A DNA stretch of 64,000 nucleotides. It comes from Apostichopus japonicus. Its lineage: Eukaryota; Echinodermata; Holothuroidea; Aspidochirotida; Stichopodidae. The position numbers and the translations under genes are program-made. The stretch is from NCBI RefSeq assembly GCF_037975245.1, contig NC_092576.1, forward strand, positions 26,425,611 to 26,489,610, in the 5' to 3' direction. Shown piece by piece: positions 1 to 64,000 of this stretch (positions are counted from its first letter, which is position 1; each line of letters begins with the position of its first letter). The notes under the pieces were generated by a model. That model was not told the origin of the DNA and did not search any database. It worked only from the letters and a program-made list of their open reading frames with translations.

Positions 1-1228
1 TGAGCACCAAAATCAATAGCGGAATATACTCACTGTGGTGCATCTATGTACCAAGTATGACTTAATGAAGTCTGTCATTGTTCAGTTGCCGTGTTTACAA
101 CTATTTTAGTGAGAATCAACTTACTAGATATGCATATCAACTTTAAGAAATATCACAATGTACCTGCTATCTACCAACATATTAATGTCGTTGTAACGAA
201 TACTGCTTTCTATATTACTAAGTTATTTATGGTGGCGCTTATCCACTAACCAGAATGTGCGACCTGTGGGAAATTCCCGCAGGATAGCCTGGTCGCAGAA
301 CCACGTTGCTCGAGGCACAATATGATCAACCATCAAGGGAACATACTTACTATTACCAACCAGCATACACCATTAGTCCTACACAGCAAGAGATAAGAGC
401 GCGAGTTTGGTAAAAGATTACTTACCTATAGGCTAGCAATACATAATCCACTATACTGCCACTTAGGGAGGAACATTTCGGAAGGGCTCGTTTTTGTTTT
501 CTTGGTCGGTAGCGGCTAATCTGATCATATCTTTATTGGCTGTACCTGTGGTGCTAGTAACGGTCCTTACTCACTAAGGGCCCGAACCGTATCCGGCTAG
601 TAGTATAATACCCGTAGGAGAAGGAAAACCAGATACCACCGTGAGGAGGGAGGTAATCATTTCAAGCAGTTTTCTAGGCACCGAGGATGGTGGATATTTT
701 TAAAGAAGCAGGAAGGGTCTGATAGTACACAAATATTATTTATTGACAACCGGGCGGAGTTCGAAGAAACTGCCTATATGCTTATGTAGCAGAGTGCTAT
801 TTTAGCCACTGTTACTATATCTTCCCCATGTGGTCAAACTCCTCCATTTGTGTTGATAACTATGTCATGTACATGGGTCATTTGACTTTCTAATACAATG
901 GATGTCTGTTGGGAGTAAGTAGTGGTTGGCTAGAGAGAGTCGAGAAGTCTCTGGTCTGACTGTTTATCTTTTATCCACTTTTCTTTCTTTGTTTCCCTTT
1001 ATTTATTTTCTTGGCTCTGATTACTTCTGAGCTTCCTGTTCTCACCCCTTAAGCATTCCTGCGCTCCCAATATGTGTTTTGTGGTAACACCCCTTATATT
1101 ATACCTGTAAGGAAGCAGCATCTGGCTTCCTCGACTCTCATTTGTTTGTGGTCATCGGCCACCCTATAATTCTAAGGGTGAAGTTAAGATGTTTAGGGCT
1201 TAAAAACCTAGCTACATCCGATGGATGC

Positions 1229-1343
1229 ATCTCTCATCTGCCGACACAAGCAGAGGCAACACCGTTACTACTCCTGAGAGAGAGAGAGTTGAAGACTATT
1301 TCTTATGTCTTCATGTATTCCTGCATATTGTGATTATTCAGGT
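1229..1343 (+). repeat. direct repeat, copy 1 (partner at 2461-2571)
   Basis: About 115 bp beginning atctctcatctgccgacaca and ending cctgcatattgtgattattcaggt is repeated 1.23 kb downstream in the same orientation. The differences are a few substitutions and the length of an internal GA run. The pair could be remnants of a dispersed repeat or short terminal repeats of a decayed element. Nothing between the copies identifies an element type. Confidence 0.7.
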
Positions 1344-2460
1344 AAGTGTATATTTTATACTTCTTGCAACTGCTTCCTAGGTTAGAGATATTAGTGTAAC
1401 TTAGGCTTATTTAATTGCCATGTACAGGTCCTTTAAATACTAATTTCCTATATTGAGTTTACCCCTGAAACTCCTTGTGAATGTGTTTTTTTTTATATTA
1501 TTTCTTTTACTATTTAAGTTGTGTTCTTTGCAAGTAACATTGCTGTATTATTGTTCAGTTTGCTATCGTAATGCTCACTAAATAATTATAATCCCATAAT
1601 ATTTAGGTGTCACATGGAAATTGAGTATTCTTCTGTATTGAGTATTCTTTAGTATTTAGTACATGTGCTACAGTACTGTACATATATTGCTCTTATCTAC
1701 TTTGTGACAGTTAACATGGTGCACATTATTTCTAATTAATATTCAATATTATTGTTAGTAGTGATCACCAAGGTCACTTTGCATACATTTTAATTGTTAA
1801 CAAGTTCTGCCATAAGAGCTGCTACTTCGAGTCCCTGAGGGGCTCTGTGCATGGTATCTTGCGTTACCATGGTAACAGAACCACAATGGGCAATGATACA
1901 TGGGCAGTATTGTTCATTTATACTGGAGAGTCATATTAAGGCAATTGTTTGTATACCTGTACTGTAAAACTTGTATTAATGTGTTGTATTAGTGATCTGC
2001 TAATTAGGCTGAATTCTAGCTGTATCTAGGTCACTGCTGCAAGGATTCATGTGTTATGTATTTTACATATATAGGGGTAATGCCCATGCTGTTTTTTATG
2101 ATCTTGCACTTCAGCGACTAAAGATCATGTATAGGCCTGTCCCATTTACTGGCTTATTTGTACATAGCTTTTCTATTACCTTTATTAGAACTTTTTATCA
2201 CTTTTGGTTTGCGATTTGTGACAGGAGGTTACAAAGCCATATGCCATTTTTAGATAGTTTAGCACATGTAGTTATGGTCACTACTACCCTGCAGTGGTTA
2301 AGTTGTACATACATGTACAGGGTTAATGATGTACTGTCCATTGCTTTGTTTACTTATTATTTCTTTAGTAATTGTTTATATTATTTTGCTTCTTTAGTTA
2401 TAAAGTGGGTCCTTTAGTTATAAAGTGGGTCGACTATAGTTCGGTTACTTTATTTTATCG

Positions 2461-2571
2461 ATCTCTCATCTGCCGACACAAGCAGAGGCAACACCTCTAC
2501 TACTCCTGAGAGAGAGTTGAAGACTATTTCTTATTTCTTCATGTATTCCTGCATATTCTGATTATTCAGGT
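2461..2571 (+). repeat. direct repeat, copy 2 (partner at 1229-1343)
   Basis: Second copy of the ~115-bp repeat at 1229-1343. It has a shorter GA run and small substitutions but the same start and end, so the unit is well defined. Confidence 0.7.
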
Positions 2572-3398
2572 CTTACTGTAGGTACACTATTATACATACT
2601 CTGTTGATGGCATTGGCCAATTAGACACCGGGTACTACTTAAAGACGCCGGTCGCTCCTATATAGACGCTGGTTGTACCATACTAGGGAAGGGGCTACTC
2701 CACCCAATGGTTCCCCGAGCGGTCTAAGGACGCTGGGTCGGAATGACAGCGCATGTGCCCAAGTGTAGTATCTCTTAGTTATTTATTGTCGTTAGTCGTA
2801 ACGGACTTCAAGAGAGAGTTTTTGTATTTGACCAGTTTGCGGTTGTGGGACTGCTGTCGTGTTTTGTATCCACCACACAAACTGAGTGCCAGCGGTTATT
2901 TATGTATAATACCATTTGTTCATACACAGACCACATAGTTAATAGTAGAACAGCACTGCTCCTTGATGGTATGTGTCGTTGAGTGGTTGCTGGACCTTGC
3001 TGAATGTAGAAGCCAGTCGTACCCTATTATAAATGTTTTTGCTTATTGATTTGTGTATGTTTTTCATTGATTTCTAAGCTTCCGCCCTATTCTAGGTGAC
3101 AATTAGAGTCATTGCAAACACCCCTAACCCCGCTGCTCCTATGTTGTAGGTACATGGCGAGTAGTCGTTACACTTAGTATCCAGTACAGTCACACCACTC
3201 CCTTGCATCTGTACGAGTTTACATATTAGACAGTTTAGATATGACGACGCGGAAAATTGCGACAGGGAAGTTACCGACAATGTACGTCGTGGCAGTGCCT
3301 TCCCCGTCCTGCTGATTTGTGCTTTAGATCTGTAGTGAAGGAAATTTTGTTCATTGCACCCTTTGAATATTTATGTGTTACGTAATAGTCAGTTTGTT

Positions 3399-3907
3399 AG
3401 CGTTAGTTTGTGCACATAGTTTTGCACGAGTGTTTTGTTAGTTTTGTACCCGCTGTGATCATGGCTAGCAGTTTCTCTGCAGGGCTCCGGGGTTCGCCTC
3501 GTAAACCCCTTATTATTTCCTAATGTTATTAATCTTGGGTCGTTATTGCCCAGAGTTACTCATATCTGGAGTCAGTGAGGAGATGTCCCCCTTTTAAGAG
3601 GCAGAATGCCTTTTTTTTTTTTATGGTTTTCGGCTTTAGGCTCGAAGCCACTGGTATCCAAGTCGGCGGTTCTGTACATACCAACACATGCGGCGAGCTG
3701 GCGAGAGATGTCCGCGAGTGAGTTGTACTCATTTTAGTAAGACATTAAGTCATAAATATTGTTTCTTAAATGCTGTACGTACCCCATTGTTAATTAATTG
3801 AATTGCAGTTAGAAGTTTCGCCCCATTGGCTGGGATGTACTTTACTGTTCAAAGTACATTTGTTACGGTGTGTTTTTGGACCTTTGTCCTACGGGTTCGT
3901 AGCGTGT
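3399..3907 (+). repeat. interspersed repeat, copy 1 (partner at 31762-32330)
   Basis: This roughly 0.5-kb block shares ordered landmarks with 31762-32330. They are agcgttagtttgtgcacata, a 'gggttcgcctcgt' box, 'ggagatgtcccc/tc', 'cggctttaggctcgaagcca' and 'tcctacgggttcgtagcgtg'. The copies differ by many substitutions and indels, so the family is old. A length of several hundred bases without an ORF would fit a solo LTR or a non-autonomous element, but I cannot define termini or a target duplication. Confidence 0.6.
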
Positions 3908-4119
3908 ATTATATATTGTAAAGTACGTGGGTGCTAGTATTGCATACTATTATACTGTAGGGTTACTGTTAAGTGTATTGAAAGTTGATTAATGTACAAG
4001 TATTGTATTGAGTATTGTACGAAAACAGAGCAATTTCACGGCTATGTTATATTGCTCTTCTGTGTATTTAATATCCTTGCTGAGTTATTGAGAGATGAAT
4101 ATTACGTAGTATTGAATAT

Positions 4120-4370
4120 TTGAGTACAGGTTTTCCCCGAGTAAGGAGAGTTTTAATTAGGTTAAGGAGGTTTATCAAGCCATTTATATTGTCATGTATC
4201 ATGATTTATTCATATGTATTATATCATTTTGTAGAGTTTGTAATAAATTGTCAGCCGTTGTTTCAACGGAACACTGATGCATCCTCATATATCACTTGTA
4301 AGTTCGAATTGGAAGATTATAACGATGATGAATGCAACGCATACTTCATCAGGTAAGTTACGCAACTCCA
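4120..4370 (+). repeat. interspersed repeat (partner at 57637-57830)
   Basis: The segment running from 'gagtacaggttttccccgag' through 'attgtcagccgttgttt' to 'cttgtaagttcgaa' recurs in the same order at 57637-57830 with moderate divergence. It directly follows the repeat at 3399-3907, so the two may be parts of one longer family. No coding potential is evident. Confidence 0.5.
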
Positions 4371-5605
4371 TGTATACTGATATGGATGTTTATAAAACAT
4401 ACCGTAATATGAATATACCCAGTCTTGTTTAAAGACAGGCCGGATTACCTCCTAATCGTCACACAGATGTAGGCATACATATAAAAAATACAGGCTAATG
4501 CTCATACATTAGTCTGAACGTGACATCAGACTCACTGACTGTGACAACATTTTAGGATAAGAAGGTTTCAGATCAAGCCAAGACCCATTGTGGTCATGCT
4601 GCAGTTGCTGGGGGCTTCTCAGCAGTCAGTCCTACACCAGGCCAGCGATACGATATGATTTAAAATGACAGATTAAGCCTCTACAGTTGTTTTAGTACTA
4701 CGCCTTGTTCCGCCGGAATCACTGCGCACTGCAGGGATAAGAACCATTTTGTAATGACGCAGTGTGCTTTACACTGTGGGTATAGATGCGTGCATTGTTT
4801 TCCTATTGGTTACAGGAACAGAAAGCAAACATTGTAATATCAAAATTGAGATTTCTGACAGGTCCCACCTATGCAGCCTTCATTTGGGGGGGGGGGGGGA
4901 TTGTAACTTTTATCTGGTGTGGTAACCACTTCTGCGAAAACACTAAATCATTTTATTTCCATGATTCTAATTAAGTGGCAGATTAAGTGCACAGCCTGTC
5001 ATGTTTTTAAATAATACACCCCTTAATTCAGGAAAAAAAGGGTTGATATTGAAATATTGGTAAACTTTATTCCTCTTTCGCTTTTTAGGTTCAAGAAAGA
5101 TGATCTCTATAGATCGAAAGATACTTTTGATGAAAAGGTCGCCCAGGAAAGAACCTGGGCACGAAAACCAAACTACTGAACGACTGATCCGCTTGTAACC
5201 CCAGTCCCCTTGCATCGGGACTGTGACTGTGTGATCATCATAGATTGAAAGATGCACTTCAAATCCCGGAGAGAATGAAATGTACGAATGGATACCGTGT
5301 CCAATGATTGGAGGCCATATGCACTTTGCTATCACGATTTGCATATCAAAGGTAGGTAAATATTTATGTCATACCAAACACTTTAAAATGGAACTTGCTG
5401 CCATCTCATTTTTTCCAAACATATGAGACAGGAATAGGATGTCATGGGACGGCGTCTTTAACCGTCAACACTATAAAAAACATTCAACTTATGTGTAGGC
5501 CTATGCATGGTTTTCCTTAAAAAAAAAAATTCAATTAAATGTAGGACCACCATGAGGCATTAAGAAGCTAGAGCACCAATGGTGCAGTAGCTCATACCTT
5601 TTAGG

Positions 5606-5622
5606 GCACCCCCAAAACATTT
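5606..5622 (+). repeat. target-site duplication, 5' copy, LINE A
   Basis: The 17-bp word gcacccccaaaacattt occurs here and again, perfectly, at 10551-10567. The two copies bracket the LINE exactly, which defines both element ends and shows a single target-primed insertion. Confidence 0.93.
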
Positions 5623-5820
5623 GGAGTGCAGACGTGTTTCGCTCTCGCTCTCCATCTGATACAGCTACTTTCTTACCTTACTGTACTGTACTGTGCTATA
5701 CTTCCCGCCAGGCGGGTGTGTGCGTTTGTCGTATATAGTTATCGTATATCGTTTTAAGTTTAAACCTGTCTTTATAGTTTGTTTTTGTTACTCCTCTGTG
5801 GCCTAGCCACCTTCGGTATC

Positions 5821-6974
5821 ATGGCATCGCGCCGTGATTCGAAAATTGTTAAGTTGACCTTCACCGGTGAACAAGCGGTTCCACCGGTGCAAGTTTTTGG
5901 TATTTTAAAGAGTAAGGGTGTTGTTGTGCCTGGAGAGGTTGATGCTTTACAAGCTCTCCAGGGTCGTAATACGTATGATCTACGTTTTACCAGTGACGTG
6001 ACCCGGCAGAAGGGTGTCACGTTGCTGAGTGGGGTTGAAGGTTTGACAGTTACTCCATACGAGTATGGGTAACTGTCATCCACGTAGGATTAGAGGTGCG
6101 TCAAGAACTTGTCGCAACTGTTTTAGGTCGGTTCGGGGCTGTCAAGGCTATTAAAATGTGCTCCTACGCACAGGCCCCTGGGGTGTTCAACGGGCACCGA
6201 CAGGTTCGGATCGACCTCAAGCAGGACATTCCCTCCTTCCTTTTTATTGCCGGGCATAAAGCTCACGTGCGTTACCCCGGTCAGCCCCGTACCTGCTTCA
6301 GGTGTGGGGAGACCGGGCACGAAGCCAAGGGCTGCCCAAATAAGAAGTGTGGGCGCTGCCTTCGTCTTGGGCATGATACCTCTGCTTGCCCAAGCGAAGT
6401 TGTGTGCTCACTCTGTGGGAAGGAGGGACATGTCTTTCGCGCTTGTCCCTCTTATGTCTTTATGACAAAGAGTGGGGGTCAAGCAAAGGCGCCAAGTTCT
6501 GGCGCACCTACTGCCCCGGAGGAAGCTCCACGCAAGGAGGGGGAAACGGGTGAGGATTCACTCTCCGCACCTCCTTCACCCTCCCCCGTAGTTGCAGACC
6601 CCAACCCCGTGCCCGCACCGAGAAAGTCTCCACCGGCTTCCCCCATCAACCCCGTGCCCGCACCGTCTCCACCACACAGCGAAGCGGACACGGGGTCTCC
6701 ACCAGCTTCCCCCATCAACCTGTCCAGTTCCGTCCCCAGTCCGCCGCCGGTATCGCCAGATCCGGAGACTCTGTCTGACGACGACTCGGTCGTCAGGTCT
6801 CCGGAGGCTATGTCTGACAGCGACTCCGGAGGCTCGGTGATCGTCGAGCCGAAACGTGCCACTGGGACGAGCTGGTACGACGAGATGGGGGAACCCTCAC
6901 TGAAAAGGTCGGCCTCCGACCACGATATGTCGTCTAGAGCGCGCTTGAAGCTTACAGAATCGACGTCGGCGTAG
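5821..6974 (+). pseudogene. LINE A ORF1 (zinc-knuckle nucleic-acid-binding protein), frameshifted
   Basis: ORF1 proteins of this group bind the element RNA and accompany it to the nucleus. The start at 5821 (MASRRDSKIV) is chosen because family B starts with the matching MAARRDSKIV. The N-terminal ~80 residues keep VPGEVDALQ and VEGLTVTPY. A frameshift near 6065-6072 then makes the first frame stop at 6070-6072, while the second frame continues with LGRFGAVKAIK. The C-terminal part has three CCHC knuckles of C-x2-C-x4-H-x4-C form (starting CFRCGETGH, CGRCLRLGH and CSLCGKEGH; about 6294-6440). A Pro/Ser-rich tail with an internal duplication (about 6602-6719) and a short acidic region follow. 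The stop lies 20 bases before the ORF2 ATG. As it stands this copy cannot make full-length ORF1 protein without a frame change. Confidence 0.85.
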
Positions 6975-6994
6975 TTTTGCCCCATTGCCCTCTC

Positions 6995-9900
6995 ATGGCC
7001 CATACATTTTCAGTTGCCACCTTGAACGTCAATGGCATGAGGGATCATCGCAAGCGCAGTCGCATTTTCCAATATTGTATTTCAATGGAAGTCGACTGCG
7101 TTTGCCTACAAGAAACACATATTTTGGAAGAAGATGTCCCTCTATGGGCTTATGAGTGGGGTGGTGGGCTGCATGCTTCGTTTGGTTCGTCTTCATCCTG
7201 TGGCACTGTCATCCTCCTGTCACCTCGTCAGGCGGGTTGTGCCACTAGGGTGGAGACGGATCACGAGGGCCGATTGGTTTGCATTCTTTTCAAGTATCCA
7301 CAGGGTAACATCTCCCTTTGCAATGTGTATGCTCCCAATCGGCCTTCTGCTAGACGAGATTTTTTTAACACGCTGCCTTCCTTTGTTCCTGGTAGTGCTC
7401 CATGTGTCATGGTCGGAGACTTTAACTGTGTCCCAGACTCGGGTCTTGACAGACTCGGGGCTGCTGTGTCTGCTAGTCCCGACGCTGGGATCACAGAATT
7501 GGACAGATTCACTTCCGCACACCTTTTAGCCGATGTCTGGAGGCGTATACACCCGTGTAGTACGGTGTATACGTGGGTGACGCCTAACGGAGAAGATGCC
7601 TCCAGGATAGATCGAGTGTATGCGCCCGTAAGTTTTAAATTTTCGGGTTGCGAGACGCTCAGCTGTCCGCTCTCTGACCATGACACTGTGGTAGCACGTT
7701 TTGTTTTGCCTTCCATTTTCCCGATCGGGCGGGGCCTATGGAAGCTTAACTGTCGGATTCTTGGCGAGGCAGAATTCCGCCAGGGTTTCGAGACCAGGTA
7801 CAAAGGATGGCAAACATTCAAGCCGGCCTTTGCTTGTACATCCCAGTGGTGGGATAATATCAAGTTGCGCATCAAACGCTACGCAATTCAGTATTGCGTG
7901 ACCCGCGCACGGCGTCGAAGAGAAAAATTCTCGAAGCTGTGCGCGGAGGTGAAGTTTGGCGACCCTTCGGCAGTCATCGCTTTGCAGACGTATCTCGATG
8001 AAAAGTACCACGGTGCCCGCGTCAGGGCCCGTGTCGAAGCGGTGGATGCCGAGGAGCGCCCTTCACTGAGGTTTTACCAGTCCGTTAGCTCATCGGCGGG
8101 TGACAGACGCGTCCCGTCTGTGCGCGCTACCGATGGGACCGTAGTCAGTGACCCTCACGGCATTGTCCGCGTATATAAAGAGTATTATTCGAGTTTGTTT
8201 ACGCGTGGCAATGTCGACTTGTCGGCACAGTCTGATTTATTGAGGGGAATCTCAAAAACCGTTCCCCACGATGTCAATGATATTTTGGGGGGGGGCGGAA
8301 TAACCACTGTTGAGCTTTGGAAGGCGCTTTCGAAGATGAAGAATGGCAAGTCCCCGGGTTCGGACGGGCTTCCGAGGGAGTTCTACCGAACCTTCTGGGC
8401 ATTAATAGGACCCGACATCAGAGCCGTCTTCGAGGACGCCTTCCAAAACGGACTGTTAAACCAAAGTCAACGTCTGGGCATGATTACTTTGCTGCCAAAG
8501 TCTGGGGATCCCTTGGATCCCCATAACAAGCGTCCGATCACCTTGTTAAATGTGGACTACAAGTTGCTGGCTAAGGCTTTGTGCAACCGCCTTGCACTGG
8601 CTATGCCGCATCTTGTTGGTGATCTCCAGACTTGTGCAGTGAAGGGTCATTGCATCCAGCAGAACTTGTGGTTGATGCGCGACTTGACCGACTTTGTTAT
8701 TGAGCGTGATCTGCCATGTGCATTGGTGTCTCTGGACCAGCAGAAGGCCTTTGACATGGTGGATCGCGGTTTTTTAATGAATGTATTGGAGACGTTTCAG
8801 TTGCAACCAAATTTTCGTAAATGGATTTCTGTTTTGTATGAACAAAGTTTCAGTTCTGTTATCGTAAATGGGTTTTGTTCGGAGGTTTTTAACGTAGAGA
8901 GGGGGGTGCGCCAGGGGTGCCCTCTGTCTCCATTACTTTATGTTTTGTTTAGCGAGTCCCTCTCTCGTCTTTTGGAAAGGGACTCCAAACTTGTTCCATT
9001 CGTTGTGCCAGGGGGTGCCAAAGTGAAATGCGCTCAATATGCAGATGACGTGACATGTATTGTTTCGAGTCTCGGCTCCTTTCGCGCACTCTCGCAGGAT
9101 GTATCTATTTTTGAGAGAGCTACCGGGGCGAAGTTGAATCCAGAAAAGACAAAGGGCCTTCGTCTTGGTAGCTGGAGATACAGAGACTTACCATTCGGTG
9201 CGTCGTGGTCGGATCAGAATATCAAAATTAATGGTATATGGTTCGGCTACGATGCACCTTGTGATGTCACCTGGAACGAGAGGGCTGAGGTATTTCAGAG
9301 CAAACTCGAAACCTTTGGCACCCGCTGGCTTTCGATCTTGGGGAAAGGCACTGTTATTAATCGTTTCGTTTCGCCCATCTTGTGGTACCCGGGCGCCGTG
9401 TACCCTATTCCGCGTCGCGTCCTGGTACGGTTGGAGAGGGCGATTTTTTCATTCATATGGTCTGATGGTACAGAGCTTGTCAAGAGGGCGGTATTGTACC
9501 AAAAACTGGAGAAGGGGGGACTAGGGGTGGTTCATCTGGGAAGTAAATTGACCTTTTTGTTATTTAAGCAGTTGTTTGTAGCGGTAACTGACCCAGGGTT
9601 GCCTTGTTCATATTTTGTACGTTTTTGGGGCGGTTTGCACCTGCGTCGATGGGTCCCGGCGCTGTTTAGCAACAGAGAACCGCATAGTAGTACTCCAAAC
9701 AGGGTGGTGCGTGTCATCTGCTCCGCTCTGATTGAGTTGCCCCCTGTTGACCTGTCACAGCCGGCCCTCGTTCACAGTTCGTTGAGGGATAAGGCCTTGA
9801 ATGCAACTTTTGTCCAGGGACGTCATTCTGCCGAAGTATGGCGTTCGGTGCATTCAAGGCTGAATGGTTGCAGGCTCCGTGATCTTGCATGGAGAGTTGC

Positions 9901-10390
9901 ACACGGTGCCTTGGTGACCAACCTAAAAAGATATCATTGGCGATTAGGTGATGCACTGTGCCCTAGGACCGGCTGTGACAGCTTAGAGAGTACTGCTCAT
10001 GTTTTTTGGCATTGTTACTTTGTAGTAAACTTATGGGAGTGGTTCCAGAACTGGACCGACCGTGTTACGGGAGACCGTTCATGGTCGGTAGGGCAGGGCT
10101 TTATTTCATATGGGGTAGACCCTCCAGTTTGTTCGGTAGCTGTGTTGCACCGCATCATTTTTGTTTGCTCTATTGTAAAAAAACATGTTTGGCGGAATAG
10201 ATGTAATTTGGTTTTTAGGGGGAAATTTGCCAGTTGGCAGGCAGTCCTGGAGGCGGTGAAGTCTGACATTCGCCTTCAGATTGAAGGCGATTTTCGCCGT
10301 TTGTCTGGGGCTGCCTTTTTTGGACGCTGGTGTGCTGGGGAGGGGTTTTTCGTTTCGCTGCGTGCGGGTCGTCCTTCTGTACGTTTTTGA
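6995..10390 (+). CDS. LINE A ORF2: APE endonuclease and reverse transcriptase
   Basis: The product is a 1,131-residue multifunctional retrotransposon protein that nicks target DNA and copies element RNA at the nick. The ATG at 6995 gives MAHTFSVATLNVNGMRD; earlier in-frame codons are not ATG. The endonuclease domain (about 1-230) has LNVNGMR, LQETH, NVYAPN, GDFNCVPD (about 141) and LSDHD (about 227). The reverse transcriptase (about 440-740) has GKSPGSDGLPREFY, RPITLLNVDYK, VSLDQQKAFD, RQGCPLSPLLY and the catalytic YADD at 682-685. The C-terminus has a Cys/His motif (CPRTGC...HVFWHC). All catalytic residues I can check are present and no stop interrupts the frame. It shares the same plan and similar length with the family B protein at 41640-45074. 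Confidence 0.95.
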   Translation: MAHTFSVATLNVNGMRDHRKRSRIFQYCISMEVDCVCLQETHILEEDVPLWAYEWGGGLHASFGSSSSCGTVILLSPRQAGCATRVETDHEGRLVCILFKYPQGNISLCNVYAPNRPSARRDFFNTLPSFVPGSAPCVMVGDFNCVPDSGLDRLGAAVSASPDAGITELDRFTSAHLLADVWRRIHPCSTVYTWVTPNGEDASRIDRVYAPVSFKFSGCETLSCPLSDHDTVVARFVLPSIFPIGRGLWKLNCRILGEAEFRQGFETRYKGWQTFKPAFACTSQWWDNIKLRIKRYAIQYCVTRARRRREKFSKLCAEVKFGDPSAVIALQTYLDEKYHGARVRARVEAVDAEERPSLRFYQSVSSSAGDRRVPSVRATDGTVVSDPHGIVRVYKEYYSSLFTRGNVDLSAQSDLLRGISKTVPHDVNDILGGGGITTVELWKALSKMKNGKSPGSDGLPREFYRTFWALIGPDIRAVFEDAFQNGLLNQSQRLGMITLLPKSGDPLDPHNKRPITLLNVDYKLLAKALCNRLALAMPHLVGDLQTCAVKGHCIQQNLWLMRDLTDFVIERDLPCALVSLDQQKAFDMVDRGFLMNVLETFQLQPNFRKWISVLYEQSFSSVIVNGFCSEVFNVERGVRQGCPLSPLLYVLFSESLSRLLERDSKLVPFVVPGGAKVKCAQYADDVTCIVSSLGSFRALSQDVSIFERATGAKLNPEKTKGLRLGSWRYRDLPFGASWSDQNIKINGIWFGYDAPCDVTWNERAEVFQSKLETFGTRWLSILGKGTVINRFVSPILWYPGAVYPIPRRVLVRLERAIFSFIWSDGTELVKRAVLYQKLEKGGLGVVHLGSKLTFLLFKQLFVAVTDPGLPCSYFVRFWGGLHLRRWVPALFSNREPHSSTPNRVVRVICSALIELPPVDLSQPALVHSSLRDKALNATFVQGRHSAEVWRSVHSRLNGCRLRDLAWRVAHGALVTNLKRYHWRLGDALCPRTGCDSLESTAHVFWHCYFVVNLWEWFQNWTDRVTGDRSWSVGQGFISYGVDPPVCSVAVLHRIIFVCSIVKKHVWRNRCNLVFRGKFASWQAVLEAVKSDIRLQIEGDFRRLSGAAFFGRWCAGEGFFVSLRAGRPSVRF

Positions 10391-10550
10391 ATGTTTGAGT
10401 GGGGGGGGGGTTGGCGTTTTGTCTCTGCAGGTCGGCGGGCGTATGCTTTTTCGGCTCGCTAGACCTTAGTTTCGTTTGTCAGAATGGGATGGTTCGGTAG
10501 TGCCGTTTGGCCGTGACATTTTGTATCCCGCATGGCGGGTCACGTAAAAA

Positions 10551-10567
10551 GCACCCCCAAAACATTT
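10551..10567 (+). repeat. target-site duplication, 3' copy, LINE A
   Basis: Perfect repeat of the 17 bases at 5606-5622, directly after the terminal cacgtaaaaa of the element. Confidence 0.93.
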
Positions 10568-10839
10568 TTAGGGCACGATTTTTTTCAAGGGCCACAAAAA
10601 AATGTTTAGGACCCGCATTTTTTTGTTAGCCCACATGACCTTGTTTCTTTATCAAAAAAGCTGTTCTGCAGTTGTTGATGAGATTGAAGGGTTTGCATGT
10701 GACCACTTTTGATACGGATAGTGACAGATGACGTATCACTTCAAATGCTCATACTAGAATGCTGGTATGAGCGCTATTAATTAGTTGCCAGGTCTGTCAT
10801 ATGAAGAAATTGTGAGTTGGGGGAAAAAAAACATTGTAA
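10568..10839. other. spacer between two family A copies
   Basis: No gene seen. The first part repeats fragments of the flanking target sequence ('tttttagggcacg', 'cacaaaaaaatgtttaggac'). The last nine bases (10831-10839, acattgtaa) are the 5' target-site duplication of the next LINE fragment. Confidence 0.5.
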
Positions 10840-11445
10840 AACAACCTACAAAGATATCATTGGCGATTGGGTGATGGACTGTGCCCTAGGACCGGCTGTG
10901 ACAGCTTAGAGAGTACTGCTCATGTTTTTTGGCATTGTTGCTTTGTAGTAAACTTATGGGAGTGGTTCCAGACCTGGACCGACCGTGTTACCGGAGACCG
11001 TTCATGGTCGGTAGGGCAGGGCTTTATTTTATATGGGGTAAACCCTCCAGTTTGTTCTGTAGCTGTGTTGCACCGCATCATTGTAAAAAAACATGTTTGG
11101 CGGAATAGATGTAATTTGGTTTTTAGGGGAAATTTGCCAGTTGGCAGGCAGTCCTGACATTCGCCTTAAAATGGAAGGCGATTTTGGCCGTTCATCTGGG
11201 GCTGCCTTTTTTGGACGCTGGTGTGCTGGGGAGGGGTTTTTCGTTTCGCTGCGTGCGGGTCGTCCTTTTGTAGGTTTTTTAATGTTTGAGTGGGGGGTTG
11301 GGCGTTTTGTCTCTGCAGGTCGGCGGGCGTATGTTTATTGGCTCGCTAGACCTGAGTTTCGTTTGTCAGAATCACAGAATGGGATGGTTCGGTAGTGCCG
11401 TTCGGCCGTGACGTTTTGTATCCCGCATGGCGGGTCACGTAAAAA
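10840..11445 (+). mobile_element. 5'-truncated LINE A copy with internal deletions
   Basis: This copy matches family A from 'caacctaaaaagatatcattggcg' (about 9918 in the full element) to the terminal cacgtaaaaa, with small internal deletions: bases lost before 'attgtaaaaaaacatgtttgg' and again at 'cagtcctgacattcgcc'. The 9-bp word acattgtaa flanks it at 10831-10839 and 11448-11456. It encodes only the C-terminal Cys/His part of ORF2 and cannot be functional. It was inserted about 290 bp downstream of the full-length copy in the same orientation. Confidence 0.9.
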
Positions 11446-11576
11446 GCACATTGTAAGGAATCAGAAGGGACACATGTGTTTTTTTTTTCTTTGCTGTGTT
11501 GCTGTCCTAAGATTCTCATTTGTAGTGACCCGCAATTTCTTGAGTCTTTTATCTCTTCTCTGGCCCTCCTCAGAAC

Positions 11577-12127
11577 ATGTTATGAGATATGCATCAGCCA
11601 TTCATGCCAAAGGAGCTGCGCTGAAGAACTGTTGGGGGTTAGTAGATTACTGTCCGTCCAAATTGCAGACCGAAAGAGCACCAAAGGTTACGTAACAATG
11701 GTCACAAGAGGGAACATGCATTGAAGTACCAATCTGTGACAGCTGCCAATGGTCTAGTTGCCAATCTTTTTGGGCCTAAAGAGGGAAGGCGACATGATTC
11801 TTTCCTCTTGCGAGAGTCAGGCCTGTTGACTGAATTGGAAAGTAGGTCATATGATACACTGGGGGATACTTTATGTATTTATGGTGACACTGCATATGCA
11901 TTGAGGGCCCACTTACAAGGCCCCTCGAAGGTAGCCTTACAAATGACCAAAAGCTGTACAACCATTCAATTAGTGTGAGAGTTTCAGTCGAGTGGGTATT
12001 TGAAGACACGATTACTTTCTTCAAATCAACAGATTTCAAAAAGAATCCAAAAATTGGACTTTCAGTCTATGGTAAAATGTACAGATTCAGGCATACTTTC
12101 CAATGCACATACTTGTTGATATGGTAA
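11577..12127 (+). pseudogene. HARBI1-like (PIF/Harbinger) DDE transposase remnant
   Basis: PIF/Harbinger transposases are RNase H-fold DDE nucleases that cut at element ends. The C-terminal two thirds can be read in three frames. The pieces are AIHAKGAALKNCWGLVD (about 11592-11645), then ALKYQSVTAANGLVANLFGP and EGRRHDSFLLRESG (11720-11820), LCIYGDTAYALRAHLQGP, and after a shift near 11950 SVEWVFEDTITFFK and NPKIGLSVYGKMYR, ending with a stop at 12125-12127. The expected catalytic positions D (GLVD), D (RRHDS) and E (VEW) remain visible. Frame changes near 11650 and 11950 and the missing N-terminus make it a pseudogene. I could not identify terminal inverted repeats or a 3-bp target duplication. 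The truncated LINE ends about 130 bp upstream. Confidence 0.85.
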
Positions 12128-13539
12128 CTCAACATTACATTTTTTTTCTCGAATTGTAGCCACCCACATTACAGCAATATTTTCAAAGGTAATTTGGGGT
12201 CTGTTTAGACCAGCAAATCATAATTGTCATGGTCTAATATGTCTGTTACATTTGAAATGCAAGGGTACCCAGTCCTATTGGTTTGTAAAAATACAAAGTA
12301 TATCAAACGAAGTTTCACTGAAATATAAATATTCAAGTGAAATATAATGTACTATATATAATGTACATATATATATGGTTCCAGTGAAATATAATGTATA
12401 TATATAAGGTGCAATATATAATGCAGAATATATATATACATTATATATAATTGTTACGAGAGCCCATTGTAGCCTAACGCTAGTCACTGCTAGTGAGAAA
12501 AGTAATGCTATAATAAAGGAAGTATTTGAAATGGCCTACGTGACAAATCAATATCTGAGAAATAAGTTCAGGTTACCGTGTCAGAATGTTATTTATGTAA
12601 TGAGCAACACACGATTATTGTGGTATATTCATTATGATGACACGCTGGTCTCGGTTACCCGTCGGTTTACGTGGAATCCCGGTGTACGCTATATGCTCAC
12701 ATCTTCGTGGTTTCTCTGGAATGTTCGCGAGATATGCAAAGGACTTCGGGGAACGGAGAAACTGGGTGGAGTTGTTACTGAGGTTTATCGAGAAAGATCC
12801 AGATGATTCTTGACATGGCGAATCGTACAAAAACCATCCCCAGATCGGAAAGGCTCTGTTTTTGAACGAATACAAGAGATGACACATATTATAACATTGT
12901 ACTATATATCAGTGCTCAACTGCCAGTAGTTTCTGAGGAATTGAGATATCGATACAAAGATTGATTCTACACTTCCATTCAGAAGTTTTCGTTACGCCAG
13001 GAGTTGGTGGCTATAAAGCTGATTTTGGACTGACTCTGGTAATATTTAATCGGCGAGAAGGTCGACTTGTGCTTCACTCGATTGTGGCTGGAAGTGCGTC
13101 TTCTATATTTGAGCATCGCCGGAAAGGTGACTGCTGTTTCTGGGATCGCGAGAAAGTACGTCGAGGACTAGTGAATTTCGCGGTACAACGGATCGAGAAT
13201 CGTCGTCATGAAGGACGTGGCCGCTGAGGGATATCGTCGTTGGAAGAGACCAGCGTATTTTAAAGTGTATCCTATCCCGTTAAGTTTGTTGTTGGTTCTA
13301 ACTCCATTGATCAATATAGTTTTCGTTCTCATTAAAATTCTGTAGACTCGTCAATTTGCCTGTGTTCCTTCCAGAAACGAACCCAGGCTTGTTTCCAGTT
13401 AAAAATTAATTATCGAGACCTCTCGCATTCCAACGTAACATAATGTACAATATATATATATACAATTTTTTAAATTGTTATGGGCATGCTTTACCTCTTG
13501 CATATTCACCATTACAATTAGTGACGACGTCATCTCTAC
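12128..13539. other. non-coding spacer with AT-rich simple repeats
   Basis: No gene supported. At 12310-12450 there is a degenerate array of 'agtgaaatataatgtatatatata' units, and a shorter similar stretch lies at 13438-13465. Short open frames at 12531-12806 and 12961-13227 have no motifs I recognise. Confidence 0.5.
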
Positions 13540-13875
13540 GTCATCGCCCTCGTGTACGATCGTCAGCAAGGTGAGAGATCGGATGAAAGTGATGAAGTGG
13601 GTGATGGTGAAAATCTAGTGCAATGTAATGTTGCAGACTGGGTCATTGTAAGGTATGATGGCACCTTATATCCTAGTGAGGTGTTGTCTGTCACAGGTGC
13701 ATATGTGTCAGTTCATGCAATGACCAAATCTGGCGGTTACTGGAAATGGCCAGAGGATGTCGCATTAGACAAAGATGCAGAAGAAAATGTGCTGCGCAAA
13801 ATTTCAGCACCAGTTGGTTCCAGGGGACAGTTCAAATGCATTGAGATGTCGAAAATCCATGATCAAAACTGTTAG
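13540..13875 (+). CDS. fragment of an uncharacterised protein with a WKWP-type small domain
   Basis: The open frame reads an acidic linker (GERSDESDEVGDGENLVQ) and then a compact domain. Its core is ADWVIVRYDGTLYPSEVL, TKSGGYWKWPEDV, ENVLRKISAPVGSRGQFK, ending in a stop at 13873-13875. From memory, this WV(I/L)VxYDGxxYPGEV...WKWP arrangement recurs near the C-terminus of many uncharacterised invertebrate proteins, several of them linked to transposons; its function is unknown to me. There is no credible ATG nearby, so this is probably a terminal exon or an isolated remnant. Nothing adjacent on the same strand completes it. Confidence 0.5.
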   Translation, partial: VIALVYDRQQGERSDESDEVGDGENLVQCNVADWVIVRYDGTLYPSEVLSVTGAYVSVHAMTKSGGYWKWPEDVALDKDAEENVLRKISAPVGSRGQFKCIEMSKIHDQNC

Positions 13876-14587
13876 CAAGGACGCTGCAAATGTTTTCCTC
13901 TTTTTCAAAGTGGTTTGCAATTTACTGGAAGTACTGTTCTTACATGTAATTCTGAGTTGTTCAATTTAACAGTTGAAGGAAATAAATTGATTGGCTATTG
14001 TGCAAGTGAGCTTGGGGATACAGTAACTTGTTATATTACTGTCTATTTTTTGGTTTACAGGATGAATGAATTGTAACCAAATAATAGCATTCTTGATACT
14101 AAGTGTACAGTATTCTGTGCAGTTTACGAGCAGGAATTGATCAATTGAGAATAGAATTGTGTAATATAAACTTAAATGAAGGGGTGTGAAATTTTCCAGC
14201 ATCTTGCAGAGGCTACTATGGCAAAACACTAATGTTAGGTCTGTACTACCGCATGCATTAATTCTATTAATTTGTCTATTAATTTGTTGACAGTAAATTT
14301 GAGAGTTTTTGGGTCTTATTGTGATGGGTGATGAAGTATTTTATTTGAAATTGCCAAAAAATGAAATGTTGGCAGACTCTGCAAAAATTACTTATCAATT
14401 GACGAATCTTCAGCTTTAGCAGGTACTGGAACTTTTGAATGCAACTAGAAAATGCTCATAAACATTTTAGAAAATGCTAATAGACTATCAATCTACATGC
14501 AATACGAAAGCAATGGACAGAATACCGTCCCGTCTCAATTCCGTCCCGTCGCAGGTAACACATTTTATAGACGCATACTTCTATTTT
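13876..14587. other. spacer, no gene seen
   Basis: AT-rich DNA with no supported ORF or repeat. A 10-bp tandem word (ccgtcccgtctcaattccgtcccgtc) lies at 14527-14550, shortly before the LINE fragment. Confidence 0.4.
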
Positions 14588-14980
14588 TTCCATTCGTTGT
14601 GCCAGGGGGTGCCAAAGTGAAATGCGCTCAATATGCAGATGACGTGACATGTGTTGTTTCGAGTCTCGGCTCCTTTCACGCACTCTCGCAGGATGTATCT
14701 ATTTTTGAGAGAGCTACCGGGGCGAAGTTGAATCCAGAAAAGACAAAGGGCCTTCGTCCCGGTAGCTGGAGATACAGAGACTTACCATTCGGTGCGTCGT
14801 GGTCGCATCAGAATATCAAAATTAATGGTATATGGTTCGGCTACGATGCATCTTGTGATGTCACCTGGAACGAGAGGGCTGGGGTATTTCAGAGCAGACT
14901 CGAAACCTTTGGCACCCGCTGGCTTTCGATCTTCGGGAAAGTCACCGTTATTAATCGTTTCGTTTCGCCCATCTTGTGGT

Positions 14981-14989
14981 ACCCGGGCG
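14981..14989 (+). repeat. 9-bp target-site duplication, left copy
   Basis: acccgggcg; repeated perfectly at 16348-16356. Confidence 0.9.
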
Positions 14990-16347
14990 GCGATTTTTTT
15001 TTTCCCAAACAAGTTCTCAATTGTGTATAAATAGTCGCTCATGATTGGTCGGAAAAGTTTCGTGATAACAATAAAACCCTTCACTTCTTGGTTATCAAAA
15101 TGTCTGCATCCATTCGTTGCAACGAAGATATACCCGTTTAAAATTACCCGCAGCTTTTCGTAAATATATGTAGATGTGTTTGGAATTGGTTTAGACATAA
15201 TGAGCACACTAGTATTGTATGATCTACTTTGATCGAAGATTTCTGTGAAAGCATTTATCGATAACATCGGACAGTGAAAGTTTCGTACAGGGGTACATAA
15301 CACATGCGATATAGGCCTATATGTATTATAACTGTGTACACAGTGCAGTGACGGAAATACATCATACTGTAGCATGGTGGGCTCATAATTGACACACTTA
15401 AGGATTTGATGAACGATTTCTATCAAGGAAAAATCAAAATCACTCAACTGTATGTCTTTTTCATATGTGTGGTTCCTCAGAAATGTAATGATCTCAATAT
15501 ATTTATTGTTCTGTGCATATGCAACGTACAATTGAGCAGAACTTGACCACAAAATGTCTGCCGTGTCAAGTTCTTTCATACCCCTAAATCGACACATTCG
15601 TCGATAAGCTAACTGTAGTGAAGGCTTTAGTATACATCCATTGACTTTAGATGCTGTTTGCTATACTTTGAGCCTGTAAGCTTAGACAGATCAAGTCCCA
15701 GAGAGTAGTGTTGTCCATGATATTGAGGAAATGTTTGTTAGTTTTAGGGTGCAAGATTTCCAAATGCCCAAAAACTGAACGTACAAAACCGGGGGGAAGG
15801 GTGTTAAAAGCTAAAAAATTCCACAATTTGGTCATCAAATAGCTGAAATGGATTCAAACTCATGAAATATGTAATTCTGCTTGACTGCAAAAAGTTTAGG
15901 TGGCCTGCTGTATCGTTGCTAGTAATAATTGAAGGCGCGTCAATTACGGGGGTGCGTAAATTATTAAGCCTTCACTATACACTAAACTGTTTTGCGTATA
16001 TTCATTCAAGGCTGAACTCGCGTCGTGAAGTTGATTTTGGTGTAGGCCTACCCATTCCACGAAAGGAATTCCGATTTCAATAGAACGGCTGACGAATCTT
16101 GGATGGCGTAAACACGAAACCGATAGAATGTAGCGTATGTATCATAAGTAAGGTCAACATGTTATCCAAGCATTAAAAGTAAAAGTTAGGGCGTTTGCAG
16201 GGAAACCGCGTAACAAGACTTTATTAAGTGTCAGTGTGTAACTCAGTGTATGTCTTCGAACTATCAAGCGTTTGATGCTGACGTCACGAGCAATCTGATT
16301 GGCTGACAACTCCGTAATTGAGAACCTGTTTGGGAAAAAAAATTCGC
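14990..16347. mobile_element. 1.36-kb terminal-inverted-repeat DNA transposon, 9-bp target duplication (Mutator-like size)
   Basis: The left end gcga(t)10cccaaacaagttctcaatt (14990-15022) and the right end aattgagaacctgtttggga8ttcgc (16316-16347) are inverted repeats of about 32 bp with few differences. The word acccgggcg flanks the element at 14981-14989 and 16348-16356, and the uninterrupted LINE has that word once. A 9-bp duplication with GCGA...TCGC termini is most typical of Mutator-like elements, but the superfamily is inferred from duplication length alone. A leftward open frame starts at 15597 and runs out of the element at its left end (~200 codons inside). It has no motif I recognise, so the element may be non-autonomous. 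Confidence 0.88.
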
Positions 16348-16356
16348 ACCCGGGCG
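16348..16356 (+). repeat. 9-bp target-site duplication, right copy
   Basis: acccgggcg; matches 14981-14989 and corresponds to the single acccgggcg in the intact family A element (about 9388-9396). Confidence 0.9.
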
Positions 16357-17041
16357 CGGTGTACCCAATTCCGCGTCGCGTGCTGGTGCGGTTGGAGAGG
16401 GCGATTTTTTCATTCATATGGTCTGGTGGTACAGAGCTGGTCAAGAGGGCGGTATTGTACCAAAAACTGGAGAAGGGTGGGGGGGACTAGGGGTGGTTCA
16501 TCTGGGAAGTAAGTTAACTTGTTTGTTATTTAAGCAAGTGTTGATACCGGTAATTGACCCAGGGTTGCCTTGCTGATATTTTGTACGTTTTGGGGGCGGA
16601 TTGCACTTGCTGCGTCGACGGGTTCCGGCGCTGTTTAGCAACGGAGAACCGCATAGTAGCACACCAAGCAGAGTGGTGCGTGTCATTTGCTCCGCTCTTA
16701 TTGAGTTGCCCCCTGTTGACCTGTCACGAACGGCCCTCGTTCTCAGTTCCTTGCGGGATAGGGCCTTGAATGCAATTTTTGTACAGGGACGTCATCCTGT
16801 CGAAGTATGGCGTTCTTCACATCTCCGCAATCTTCATATTTTTAGGAAGAATTTGAGGACTTTTTTCAATATAATTTTAAACTTTAGCATATTATGCTGT
16901 ACAGCGCATTGAGATTTCATGGAAAGCGCTTTATACGGAGATTTATATTATTATTTATTAACAGCTTTCAGAATTTAGAAGCTAAGTAATGTTTATAGTT
17001 TTTATACTGTTGTTTAATTCCTTAAAATATTGCTTACTTTG

Positions 17042-19650
17042 TTTGTTGACTATATAACAATGCCCAAAGAAGGTTATGGCGACATTTTGCACCCTGAAAG
17101 ACCAAGTGGACCATGTAAGGTTTGTTTGAAAGAAAAGCCACGTTACTGGCCCATTAGGCAAGCATTACCCAGACATGTTCAAACAATAATTAATCTTCGT
17201 TTCGTGAATTGTAGTGATGATCACTGCATTTTTAAAGCTTGCAAGAAATACCACGCAGATTCTAAGCATAGTTCAAAGCGTAGTGTTAAAAGATCATTAT
17301 CTCAGAGTTGTGTTGTGGAGCAAAATATGCAGAAGCTCCACCAAACTAATGTGTTATCTTTTCATATATATGGCCTAGATTTGTCACCGGAAAGTGCTAC
17401 TCCATCAACCTCGTTACCACGTTATGTCACCATAATCACTGCAGCATCGGAACCAGTCTTCTGTCAAACATTGTACATAACTTGTGTAGCAAAGTTAGTG
17501 CTGCTCGATCATATTGTGTGTATGTCATGCAAAGGGAAGAGTTAAAAGGTGCAGAAAGCTTCAACTTATGTACTGTTTGCCATGCTTCTGTACTAGGTAT
17601 TAAAAAGGGAATCCAATCGTTGCAGTAAGCCATATTTGTTATCTGTTACAGCCTTTCATTGAAGCCTCAGCTGGTTTCAGTTGACGACTTTGCTTTTGCT
17701 CATACTATATCTGAGATTGGTAGAGAATTACTTAATGACAAGGCATTGTTAATTTAAAATGCATTTAATGACTACTGTTTTAACCTTAAGCAAGTTGTGT
17801 CCTCTGCAGGTTTACAGGCACTCACCTTACTTTATACAATCAGGCATCGTCTCAAACTGTTCAAGCTGAACCACCAACTTCTACTTCAGTACAATCTTTG
17901 TGGAACATGCATCTTTCTGACAATTCAAGTGAAATAAAAACTTGTCTGCAAGTGCCAGAGATATTTCTCAGGACAAGTCCATATCGTACAGTTTGAAGAC
18001 ATTGATTTCGGTTCTGAAATTTAACGTATTCCTGCTGTCGTGTGGAATTTTGTTCAAACATGCACACAGGGTACATCAGAACTTTCAGGAAGCCATTTAA
18101 ATAGCAGATTTAACTGTGGTGAGCACTTTCTTTCTGATACTCATCTATCCGAGGCAGTCAGTTGGTCAAAGTTTATGGAACGTTATCTTATTGTTTGTAT
18201 TTTTGGTATATAACTAATGAATGTTGGTTTAGTCATTTTCACATGGCTATCTCTGACCTGGTTGATTGGTTTATATCTTCCTGAACTATAGGCTTCAATT
18301 ACCTCTCAAACTTGGTATAACTCTGTCTAAAAGCACTTTTTCTTCTTTTTCAAACCACCATTTCAAAGGCTGAAAGGAAGGTTAAGCCAGTTAGTCTTTG
18401 AAACAGTTTCCGTGTGGCATCAGCGGACATAATCGATAGGAATAGTGCTTATGCATCTGTTAGAGTTGGTCAGGCCAATAGGGGTTTTCCTGCAACTTCT
18501 GTTAAGTCTGTTGAACCGTTGCATGTAACAACTTCTATTGACAGTGCTGCAGGTAAGTCAGTACATAGTTATAATTCAGTAGCTAAACGCAGTAATTTAT
18601 CAGTTGATGACATCAGGGATTATCAAGCCTCTTCAAACCAAACTTATTCAGCAGTTATGTTTTTTAGGAATCCTCTTCGAATCCTTTCAATTAATGATTT
18701 TTGTCTCTGAAAGTGAAGCAACTGGTCTCTTTTTTTGAAAGTTTTTGGTTACATGCTTGTCAAGCAGTTGCAGTACTCTAGACATCCACACATTGTCATC
18801 TCAGATCTGAAAACATATTTCACAGACCCGGATTGTCCCACAGAGAAGTCAACAATACAGGACATTTCTATTCTACCTGACCCAGCTGAAAGTCAGCAGA
18901 CTATTCTCAATGTTTTAGACATACGTTATCAGAAGCACCAAGTTGGTTCGCAGATACAGCACTTGGATGTTCCTGGTGACATATGATGTTATCCTTGACT
19001 TGAAACGACTGTACGGCGAAGAACTAGACTGGGCGATCCCATATATCGGAGAGTGGCACCTCTTGAAACACAGTCAGCCACCTTTAATTAAACTGTACTC
19101 AGATGCTGGCCTGAAGACACCTTTGTCCCATTTTCATAAAGGTAAACCCTGCAAATCGTTCTTTGTGCTTCTGGTTTAAGAAAACCCATCACTCTATTTT
19201 GCAGTCATGGGAGGTACTGTATAGGCACAGTCCATTTCCGATAAGTGTAGACTTGACCAGAAGAAGTCTAATCGGTTTTCAACTGTCTTCAATAGTCCAT
19301 TGATACATCTTGAGGCTGTTTACATTACATTTAAGGGACTTCTTCAGTCGAGGTGTATGTCAGACACAACCTTTCAGTTTTGGTCAAATTTCTGTTTGAG
19401 AGACATTATGCTTTATCGAGGTTTGTATGCTTTTGCTGCAGCAACCATAACCAGTGTGTAGCGCTAGATGAAGCTCATAAGATCGGCATTAACAAAGAAG
19501 TGAAAATGGCCATGATTGCAACCGATCCTCAAGGACTCAATAGACTAATGCATTATTTACCTTTCAGGGCAGGTGTAACCAATAACTTAGCAAAGCAGGT
19601 GTTACCTTTCCATGGTTCTTTACAAGGTGATTCAGCCAATATTCGATGCT
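17042..19650 (+). pseudogene. decayed transposon-like coding region, unnamed family
   Basis: Several disconnected reading frames on the + strand look like ancient pieces of one protein. The first (17048-17545) has a Cys-containing block CKVCLKEKPRYWP and CSDDHCIFKACKKYH. Later pieces read VRVGQANRGFPATSVKSVEP (about 18453-18512), VISDLKTYFTDPDCPTEKS (about 18798-18854), LDWAIPYIGEWHLLKHSQPP (about 19026-19085) with LIKLYSDAGLK just after, and a C-terminal CVALDEAHKIGINKEVKMA (about 19451-19507) followed by YLPFRAGVTNNL. From memory, the 'GDWH.LK..Q...K.Y..AGL' and 'ALDEAHE..IN' blocks occur in that order in large repetitive proteins of cnidarians and other invertebrates; I do not know their biochemical role. 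Multiple stops and frame changes make it a pseudogene, although some breaks could be introns. Confidence 0.5.
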
Positions 19651-20252
19651 AGAAATTAAGACAGTCTAAAGTGTTTAGCATCTCAGATCGAGTAGCCCTT
19701 GTCCATTGTTTGGTGAGGTGGCAAGCTCCATTGTTACTACCGATCTTACTACTTTATGAGCTGGTGAGGTAGACTTTATTTCTAATTTTCATGTTTTTTC
19801 ATGTTTTATCATAGCAGAAGCTTCTGCTACACCCTCCAGAAAGCGAAGGAACCGAAGGAACCTTCACACTTTTGCAGATAAGAAGAAAACAACCATCAAG
19901 AAGCGCCAAGAACTATATACAATATCATAAGATGCAAAGTGTGACTTCTCGATTGTTTGTGATGGTCAAATGATTAGGACCAAATAATGTTGTTTACCTC
20001 GGTCTGGAGTTAAATATACCTTGTTGGCGAAGAAATTCTTGTTCGCATTATTAGTAAAATAATCTGCACTCAAATTCCTCTTCAGGCAAGCTGATTATTT
20101 TAATCAAAATGTGAAAAAGACCATCTGTACGGCTCTTATTTTTTTTCTGTTCGATTATTCCATGTCATCTTGGTAAGGAGGTATATCTAAGTACCACGCT
20201 TATAGATCACAATGTGCCCAAAACAAAGTTACCAGATTCATTGCCCCTGTCG
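19651..20252. other. spacer, no gene seen
   Basis: Low-complexity AT-rich DNA. A short coding-like scrap around 19823-19925 (SGSTPSRKRRNRRN-type basic residues) has no support beyond composition. Confidence 0.35.
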
Positions 20253-20545
20253 AAAAAAGGCCCTTGCCGCGACCAGTTCCAGCCACTTCGCAGCAACTAG
20301 TTGCAGCGCAGACGCTGCGACTTCACTTTTCACATGTAAATGAGGTTTGTGGCGACTTCGCCGGAAAGGTGCCTGCAGCGACTTCGCAGGAAAGGGGCTT
20401 GCAGCGACTTCACTTTTCACATGCAAATGAGGCTTGTGGCGACTTAGCAGGAAAGGAGTTTGCTGCGACTTAGCAAGGAAAGGGGCTTACAGGGACTTCC
20501 CTGGAGAGGTGCTTGCAATGATTTTGCAGGAGAGTTTAATTGCTG
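20253..20545 (+). repeat. left subterminal repeat cluster (ACTTCGC motifs)
   Basis: About seven degenerate copies of a ~24-60-bp unit built on gcgacttcgc(a/c)gg, followed by aaaggggcttgcag, with the spacer 'cttcacttttcacatg.aaatgagg' appearing twice. The motif orientation is opposite to that in the cluster at 30884-31180. Confidence 0.75.
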
Positions 20546-21001
20546 TAATGCTAAGAGACTATTGGAGAACCTGATTATATATGGCATATATAGGATGTTT
20601 CACGCATATTTTTTACAGGGGCAATTGTTAGACATCTATTCATCATCGGAAGAACTTTGTAGGTGTAAACTACTTTATTTTAATTTCTACTCTGTTAATT
20701 GTAAAATTTCTTATACTAATACTGTCTATTCTACCTCTGTCCATGAGTGTATTTCTTCAAAGGCAAGAAATTGCCTAACGCATGAGTATGCACAAGTGCA
20801 CTTTAGTAAATACAGTGTGATTACAAACTAAAAGACTTAACCACTTTGCATATCTAAGCAAATTAATTACAACCATGTGACTATTTTATTCAAAATTGTA
20901 CACATTGAGAAGAGATTGCAATGCATAAAGTTGGAAAAGAGATGTACCAAATTTTGCAGGAGGATTGGACGTAGTTCAGAGATACTTTTTACATAACTGT
21001 A

Positions 21002-21216
21002 CAGTATCCCTCCAAATCAGCTATAAATATTCCCCTGCAAAGATATCCACTTATAACTGCCTCAGCAGTAGCAATTTCCACCAGAATTGTCTTTAATCTG
21101 CAGAAAAAAAGGTTTATATTTTAATTTTCCCTTAAAAGTGGATATCAACTTAAGAGGCAGTTTTCACAGGAAATATTTGCATGATGTATATTAATAGCTG
21201 ATTTGGAGGGACACTG
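21002..21216. mobile_element. 215-bp mariner-type MITE, TA duplication
   Basis: The ends cagtatccctccaaatcagc (21002 onward) and gctgatttggagggacactg (to 21216) form a 23-bp terminal inverted repeat with one mismatch. TA is present immediately outside both ends (21000-21001, 21217-21218). CAGT...ACTG ends with a TA duplication point to a non-autonomous Tc1/mariner-group element. It has no ORF. It lies just beyond the 3' end of the BEN-like gene, inside the larger candidate transposon. Confidence 0.88.
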
Positions 21217-21243
21217 TACAGAAACGAATATTAAATGAAACTC

Positions 21244-24200
21244 TCAACTACATAAAATATTTGGGAATTCTGCCAACTTACATGTAATCGCTTCCATCTG
21301 CAGGGGAAACAGCTTTGCCAAGGACGAGTTGTTACCCTCCGACATATCGCGTGGCTCGAAAAACCCATCTAACATTTTCTTTATTAGAAACGCCTTGGAT
21401 TTACCCCTGCACTTTGAGAGAAGGGTACTGTGCCAAGCAGCTGGTATTGGCATTACTGTTAACAATTCTTTCCAAATGTGGTGACACATCCTCTCCATCA
21501 GTCAAAATTACCTAAATTAAAAAAAAGTTACAACAATCTGATTGGAAGCAATCTGCACCTCTGCAAGATAAACATCATATTCATGGCATTTTTGGATTAC
21601 CGCTTCCACTTGAACACTCCTCAACCCAAGTTGTGATAAGAAATATAGCAAGAGAATTCTGAGCAGAATCTGTTGATATGTTCTCACTTATATACGACGT
21701 TTTCAGCTTGATCAAAACTCAAGTGTATGCAAGATAAATACACCAAACTTGTGTTGGCTGATAACTGGCTATTAAAGGAAGATCGGCAAGGCTTGGATGG
21801 CTATTAAAGGAAGATGTTGACAGAAAATTGGCTCTCTTTGGGGATACTAGGAAACCACTGATGAACTCTGTTTGTAAGATATTTTCATTTACATTTCAAG
21901 AAAACCGAAGTGGTCAGTCTGCAAACTTCAATATAACTTCAAACAAAACGAATTGGATCTTGTATCGTGAATCATACTATCTTTATTTATTCACTCTATA
22001 GGGTCCACCACAACAGAAACACAGCCAATTTCTTCACATCTTAGAGGAACACAGTTTTATGTATGGCATAGCATATTTATCCCATTTCACATCTGTCATG
22101 TTAAAACAGACTCAATTGTTTTGTATCTGTGATTGAACCATGGTTCCAATTAAAAAGTTCACTGGCTGGCTTGTTTGGAACTAGAAAATTGATAGTGAAT
22201 TAAATCAACTGGGAAAACCAACACTGAGGTATTGTTATTAACATTAACATTTCAATTCGGACTAATGTCACTTTCAAATAATTTGAACTTTTTCTGTAAT
22301 TCAATATATGGCATGAACATGAAACAGATTGGTTCAATAACTACTGTGCAGGATCAGACAGGGATCATTTCACATTCACGGAAATGAGAGCCACTTTAAA
22401 ACAAACATATGAAGGTGTAGTAATTAGAGGCTGAGGTAGGACTTACATATTTACACTGTGGAATCTGAGTGCCCTTTGGTGGTACATAGTGGCTACTTCC
22501 AGCATCATCAGTGGGAGACTGCTTGCACTTATCTGTCAAAAAATGAATTACATCTTCTAAATGCTGTCGTTCTTTAGATCATGTGTTTTGCTTTGTTGAA
22601 TCATGCCTTTTAGCCACATGCATGGGACATAATCATAAGGTGACGTAAATGATGTTAAAGTTTAAAACAAATGTTATAACACAGGTCTTGGAGTATTGAC
22701 AAGGTGTATTAAATTTAATTGTACCTGGATGTAACTGTTTATTTCCACTACACTATAAAGTCCAACTTCAAGATAAGGGGAAAAAATGAAAGAGACTTGG
22801 AAACAAAGCATTATTTCCTTATTCTTTCCTCTTCTTTTAATTAAAGAGATATTTTTATCCAACAATTATGCACTTGTGATACAAACCCACCCACAACTAG
22901 AAAAATGTGGAAGAATCATGTACCATGTGTCCTCTTCAGCCCTGTCAATGCATGCTGGTGGCTGTGAGGAATCAAACAATGGTGGAGTGTTATTTCGTAG
23001 ACATGCATGTGCACTGCTAGTAGGATCACTTGCATGGAGAAGTTCTGTTAAACTTGGGGATTCACTAGCAATGGTGTGTGCATCCTGTGAGGGTTAACTT
23101 AGTGGATACTGTTGAGAGGAAGGAAGATTCAAAGAAGTACCCGTTAATGGGTGTGGAATATTATTAACATTCAAAGGGGTTGGTTGGACAGGCATGAATG
23201 AAGAGCTGGAGGAGAAAGGTGGTATGACAGGGGGAGATGAATAATTCCTGTGATGGTACTGGTGTGGGTTACGGAAAGAATTTAACATGTGGGGAGGATA
23301 AGATGGCTGTCCACTAAAATTAAATGAATGGTCTGTGGGTTTAGGGGCTATGACATGTGTTACATGTGAGCTACTTGGAAGATTGGGAAAGATTGGACTG
23401 GCTGTTGGTGGCTGTTGTGCTGCCTCTATCTTTTTCTTTTCAAGATCCTTTTTTTTCCGTTTAGCATCTGTGAAATCCACAAAGTATCAGATTAATCAGA
23501 GCTTTATTTTACTAATCAGAGGGGTGTCAGTATAACACATCACAGCTAAGTATTTGTTCTTTTGAAAGTGTTTACTTCTAATTCTAAGGGGCTCAATAGC
23601 AAATGCTACTCAATGTTTGTAGCATTTGAGGACATACATGTACACACAAAACTTATCACATGGGGGTTCAGTGTTTGCAGTAAGGTATAGAATAATTGCT
23701 GCATGTATAGCTCCATTGATATCACTGGGCACAAATGAAAACCTGATAAAATGAGACTGCTTTTCCTGGTACTTTCAATAATGCAAAGAAAATGTTATTG
23801 AAGGAAAAATCCCCCCCCCCCCAAAAAAAAAATTCAAGAGAAAATAAACTTAACTGATGTGACCTACGGGTGAAACATTTTGACACTAGTGTGCACTAGT
23901 GAGAAGTGTTTTCCAAATTTAATTTGAACGGGGGAAATGTTTTCAATAATGCAAAGAAAATGTTATTGAAGGGAAAATCCCCCCCCCCCCCCAAAAAAAT
24001 TCAAGAGAAAATAAACTAGGCGAAACGAGAGCAATGTAATCCTCATCCCTGAATTCAAACTGCACTGGGGAACACTGTTTACTTTAAATGAAAGTCAAGT
24101 ACGGTACTACCAACACACCTAATGGTTGCAGCTTCGAAATGATTTCCAGACCGTGCTTGAAATGAATCCTGAAATATAAAGGTTTGTGTTGCAGGAAGTA

Positions 24201-25673
24201 AAGTACCTTTTGATTTTGTGTTTTCTTGTGATGCATTTTTTGCGGCCTGGTTCGTGCTTTGGCAAGCAGCATCTGGTGATAAATCAAACCAATTAAGGTG
24301 TTATAGATTATGTGATATAGTACAAGTAAGTACCTGTTAAGAGAAATGTTAGGCGGTGCCACTTTCTGACGTTACTGGGGGTGAACCTTTCATTTTTTAG
24401 CAAATTCCAGAATCATTGTTGATTCATTGCAAAAGATAGACTTTTACTAGTATACTTGGGGGATTGGTAAAGCTAGCGAAAAAATACCACTGTTTAGGAA
24501 CTGCAGTGGCTCAGGGCTAGTAGGCCTACTTGAACAGGAATATGCAGCTCTGATTTACAATTGCCAACTTCTTTGCAGTTACACTCCCAGATCATATACG
24601 TGACACTGAGGTTGTGATCACGAAGTACATATATACACAGCGATAAAAAACTAGATTAGAAAAATTGGGGAAACTGGAAGTTGTAGAGGCACAATAATCA
24701 TCATATGAAAAGTGATGGGAATTTTAAATTTTTCCCATAGGCCTCCCATAGGAGAGTGACTGCATAATCAATCAACCAAGTTTCAGTAGTTAAGAAGCTG
24801 ATCATCTGCACCTGGATGTATGACAATGTGTTGAAACTGTACAAAGTGACTCAAATTTGCCTTTTTTTCAAAAGACTTAATCAATTGTTACTTGGCAATA
24901 CAATCATTTCAATGCAAAACATTATTTTGTTAGGGGAGCGTCATAGCACACATTTGGTACACCATTACTTGAGTAAACTGCTGCACAATTATGTGCATCC
25001 AGGTGCCTCAATGGGTCAATCATGGCCAGCAAATGGTCACTAAAAGTGTAAATCTGATTTGGGTCAAAGATGTAGTAATATTGGTGTGTCTAACTCACTA
25101 CGCAGGGGTGCCTCTAGCATTGTAGTTCTACTTCAAGATGAGTCGGCTAAGTTATACCCATTTACTAAGGTATGGGCAAATAACATTTCAAGTTGGCTTG
25201 CCACAGGTTTTACCTTTTTAAGTTAATTTAAGGATTCTCTGCACTGAAATACTGTATAACTATAAGAGTCCCTGATAATAATAGTGACCATGCCGCCTCG
25301 GCTTAGTCTGTTTTAACTGCTAAAATATGCTTAACTATACTGCCTAGGCTTAGCAAGGCTACAGTAGATTTATATCCTTTAGCTTACTAAACTTACGACC
25401 ATAAACAAACGATGCATGATATATTTCTGAGGCCGTAAAAAACGCCCGGAATTTTCCTCCAAAAGCCATGGAGATGTTTCCCTCGTCTTCCATTGGGAGA
25501 ACTTCACCGACTGGCACCACACCAAAATGGCTGTCTATTTTCCAGAAGAGGCAAACATGCTTGCAATGACTTCCAAGCGAAGGTGGCAGACCAAGATAAG
25601 ATCCCTTGCAACCGTATCCACTTGCTCTTTTGAAAATTGCATTTTTAACACGTTTAGAACTATGCAATGGCAA
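21244..25673 (-). pseudogene. spliced BEN-domain-like protein gene (accessory gene of the 20-31 kb element)
   Basis: Leftward exons with canonical sites and compatible phases can be read. Exon 1 is 25673-25397 (contains LFWKIDSHFGVVPVGEVLP; donor gtaagt; phase 1). Exon 2 is 24272-24207 (STNQAAKNASQENTKSK; phase 1). Exon 3 runs from 23467 with a lysine-rich start (AKRKKKDLEKKKIEAAQQ) into a Pro/Ser-rich linker. Later pieces are DKCKQSPTDDAGSSHYVPPK (ending at 22447, donor gtaagt) and a terminal exon from about 21511. The last exon has LLSKCRGKSKAFLIKKMLDG then FFEPRDMSEGNN, and LFPLQMEAITCKLAEFP, which resembles a BEN domain (helical DNA/protein-interaction fold). An in-frame TAA at 23094-23096 interrupts an otherwise continuous frame that goes on to DAHTIASESPSLTE, and the last exon needs a frame change. 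Call: degenerate gene; the BEN assignment is from memory of the fold's pattern. Confidence 0.5.
23777..24018 (+). repeat. tandem duplication with C-tracts
   Basis: A block beginning caataatgcaaagaaaatgt, then attgaagg..aaatc, (C)12-14, an A-run and ttcaagagaaaataaact is present twice, about 167 bp apart (from 23777 and from 23944). It lies in an intron-like part of the leftward BEN-like gene. The C-tract lengths differ between copies. Confidence 0.85.
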
Positions 25674-26140
25674 GAACGTTTGCTTTGTTACTAGTAATAC
25701 TACACTGGTAATAATAATAACACTGAGTATTACAGTAACCTACGTACTCAGTTTACGTTAGGGTACTTGGGTAACGTGCCGTTAAAAAAGTCACAAAAAT
25801 TTCGGTTTCTCTTGAAATATATAAATGACACAATGGTCCAAAGTATGGACAGCTTTTATAAAGAATTTTGATAAGTAAGAAAACTAAGTCGAGAGATTGA
25901 ATGAGCGAGAGAAATAGAGCGGTTGTATTTGAAAGATGTCAGATTGGCGCGGTGATCGCAACGATATCGAGCGATTCGCTGAATTGTTTCGCAATCGAAA
26001 AATTTCGCAGTTTCTGATTGGCCAATCATAATAATAGACATCTTACTCAATTTGTACATTTTTACGTTGTTGATTATGTTAATTAATCGTTTGTAGACAG
26101 TAAAGCCAACTTCATTCAGTATCCCTTTGTCAAGCTTGTT
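25674..26140. promoter_or_regulatory. candidate bidirectional promoter between the BEN-like and transposase genes
   Basis: The gap between the two divergent first exons holds a locally CpG-richer stretch (about 25900-26010: gcgcggtgatcgcaacgatatcgagcg). It also has the palindromic double CCAAT element gattggccaatca near 26016-26028. Paired CCAAT boxes in a head-to-head arrangement are typical of shared promoters. No transcription start can be located from sequence alone. Confidence 0.4.
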
Positions 26141-26534
26141 TCTTAAATTCATGTTTGTTGATTTCTTAGACGGATTTCATTCTTTTGTTCATGCAAAAAG
26201 GAGCTCAGGAACAAATGCCACCGACTTTCTGATCTGTGATGGGAGCGTACCAGATGTTGTAAGTATATCTCCTTTTATCAGATCCTTTCTAGCAACTTGT
26301 AACTGCGTACGTAAACCTGGTTGAAACCAGTCAACCTATATGATTGCATGGAAAACAAAACACAGTAACCTGTTGTGTAGAATTGTTTACTTCAACTATC
26401 ACACAACAGTCGTCTCGTTGCACGTGACGTAAGAAATAATTTTACACTCACTAGTAGTAGTACAATCACTTCCCGGTCTTAAAATATATATTTTACTATC
26501 ATTCCCTGCAGGCTACCGCATTCGATTCATATTC

Positions 26535-29500
26535 ATGATGGAGTAAGTGGTTCTTAATTTATTTCTTGGGATGCCAAGCCAAGTTAAAACGATCGTATAG
26601 AACTACTTGAGTACTAGTTTTAGTAAATTTTAAGTTACTGTTTTAGTAACGCTCAATCTAGGCTAGTATTAGTAGAAGTACTAGTTAGTAAGGGCTTCGG
26701 GGTTAGGCAAATACCCTAGTTATGCACAGTCAGTGTAGGAGAGTCTCGAAACAGACATAGCCTGTAGCGGGGTCTAGTCTATCTTATGCTACAATTAAGG
26801 CGAGGCCTAGGACTAGTAGTGATACTTCCATGGTATTTTCCTATCCCATATCTAGTAATAATTTAAGATTAATGTAGTATCCATACTGCATAGGCCTATT
26901 ATTACTTATATGTGATATGACTACTAGTACTAGGCCTAGTTATACCTTTCTATCTGCCATTATGCATGTATCAAAATTGTTAGACTATCACTCAGTATTA
27001 AAGGTGCCTAATGTCAAATGAATTTGTGACCATTAAGGGGTCTGTTAAGTGCATGATTTGTACAATATGTGCAGCAAAGGGATCTTCATGATTAGTAAAT
27101 GGTCAATCAAAATTTAAATCGGATGTGAGAAAAAGACTTTTATGTCAAATTTACTTCAAAGATTGCTTAAAGAGCTTCATTGTCCAGCTTAATTTATGAA
27201 CATTGAAGCACATATCCTGTGAGTCGTAGGGTGCTTCGTAGGGTACAGTGATACAGTGGCATATCCACACAATAAATGCATCAGGGCAAACTATACTAGG
27301 GCTTAAGTTATAGACCTGCTTATGCCTACACCTACAGTAAACATGGTATCCTTTTTTTCTGCAGATCTACTCTCAAAAAGCAACGACTGGAAATGAACTT
27401 GCAGCAAACTAATTCCAGCTATCAAACTGTTGGTGAGTACAATTCCTATAAATAGCCAAGTCAGCAATTGAAATTAGCCTGTTGGTGGGTCAATGGCCAA
27501 AGCCAGTCTGGATGATAATCAGGCCAGTCAACAGCCCCCTCCCCCCCCCCCACCGCATCAAACATGACGTGCTAGATCTAACTGCATCGATTCAAAGGGA
27601 TTGACAAAGATTAACTTCATTTCGTATTTTATTTACAGAGCCCAGTGTTACTCACGTGAATTCACTAGGCCATGTTAGATCTTCTCGGTACAACCAACCA
27701 CGTAGACGAGAAATAGCGACATCCAATGTTCAGTCAGAAGCCACTACTCCAGCATTATCTGAAGTTAACATGGCTGACCATACTGAAGGTGGCTCATCAT
27801 CATTTATAGAGAGCGTGCAGCCAGATTATCAGTGCACTGATGAAAGTGCCACAGCAATTATCCACCCATCGATACCTTTAGCAACTGAAGTAAGTGAACT
27901 AATGAATACTACAAACTGGCAGGCAACTCTTGACCCAGATGTTCACATATCTGATAAGTGGGATGATTTGTTGGGTGAGCCTGATACCTGTGATGCTTCA
28001 CCTTTGGATGATGATGAAGAATCAGAGTCAGAGTCCAGGAGTGGTTCCTCATACATATATAGAGGACAGTAGAAATAAGTCTGCTCCTGATACTGACATT
28101 TGCAACGACGCATTCCATCACTAATGTCCAGCTCTCCGATATACTAGCACTAATAAGTCTCCATTGTATGGAAACACACCCTGCCCTTGGAAGTCTCTTT
28201 AAGTTTAAGAACTATTTTGAAAAGGCAGATTCACCAGTGCAAAAGTACTACTACTGTGGGTCCTGTTTTAGCTCTGTTGAAGATGGCCAGACAAATTGTT
28301 ATATATATGTAGGCCGACAATTGACTTTGAGAAGAACAAATTCCTAAATGTACCATTAGAGCCTCAAATTCAAAACTTGTTTCAGCGTCCTGGATTTGTA
28401 GATGATATCCAACATAGATTTAAGAGAAGTAAAAAGAAAGGTAATAATGTTGAAGATATTTATGATGGTGCTATCTACACCTCTTTTTCTCAAACTGGTG
28501 AACCTTTATCTAGTTCATATCCTTATAACATATCATTCTGTTTAAATACTGATGGGATACCAGTTTTCAAAAGTTCAAAGGTTTCCATATGGCCAGTGTA
28601 TCTCATGATAAATGAGCTTGAATATAAGCTTCGGAGACAGAAGGAAAATATGTTATTTTGTGGTCTATGGTGTGGTGAATCAAAGCCCCTCTTTTCTGTG
28701 TTCAGTAGGCCTTTTCTTCACAGTTTAAAGAATTTAGAAGAACAGGGTGTGACAGTACAAGTAAATGAAAAGAAAGAAGTATGTAAAGGTTTTGTTTTAT
28801 CCTCTACAGCTGATTTACCAGCAAAAAGTGCTCTTATGAATATGGTGCAATATAATGGAAAACATGGGTGTCCAAATTGTTTGCAGCCAGGTCAAAACTT
28901 CAGAACACAGTCTGGTGGCAATATTCATGTTTCCCCATATGACAAGAACAACCCAGCTGGGACCTTAAGATCTAGCGAGCAAAGTTTTAATGATGCTAAG
29001 GAGGCACTTGCTCAAAAGGTTCCTGTAAATGGTGTTAAGGGACCATCTTTCCTCATGGGGTTAAGGAGGTACAAATTTATTTTGGGCACAAGTATTGACT
29101 ACATGCATTGTGTTTTGTTAGGCATAACAAAATGTTTACTGTCTCTTTGGTTTTCATCACGCAATTCTGGAAAACATTTTTCTCTGCTACCTCACTTAGA
29201 TCTTATTGATTGGTGCTTGTTAAAAATTAAGCCACCATATTTAGTAACACGGGTGCCCCGGGCTATTGGCAGTAATTTTAAATTTTGGAAAGCATCACAG
29301 TTAAGATCTTGGCTTCTGTTTTACTCCCTGCCTCTGCTATTCGAGCTGATGGATTCTATTCAGTTTTGTCATTATGCAGCTTTTGTAGAAAGCATACACA
29401 TCCTGACAAAGGATTCCATAGCTCCTGGAGATATTGAACGGAGCAATACCCTCCTGAAGTACTTCGTCTTCATGATGCCATCCATTTATAGAGATGTGTG

Positions 29501-30222
29501 TGCGTAACTTAGGACCATTATGGGCACACTCTTGTTTCCCTTTTGAAAATATCAATGGAAAGTTACTCCAACTTTTTCATGGTACACAAAATGTTGATTT
29601 GCAAATTGTTAATTAATTCTGTTAGTATCCTTCAGCAACTCCCAAACCTGACAGATATTAGAACTTTTCCTGATGGATGCAGAAGTTTCATGCTTAAATT
29701 ACTGAGAAAAAACAAAGGTAAAGTTGGTTCATGCATTGGAGTTGTTGCAAATGTGGTAGGACCTGCTCACCACCATTTGGTCCCTGTGTCACTCTTGAAC
29801 CAGATTCAAAAAGTTACGAAAATGCATCCTAATTTTCTATTTTCTTTTCAACGTATTCTAATACGGAATCAAATATACCATTCCAAATCGTATAAAAGAG
29901 TTTCTTCCAGAAATTCATACTCTGTTAAGTTCATTACAAATTCATGTATTGAATATGGTTTTATTGATTATTTTATCTATGTTTTAGACCACCCTTGTGA
30001 GTGTCATAATGCTTTATGCAACTGTACAAAAGAAGGATTAGCGATCGTGGAGAAAATGCAAAGTCTGCCAGATTTTTTTTGCAAGCGAAAATAGATGTAC
30101 CCTCATTCCTTCCTTTAGAGTTTTCAAATTGCCATGCATTGAAATCAACTGGCATAACTGAAGTTATAAATATTGAACAAATTATTTCACTTTGCTGTTG
30201 TGTAGAAACAGAGAATGTATAA
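26535..30222 (+). pseudogene. tnp2/CACTA-like transposase gene, spliced and broken
   Basis: The start is ATG 26535 on a short exon ending at 26542 (donor gtaagt). It splices in frame to 27365-27432 (tctgcag acceptor, gtgagt donor), then to 27639 onward (tttacag acceptor), giving MMESTLKKQRLEMNLQQTNS across the junction. The N-terminus is acidic and Ser-rich (EESESESRSGSS). The transposase body includes LLLILTFATTHSITNVQLSD, NVPLEPQIQNLFQRPGF, LNTDGIPVFKSSKVSIWPVY, INELEYKLR, GLWCGESKPLF, KHGCPNCLQPG, GTSIDYMHCVLLG, RVPRAIGS and GPLWAHSCFPFENINGKL. This order matches animal tnp2-type CACTA transposases as I remember them. Breaks: stop and shift at 28070-28080, a 2-bp AT expansion near 28300, a shift or deletion near 29495-29510, a shift near 29610 and one near 30070. 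It is therefore not functional as written. Confidence 0.75.
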
Positions 30223-30883
30223 TTTTTCATTGACTTTCCAAATTTGAAAGAAAGTGATTAAAATTTTAAACTGATTGACTGAAACCTATTAACTGATTTA
30301 AAGAAACTACAGTAAGTTTGGCAGAAGTCGAATTATGAATAAGAATCTTCCTGAGTTTTGTATTCAGAGTTTTGAGATTATTTTCAAGATTCTTCAGTTT
30401 TTAATAATTTGCATTGCTTAGTGTTGTTTGTGGGGTTCTTGTACGAATGAAAAGAATTTAAAACATCAGTAATTGTTTAATTGCTGATTTATAAGCTCCA
30501 TATAGCTGTGTCGTTACTGTAAATAATTTTAATTAAAGTACAGGAGTCATAGTCACTAATATGCCTTTCCTCATGTTGTAACCATTAGAGTTTGTTCAGT
30601 GGTACCACATATTTTCTATTTGTACATGAAAAGTTAAAACATTTAAGAGATAATGGCTCTTTAATTGAAACCAATAAAAGAAACCCTGAAAATTATATGA
30701 TATCTGTTTGGTTTTGTGTAAGATATTATGTAAGTTTCTCCTTGTTGTGAGATAAGTTAACTGCAGAACCACTGCACTATGAGTTGCACTATAAAAGCTT
30801 TTGCTGTGTTGTAAATAAAGCTAGATGCAGAAGGGGAACCTGCCCATGAATCATGATCATGCAGTAATAACTTCAGTTCCCAC

Positions 30884-31180
30884 AACTATAGTTGCAGGAA
30901 AGGTACCTTATGGTGAAGTGATTATTACTTGCCGGGTAGTACAGTAGCTGCAACTGGTTGCAACAAGAAGGCCTTTCCTGCGAAGTAACTTTCCTTGCCG
31001 CGAAGTAGCTGCGACTGGTTGCAACAAGATGGGCCTCCTGCGCAGTCATATTCCCTTGCTGCGATGTTGCTGCGACCACTCACAGGAGCAAAACCCTGCG
31101 GCGAAGTAATATTACTGCTGTCGCGAAGTCACGGCAATTTGACGGTAAAAGTGAAGTACTGCGAAGTAACCCTTTTGGTA
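30884..31180 (-). repeat. right subterminal repeat cluster (GCGAAGT motifs)
   Basis: About six degenerate units carrying gcgaagta/gcgaagtc, with 'ctgcgactggttgcaacaag' present in two close versions (about 30949 and 31010). This is the reverse-oriented counterpart of the cluster at 20253-20545. Confidence 0.75.
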
Positions 31181-31204
31181 GGGGTGTGGGTAAAGATTTT
31201 TTTT

Positions 31205-31434
31205 TCACCATGCTGACATCAACACTATGCCTGAACAGTTACGTTTGAATCATGTTTTCCCATGGTAGCTCTCCAGTTTATATGAGGGGAAGTTTTATAG
31301 TGTTCATAGCCATAACACAAGAGGTAGTGCAATTAAAAACTGGAACAGGCTACCTGAAAAAAAAAAATCCATCCTGCTGAAATACAATATTAAAAAAGAT
31401 TTCAAAGCCTACCTTTTAAATGATATGGATGTCT
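31205..31434 (+). pseudogene. C-terminal scrap of another LINE reverse-transcriptase ORF
   Basis: Two overlapping frames give MPEQLRLNHVF, then SSPVYMRGSF, and after a shift HSHNTRGSAIKNWNRLPEK with DFKAYLLNDMDV and a stop. This order (LRLNHVF ... Y ... NTR ... WN.LP ... FK..L) is typical of the extreme C-terminus of CR1/L2/jockey-type LINE proteins, different from families A and B. The downstream 300 bases up to 'ctgaataaaataaaacc' may be its 3' UTR. It begins just outside the right subterminal cluster. Confidence 0.5.
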
Positions 31435-31761
31435 AGCTTGTCAATATCTTTCTAGCTTTTTATGTTTTAGATGTTTTAATAGCAAATTTCTTATCTTATG
31501 TATTTGTAAGGTTAAAAGAACCCCATTGGAAATAGGCTTTTGGTTTAAAGGGTTATCTCCTTGGCATGTCGTTTTGTTCTTGCGGCATCTAAGTATATTT
31601 GTAACTGGTATTTTAAATGTTTCTGTATATGTGCTTTTTTTGATATGTTGTACATAGATGAAGAATGATAATTTGCTGAATAAAATAAAACCAACAAGTA
31701 GTGAAGTGATATTTTGTTGTGTACATCCGTTCATTATTTATTTATGTAATAGTTACTTTGT

Positions 31762-32330
31762 AGCGTTAGTTTGTGCACATAGCTTTTGCACGTGTATTTG
31801 CCTATTCTGTATGCGCTGTCATAATGGCCAGCAGCGTCTATGGCAGAGCTCCGGGTTCGCCTCGTTATCCCTTTCGTATTTTCCTAATTTTATTGCCCAT
31901 ATATTTCTATACTACTATCACTCTGGATCGTTAGTTACCCGGAGTTACTAATATCTGGACTGTCTGGAGGTCAGGAAGGAGATGTCCCTCTTCTTAGAGG
32001 CAGGGTACCTCCGGTTTTAATGGTTATCGGCTTCAGGCTCGAAGCCAATGGGTCCCAAGATGGCGGTTCTTCAATACTCATACCAATATATAGCGAGCTG
32101 GCTGGCGAGAGATGGAGTCTTCATGTCCGCATGTTCGATGTCAGCGAGCGAGCAGACTCCAAGTTTAGTAAAAGAGTAAAGTCGTAAATATTCTTTCATA
32201 AATGCTGTACGTACCCTGTTGTTTATTAATTGAATTGTAGTTTTAAGGGTTTGGCTACACTGTACTTTACTGTACAAAGTACATTTGTTAGATTTGTTTT
32301 TGGACCTTGGTCCTACGGGTTCGTAGCGTG
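31762..32330 (+). repeat. interspersed repeat, copy 2 (partner at 3399-3907)
   Basis: Shares the ordered landmarks listed for the copy at 3399-3907, with different indels. The best conserved part is the end, ggaccttggtcctacgggtt followed by cgtagcgtg. Confidence 0.6.
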
Positions 32331-33065
32331 CGTTGTTCATCGTGAAGCACGTTGGTGCTATTCATTTCATTTATTGCGTACTTTTATAGTGTTACAGTAC
32401 CGGTAATGTTGGGTTTTAGTTTACAGAAAGTTATTGACAGTTAAGTGTATTGCATTTTACTGATTATTGACAGTTGATTATTGTACCTGTATTTTAGTAT
32501 TATACTGCTCGTGGTGTAAAGAGCGTATTCGTATTTTGTATTCTGAACATTATTGTTACTGTTGTTTAAAAGTTATTGTCTCAGAGATTGTCCTTTAATC
32601 TTAGCCATGCTGGACAGCTATAGACTTACAAGACTCTTGAGAGTTTGTGGGTTCCGGAGGTGAAAATTCGTACGGTCTAGGAACAGCTGGTTGCAGCTGG
32701 CATAGGTTACCCTGACCAGGTGCTGAAAGTTCTCGCCCGTTGGCAAACGTATTGTATTTCCAAGTGCAGATTATTTGATTGTGTTCATTACGGGTAATCA
32801 TTCGTTAATTATTGTAGTGCGCATGCGCACTACAATATTGGCATTTGTTGCCTGACTGATCAACCTGCAGGGCTGGTTTCAGATATTGTTTAACTGGATG
32901 CTTTGTGTACATACACATTGGCGCTCTAAACAGATTTCAATTTCACAAGTCCGCCGCGCTGGAAAAACACACTTTTCCAAATTTGCAAATCTTTGTTTGC
33001 TGGGGCGGATAACTGTCCGATTTTGCGCGTAAACAAAAAGTAGTGCTCCAGGAGATTCATACTAG
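32331..33065. other. spacer, no gene seen
   Basis: No supported coding region. A short palindrome, tagtgcgcatgcgcacta, lies at about 32815-32832. Confidence 0.4.
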
Positions 33066-33434
33066 AGTGACATCAGGTTGCGCATGGAGGCGGACCATGC
33101 ACGGCTTCCCGACACTGCCTTTCGTAGACGCTGGCGCAAGCCCGTCGTCTACTATCGGGACGGCGTACCCCGGATGAAATTTTGAGTTAGTTGGTAGGTG
33201 TGGGGGCCGTGTGGTCGTTACATATTATAGGTTGGTTTAATTTTTCTCTTTGTGGTCTGTTTGTAGTGTTTTATTTGTTTTGCTTCTGTTGGCCTTTGGG
33301 TCCGTGCCCTTTTCGCGTCACGTTAAACGCTGCGTTAGTGGGAGATTGATGGGTTTCAGTTGTTGCTTTACAGACTGGGTTTGTTTTTGGTTTTGTTGAC
33401 CTTTGGTCCGTGTCCGTTTCTTAGCACGTAAAAA
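33066..33434 (+). mobile_element. 5'-truncated LINE B copy
   Basis: Starting at agtgacatcaggttgcgcat this is nearly identical to the last ~380 bp of family B (44946-45325). It includes the ORF2 end (...RDGVPRMKF) and the whole 3' UTR, ending gcacgtaaaaa. Differences are a handful of substitutions and a small deletion at the ORF2 stop. No clear target duplication is visible. The high identity implies a recent insertion. Confidence 0.9.
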
Positions 33435-33892
33435 GCCCCCGGTAGCCTACCTTAGAACAGTAGGCCTATTCTACAACAAGTTGCAGTCCGAACAGTTACA
33501 TAGTATTAAACTGGCACTGATAGGGGTACTCGGTTTAGTCGTTGTACAACTCGTGTTTATATGTAAAGGGTTGTACTACAGCCTTAATTCGTAACTAACT
33601 GTGTAGGCATGTGCTGCAGATAGTATTCACTATTTCAGTAGCCTCTAACAAGGCAAATTAAATATTTCATTTTAAATATTACCAGGTTGCAATTTATAAC
33701 AGTTGTTTCGTTATAGTACTCTTTAAATGGTCCTTTTTTCATTCAGCATAGCCTACCTAGATTGGCTTACCGGTATTAAATACTTTTTCAGATTAGGTAT
33801 AGGCCTACTTTTGATTGGCCCCCAGTTTAATGATTGAATTGTTTGATATTGCTGATTCTTAAAGTTGTTGTCTGAATTTTTCCACCCAAACT

Positions 33893-34790
33893 GTTCTACA
33901 ATTATCGGTTCAGCCAATACTGCTTCCTTAATTATCAGTTTAGCCAATACGATTTCCTCAATTATCATTTCAGCCAATACTGTTTTCTCAATTATCTTTT
34001 CAGCCAATACGGTTTTCTCAAATATCGTTCAGCCAATACAGTTTCCCCAATTATCATTGTTTCAGCCAATACGGTTTCCTTAAGTTATCATTTCAGTCAA
34101 AAGTCAAAACAGTTTCCTCAATTGTTGTTTCAGCTAGTACAGTTTCCTTAATTATTGTGTCAGCCAATACCGTTTACTAAAACTTATTACTTATTGTTTC
34201 AGACAATAAGTAGTGCTTCTTTTGTTGTTTATACATTCCTCAAATATAGTTTCAACCTACTGTTTCATCAATTATCATTTCAGCCAATACGGTGTCCCCC
34301 AATTATCGTTTCAGCCAATACGGTTTCCTCGATTATTGTTTCAGCTAGTACAGTTTCCTCAATTATTTTGTCAGCCAATACCGTTTACTAAAACTTACTA
34401 CTTATTGTTTCAGGCAATAAGTACTGCTTCTTTTGTTGTTTATACATTCCTCAATTAGGCCTATAGTTTCAACCAACTGTTTCATCAGTTATCGTTTCAG
34501 TCAATACAGTGTCCCCAATTATCGTTTCAGCCAATACGGTTTCCTCAATTATTATTTCAGCCAATACAGTTTTCTCAAGTTAGCATTTCAGTAAAAAGTC
34601 CAAACAGATTCCTCAATTATTGTTTCAGCCAGTACAGTTTCCTCAGTTATTGTGTCAGCCAATACTGTTTACTAAACCTTATTACTTATTGTTTCAGGTA
34701 ATAAGTAAGTGCTTCTTTTGTTGTTTATACATTTGTCTTGTGCACTCTATTGTTTCAGCCAATAAGCCTACTACTTCTTTAATTATTATT
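33893..34790 (+). repeat. ~30-bp minisatellite with higher-order repeats
   Basis: The monomer is approximately ttcagccaatacggtttcct followed by caattatcrt, repeated many times with substitutions. Three times (about 34178, 34388, 34668) the array is interrupted by the same longer cassette (ttactaaaacttattactta...gtgcttcttttgttgtttat), so a higher-order unit of roughly 210-280 bp has also been amplified. It lies directly upstream of the Helentron-like ORF at 34902. Helentron-derived elements commonly contain internal minisatellites, so it may belong to that element. Confidence 0.9.
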
Positions 34791-34901
34791 TAGGCCTATA
34801 CATTTGTCATACATGTGCACTCTTTTTTTCTACATCACTTTGCCAGTGCAGCATATCATATTATTGACCTGACAAGGTGCATTTGTTCAAACAATTCCAT
34901 C

Positions 34902-36739
34902 ATGAGCATGCAGAAACGGGCCATAAGTCAAGGTTCTTTTCATGAAGGTTCACTGTGTTTTTCAAACAATACAAGGGGAAAACAGTGAATGGCAAACTGC
35001 CTCATATTCCTATCCACTTCTGTTTTGAAATTACAAACTCTTATTTCCTCTCAAGACTTAGATCAAATTATGATTTTAGGTGATAAAATGTACTCACTCA
35101 TATGTCAGGCAAAGAAAAAAAAAATTAGTTCATGGTTACATGCCACAGATTTACCTACATATTACACGTTTGGAGGAAATTCCTTTGCATCTAAATTAGT
35201 GAAGACATACTCTGGAGTTGTTTCATGTAGATCAACATACTTGGAAGATGACAACTGGCAACTGCTTTTGACCATTTCCCAACCTGCATTTTTATATCAA
35301 AAGGCAATGCTATTGCTATGTATAATGACAAAGACACTGATTCATATTTCATCTTCGATTCCCACAGTAGGAGTAATAATGGCTTTATTGTGGTGGATGG
35401 CAGGAGCATTATTATAGAATTTAAATCTCTTAGAGATGTCGACTTACATTTAATTAAGGTTCTATTAAATGAAGGAGAGCTATGTCAGTTTGACCTTCAT
35501 TCCTTCAAAATTGAAAATGACTGGCCAATGTTTCTGAAATTGGGTAAACAATATAAGTCCTTAATGCAAGATCAACAGTTGTGTTTGCTGTTGGATAAAC
35601 AATGTGGTACAGAGAACATTGAACATCTTACTAGTGGACCTTCACTTAAACATGTTATGACTAAATTTTTTGTCCTATTGTATTACATCTGCAATACATA
35701 CCCTCACAATTGAACAGCTTAATCATCTCCACTGTATAAGCTGTGAGTTTGTTCATTTCATCCAAAAAAGGGTATTAATCTCTTCTGCTGGAACAGTTGC
35801 AGATGTACTATCCAGACTGTATTACGCTTTTGATGGTTACTACTACTCAACACAGGCACCAAAATGTTCAGGAACTGTATGGAATGACAAAGGCAGTAAC
35901 CAGAGTTTAACGAACAAGTTGTCTGTTGCGTTATGTGAATCTCAGCTTCTTATTTGTATTTCAAGTGTTACAGTGGCTATTTGCTTTGAGAGAAACCAAA
36001 AACAGTTCTATCTTTTTGACCCTCAGAAACAACATAATGTCTGTCAGAAAAAGGAAACAGAAATTGCAGATGTACTCATTTCCTTTAAAAAAATCCATGA
36101 TCTTTGCAACCATCTTGAACAAAATGTAGCAGTTTCGGAATCATTTGAAGTGATACCATTAAAAATCAGATCCATCGAACCGTCAACGTTCAGATCCATT
36201 TCTGTAGAACAGAGATGGAAATTTGAAATTGCAGCTGACAACACGTGTGATAACCGTGTAAAAAAGGTTTCAAGCCCAATAATCGATCAACAAAGCAATG
36301 TGACCGTTGCAAGTAATGCAAACAACATTTCAGAAATTGGTGATCTCTCTAAAACAGTTTTTTCATCTGCTACAAAAGGTAAACAGAGAAACAAACAGAC
36401 TGAGAATTCTGGTCCAAACCAATCAACTGATCACACTTTTCACACAGAAAAAAGTTCGCCCCCCACAAATTCATCAAGTAATACAAATAAATCAGAACCA
36501 AAACATTTACACAGAACAATTTCACACACAACAGACCAAAGGAGTTATCAACAACCACCTTCTGCTTGTTCAGATACACTTACTTCAACCGGGCATGAAG
36601 AGACAGTTGCTCCTCCTACAGAATCATCACATAATGTCAATGGCATCTCTGCAACTGTTATTATAGAGCATTTTAAGAATCATGCAGTGAAAAACCTGTT
36701 TATGTTTGCTGTATTTGTAACAGAAAACAGGTGCTGAAA
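34902..36739 (+). pseudogene. Helentron protease-like N-terminal region (herpes-type DUB/C76-like pattern)
   Basis: The ATG at 34902 opens MSMQKRAISQGSFHEGSL, then NNTRGKQ, an in-frame TGA (34986-34988) and MANCLIFLST. From memory, this type of domain has a Gln-Cys pair after the 'SRG(R/K)' motif, with Cys as the nucleophile; here the Cys position is the TGA. The domain continues with LDQIMILGDKMYSLI, and after a frameshift near 35300 with DSYFIFDSHSRSNNGF (the expected Asp-Ser-His block). After another shift near 35670 comes a second, weaker copy of the same fold (YYSTQAPKCSGTVWNDKG, KQFYLFDPQKQH). A long Ser/Thr/Asn/Gln-rich linker follows (to about 36650), then a frame change into the next region. 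Such a domain could process the transposon polyprotein or remove ubiquitin; the role in Helentrons is unknown. Confidence 0.65.
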
Positions 36740-38820
36740 TATTCTGAAAACAAGTATTCTCCTGAATTTTTGTTGCAATTTTTTCCAGATGATTCACAAA
36801 GCGCACATAGTGCAAAGATGATTTGCCATTGCTGCAACCAAAATATAATGAAGCAAAAGGTACCATGTCAGGCTCAAACGAACAAAATGAAACCTTTCAA
36901 TCAACCTGTTGAATTATCACAACTCAACTGTCTTGAAAGACATTTGGTAGTACCAGTAATACCATTTATGAAAATTTCTCCCTTACCAAAAGGTGCTCAG
37001 AAAGGGCTTTGTGGTCCTGTAGTTTGTGTGGTATCAAATGTAACTTTGACAACCCAGCAGTTGCCAAGGATTATTGATCATAGTAGTCTTGTCAAAGTAA
37101 AACTGAAACGTAAGTTACAATATAAGGGACATCATTTGTTTCAAGAAGTGGATCCACACCGAATACATTGTGCACTTTCTTTTCTAAAAAGAAATAACCC
37201 ACACTATAAAAATATCCAGACTGAGAATGAAGAGTTTCCACAACATTGGGAATCTTCCATTGGAAATGCTTCATATATAACTACTGATATGCCAGAAACC
37301 ACTGCACAGGTATTCCAAAGTTGCACACAAACGTCAGATAGCTTCAGTGACATTACAGAAAGCAGTATTCCATCCCAGGATGTTTCAAACATTGATGAAA
37401 ACATACCTGAGTTAAACACACAACAGGATATTTCAGATATGGGGAATGAGAATCAAGAAACCCAAAGTAATTTAACTCAGACATCTGTACCTTTATACAC
37501 ATGCCTACAACCAACTGATATTGCACAAATTGTCCAAGAACACATAGATGAAACAGTGCTGTGTTTACTTAATGTTTTTAATAGTGAAGGAACATCATTT
37601 GCAACTCTATTTCCAGATGGAGCAAGTACATTAAAAGAACAAAGAGAAGTAAATATTTCTCCAAAAAGATATTTTAATGCAAGGTTACTTTCCTATGACA
37701 CACGTTTTGCACAGAATGCAGAATATATCTTTTTTGCTCAGTATACAACCGAACTTTATGAAATTTTATCATCCATATCAATTGCAATGCGAAAAGGGTC
37801 CAAGAGAACCTCTACTGGTAGAGTCATTACATCATCCATGTTACAGAACAAGGAGACATTACACCAGATTTTGACAAAGGATGGTGGTTATTACTTTATG
37901 AAGAAAATGAAGGAACACCAGCTTACTGGGAATGTGCCATGCGTGACCTATTTGCAATGGTAAGGCAACTTGGTATCCCTACATGGTTTTGCAGCTTTTC
38001 TGCAGCTGACAGGAGGTGGGCTGAAATTGCCCATGCAATACTTGAACAACAGGGGAAACCTATTCCAGAAAACCTTGATTGGACTACACACTGTCAAATA
38101 ATAGCCAGTAACCCAGTAACAGCAGCACGCATGTTTGACCACAGAGTGCAAGCCTTCATCAAGGATGTTATATTGTCTACTCTTCATCCAATCGGTCATG
38201 TTATTGACTATTTTTACAGAGTTGAATTTCAACAGAGAGGTTGGCCACACATACACTGCTTGTTCTGGATCAAACATGCTCCATTATATGGTAAGTCACC
38301 AACAAATGAAGTAGAAGCATTCATCAATAAATATGTTTCATGTAGAATGCCATCAGCAGCTGCTGAACCCCTACTTCATGAGAAAGTATCACAACTACAA
38401 ATACACAGCAAAAATCATTCCCGATCTTGCCAGAAAGGCAAAAAATCATGTCGATTTAATTTCCCAAGGTTACCATCAAAAGCTACATTCATATCCAAAC
38501 CTGTTGATGAAGCTGACAGTATTCCACCTGTACGTGGCTATTCTAATGCCGTCAAAAAGTTGTGGGATTCATTCTTTCATGATACAGACCATTCTCTTAC
38601 CATAGATGAAGCTTTACATAAGGCAGGGATTACCCAACAACAACTCCAAGATTGTGTCAGACAAAGTACACAGAAGGAAACCATTTTCTTAAGAAGGCAC
38701 CCTTCAGAAATATGGGTCAACAACTACAATCCAACACTTCTTATGGCTTGGGATGCAAACATGGATATTCAATTTGTTTTAGATGCGTACAGTTGTATTA
38801 TGTATATCATATCATATCAG
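36693..38820 (+). pseudogene. Helentron DUF6570-like region and N-terminal HUH Rep domain
   Basis: A frame beginning VCCICNRKQVLKYSEN carries CxxC pairs (CCIC, ICHCC). It then gives SQLNCLERHLVVPVIPFMKI and PLPKGAQKGLCGPVVCV, which match the DUF6570-type region preceding Rep in animal Helitrons. A 1-base shift near 37908 separates it from the Rep domain: GTPAYWECAMRDLFAMVRQL, PTWFCSFSAADRRW, and the HUH metal-binding block QQRGWPHIHC (HIH at 38248-38256). A Cys-rich CQKGKKSCRFNFPR segment follows, then VLDAYSCIMYIISY with candidate nucleophilic tyrosines at 38803-38805 and 38815-38817. Sequence of the LINE A 3' end begins directly after 38820. Rep domains nick and rejoin single-stranded transposon ends. 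Confidence 0.85.
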
Positions 38821-39070
38821 CCGTTTATCTGGGGCTGCCTTTTTTGGACGCTGGTGTGCTGGGGAGGGGTTTTCGCTGCGTGCGGGTCGTCCTTCTGTAC
38901 GTTTTTGAATGTTTGAGTGGGGAGGGGGTTGGGCGTTTTGTCTCTGCAGGTCGGCGGGCGTATGTTTTTTTGGCTCGCTAGACCTTAGTTTCGTTTGTCA
39001 GAATGGGATGGCTCGGTAGTGCCGTTTGGCCGTGACGTTTTGTATCCCGCATGGCGGGTCACGTAAAAAG
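38821..39070 (+). mobile_element. 250-bp LINE A 3' fragment inserted in the Rep tyrosine motif
   Basis: The match to family A runs from ccgtttgtctggggctgcc to the terminal cacgtaaaaa. It is flanked by ...catatcatatcag on the left and gcac-atatatcag on the right, a short duplication of the (A)TATCAG target. The Helentron frame reads MYIISY before the insertion and ISKAEREMGDLLK after it, so the LINE interrupts the YxxxYIxxYxxK-type segment of the Rep active site. Confidence 0.92.
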
Positions 39071-39540
39071 CACATATATCAGCAAAGCAGAACGAGAGAT
39101 GGGTGATTTGTTGAAAACAGCTCAACAAGAAGCACGTGATGGAAACCTTCAAGTAATGGATGAATTGAGAAAACTTGGTAGTGTGTATCTGCATCATAGA
39201 GAAGTGAGTGTAATGGAATCTGTATACAGAGTTACTGGCATGCATTTGAAACGTGTGTTCGAGTCATGTGTTCGAGTCAAGTTATATTTATCCCAACAGA
39301 TCTTGATTGTCAGAGACTATCAGTCCCTCTACAACGACTGCAAAATAGGGAGGAAGATACAGATGAAATATGGATGCCCAATATTAATGATAGGTACCTA
39401 GAACGCCGAACAGAGTTGACAAATATATGCCTTGCAACTTTTGCATCTGAGTACCGCTTTGTGGGAAAAGACAATGTCAAAACACAGTTCCATTAAGTAA
39501 TGGACTAGGCACAATGAAAAACCAGAATGCAAAATGCATT
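39071..39540 (+). pseudogene. Helentron Rep C-terminal region
   Basis: Continuation of the Rep/linker region after the LINE: ISKAEREMGDLLKTAQQEA, LRKLGSVYLHHREVSVMES, VYRVTGMHLKR. A 13-bp tandem duplication (tgtgttcgagtca twice, about 39257-39281) shifts the frame, which then reads SSQVIFIPTDLDCQRLSVPL, RYLERRTELTNICLATFASE. A stop at 39493-39495 is bypassed in another frame that reads LSNGLGTMKNQN. The next conserved block (KPAIIRYPK) is found only after 46150, so the protein is broken here by the large insertion. Confidence 0.8.
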
Positions 39541-40200
39541 GAGGTTTCGATGACTTCAATGCACTAGACTTCTGCTTGTTAGTATAACCAGAACTAGCTG
39601 TTACAATAACACTATGGCATGCTAACACAGGTCAGTCTGTACGTGGTTATACACACCTCCATCAAAAACAGTAGGGTTCTTGTACTCAATGTTATGAATC
39701 CGCACACCAAGTATTACAAACCAAACCAAATCTCTAATAACTTCGCACATTAAGGTTGCAGAGGAGTCCACTTATGGACAATATAGATTGGAATATGCCC
39801 ACAAAACTTCAAAGAATCAACTTGAAAGAAGCTTATACAGGTCACTGGAGGTCAACCTGAGGTCAAAGGTCACCCAAATGCAGGTCTACTATTGTATTAC
39901 AATAACTTAACTCCCAACCTTAATGGACATTTGGTTCTCAAGTTATTGCAAAAATACTAGTTTTTGACCCCTGATTGACCTTTGTTGACATTGGATCACA
40001 TGACTGTTATGTTTTGAAACAATCCCTTACCCCATTCACAACTAGTCCCAAAATATCAACCTTGTCACACCCTGTCAATGGTATTTTCACAAGTTGAGAA
40101 AAACTAGGCCAACATTACCGCCAACTCCATGAAGTGAAAGCAAATCTCAAGTTCACAGGTGCTTGACCTAGTTTCAGTTCAGTTTCAGTTCAGTTCTCGT
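39541..40200. other. left part of the large insertion in the Helentron
   Basis: No ORF. It contains dispersed-repeat text such as 'ccatcaaaaacagtagggttcttgtactcaatg' and 'tttttgacccctgattgacctttg'. The same family reappears after LINE B at about 45790-46150, so LINE B seems to have inserted into a repeat that had already invaded the Helentron. The boundary with the Helentron is uncertain by a few tens of bases. Confidence 0.5.
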
Positions 40201-40371
40201 GGAGTGCGGACGTGTTTTCGGCAGCTCTCCACTTTTCGTTGACCACACCTTTTTGTGTTTTACGTTGGCCTTTCATTAGTTTGCAGTTTGTGTTAGTGTA
40301 GTTTGTGTGTTTTGGGTTTGCTTCGTTTTTGTTTTGTATAGGTGCGTGGCTTTGCCACACCCCTAGCTGTC

Positions 40372-41643
40372 ATGGCGGCTCGCCGTGACAGCAAAATCGT
40401 ATTGTTGAGTTTTTCGGGGGAGGCTAAGGTCGTCCCCGGACAAGTTTTTTCAGTTTTGCGTTCTGTTGGTTTAAAAGTCCCTGGTGAGGTTGACGCGCTT
40501 CAGCGTAAACCTCTCCGGGGTATGAATTGTTTTGATGTTCGCTTTACCTCGGAGGCTGCCCGCGTCCGAGGCGTCCATGTGTTGGAGGGAGTCGAGGGAC
40601 TGAAGGTCACACCGTACGACAGTTCGGTGTGGGTGACAGTCCTCCATCTCCCTCTGGACATGTCTGAATAGATTGTTGTGCGGACACTGGGGCGTTTTGG
40701 GAAAGTAACCGGCTACGAGGAGCCGGAATTCCTTGAATGTAAGGGTGTAAAGACCGGGACCAGACGAGTTAGATTACAACTCAAGTCCGATATCCCCTCT
40801 ACCTTGTGGGCTAATGGGCACAGGGCCCACGTTGCATACCCGGGCCAGCCTCGCACTTGTTGGAGGTGTGGGCTGGAAGGGCATGAGGCCAGGTTGTGCC
40901 CGAACAAGCGGTGTAGCCGCTGTTTACAGGTTGGGCACACCCTGGCTGAGTGTAAAGGGGATATCGTATGTAACTCGTGTGGGAAAACGGGCCATCTCGC
41001 TCGTTTATGCCCAGACCGCTCATACGCCGCGAGAGTGGCTACGGGCGTGGTTGAAGCGGTCCCCGTCCCGGTCTTTCAAACCGTATCACCTGATGCTCCT
41101 CTCATCGCCCCAGTGTCCGACACTAGCGCCCCGGTGGTGGTTTTCAACTCCCCTTCGTGTTCTACCTCTTCCCTGGAGGAAGTTGCCGAGACTACCAGCC
41201 TGCCCACTAAGGCGGAGCAGGACAAAACGGCGGAGATGGTATTAGCGGAGTGGCATGCGGAGCAGGATGCCGCTTGTACTGGTTCACCGGTAGCTACGCC
41301 CGCTATCGGTGACACTAGTCGGCCCTCGAGTCAACCGGCCCAAGAGACATTAAGTGGCCCAGATTCGGACTCGCCAATGGAGGACTGTGCTTCCGCCTTA
41401 GTAGTTGTGGCTAAGGAGTCCTCCGATTGGTTTGATGAGACAAAACACGCCACTGATCTCACTGACTCGAGCGGCCCTTCCACCCTGCCCGCAGTCGCTT
41501 CCACTATACCGGACACGATGGTCGCTAGTGGACCTCCTGTTCCTTGTGACGAGGAGCTAAGAGGTCTGCTAGGTCGTAGGAAAAGGGGAAACACCGCTAA
41601 GGGCCTGAAAAGAGCCGTATTGGGAAAACATCGCAGGTTATGA
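40372..41643 (+). pseudogene. LINE B ORF1 (zinc-knuckle protein) with one in-frame TAG
   Basis: The start ATG 40372 (MAARRDSKIVLLSFSGEA) matches the family A start. The frame is continuous for about 423 codons except for a single TAG at 40669-40671, after LHLPLDMSE and before IVVRTLGRFGKV. Without that codon the N-terminal domain would run directly into the knuckle region. Three CCHC knuckles begin CWRCGLEGH, CSRCLQVGH and CNSCGKTGH (about 40857-41010). A long acidic, Ser/Thr/Pro-rich tail follows, with a basic end (RRKRGNTAKGLKRAVLGKHR). The stop TGA overlaps the ORF2 start in the tetranucleotide ATGA (41640-41643). Likely role: binding of element RNA. One stop codon alone disables it. Confidence 0.88.
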
Positions 41644-44600
41644 CACCAGACACCTTATCCCTCGTCACCCTTAATGTGAATGGGATGAGGGGTACCCCAA
41701 AAAGGCGACGGATTTTACAGTTCTGCAAGTTGCTCCAAGTGGATGTGGTCCTTTTGCAAGAGACCCACATATCTTGTGAGAGTGATGTTCATCTTTGGTC
41801 CTTGGAGTGGGGAGGAGGCCTTTATGCCTCCTTTGGATCAGGGGCATCTTGCGGGACTGTAATTTTGGTGTCCCCAAAACTGTGTCATTGTGTGGGAAAA
41901 GTGGAGAAAGACCATGAAGGTCGGGTGGTGTGCATACACTTAAGGCTCACGCGGGGTGAGTTGGTGGTTTGCAATGTGTATGCCCCCAACCGGCCAGCAT
42001 GTAGGAAAAATTTCTTCACGGTGTTGCCATCCTTTGTACCGGGTAAGGCAAATTGTATCCTTGGGGGGGACTTTAACTGTGTCCCTCACTCTGCGTTAGA
42101 TAGACGTTCGAGGAAAGAGTCCCCCAATTGCACCACCGGCATGATTGAGCTAGGCTTGTTTGTGAAGCACCGAGATCTTGTGGATGTTTGGAGGTCCCAA
42201 AATCCCCAGGTGGTTGCTTGTACGTGGCATAAACCAGATGGAACAGTTTCATCCAGACTCGACAGGTTTTATGCCCCGCGCAAGTTTCCTCGATCTCGGT
42301 GCTCGATTATTTCATGTCCTTTATCTGATCATGACGCTGTTGTTTTGCGCTTGCAGCTGCCGGAGTCCTTTCATGTGGAGAAGGGACTTTGGCGGCTGAA
42401 CACGGAAATTGTTAAAGAGCAAAACTTCAAGGAGCAATTTGTCGAGAAGTACAGAGGATGGCAGTCCCTCAAGCCTGCTTTCCCCAATGCGTTAGTCTGG
42501 TGGGACGAGGTCAAGTCCCTCATCAAGCAGTTCGCAATCAGGTATTGTGTTGAGAGAGCCCACCAACGGAGATTCAAGTTCCATTCCTTGTGCAATAGAG
42601 CAAGGGATGGTTCTTCATCGTCTGATCTGCATGCACTTGGAGTGTTTCTCGATGAGAAACTGCACGGAGCCCGAGTGCGTGCCAGAATCCAGTTTGTTGA
42701 GGCGGACGAGAAGCCCACTATTCGTTTTTACCGGGACGACACCAAGTCTGTGGTTGACCGCAGAATAAGGGCAGTGTGTCATCCTGGTGGGGTCGTCGTG
42801 GAGAGCCCGCAGGCAGTCCTAGGGGTATTTGGGTCGTTCTTTTCGAACCTGTACTCCAGGGCTGCTGTTAGCGAGGATCTCCAGGAGAACTTGTTGTCTG
42901 GTATAGACAAGGCCCCCCCTGAGAGTAAAAATGATAGCTTGGGCTCGAATCTCTCCGTTGGTGAGCTCTGGACAGCGGTAGCAGCGATGAAGAAGGGAAA
43001 GTCCCCCGGTCCCGATGGCCTCCCGGCAGAGTTCTATAGGACCTTCTGGGAGGTCCTCGGTGGGGACTTGAGAGACGTGTTCGCTACCGCTTTCCACTTG
43101 AATTACATGAGCCAAACACAGCGGGTTGGAAATATTATTCTCCTCCCAAAGTCAGGAGATCCTTTGGACCCTAGAAATAGGCGTCCAATAACGCTGTTAA
43201 ATGTGGACTACAAAATCCTGGCCAAAGCATTAGGAAATCGCTTATCGGACGTGATGCCGGATATTGTAGGTCCTCTCCAGACTTGTGCTGTGCGAGGCAA
43301 GTGTATTCAACATAACCTCTGGTTGATGAGAGACTTGATCGAGTTTGTTAAAGTTCGTGATTTGCCATGTGCACTGGTCTCACTGGACCAGGAAAAGGCC
43401 TTTGACATGGTAGATCACGACTTCCTGTTCAGAACCTTAGAGTCCTTCGGATTGAACTCCGTGTACATTCGTTGGGTCTCCTTATTATACAAGGACGTCA
43501 CGAGCATTGTCACTGTTAACGGATTAACTTCTGGTCCCTTCCCGGTTCGAAGAGGAGTCCGTCAGGGTTGTCCCCTCTCCCCGTTGTTGTATGTTCTCTT
43601 CAGCGAAACGCTCAGTACCTCGCTGGACAGATGCTTTGGATTTCGACCCTTCAACGTACCGGGTGGGGCTAGAGTTAAATGCGTGCAGTATGCCGATGAC
43701 GTCACCTGTATTGTGTCGGACCTCGCCTCCTTCAAGCCTTTATCGAAGGTTTTGACCACCTTCCAAGAGGCTACTGGCGCCAGACTGAATAAGTCCAAGA
43801 CCAAAGGGCTGCGATTGGGAGGTTGGCGCGGCCAATCCCTCCCGTTCGATGCTACTTGGTCAGATGTCATGATCAAGGTAAATGGCATCTGGCTAGGTTA
43901 TGGTGCCCCGGAGGCCACCACTTGGGCCGAGAAGGCTGATCAGGTGGAGGCAAGGCTCGACACATTCAGTCACAGGTGGCTCTCCCTCCCTGGGAAGGTT
44001 ACAGTTGTAAATAGGTTTGTTGTTCCTCTCCTTTGGTATCCTGGTACGGTGATCGCCGCACCGGATCATGCCTTGGTGCGACTGGAGAGGATCATTTTTG
44101 ATTTCATTTGGGGAAAGCGCAAACCAAACCTTGTCAAAAGGACCGTTCTGTATAAGACCCCCTTGAGCGGTGGGCTTGGTTTGGTCCACCTACCATCTAA
44201 ACTGCGCTTTCTCCTCTTGAAAGGTGTTTTTGTTGCTTTTGAAAATCCTTCGTTTCCCTTTGCTTTCTTTGTTAGGTACTGGGGTGGGTTTCTTTTTCGA
44301 CACCACTGGCCCGGATCCTTTTCCAATAACCGGCCAAAGGCGACACGCCCTTCTGGGGTCTATACTCAGATTGGTGACTCTCTTCGTAGAATCAAAGAAG
44401 AGGGTGGGCCACAGGTTCTGCTGAACGTGGCCCCCTCTGTGTTATACCCACCATTGTTTCGCTCAATGCTCGCGCCTGTGTGCCCGTCGGCTTGCCGGAC
44501 CGCCATCTCTCCAGATGTGTGGCGGTCTGTGTGTTGCAAGTCACTAGATAGCCGTCTCAGGGACTTGGCGTGGAGGATTGCACATGGGGTCCTCATCACT

Positions 44601-45074
44601 AACCATTTTCGCCTAGTCAGGTGGCGATTAGGTGATGGGATTTGTCCCCGTGTGGGCTGTAAAGCCATCGAGACAATGCAACACCTTTTGCTGGAGTGTC
44701 CCTTTGTCCGGTTGGTGTGGGATTGGTTTCACGCCTTCGTGATTGGTGTTATTGGTTGCACACAGTGGGCCATTAGTAGTGATTTTGTTTTGTATGGTTT
44801 GTTGCCCCCTGTGTGCCCAACCTGGGTTAGGGATCTGCTGTTGTTGTTTGCCGCTGTCATCAGGAGACACATCTGGAACAGCAGATGCCGCCTAGTCTTC
44901 GATGGGGACGTCTGGAGGGCAGAGGATGTTGTCCCCCTCGTGCAAAGTGACATCAGGTTGCGCATGGAGGCGGACCATGCACGGCTTCCCGACACTGCCT
45001 TCCGTAGACGCTGGCGCAAGCCCGTCGTCTACTATCGGGACGGCGTTCCCCGGATGAAATTTGGAGTGAGTTAG
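41640..45074 (+). CDS. LINE B ORF2: APE endonuclease and reverse transcriptase
   Basis: An uninterrupted 1,144-residue protein. The ATG overlaps the ORF1 stop (ATGA). The endonuclease domain shows SLVTLNVNGMRGTPKRR, LLQETH, NVYAPNRP, GGDFNCVP and CPLSDHDAVV. The reverse transcriptase shows GKSPGPDGLPAEFYRTFW, RRPITLLNVDYKILAK, VSLDQEKAFDMVDH, GVRQGCPLSPLLYVLFSE and QYADDVTCIV (YADD at residues 684-687). The C-terminal Cys/His motif is CPRVGC...HLLLECPF. It is collinear with family A ORF2. All catalytic motifs expected of an active LINE enzyme are present. The ATGA overlap suggests ORF2 could be translated by termination-reinitiation, as in some other non-LTR elements. Confidence 0.95.
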   Translation: MTPDTLSLVTLNVNGMRGTPKRRRILQFCKLLQVDVVLLQETHISCESDVHLWSLEWGGGLYASFGSGASCGTVILVSPKLCHCVGKVEKDHEGRVVCIHLRLTRGELVVCNVYAPNRPACRKNFFTVLPSFVPGKANCILGGDFNCVPHSALDRRSRKESPNCTTGMIELGLFVKHRDLVDVWRSQNPQVVACTWHKPDGTVSSRLDRFYAPRKFPRSRCSIISCPLSDHDAVVLRLQLPESFHVEKGLWRLNTEIVKEQNFKEQFVEKYRGWQSLKPAFPNALVWWDEVKSLIKQFAIRYCVERAHQRRFKFHSLCNRARDGSSSSDLHALGVFLDEKLHGARVRARIQFVEADEKPTIRFYRDDTKSVVDRRIRAVCHPGGVVVESPQAVLGVFGSFFSNLYSRAAVSEDLQENLLSGIDKAPPESKNDSLGSNLSVGELWTAVAAMKKGKSPGPDGLPAEFYRTFWEVLGGDLRDVFATAFHLNYMSQTQRVGNIILLPKSGDPLDPRNRRPITLLNVDYKILAKALGNRLSDVMPDIVGPLQTCAVRGKCIQHNLWLMRDLIEFVKVRDLPCALVSLDQEKAFDMVDHDFLFRTLESFGLNSVYIRWVSLLYKDVTSIVTVNGLTSGPFPVRRGVRQGCPLSPLLYVLFSETLSTSLDRCFGFRPFNVPGGARVKCVQYADDVTCIVSDLASFKPLSKVLTTFQEATGARLNKSKTKGLRLGGWRGQSLPFDATWSDVMIKVNGIWLGYGAPEATTWAEKADQVEARLDTFSHRWLSLPGKVTVVNRFVVPLLWYPGTVIAAPDHALVRLERIIFDFIWGKRKPNLVKRTVLYKTPLSGGLGLVHLPSKLRFLLLKGVFVAFENPSFPFAFFVRYWGGFLFRHHWPGSFSNNRPKATRPSGVYTQIGDSLRRIKEEGGPQVLLNVAPSVLYPPLFRSMLAPVCPSACRTAISPDVWRSVCCKSLDSRLRDLAWRIAHGVLITNHFRLVRWRLGDGICPRVGCKAIETMQHLLLECPFVRLVWDWFHAFVIGVIGCTQWAISSDFVLYGLLPPVCPTWVRDLLLLFAAVIRRHIWNSRCRLVFDGDVWRAEDVVPLVQSDIRLRMEADHARLPDTAFRRRWRKPVVYYRDGVPRMKFGVS

Positions 45075-45325
45075 TTGGTAGGTGTGGGGGCGGTGTGGTC
45101 GTTACATAATATAGGTTGGTTTATTTTTTCTCTTTGTGGTTTGGGGTTGGCTTTTTGGGGCTTGTTTGTTTTGCTTCTGTTGGCCTTTGGGTCCGTGTCC
45201 TTTTCGCGTCACGTTAAACGCTGCGTTAGTGAGAGATTGATGCGTTTCAGTTGTTGCTTTACAGACTGGGTTTGTTTTTGATTTTGTTGACCTTTGGTCC
45301 GTGTCCGTTTCTTAGCACGTAAAAA

Positions 45326-46158
45326 GCACACAGTTTCTCCTTGGCAGCTGGCCAAGAAATGTTTTGAAATTCGTGGTACTGTACCTGTGCAACTTACATC
45401 CAACCAGAACTACCAATGATCTACAAATATTTTCTAGAGAAGGCATGCTTCGCCATTCAAGTGCACTATTCCATCGAAATCACATCAACTCTTTAGCAAA
45501 ATATCAATACGGATGAGTCACAAGTGTTGAAGTAGCTCTAGCACTTTTATATATCTATGGTCTGCAAGCAAGCCTTGGAAGACACTGTACATGTATGTAG
45601 ATATGTACATAGCAATTCAGGACTTCTAGCGACACACTTAAGTCAATGGGGATATTGTCGCGAGTTCAGATTCAAATCTACGGATGCCCGTAAGATCATT
45701 TTCAATTGTCAGTAGGCGCTCCTATTCTTATGAGGCGAATCGCCCATGTCATATACTTATAGGCTGGACGATGGGAGATACCGTATATTATGAAAAGGTT
45801 TTTACAAGTTGACCCCTGGTGACCCTAAATGACCTTCGATATCCACCAAAAACGATAGGCTTTTTGTACTTAATGTGGTCAACCTACATACCAGAAATGA
45901 AATCAATCCAAGCTTTGCTTCTTGAGATATCATGTTTACAAGCTTTTCACTATTTGACCCCTGGTGACCCCAAGTGACCTTTGACCTACACCAAAAACAA
46001 TAGGCTTCTTGTACTCAATAAGATACTCCTATGTACCAAATATGAGAACTGTCCAAGCTTCCCTTCTTGAGATATCGTGTTTACAAGCTGGGCGTCACAA
46101 ACGCACACACACACACACACACACGCATGACTGCAAAGGTTACGATTATCATCGAAAC
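45326..46158. other. right part of the large insertion in the Helentron
   Basis: Two imperfect ~150-bp units share 'tgacccctggtgaccc(t/c)aaatgacctttga', 'ccaaaaacaataggcttcttg', 'tactcaat' and 'gagatatcgtgtttacaag' (about 45800-45935 and 45950-46090). A (CA)n run at 46104-46124 and the end word 'gcatgactgcaaaggttacg' follow. The same terminal words in reverse orientation occur at about 48780-48840 and 49935-50000, so this is one end of a widespread repeat family. No gene. Confidence 0.6.
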
Positions 46159-48724
46159 CAAAAAGACTCAAGAAACCTGCCATCATTAGGTATCCTAAAG
46201 TAAAAATGCAGAAGGATCGAGAGAAGTTTTATAGCAATATTATGCGTCTGTACTTGCCACACACAGTAGAGGAGTTCAAACCAGCTTCTTTTGACACTTT
46301 TGAAAATTATTTCTTACATGGTCATTTTAGGGGTGACCCCATTAAGGACATTGTTGCAAACAATATGCAAAAATATGAACCTTTAGCAAAAGACCTGGAA
46401 GGCATGTGGGAAAATCTGCAAGCAAACCCTATGCAGGAAAATTCATGGGCCAATCTAGCTCCTCAAACTGAAGAAGAGAGGATTGAACTCTCACAAGAAG
46501 TAAATGTAGAGGATTATACACCAACAGATAATTCTGATGTGATAACAGAATTACACCAACCTATCTTTTCCAATATTGATGTATGTACAGGACCTTCAAT
46601 TGAAAAGATAGATATACCTATCTCTCAGAATGAAGTCACATCCATGTTGAGAATGCTAAATAATGAACAAAGACAACTGTTTAACCATTTGCAGCAATGG
46701 GCAAAAAATAAAACACAGAACAATACTGCCAAACCACCATATATATTTCTTACGGGTGGTGCTGGAACTGGAAAATCTCAGTTGATCAAATGCATAACTC
46801 ATGAATTACATAAATCTTTCTCCAAAATTGCAGTCTCCTGATGATATGACCATTCTTTTAGTAGCCTATACTGGTACAGCAGCATTTAATATTCATGGCC
46901 AGACCATTCATTCTGCTTTCAGTATATTCAACCCTTCATCACAATACAAACCACTGGGAGAAGAGCAACTAAACACACCTCGCGCAAAATATTGCAGTCT
47001 TCAGTTAGTTATTATTGATGAAATATCAATGGTTGATCAAAATATGTTGCTTTACATACATGGCAGATTACAACAAATTAAACGAAGTCATAACATGCAT
47101 GTCTTTGGTAATGTAGGCATACTTGCTGTTGGGGACTTTTATCAGATTCAACCTGTTATTGGAAGGCCATTGTATAAAAGAGATCATGGCTCATTTGTAG
47201 ACTTGTGGAGCATGTTCTCATATTGGGAGCTAACTACAGTTATGAGACAAAAAGATGATATTTCGTATGCTCAGCTGTTCAACCGTCTCAGGAAGCATGA
47301 GAAAGGACACCCATTCTTGGCAAATGACATACTGACATTACAAACACGTATTGTTGAATCAATACCTGAAAACATCCCATTTATTGCTGCTAAAAGAGCA
47401 GTTGTAGATTTACACAATATGAAAATGTTAGTCACTCAGTTCTCCTGTGGTACTTATAGAGGCTGTTGACATAATTGGTACAAGCAATGCCTCACTGAAG
47501 AAATTGACTAAGCCAACTTTAAAGGCTAGGAGCACATTGCCACCACAAGTAAGCATTTGTATAGGTGCCCGTGTAATGTTAACCACTAATCTTGATGTAG
47601 CAGATGGTCTGGTTAATGGGGTAACTGGGAAAGTAACAGACATTATCATGGGTAATTTGCCAAATAGTCAACCAGAGGCAGTCTGCATATTGTTTGATAA
47701 TTGTAGAGTTGGAGCAAAGTGTAGAAGAAAATTTCCACCTCCAGATACTGCTCTTGGTAGTGTTGTCATAAAGCCACATAAAGAAATATACCAACTGAGA
47801 CTGCAACATATAACAAGACATCAACTTCCATTAATTTTGGCATGGGCATTTACTATCCATAAAGTTCGAGGTATGACTTTGAATCAGGCTGCCATTTCTT
47901 TTGCAGGCATTTTTCAAGCTGGAATGGCATATGTAGCTTTGAGTCGTGTTGTCAGTTTAGAGGGGCTCTACCTTAAAGATGTTGACACCAATCTCATTTA
48001 CTGCAACACTGAGGTCCAAGAAAGTATTTCCAATATGTCTAAGTGCAATTTACAATTCTCCAACATGCTTCTTCACTCTGAAATGAATTTCTCCATTTTG
48101 CATCACAATACACAGTCACTCATCTGCCACTATACAGATATAATAAGCAATCCTGAGTTCATGAAAACTGACATAATATGCCTATCTGAAACATGGTTAG
48201 CTTCTGCCAATTTGGTAAACTACAGCATACCAGGGTACAATTTGCATTGCTCAAGGCATCAAGCAAGGGGACAGGGTGTAGCAATATACATCAAGGATGT
48301 ATATAAATATACAATGATTCCATTAGAAACAGCACAATGTCATTTGTTGTTATTACTAACTCACACTGTCCCATCATTTCTAATTTTAGTAATGTACAGA
48401 CCACCTTCATTGCCAACAAACAGTTTTGTGCAAATTCTGGAGCAAGTTCTCAATCAAATAGAAACTTATAGTCAGTTTTACAATACAAACCATAAAGTCA
48501 TATTAGGTGACTTCAATTATGATCTTCAAAAACAACCATCCTTAGAACCCCTGAAAGACTTTCATCAGATTATAACAAATCCAACAACTTCTGCTGGAAC
48601 ACTTCTAGATCCTGTATATGTCGATACATTGCCAGAAACTTACTGTGCAGGTGTTCTCAATACATATTACAGCTACCATGAACCAGTGTATTTTACAACT
48701 AATATTGGGCACTCTCAGTTATGA
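46159..48724 (+). pseudogene. Helentron PIF1-type helicase with C-terminal APE-like endonuclease
   Basis: The coding frame resumes with KKPAIIRYPKVKMQKDREKF, then MRLYLPHTVEEFKP. The helicase motifs are Walker A TGGAGTGKSQL (46752-46784), and after a shift near 46830 LLVAYTGTAAFNIHGQTIH, Walker B LVIIDEISMVD (about 47005-47037), GNVGILAVGDFYQIQPV and LTTVMRQ. After a second shift near 47450 come RVMLTTNLDVADGLVNGVTG, LAWAFTIHKVRGMTLNQA and AYVALSRV. A fused endonuclease follows from about 48085: HHNTQSL, TDIICLSETWL, GQGVAIYIKDVY, VMYRPPSLP, ILGDFNYDL, TLLDPVYVDTL. The final motif, normally SDH, reads SYH (48671-48679). Helicase unwinds DNA for rolling-circle transfer; the endonuclease is a Helentron hallmark captured from a LINE. 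The two frameshifts and the lost Asp indicate decay. Confidence 0.88.
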
Positions 48725-49300
48725 TTAATTTCCACATTTCCTGACACTACCGTAATAGCATTATTTATTATTTACCAGTTTTTGATTCTTCGCCAGACGC
48801 TCCAGGAATCTATGCAGTCACATGTATGTGTGTGACACCCCTTAACAGTGATGATTTGGCCCACACAACCCAGGTTAATTTCATAGTTGGTATGTTGCTT
48901 GGGCATGTTGAGTAGATGAACCCTATTGGTTATATCAGAGGCCAAAGGTCATTCGAGGTCAACAGGGCCCAAATAGTGAAAACCTTGTAACAGCCATGAC
49001 TTTGCCATGGTAAGTTCTATTGTTGTCATAGCAGCTACATGGGATGTACATATTAAGTAGATGAACCCTGTTGATTGTGTCAGAGGTCAAAGGTCATTTG
49101 TGGTCAACAGGTGCCAGATAGTGAAAACCCTGTAACAGCCATAACTTTGCCATGGTATGTTCAATTGTTCTCATAGTTGGTATGTGGGTTGAACATATTA
49201 AGTAGATGAACCCTATTGATTGCGTCAAAGGTCATTTGAAGTCAACAGGGGCAAAATAGTGAAAACCTTGTATAATCAGCAAATTGGGGTGTTGGTACCT
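48725..49300 (+). repeat. tandem ~140-bp repeat units ('aggtcaaaggtcattt' family)
   Basis: Starting after a terminal-looking word at 48778-48835 (tttttgattcttcgcc...atctatgcagtcacatg), three units begin near 48915, 49058 and 49205. They share 'agtagatgaaccctattga', 'aggtcaaaggtcattt', 'gtcaacagg', 'aatagtgaaaaccttgta' and 'taactttgccatggtaagtt'. No coding potential. Confidence 0.8.
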
Positions 49301-49934
49301 TAGAAACATTAGTGATTGTCAGTGAGTGTCACCAAACATCAAAGTCCACTGGTCACTTTGGTCCAAAAGCACCTTTAGCCAACTTTTATTTTAAACTTGC
49401 ATTCAGTAATCAGTAATAAGAAAGAGCCATTGCACAGGAAGTAACCAGATGTACTGTGAAGTCAAGGGAGGTCAATATTTTGCAAATGGTCAGTTTGCTG
49501 CCACAGTCAGGGACATCAACCAAATTGGATCAAAGTTGGTTACAGTAGTAATCTAGTGTTATCATACAAAAGGCACACAGAAAAACCAGGTGAAACATGT
49601 TCCTATTAATGGTCAGTCTACTTCCAACAGTCAGAGAGAGGCATGAGCCATAATGTACCTTGCTCAATGATAAAACAGAAAGAACTGCACAACCTAGATT
49701 TGAACTCATAATCATACAATCTAAACTGTGTAAGTCAGTTTGCTCCCATAATCAGAGATCAACAAATTTTAACCAAACATGGTGCAATAATTAGTATACC
49801 TGTTAAGATATAAATGATCTACAATTAAGTAGAGGTCACTATAGGTCACCAGTGTCCAGTTCCTGTAAAAGGTCAGTTTCTGCTCCCATGGCCCGAGTCA
49901 TCAATCCACTTTGCGAAGCTGGTTACAACCATTT
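49301..49934. other. non-coding repeat-derived DNA
   Basis: Degenerate relatives of the flanking repeat family ('aggtcactataggtcacc', 'agtcagtttgctcccat'). No gene seen. Confidence 0.4.
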
Positions 49935-51060
49935 TTGATTCCTTGCCAGAGGCAAAAGTAATCTATGCAGTCATGCATGTCTGTGTGTATGTGACGCCCG
50001 TTCGTAATCGCGATATCTCAAGATCCGTAACTCCAATGAACCTTATACTTGGTATGTAGATCCGCCATGGTGAGAACTCAGAGCCTATTGTCCGATTTTC
50101 TTCAAACTTGCTGTGATGGAGGCAGTAGGGGATAGTTCATATCCATGTACTATAAGTAACTTCATCTCATTAATATTCATGAGTGGGCGGGGCTAACAGC
50201 GATTTTGTTAGTATTAGCATGTAATTGCAATATCTCAAGAAGGTTAACTGTTATTGAACTCATTCTTGGTTTGTAGATCCATCATGGTGAGAACTCGGAG
50301 CCTATTGTTTTTGGTGATGTTGTCATGCATATTAATGAGTGGGAGGGGCTTAATGTAAAATGCTTCAAATGTTAGTATCTCGGCCACCGTAAGTCCGATT
50401 TTCTTCAAACTTGCTGTGATGGAGTCAGTAGAGAATTGTGCATATCCATGTACTAATATGTAATTTGATCTCATTAATATTCATGAGTCAGCGGGGCTAA
50501 GAGCAATTTTGTTAGTCTTAGCTCATAATCACGATATCTCAAGTAGGTTAACTCTGATTGAGCTCATAATTGGTATGTAGATCCATCATGGGGAGAACTT
50601 GGAGCCTAGTGTTTTTTGTGATGATGTCATGCATATTAATGAGTGGGCGGGGCTTAATGTAAAATCCTTCAAATGTCAATATCTCTGCAACCGTAAGTCC
50701 GATTTTCTTCAAACTTGCTTTGATGGAGTCAGTAGGGGATGGTAGATATCCATATAATTTGATCTCAGTAATATTCATCAGTGGGTGGGACTAACAACGA
50801 TTTTGTTAGTATTAGCTCGTAATCATGATATCTCAAGGAGGTTAACTCTGATTGACCTCATACTTGGTATATGGATTGGTCATGGGACTTAAGACTACCC
50901 GCAGCCTATTGTTTTTGGTGATAATGTCATGCATATTAATGAGTGGGCGGGGCTTCATGTAAAATCCTTCAAATGCTAATATTTATTTAATCGTAAGTCC
51001 GATTTTCTTCAAGTTTACTTTGATGGATTCAGTAGGAGATGGTTCATGCCATTGATTAAC
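49935..51060 (+). repeat. tandem ~300-bp repeats, about 3.5 copies
   Basis: The array opens with tttttgattccttgccagag...atctatgcagtcatgcatg. Each unit contains 'cgatatctcaagaaggttaa', 'cttggtatgtagatcca', 'gcctattgtttttggtgatg', 'atgcatattaatgagtgggcggggctta', 'taagtccgattttcttcaaa' and 'attaatattcatgagtgggcggggcta'. The Cat-Att-Aat-Gag-Tgggcgggg box occurs twice per unit in two versions, so the unit may itself be an old duplication. Unit starts are near 49998, 50215, 50517 and 50815. Confidence 0.88.
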
Positions 51061-52034
51061 ATGGTGATATTGTCAAGAAGTCTTAAGAATTGATTGCACA
51101 GTATTTGCCAACAGAATCATGCATTAAATTCAGGAAAGGCTTAAAGTTAGATGGCAAGGAATCACGTAGCCCTCGGCTCTTGTTTATTAAATTATTGGGA
51201 TCATCGGATATGAGGACACAGTATCTGTACTGTATCGGTATTTTGTGAATACCATTTGTGTATGAATTTTTACATATTTGTACATATTTTTAAAATTTGA
51301 CACTTATTTCACACTTTATGCCCCAACCTCATGGCATTACCCATTGGGAGATGAACTTTATACAGAAAGTTGACATTAGACATCATCTGAGATCATTAAG
51401 CTCAGATTCTTTTCATAAAACTTTGCCTTTTTTATTTGGCTTTATTGAGTAGATGTAGCATATTGATTCTGTTAGATGTAAAATGTTGTTCATAGAGGTC
51501 GAGTTGTGGACATCATTTCATGGTTCCTTGTCTTTTTCTTGAAAATCCCAAATTGATGATATCAAGTTTGGTATTCATCAAAGTTGCCACTACCAAGTTA
51601 TTACAAGGTTTTCAGTTCTTTTCCCCTATGTTCGACCTTGAAAGCAACGCTTAAAAATTCCACTCCTACCACATAAAAGCATCCTGAATTTGCATTGTCA
51701 ATTAACCCTCATTACAATGTTTTCAATGTTTGATCTGTTGACCTCATATAACCTTTCACCTTGACTACAATTAATAGGGTTCATCCACTTATTATGGGAA
51801 TCTACATACCAAGATTCAGATTCAGTGAAGTTGACACTATTGAGTTTGCCAAATTAAGGGATAGTGTTACACACATACGCAAATGCATACACGTCACCAT
51901 CATGATTGTAGGTTCCTTGAGACTTTGGCAAAGAACCAAAAAAATTATGATGGGATTCAATAGGTCAGGAATCACAACAAGTTTTTGCATTTTTGGCTTG
52001 GTTAAAATGTTTTTAAAATCTTTCCTACAAACAG
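51061..52034. other. spacer, no gene seen
   Basis: Non-coding sequence with scattered repeat words; an open frame at 51761-52039 is mostly intronic to the next feature and has no motif. Confidence 0.4.
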
Positions 52035-53017
52035 GATGAGGTACCTAAAGAAGTAAATGTGCGAGGAGAACAGGTTCCAGTGCGGACTATTGTACTCAAG
52101 GATAGGGAATCCAAAGTTAAGATTGCACTGTGGAGAAAAGATTCAGCAGCACCAGTACAGTCGGGAGATTTCATCTCGGTGCAAAATGTAGTTGTCCAAA
52201 GCTACAAGGGTGAAAACCAACTTTCTACCACTAGTAGAACAGTTATGAAGGTATTACATATTTTACTTTTGTATTGTATTGGGTTTGATGTTCAAGCACA
52301 CCAAACAAAAGCACTATACTATTTTGAGGACCAACGAAATATCAGAAACATATAATTTTGAAATCATTGCAGAAATTTATTAAATAAATCACATTAGTGT
52401 CAACACTGTAAATAGAGATTGTTTTAATCTTTGAACTACTTGTTTTGTTTTCAATGGTTAAAATTATTGAAGTCAATCTTTCGACCACTAACTACAGTTG
52501 CTACACATTGTATCCTAGGATTAGCCTGTATCATCTCTAATAAAGTTAGACCTTGCTTAGATGCTAGAGCCTCAGTGACCAGTATTTTACGGGATCGGCC
52601 CGTATTTCGGTCATTTGTCCCACACTCACTCGTCCTGCATATGTGACATTACTCAATTTTTAGAACCTATTTCAAAACAGAAAATGTTTACATGCAGTTT
52701 TAAGGCCTAGGAGGTGCCAATTCCAGCAATGTAGGAGACATTTTCAGGCAAAGTTTTCTTTTACAATCCTCATCAACCTATCGTGGTGCTGAGCCTAGAT
52801 ACTTTGCTTACAGGCTTTGCCTCTCCCTTAGCAAATTTGTGGCTATGCACCCTGTCACCAACATCAAAACTTGCCATGGAAGCTTTGTAAACACGATTGA
52901 TATCCATATTTCTTGTCATATTTCATGCTTCCTTTAATGGAACTGTCATTATCTTTCCCTTTCATGCAACAGAAAACTGAGCCACCTACTGAAACACTAA
53001 CTAACGACAATGCTTAA
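52035..53017 (+). CDS. two exons of an OB-fold protein (RPA/SSB-like), 5' part not found
   Basis: Exon 52035-52250 is bounded by a good acceptor (cctacaaacag) and donor (gtattaca) and is 72 codons long in phase 0. It reads PVRTIVLKDRESKVKIALWR, then KDSAAPVQSGDFISVQNVVV and QSYKGENQLSTTSRTVM. The 'DRESKVKIALWR ... GDFISVQN ... Y.GE.QLSTT' arrangement is that of an OB-fold strand set in single-strand-DNA-binding proteins. A second exon at 52973-53017 (acceptor tgcaacag) continues in phase with KTEPPTETLTNDNA and a stop. No upstream exon or start could be recognised. It could be a host gene, or an RPA-like accessory gene such as some Helitrons carry; the Helentron coding region ends 3.3 kb upstream on the same strand. 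Confidence 0.55.
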
Positions 53018-56000
53018 CACTGACGAGGATGACTGGCAAGCAGTTCTTTCAACTCTTTTGCCCTTCACTGCTCAAATGACTGTCAAGGACAACGAAGCAA
53101 TCACCTGTGTGATTCAAAATGTCACCAACTTGGATAGTGATTCTGAGTAGGATGAGCAAATCCCTAACAGGAACTTTGACTTACCATGAACATTACAGTT
53201 CATGATTTATATTGATTACCTAAAAAAATGAAACCAAATCATGCCCAAAATCTTGGCAACAATGATATTACCTGTATCGTCATTAATGACATGTTTAATA
53301 ATGTGTAACATATAGAATATCACACTGTTGATAGTTCACTTCATACACTCTAAAAGCACAATTGTGTAATTATTTAACCAGGATTTAGATCACATTGCCC
53401 AACACATCTCCTGGTCATTTGGACCAGAGAAATGTTTGAAATTTGACTTTCATCTGCAGTTATGTTGACCTTTTTCAGGTAAAATTAAACAGTAAAAGAC
53501 AAATTTCAAAATAATTTTGTGATAAAAAATAACCAGGAAATGTGTTGATATATGACCAAAATCCTGGTTTATAGGTTGCTTCATAAGTAAGTGACATTAC
53601 CATTTGAAAGATATTTCTTTTATGCTTTTGGAGTGTAACAGTAAAAAAAAGTTGCCTTTCACCATGGACATCTATACCTTTAGCAAAACCAACATTAAAA
53701 AAGAGCAGGATACAAAGAAATCAATTTCAGGATTACAGTATTGGAGAAAAGAACTTTGCCACACATGACATTACTTTTGTAACTAGCAGATATGTAACTT
53801 GTAATAATTATTATGTACAAAAGTGCACTCTTCAATTATCTTTGTGTAACCTTTACATCTGAGGCTGATATAAAAAACAATCATAGGTGATCTTCATAAT
53901 AAAAGTAGTAAGTGATTTCATACAGTATAAGAGACTTTATAGGTTGCTTCATAAGTAAGTGACAAAATACCATGTCCCTTTTGTTTAGTGTGCCTTCCTT
54001 TATATTTCATGCGATGTTTTGCATTTATTTTATTACACCAGAGACTTGTATTTCCATATTTATTATGTTATACTTTTTTACCGAGGAAAGGGTGCTGTAT
54101 TCTGGTATTGTGAAGTATGGATGACATGATGAAGTTATTTAATTTGTTTTCTACATAGTGTTAAGTATTTGACTGTTCCTGCCTTATCCATCTGTTATCA
54201 TCATTGCTAGTGTGATCACTTGTTTAGTACAGCAGTACACATTTGATTTAATCATATTTTGAAAACTAAAACTACATCATTTGTAATGCATTCCATTTTC
54301 TTCCATTTTGATTCTTTGCCATTTCAAAAAGAGTCTATACAGTCACTTAAGGATAGTATATCAAAGGTATTGTATCAATAGTGAATACACACTTTTCAGG
54401 CTAGCTAAGTTCAAAACTTCTTTTCAGATTTGGCAAACTCTTTCCTCAGCAGCTTCCAGTGTCTTCCTGATATAAATTCAGTGTGTTTTTTTTGTAAGCT
54501 TTATAAATATATTTCAAAACTGATCTGGCTCACCTTTGTTATGTACCCCTAAGTGTGTGCCAACCTGCTCATATCTAAAATGGTAAAAAGTTACTTACAT
54601 GAACATGGCACTAGATATGTACGTTTGATTTTGATGGTAATTTCATAAGGATTATTGAATGTTGAGTAGGCAGGGCTGAATGTAAAATCTTTTAAAAGGT
54701 GATAATATTGCACCCAGGAGCCTAATTTTCTTCACACCTGCACTAATAGAGATGACTAAAGGTGCATTATGTCATGAAGTATAGGTAGACCCACTAATAA
54801 ACATGTTTTATTCCTTTGCTGAACGAATCTATGCAACCATGTGTGTACATGTGTGGGTGGTTCACACCTGCCCTTTAACAGCAAAACCTCACTATGGAGT
54901 AATTTAAATGAACCTTATTAATTGTATAGGTCATTTTCAGATCAACACTTTTGGTAACTTTGGACAATTCATAATTGGTAGGTTGGTTAGTCCTACCAGG
55001 TACATTATAATTACCTAATAATCATATTAGATCAAGGATGTCAATATCATATTCTAGATAAGTGGGGTCAACATGGGTCATTTAGTTAAAACTAAGATTG
55101 TTTTCACAATTGGTATGTATATTGGGTTAATGAATCCTATTAATCAACACTGGCCCAACTTAAAGCGAGTTAAAACCTGGACCGCAAAACCTCATCTACC
55201 TACCTATTAATCAACAAGACAGAGGTCATTTGCAAAGAGTGAAACCTATAACTTACCAATGCTAGCTCAGATTCATTTCAAATGTGTAATACAGGTTAGG
55301 ACAATTGAATAGATGTTCATCAGAAATGACAAGTTTTTTTTTCTTTTTTGGAGGGGGAGAGACTAGTTAAATAGAAAACACCCTGCAATATCAGTAAATG
55401 GGCAATGTTAGTTTGGATTCTTTACAGTTAATCTGAACATTGAGCCTGAGAGCTATAGGCTATGCACTATATTGGTATTTTAAGAGACCAAAGATCATTG
55501 TAGACCAGAAGAAATCAAACAATAAAGATTTTGCAATATAGAAATTTACTTTGTAAATTTAATCAACTCCAAACAGTCATGATGTATCCTTGTTTATGAT
55601 ACTTCCTTATCAAACAGTAAGGGATCTTATGCCATCTTCATTCAACCTTGTATTTTATCTTTGGTTTTGTTGTTTTCTTAGTATTTCACAGTTCTTTGCT
55701 AACGAAAACACTTGCTACTCTACCTGAGAAATAAAGACTTTTGGAAAACAACAATTCACTGTCAATTTATGCTTTGGTGTGGACCAGTAAATGACTTATG
55801 CCAACCATATACCAACTGAGAAACTTATGGAATGTAAATACTTGTCACGGGGAACCTCAGCAGCAAACCTCATTAAAAGTGGTGTGATCAATTTTGCAAT
55901 AATGCAATGCATCCAGAAATATTCAATTTATCAGCCTACTAAAAACCATGTTCAAAATTTAATTTGAATCTCATATCACATGTCACTCCATACTTCTCTT

Positions 56001-56551
56001 TTTGGGAATTTGTCAATTTGAGTAAGAAATTGTACATGAAGTAACAGTACATGCCATTCTCCTACCTTTATGTTTGTAGAGTTCATGTGTTTGGGCTACC
56101 TGTACTGCAATATTTGATCTGCAAAATATCAAACACTGAAATGTTTCCAACCAGGGATTCGAATCCTGTTCGTGTCCTACCAAAGACATTAAAAATAGAA
56201 CCTACTTCCATTGTACTTGGTGCTCGGCATAAGCAATCGAGTAGGGAAAACAAGCCAGTAAACGACAACTGGAAAAAAGGCTGTCGCTGCCTCAACTTAA
56301 ACCAATGAATTAGAAACTGGACTGTAAAACCTCATCCAAATCTAAATCGAACCAGCACTCAACAAATCAACCAACTGAAAACCACATTTCAAATGTATGC
56401 ATTCTTTGAAGTAGCCCAAACTTCCTCTTGCCCTTCTTGATGTGTGTGTGACACCCCCTTGTAGCAGCGATATCTTGGCACTCCCAACTTGGATTGTTTA
56501 CATAGTTGGAATGTAGGTTGGGCATATTGAGCAGATGATTCCTATTGATTG
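53018..56551. other. long non-coding stretch with minor repeats
   Basis: No gene supported. A ~30-bp word (tataggttgcttcataagta then agtgaca) is repeated at about 53571 and 53938. Relatives of the 'gaacctattaattgt...ggtcatt' repeat family appear around 54880-55260. A short open frame at 53011-53149 (MLNTDEDDWQAVLSTLLP...) is acidic but lies over the end of the OB-fold gene in another frame and has no homolog known to me. Confidence 0.45.
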
Positions 56552-56850
56552 CAGTAGCGTAGCTATGGGGGAGTTTCCCCAGGTGCCACCTCTAGGGGAC
56601 GGCAAATCGAAATCAGCAGGGGCAAAAAGCAAAAAAGAAATGTCTGCAGTTTCTCTTGCACCCCAAAATGCCTTTTGAAAAGGGCGAAAAGCAAAAAAAG
56701 GTTTTCAGTTTCTCCCGCACCAAAAATGTGGGTTTTTTGCCATAACGGGCGCAAATTTTCGAGCAAAACAATTAGAAGGGGCGCCAATATTAGAACGGGT
56801 GCCAATTTGGTTTCTTGCCCCGGGCGCCACAAACCCTCACTACGCTAAAG
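56552..56850. mobile_element. 299-bp hAT-type MITE, 8-bp target duplication
   Basis: The ends cagtagcgtagctatggggg and ...ccctcactacgctaaag form a short terminal inverted repeat ((c)TAGCGTAG core). The element is flanked by attgattg at 56544-56551 and 56851-56858. CAGT(A/G)GCGTAGC-type ends plus an 8-bp duplication are typical of hAT non-autonomous elements. The interior is purine-rich and non-coding. It sits in a copy of the '...ctattgattgtgttaagg' repeat family, which re-joins cleanly when it is removed. Confidence 0.85.
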
Positions 56851-56858
56851 ATTGATTG

Positions 56859-57300
56859 TGTTTAAGGTCAAAAGAGGTCATATAGTGAAACCCTTGTAAG
56901 AGTGATAACTTACCCGAAGTAGCTTGAATTGTTTTCATAGTTGGTATGTAGATTGGGCACATTGAGAACATGGTCCCTATTGATTATGTTAAGAGATGAA
57001 AGGTCAAAACCTTGTAACATCGATAACTTAGTCAAAATAACTTGGATTGTTTTCATAGTTGGTATGTACGTTCGGTATATTGACTAGATGGTTCCAATTG
57101 GTGTTGTTAGTGAAAACTGTAATGCCCATAGCTTCATAATGTCTGCTTGAATTGATTCTATACATGATGTAAGGGTTGGGCCTTTTGAGTAGATGGACTA
57201 TACTGATTGTATTGGGTATCAAGAAGGGTTAAATAGTGAAAACCTTGTAGGCCTAATGGCCATAACCTTGTAATGTGAACTTCATAACAGAATTTCATTG
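56859..57300 (+). repeat. tandem units of the 'aggtcaaaagaggtcat' family
   Basis: Three units of ~130 bp share 'ttgttttcatagttggtatgta', 'tattgattatgttaag' and 'aaaaccttgtaa.a.cgataactta' (starts near 56858, 56978 and 57095). It is the same family as 48915-49300, which places related repeats on both sides of the 50-56 kb interval. Confidence 0.7.
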
Positions 57301-57636
57301 TTGTGAACTAATTGAAATATCCCTTTGCATTGCAAGTAAATTTATCCCAAGAGTTTTGTCAGAGTTGATCAAGTTGTACTCTGTGAGTGGTTCATGAAAT
57401 ATTTGCCAAAAAAAACTTGGCAAGGGAACACGACGCATCTTTGCATTTTTGGTATTGGCTTGCTATCAGAAAACCTACTTTCATTCTTGTCCAATAAATT
57501 TAAGCCAGCAAAAATTACAAGTTAAAATTCATTTAAATGTATCTTCACTGTGCACTACAATAACATGTATTTGCATGCAAATTCAGTTGTTCTAGTTGTT
57601 ACTGTATTCATGTTGAAATGTTATTGGTATTTCATA

Positions 57637-57830
57637 GATTGAGTATAAGTTTCCCCCGAGATATGATAGATTTTAATTAAGCCATTTTTGTTCATATGTA
57701 TTATTATTATTGTATAATTTTGTAAGAGTTATTTTGAGGAGTTTTGCAATACATTGTCAGCCGTTGTTTGAACGCAAGAAAACTCTTGTAAGGTCATTTA
57801 TAACTTGTGAGTTCGAAGCCAAGGACCCTA
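57637..57830 (+). repeat. interspersed repeat (partner at 4120-4370)
   Basis: Shares 'gagtataagtttcccccgag', 'ttttaattaa', 'cattgtcagccgttgttt' and 'cttgtgagttcgaa' in order with 4120-4370. Confidence 0.5.
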
Positions 57831-59068
57831 AATCCGGTAATTTCCCCCGCCATCCGCGGTTCGCTTCAGTAGTCACATATAATAAACATACACTTCAGGA
57901 GAAGTGGGTTTCACTGCTAAGATAATTAACTTGATTAACTAAGATACACATGCTGTGCAATACAACCTAGTATTATGTAAAAAAATCTTGCCACAAGTGT
58001 ACAAAATTATTAACATATTTCATATAAATAAACAGGTTTTTTTACATGACTTTCACAAAATTAGAATTTTGAATGGATTAATCTGTTGCGAGAAAATTGA
58101 AATACTAACAGAATGTCTGCGACCTTCACAAAGAAAAAAGTTTTAGCTACTTCTGTAAATTTTTAACCAAAGATTATATTTTTGAAGCCAGATTAGTCAT
58201 TATGAAGTCATTATAACGTAGCAGCCGTATGTAGATCGGAGATGTATTAATACATATGTGCAGAGTTTTAGGGTAACATCAATGCTCAAAGGATATCAAA
58301 GCAAGGCGACTTGACGATGCTCTTCAAACAGTTGAGAATAATTGCATATAAACATTAACCAAGCAAATACACCCGGAGTGACAAAGTGAACAGTTGTGAC
58401 ATCACCAAATAGTTTCCCATGAATGATTAAATAAAGGGATTATTTCGAGACTATCATCCTTGGTTCATTTCCTGGTGGCTCTGCCAGCAAGTGCCTCATG
58501 ACTGCTTAATCAAATGGCTATAAAATCTGTTAATTGTTTTAAAGTGCTATGGACAGGTAGGACCAAAAAATTCAATCAAATCGGTTCAAATTAATCATTT
58601 CACAAGAAATTGCATATCTTATACATAAATTTGATGACGTGCTGGTTTAAAACAAATTTATTTTCATGTAAATTCTTTGTTTTTGAATTGTGTAGCGGTA
58701 CAGTAGGTTTTTGAAAGGGTACAGCAACTAATGATGAAAAGGTTTTGAGTCTATACCCCCTATAAAATTGCAGCAGGATTATTCGTTCAAATGCTTTTCA
58801 GAGAGTAAGATTTCAGAGAAAATTGTAATTATTAGAATAATAAAAGGATTTTGAGAAGTCACACCGGTCATACGTCAAAAATTGAGCATAATTTTTTTTT
58901 CATGAAACTATGTTATGCCATAACTCAAAAAGCTATTTTCAAAAATTCAAAAACTAACCTGCTAAAATTTTAAAATTTGATGAATGTAAAAATTGTCCAC
59001 AGCACTACCATAACTACCAAAATCGAAAGCAAGTCAAATATCATTTTAGGACCAGTTCAAGTTCGTAT
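57831..59068. other. spacer, no gene seen
   Basis: AT-rich, no supported ORF. It is the 3' side of the leftward three-exon gene that ends at 59069; a possible AATAAA-type signal in the gene's orientation was not pinned down. Confidence 0.4.
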
Positions 59069-61058
59069 TTAATCATCAAGATTAGGATACTGAAACCTAA
59101 CATATTGAGCTGCAGGAAAGGCTACTCTTATCTTTTTAACAGCACACGCAGGTAAGGCCACTCTCACATGTCTTCCAAGAACACCCAAACACCATTTCAC
59201 AAATTGCCGGTAGGCAGCATATCTATAACGTCTACGATAAAAGACAAAAAATTGATGTAAACATAAGAAGATAATGGATTTCATGAATACCCATAAGGAT
59301 GGATCCTAAGGCTCAACTTACAGGGGTCAACATATGATGGATGTGTTGGTCAGTTTCAAATATGATTGTCACCTGCTTATTCTGCTCATTTTTATTGTTA
59401 AAAGGTGCTTATTTGGTCACATTTTGAACTGAAGCCAGAACAATCAATTGTCTGGAGACATTTCTTTGTATTCTATAAAATAAAGCAGATATAAGAAATT
59501 TTCATCTAAATATGATACTAAACAAAAACCCCAAAAAATCCAATCTCAAATTATCCTTACATAAAGTCTTTATAATGTAGCTGCAATTGTAGTCTGCATG
59601 TTTCTTTTATGATTGTTTTCCCGATCTTTTTCACATAAAGCTTTAAAAACAGTCCAGTATTTCACAACTGTTTTCAATGATCATTACTCCTGCTTTCACT
59701 GACATTAAAAAGGACAAATCCATACTTCAAAATACACCGCATCCATAGAAAATTGGAAGCAGATTATATCAACAACAACAAAATAATCTTTGGAAGTATA
59801 GCATTTAGGATCTAGATCTATAAGGATCCATGAACAATTGGAAACAGATTATGAAGAAAAACATGCGATTTTTTTTCACATTTTTGGTTTGTTTGTCGTT
59901 ATAGACCAAAATTCTTGTTGGTGCTTTTTGTTGACCTTAAACTTATACTCACTCGTGAATATCATTATTAGCTCCAGCTCCATGTTGTTGTTGGTACTGA
60001 AATGTGGCCACTCTCACATGAACATTTAGACACACTGGTTCAATCCTAGGATGATCTGTGATACACCCGACAGGTTGTGGTAGCTCATCCACCCTTTGCA
60101 TCACCTCGTCCATCTCCTTGCAACAATCACACCCAACAGCTGTCGGCATGATTTCGCAACCATTACAAGTACACCTGAAATATCAGGGGCAGAAAATTCC
60201 TGAGTTTACAAGTTGCAACTTATCGAACCTATCGACTACCGGCCGTTCTGGAAAACATGTACAGTTTGTTATGGTCAAGTTCTGATGCTCAGCCAATTTG
60301 ACAAAACTTGGCATATTTTTCTCTCAGATTTATACAAGGAGTACATGATAGGGATGTGAATAAAACTGGCGTAAACAAACTAGGCTTTGAAAAATTCTGG
60401 TGTATATCTTTAGCATGGAGAAAAAAAATTTCCACTCAGGGCTTCCCATGAGGTAACTTTTGGAACCCATAACTAGGTTCTGAAAGGGCTATTCTCCTGG
60501 ATTTTTTCAACTGACCCTTAACCATTTTTGGAGGACCCATTTGTGAGATGTTTCAGTCACGCTATGACCAATTCACTCGTCTTGACAGTGACAGTAGCCT
60601 AGACTCTGGCCTAGCTAGGCTAACGTTAGTTCGTAACATTTGGCCTGCTGTAGTCAGGTAGTGTAGGCCTACAGACTACTCCACACCGTGTACAGTAAAA
60701 CATCATGAAAATGTTACTTGAACATAATAACAACGTCAATTACGAGTAAAAAACTAAATACTAATATAGAAGACCGTTAACGTTTAATATCTGGGGCCTA
60801 AATTTATGGAATGTTCAAGTAAAGATATAAGTTCACCATTGCAATCCCTGCAAGCGTTCATTGCGTTCATCCTGGTTTTCCACTTCATTTTCCGCTTCGT
60901 TTTCGTCGGCAAGCGGCTCGAACTGGTTAGGAATAATATCTCCAGCATTTTCATCTTCGTTGATTTCGTGGTCTTGCAAATCATTTATCATAACTGGAGG
61001 TAGAATATGACAAATGAACATCCAAAGAGCCGGAGGAACTCTCACTGTCAGAAGCCAT
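59069..61058 (-). CDS. three-exon gene resembling the P2X7 receptor C-terminal domain (stand-alone protein)
   Basis: The leftward gene has three exons with canonical sites and matching phase-2 junctions. Exon 1 ends at 60837 (donor gtgaac) after IPNQFEPLADENEAENEVEN and ERLQGLQW. Exon 2 is 60174-59953 (acceptor tttcag, donor gtgagt), CTCNGCEIMPTAVGCDCCKE with IEPVCLNVHVRVATFQYQ. Exon 3 is 59231-59069 (acceptor tcgtag), YRYAAYRQFVKWCLGVLGR, ALPACAVKKIRVAFP, RFQYPNLDD, stop. The W-C-x-C-x2-C ... C-x-C-C block and the AYRQFVxW...LGR...PACxxxxIRxxFP end match the cytosolic zinc-containing domain of P2X7 receptors. Many invertebrates encode it as separate short proteins without the channel. The start is uncertain: an acidic MASDSESSSGSLDVHLSYST at 61058 is in a different frame from the rest of exon 1, implying a frameshift or a start further in (MINDLQDHEI). 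Function unknown. Confidence 0.72.
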
Positions 61059-62728
61059 TTCGTGCAGCCTAAGTACTGGCATCTCCTCATAACAAATGAC
61101 GTCATCCCCCTTTAAACAAAGGGATCGAAGGGGGTACAGATCATAACATATTACTACTCCCCCCCCCCACTTGTCGATTCTGCCACAGTCGGGGTCTACA
61201 CACTACTGATGATTACAATGGCACCAATGCAGACTCGTAGCCAGGATTAAGCAGCAGGTCACTGGGACCAAGCTTGGCGCGTTCAGAGGGGGCAAGCAAA
61301 TAAACCCTTCATGTGGATCCAATTTTTCCTACTGACCGAGGGGGGGGGGTGGTCGGAGGGGGATGGCCATCGAATGACTCCCCGGCTCTGGGTCTGATCG
61401 ATTGTCATATGATAGGGAGGGGGACTGGTTTGACCATCGATTTTAATTCGGTATTTTTTGTAGAGGTGATTGACAGTACAAATGTATGCTTGTTACAATT
61501 GTTTATATATCACAGATTTATGGAAATTCGCAGCAAATGCCCAAGAGTAGATTATGCCCAGTTCAACAAGGGGGAACAGCTGTGAAGGTCACATAAATTT
61601 ACATACACATTCCTATCTGATGCCAAATTTCTCATTTTATCCTGTGTGTTCTTTATAATTCATATCATCTTTGTAATTCATGGCATATACTTTGATTTGG
61701 TGGTCAGGTATCATTACATGTTTATGTTTGTTTACCCAAATAACCCATGCTGAGTGATTACCCTAAATATGTGGAGATTCCCAGTCAATAACATGGTACT
61801 GTATGGAGTTCTCATACAAGGGCATCGTTCTGTAAACCTAGGCAATGTGATTACTGCAGTTGCCAACCTCCGGAAAAGTTTTCTAGCTTATGTGCATAAA
61901 GTGTGTTGAGCCCCAATAATGGTTTTGGTTTAGAGCAAACTGAAACAAGTGGTTTCGGCTCTACGAAAATGTTCTGGTGGTAGAGCTATTAAGAAATTAA
62001 AGATCACTGGCTTAGTACATAATATATTTTCAAAACAGTGGAAACTGGTTTCATTAATATGACTCCAGAAAAAGAGAATACTGCCAAAGACTTAAAAGTG
62101 GTAGGCTATGTGGGGTCAGTGCTGTAGCACAAGTATCTGGCATTGTGGTTAGTCCAGCGCATGCACGGCGGCAGTCAATCAAGGAAGTTAACATTTGTGA
62201 AGAAAGTCTCTCTAACATGAAGGACGAGTTTTTCACTCCCCTTTGTTTAAAAAATAAAGACTAGATACGGAAAAGTTAAGGAACTAGATGTGGAAATCTG
62301 TGTGAGAATACTTATTAGAGAAAATACAGTTGTTCTCGATATCCTTTATGTTAGAGTCACAAATAATGTACCCAGGAGAGCTTACCACAAGCTTGCACAA
62401 ACGATGAAAGATCGAGTTGCCCAAAGAACACAAAATTGCAAACCGAAAAGGCAATAAAGGTGGCAAATTCAAACGTCATGGAACTAGATTTGGTAAGCGA
62501 ATGCATGTGATGAACTTTATATATACCAGTACTAAGGGTACTAAGGGTCTCAATTCAACATTTTGTTGCCTTTGGTTCAAGTCCTCCAGTAAAGAACGTT
62601 TGGGATATGGATAGGTCAATGATGGATATCAGTATAGGTGCTAGAACAGTAAGAGAATTTGTTGACTGTACCAACAAAAGCTGAAGAAAGACGGATAGAA
62701 TTGTTTTTCTCCACCGTTGTAAGGGTAC
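61059..62728. other. spacer upstream of the P2X7-like gene, no second gene seen
   Basis: It includes the likely promoter side of the leftward gene and C/G-tract sequence near 61150-61165 and 61338-61350. Short open frames at 61313-61585 and 62417-62614 have no motifs. Confidence 0.4.
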
Positions 62729-63005
62729 TTTTTACGTGACGGCCAAATGGCACTTCAAACCAGCCTACTCTGACAAAGAAACCTGAAAGCCAAGCGAGCC
62801 CCCAAAACCACCAAATGAAACATTGAACAAACTACAAAGGACGACCAGCACGCAGCGAAAAGAAATGCCCCTCCCCAGCAAACCAGCGTCCGAAAAAGGC
62901 ACCCCACAATTAAACGGGGGGAAATCGCCTTCAACCCGAAAGCAAATGTCACATTTCACCGCCTCCAGGACTTCCTGTCAACTCGCAAATTTTCCCAGAA
63001 AAACT
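62729..63005 (-). mobile_element. diverged LINE A 3' fragment
   Basis: Read leftward this follows family A from 'ggggaaatttgccagttggc' through 'gtcctggaggcggtgaag', 'ggacgctgg(t)gtgctgggga' and 'tgccatttggccgt' to cacgtaaaaa. A deletion removes part of the 3' UTR and many substitutions are present. It is a much older copy than those at 5.6-11.4 kb. Confidence 0.82.
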
Positions 63006-63028
63006 GTATAACATGCAGTGAATGAGCG

Positions 63029-63415
63029 TTTTACATGCAAAGAAAACGGAAACAGACAAAGGTCAACAAAACCAAAATCCACCCCAGTCTGTAAAACAAC
63101 CAAAAACCAAACTGAAAACCATAAACACAATTCTCTCACTACATAGCGTTTAACGTGACGTGAAAAGGACACGGACCCAAAGGCCAACAAAAGCAAAACC
63201 CCCTCAAAAAAAAACCGGCCCCAAAAAGCCAACTCCAAACCACAAAGAGAAAGAAATCCAACCCATACTATGTAACGACCACACATCCCCCACAACCAAG
63301 AACTAACTGACTCCAAATTTCATCCGGGGAACGCCGTCCCGATAGTAGACGACACGCTACAACACAGTGTGTGGTGAACGAAAAGTGGAGAGCAGCCGAA
63401 AACACGTCCGCACTC
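63029..63415 (-). mobile_element. internally deleted LINE B-like element (5' end joined to 3' end)
   Basis: Read leftward it begins gagtgcggacgtgttttcgg, then ctgctctccacttttcgtt (the first ~50 bases of family B). It jumps near 63353-63360 to 'gtcgtctactatcgggacgg' and continues through the ORF2 end, the stop and the complete 3' UTR to gcatgtaaaac. About 4.8 kb of the parent is missing, leaving ~390 bp with both family ends. It has no coding capacity and would need enzymes supplied by a full-length element. Confidence 0.82.
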
Positions 63416-63456
63416 AACGAAAGCAAACTACAAACAATGAATGTTGTTTTGTGTGC

Positions 63457-63566
63457 TTTTTACGTGCAAAGAAAACGGACCAAAGGTCAAGAAAACCAAA
63501 AGAAATCCCAGTGTGTTTAAGAACCACCAAAAAGCCAACTGAAATCCCACAAACAGAAACGTTGTT
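63457..63566 (-). mobile_element. LINE 3' UTR fragment, third related family or subfamily
   Basis: Read leftward, 'ttcagttggctttttggtgg', 'cacactgggatttcttttgg', 'ttgacctttggtccg' and the end ctttgcacgtaaaaa, followed by gcac, resemble but are not identical to the family B 3' UTR. It is truncated on its 5' side. Confidence 0.65.
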
Positions 63567-64000
63567 TAATTTCTGTGAATATATATGTATCACAAAGACC
63601 AAATCAAGACACACAGGAAGCTGCTGTGCAAAAACCTACCGAAAATAGCATCAGATCAGTTGCTAACCAGGCAGAAGAAGTTGAAGGTACGCATAACCTT
63701 AATGAATTACTTTTAGAGAAGTGGGTGGAAGATCAACCAATTCGTTGAGTATCAGTCCTACTAAATCTTAGCACATACATGTATGGGTGCACTTGAACTG
63801 TATGCTGAAATGTATCACCGAATCACCTGTCGGTTCCTCGCTATTAACAAAACCAGAATAAATTACTCAAACCTAGTTTGTGTGGTAGTAGATAATATGG
63901 GGTTTATATATTCAGTGCAACAGGGCAAAAGGGTGGGAAGAGGTCATTCAAAGACACCATCCTTTGCAGTGTAATTTTGAGTAGGTCACATATTTTTGAT
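63567..64000. other. right window end, no gene seen
   Basis: No ORF with support; short coding-like words are absent. Nothing else recognised. Confidence 0.4.

Follow-up and report, generated by a model that had tools for sequence, protein, structure and literature searches.

A decayed CACTA-related transposon copy in Apostichopus japonicus and a BEN-domain gene as candidate end-binding partner of its transposase

The window, that is, the whole 64,000-nucleotide stretch of Apostichopus japonicus DNA analysed here (C16:26425611-26489610), contains an old, decayed copy of a cut-and-paste transposon related to CACTA, of the TRC kind found in animals. Comparison with sister elements in the same genome points to a two-gene organization, in which a rightward tnp2 transposase gene stands head to head with a leftward BEN gene inside terminal repeat arrays. 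Our main reading, to which we give a probability of roughly 0.65, is that the BEN protein of this TRC-kind transposon serves as a second, end-binding transposition protein. The two-gene arrangement had been proposed in a preliminary description of the window; it now draws its support mainly from the sister elements, together with copies of the element itself, whereas the BEN domain of the window copy goes unrecognized by Pfam.

Limits of the element and its deletion derivatives

The 671.6-Mb genome assembly was searched with both ends of the element, a search in which copy numbers are lower bounds. The alignment borders of the copies are sharp at window position 20244 and at either 31167 or 31184, which places the ends at 20244 and 31184 instead of the 20253 and 31180 given earlier (Table 1). 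In the aligned copies the termini read CCCCT...AGGGG, those of one copy (L015) being mutated, and a matching 2 bp directly flanks 14 of 18 copies, the window copy included, against a chance expectation of 1/16. The flanking 2 bp are unmatched in the other four (L002, L007, L015 and L019), and among those a 3-bp duplication fits L007 alone. The host site of the window element is itself another, older repeat, of which empty copies could be examined (L050-L054). When the flanks are rejoined minus one TG, they align gap-free to five out of five of these empty copies, with one mismatch at the junction, which establishes 20244-31184 as one insertion. To judge by its reading frame, the split host repeat (20000-20243 plus 31185-31400) may represent the 3' portion of a LINE reverse transcriptase, and its last 93 bp have at least 17 other copies listed, with 89-92% identity.

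Table 1. Features of the element in window coordinates
Feature	Position	Strand	Basis or content
Left target-site duplication TG	20242..20243	.	copy alignment and empty-site comparison
Whole transposon	20244..31184	.	10,941 bp; sharp alignment borders in other copies, empty-site match
Left end, imperfect terminal inverted repeat CCCCTGTCGAAAAAAGG	20244..20260	+	aligned ends
Left subterminal array	20276..20540	.	on +: ACTTCGC x3, GCGACTT x6
BEN-like exon, apparently frame-broken	21282..21511	-	sister-like position and orientation; weak profile score
Segment missing from all 17 other fetched two-ended copies	22211..25145	.	mid-part of leftward gene
Putative exon of leftward gene	22447..22532	-	AG/GT borders by sequence reading; inside segment missing from 17 derivatives
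Putative proline-rich exon of leftward gene	23094..23486	-	open frame; no Pfam match
Putative first exon of leftward gene	25359..25739	-	open frame; weakly similar to the N-terminal exons of sisters
Upstream open frame, probably of transposase gene	27605..28072	+	in 27601-28431 stretch kept in derivatives
tnp2 transposase, broken	28066..30073	+	PF02992 match; blocks aligned to L028 frame
Segment missing from all 17 other fetched two-ended copies	28432..30211	.	transposase core
Right subterminal array, mirrored	30944..31167	.	on +: GCGAAGT x5
Right end, imperfect terminal inverted repeat ...CCCTTTTGGTAGGGG	31169..31184	-	aligned ends
Right target-site duplication TG	31185..31186	.	copy alignment and empty-site comparison

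Further, 17 other places with both ends in the correct order were fetched, to the exclusion of one-ended places and of a short one around C16:26.34 Mb. The preliminary description had suggested a search for other copies holding both genes between the ends; two-ended copies with 2-bp duplications do exist, but none of the 17 retains the transposase core, which is thus kept in the window copy alone among the 18 two-ended copies examined. Compared with one of their number, L008, these copies are 92.7-99.7% identical in their longest aligned pieces (99.7% for L009 and 99.3% for L004). Against the window, identity falls to about 70-87% in most of their internal pieces, while the last 225 bp of the right end mostly reach 92-94%. 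This combination of high mutual identity and lower identity to the window marks them as a burst of deletion derivatives from a sister of the window copy. Four of them (L004, L008, L009 and L010) share 98.6-99.7% identity over long stretches, and the near-identity of some derivatives implies that these are young. Among the matches listed in the assembly, no transposase is more than 47% identical to the window core over its full length.

The two genes and their pairing

The rightward product matches PF02992 (Transposase_21/tnp2) at 2.2e-12 and 47.1 bits, against a cut-off of 28.6. Alignment to an 820-codon open frame in a relative (L028:1663-4122) resolves it into blocks at 28066-28266, 28341-29507, 29500-29622 and 29609-30073, which occupy three frames, the last three adjoining or overlapping each other. 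Introns were considered as the source of the breaks in the core and are ruled out by this frame distribution and by the abutting or overlapping of the last three blocks. Hence, of the spliced rightward transposase described earlier, the tnp2 identity and the direction stand, while the interruptions of the core are frame changes. Upstream of it, the stretch 27601-28431 is kept in the derivatives, mostly at 84-87% DNA identity, and the open frame within it has no Pfam match.

The leftward gene of the window looks broken. The earlier description of a leftward spliced gene with a BEN-like end holds for the leftward candidate exons, but PF10523 (BEN) is not matched by Pfam search in either the single exons or a read-through exon, and the exon corresponding to the domain appears frame-broken. 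Its residual similarity to the sister BENs is weak: 6.1 bits against a profile of R4, R6 and R7 (equalled by 0 of 2000 shuffles), 5.8 bits against a five-sequence BEN profile (equalled by 1 of 2000), and a probability of 6-8% in a profile-profile comparison of the window-family BEN with the sister BENs. For the N-terminal exons, 55 of 2000 shuffles score as well for the window family, 281 for R1 and 130 for R8. The exon is accordingly termed BEN-like on the basis of position, orientation and this residual similarity. By sequence reading, the position expected for the final exon of the leftward gene (20990-21220) is occupied by an inverted repeat that looks like a small palindromic element.

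Sister elements were collected through the window transposase, which gave 109 genome matches. After 18 short ones (79-86% identity over the first 52 residues; derivatives and the like) were dropped, the remaining 91 were merged by hand to give 71 places, as against 70 in a previous merge of this list; nine places were fetched as R1-R9, plus short end pieces. As a side observation, 38 of the 71 places lie on contigs C16 and C17 (28 on C17).

These places resolve into several subfamilies. R1-R3 are 96-98% alike, with ends CCCTGG..CTAGGG and duplications TT, TA and AT. R4 and R5, joined by a third copy, are 99.86% alike, with 13-bp perfect repeats CCCCTCTACAAAT and duplications CA, TT and TA; the transposase of this subfamily lies within an open frame of 820 codons, and R4 and R5 each hold both genes inside one 11.3-kb unit. 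R8 and R9 are 98.7-99.2% alike, R8 having ends CCCAGCAAAAAA..TTTTTTGCTGGG and duplication AT, while R6 has ends CCCTTACAGAAAAG..CTTTTCTGTAAGGG and duplication AA. The sister termini read CCCTGG, CCCCTCTAC, CCCAGCAAA, CCCTTACAG and CCCAGG, and a 2-bp duplication is present in all nine sister copies with both ends read. A single pair of ends surrounds both genes in the window element, R1, R4, R6 and R8, and in sister subfamilies the head-to-head BEN gene stands next to long transposase frames that are open.

It is in the leftward genes of the sisters that the BEN domain becomes evident. Once two exons bordered by GT-AG are joined, PF10523 is matched by R1 (2.8e-8, 34.3 bits), R6 (7.9e-9, 36.0 bits) and R8 (2.4e-10, 40.9 bits) above its cut-off of 23.2, whereas R4 stays below it (7.7e-4, 20.0 bits). 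The single R7 exon has no Pfam match when searched alone, and reaches 7e-20 with a profile built from the four other sister BENs. Profile searches, which the preliminary description had called for, therefore bear out the tnp2 domain in the window transposase and the BEN domain in R1, R6 and R8, but not PF10523 in the window gene itself. When the five-BEN profile is compared with the Protein Data Bank, the first five distinct sequences are NACC1 (6.2e-12 and 9.6e-12), BEND6 (8.3e-9), 4ix7 (7e-7) and Bsg25A (0.012), followed by two unrelated chains at 0.5 and 0.6. Of these, 4ix7, listed as RE55538p, we take to be the Insv structure; the R1 BEN, presumably, resembles BEND5. Single-sequence searches of solved structures gave chance matches only, and an NCBIfam search with the R1 exons and the R4 transposase gave no result.

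The association of the two genes was then measured across the assembly. With Pfam matches alone (66 BEN matches and 70 tnp2 places), there are 10 pairs within 12 kb, nine of them head to head; when the BEN places were shifted by 0.1-3 Mb, 2000 trials averaged 0.49 pairs and never exceeded 5. With all BEN queries (127 BEN and 71 tnp2 places), a BEN lies within 12 kb at 20 of 71 places, head to head at 16, where the controls give means of 0.82 (any orientation) and 0.19 (head to head) and maxima of 6 and 3 in 2000. Since the later queries derive from BENs that had come to notice through a neighbouring transposase, the Pfam-only count is the cleaner test. R7 has a head-to-head BEN of its own (C3:12228410), a seventeenth case masked in the count by a nearer BEN of another element type (L055-type, below); the remaining three of the 20 pairs are oriented otherwise, two of them lying on C17 and the third on C16.

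Pairs cluster in the transposase clade of the window: a BEN is within 12 kb at 18 of 33 places with at least 35% identity to the window transposase, at 2 of 19 with 30-34% and at 0 of 19 below 30%. Among the 18 close places with a BEN, the nearest BEN is not head to head at three, R7 being one. At the other 15 of the 33 close places, the window included, no BEN was found within that distance; at one of these (C17:22.11 Mb) an R1-like BEN lies about 21 kb off, head to head. Further, the coarse grouping of the BENs agrees with that of the transposases, R4, R6 and R7 falling together, apart from R1 and R8. The identities for BEN and transposase, respectively, are 61% and 56% for R4-R7, 49% and 41% for R4-R6, and 22% and 33% for R1-R4. 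The finer order differs between the genes (R6-R7 42% and 46%; R1-R8 21% and 37%), with R1 and R8 being closer than R1 and R4 in the transposase but not in BEN.

BEN frames without a transposase, which had been named beforehand as evidence against the pairing, do occur, in two forms. The L055-type (example C1:16909900-16914899) is an abundant 5.6-kb repeat with CCCAGG..CCTGGG ends, duplication CC and an AACAGG/CCTGTT array at each end, of which just the right-hand one is largely one-way. It carries decayed R1-like BEN frames or exons without a tnp2 match and recurs at least at about 28 further places with 93-99% identity, among the best 30 of 1619 candidates scored. In view of these ends, arrays, duplication and decayed BEN, we interpret it as a deletion derivative of this kind of element, and as a second non-autonomous burst of the CCC..GGG elements. 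An array at the right of R7 was at one point considered part of R7, and was rejected as such on finding that it belongs to an adjacent L055-type element. The second form is a separate case: L056 (C2:18943500-18948499) has a 119-codon BEN frame scoring 30 bits against PF10523, and frames of this kind and of equal length occupy 14 places among the matches listed, without tnp2 within 12 kb.

Terminal arrays and the possible role of the BEN protein

Array motifs were counted in the terminal 700 bp of each side as compared with the middle of the element. The mirrored GCGAAGT clusters originally noted at the two outer ends are confirmed: inside the element, the motif is on the minus strand only at the left end (three times) and on the plus strand only at the right end (five times), and it is absent, both strands counted, from the 7.9-kb middle. 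In the whole window it occurs 12 times against 3.2 expected, a number reached by 0 of 100 shuffles; four of the 12 fall outside the element. In the derivative L008, ACTTCGC numbers 17 in the left and 16 in the right 700 bp, with strict mirroring. The window family, R1, R4, R6, R8 and the L055-type each have a separate end array, with mirroring that is strict in the window family and L008 and near-strict in R1; in R4, R6 and R8 the motifs are partly palindromic or present in both orientations. In the R1 subfamily, CCAACTGG or CCAGTTGG is found 6+6 times in the two 700-bp ends and 0 times in the 9.7 kb between them. The site of Drosophila Insv is given in part of PMC6911014 as TCCAATTGGA, with the core CCAATTGG, from which the R1 array motif CCAACTGG differs by one base, a resemblance spotted post hoc. 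When known BEN sites were counted in the arrays of the other subfamilies, none was enriched except CGCG, which is densest in R4 (16 and 8 per 700 bp in the two ends) and elevated also in L008 and R8.

These features could be accommodated in a scheme modelled on maize TnpA, wherein the BEN protein would bind the many copies of a subfamily-specific motif near each end. It might thereby draw both ends of the element into contact, and also recruit or stabilize the tnp2 transposase, which would cut at the CCC..GGG ends and insert with a 2-bp stagger. The divergent gene order could allow the BEN and transposase genes to share a promoter region, and derivatives that lack both genes yet keep the ends and arrays would be moved in trans.

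The most serious alternative is that the BEN gene is part of the element but that its product acts on chromatin or transcription (by anti-silencing, insulation or self-repression) and not as an end-binding factor. Repression and insulation are the roles known for BEN-solo proteins (PMC6911014, in part), maize TnpA itself also acts on the promoter (PMC1636069, in part), and the density of CGCG at the R4 ends, with its rise in L008 and R8, means that the arrays could be promoter or silencing targets. However, mirrored arrays are kept in derivatives lacking the core of both genes, and are even more numerous in L008, which points to a role in mobility; we consider a purely regulatory BEN protein unlikely, if still a serious contender.

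CACTA elements are known to capture host genes, and BEN could accordingly be a captured host gene carried as a passenger without function for the element, as might also be suggested by the 15 of 33 close tnp2 places without a BEN within 12 kb. Against this, the orientation and a similar spacing are kept across several diverged subfamilies, and the coarse grouping of both genes is equal, which argues for one old, retained pairing and makes a mere passenger quite improbable. That two unrelated repeats became adjacent by chance, in a repeat-rich genome that does hold BEN repeats without tnp2, is scarcely credible in the face of shifted-position controls far below the observed pair counts, which rule out chance neighbourhood, of the one pair of ends enclosing both genes in five subfamilies, and of the single R4/R5 unit.

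Extending the end-binding reading, an entire animal CACTA-related clade might move with a dedicated BEN end-binder whose specificity changed along with the arrays, and BEND5 and Insv might share an origin with the transposon BENs, the host genes having been taken from transposons or the reverse. This wider proposal is speculative, and we regard it as rather doubtful.

Relation to known elements

Animal TRC elements (SmTRC1 and relatives, DeMarco et al. 2006) are described in part of PMC1636069 as having CCC ends, a 2-bp duplication, Transposase_21 and truncated copies. The window element resembles them in its Transposase_21 domain, CCC terminal core, 2-bp target duplication and truncated copies. 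On account of the ends, duplication and domain, it fits the animal TRC branch and not plant CACTA, an assignment made by these characters rather than by a transposase tree. It differs from TRC in that neither a BEN partner nor a divergent second gene is described for TRC in the available portion of PMC1636069, according to which the other SmTRC1 proteins arise by alternative splicing and appeared not detectably conserved.

With plant CACTA elements it shares the tnp2 domain and the subterminal repeats at both ends, whereas those elements have CACTA ends and a 3-bp duplication in place of CCCCT..AGGGG and 2 bp. Maize Spm requires a tnp2-type protein as well as TnpA, which binds the arrays (PMC2613891 and PMC1636069, in part). 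Across plant CACTA elements (maize Spm, soybean Tgmt), repeats and binder vary by family and deletion derivatives exist (PMC2613891, in part). The plant TnpA is, however, spliced from the transcription unit of the transposase, with no BEN mentioned in the same portion of PMC2613891, while here the partner is a separate, divergent BEN-family gene.

The CMCT clade, including Plavaka (Kojima 2025), likewise belongs to the broad transposase group of the window element, and the parts of PMC12730594 consulted report 2-bp duplications and an extra gene in some lineages (TET/JBP in fungi). Its ends are 5'-CA..TG-3' in most cases, and TGT..ACA or CATCA..TGATG in Plavaka (PMC12730594, in part). The window element differs in its CCC..GGG ends, which match neither Plavaka form, and in having BEN instead of TET/JBP as the extra gene; the Plavaka domain scores 19 bits in its transposase, under the cut-off of 26.3. 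PF06869 (DUF1258), said to represent the Mirage group (PMC3985635, in part), gives 33.7 bits with the window transposase and 32.6 with that of R4 against a cut-off of 33.1, so that the window is just over and R4 under it, yet PF02992 scores higher in the window. The BEN-solo factors (BEND5, BEND6, Insv, Elba1/2) have the BEN domain in common with the sister genes, but are host regulators and not transposon-encoded.

In the literature covered on BEN domains with CACTA, EnSpm or DNA transposons, a partial coverage with Repbase outside its scope, no link was found, including in the accessible parts of PMC5704228, PMC11075544 and PMC12367297, and one may be noted elsewhere. Animal CACTA-related elements have a known transposase, with no conserved counterpart of the plant TnpA in the portions of the literature examined, and the BEN gene is a concrete candidate for such a TnpA-like role. 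Additionally, the subfamilies make available several diverged pairs of BEN protein and DNA site from which the DNA choice of BEN domains might be decoded, and they raise the question of whether transposons gave rise to the developmental BEN regulators or, conversely, acquired BEN from them. Elsewhere in the window, the region 33750-34150 is tandem-like, with short repeated peptides readable in both directions.
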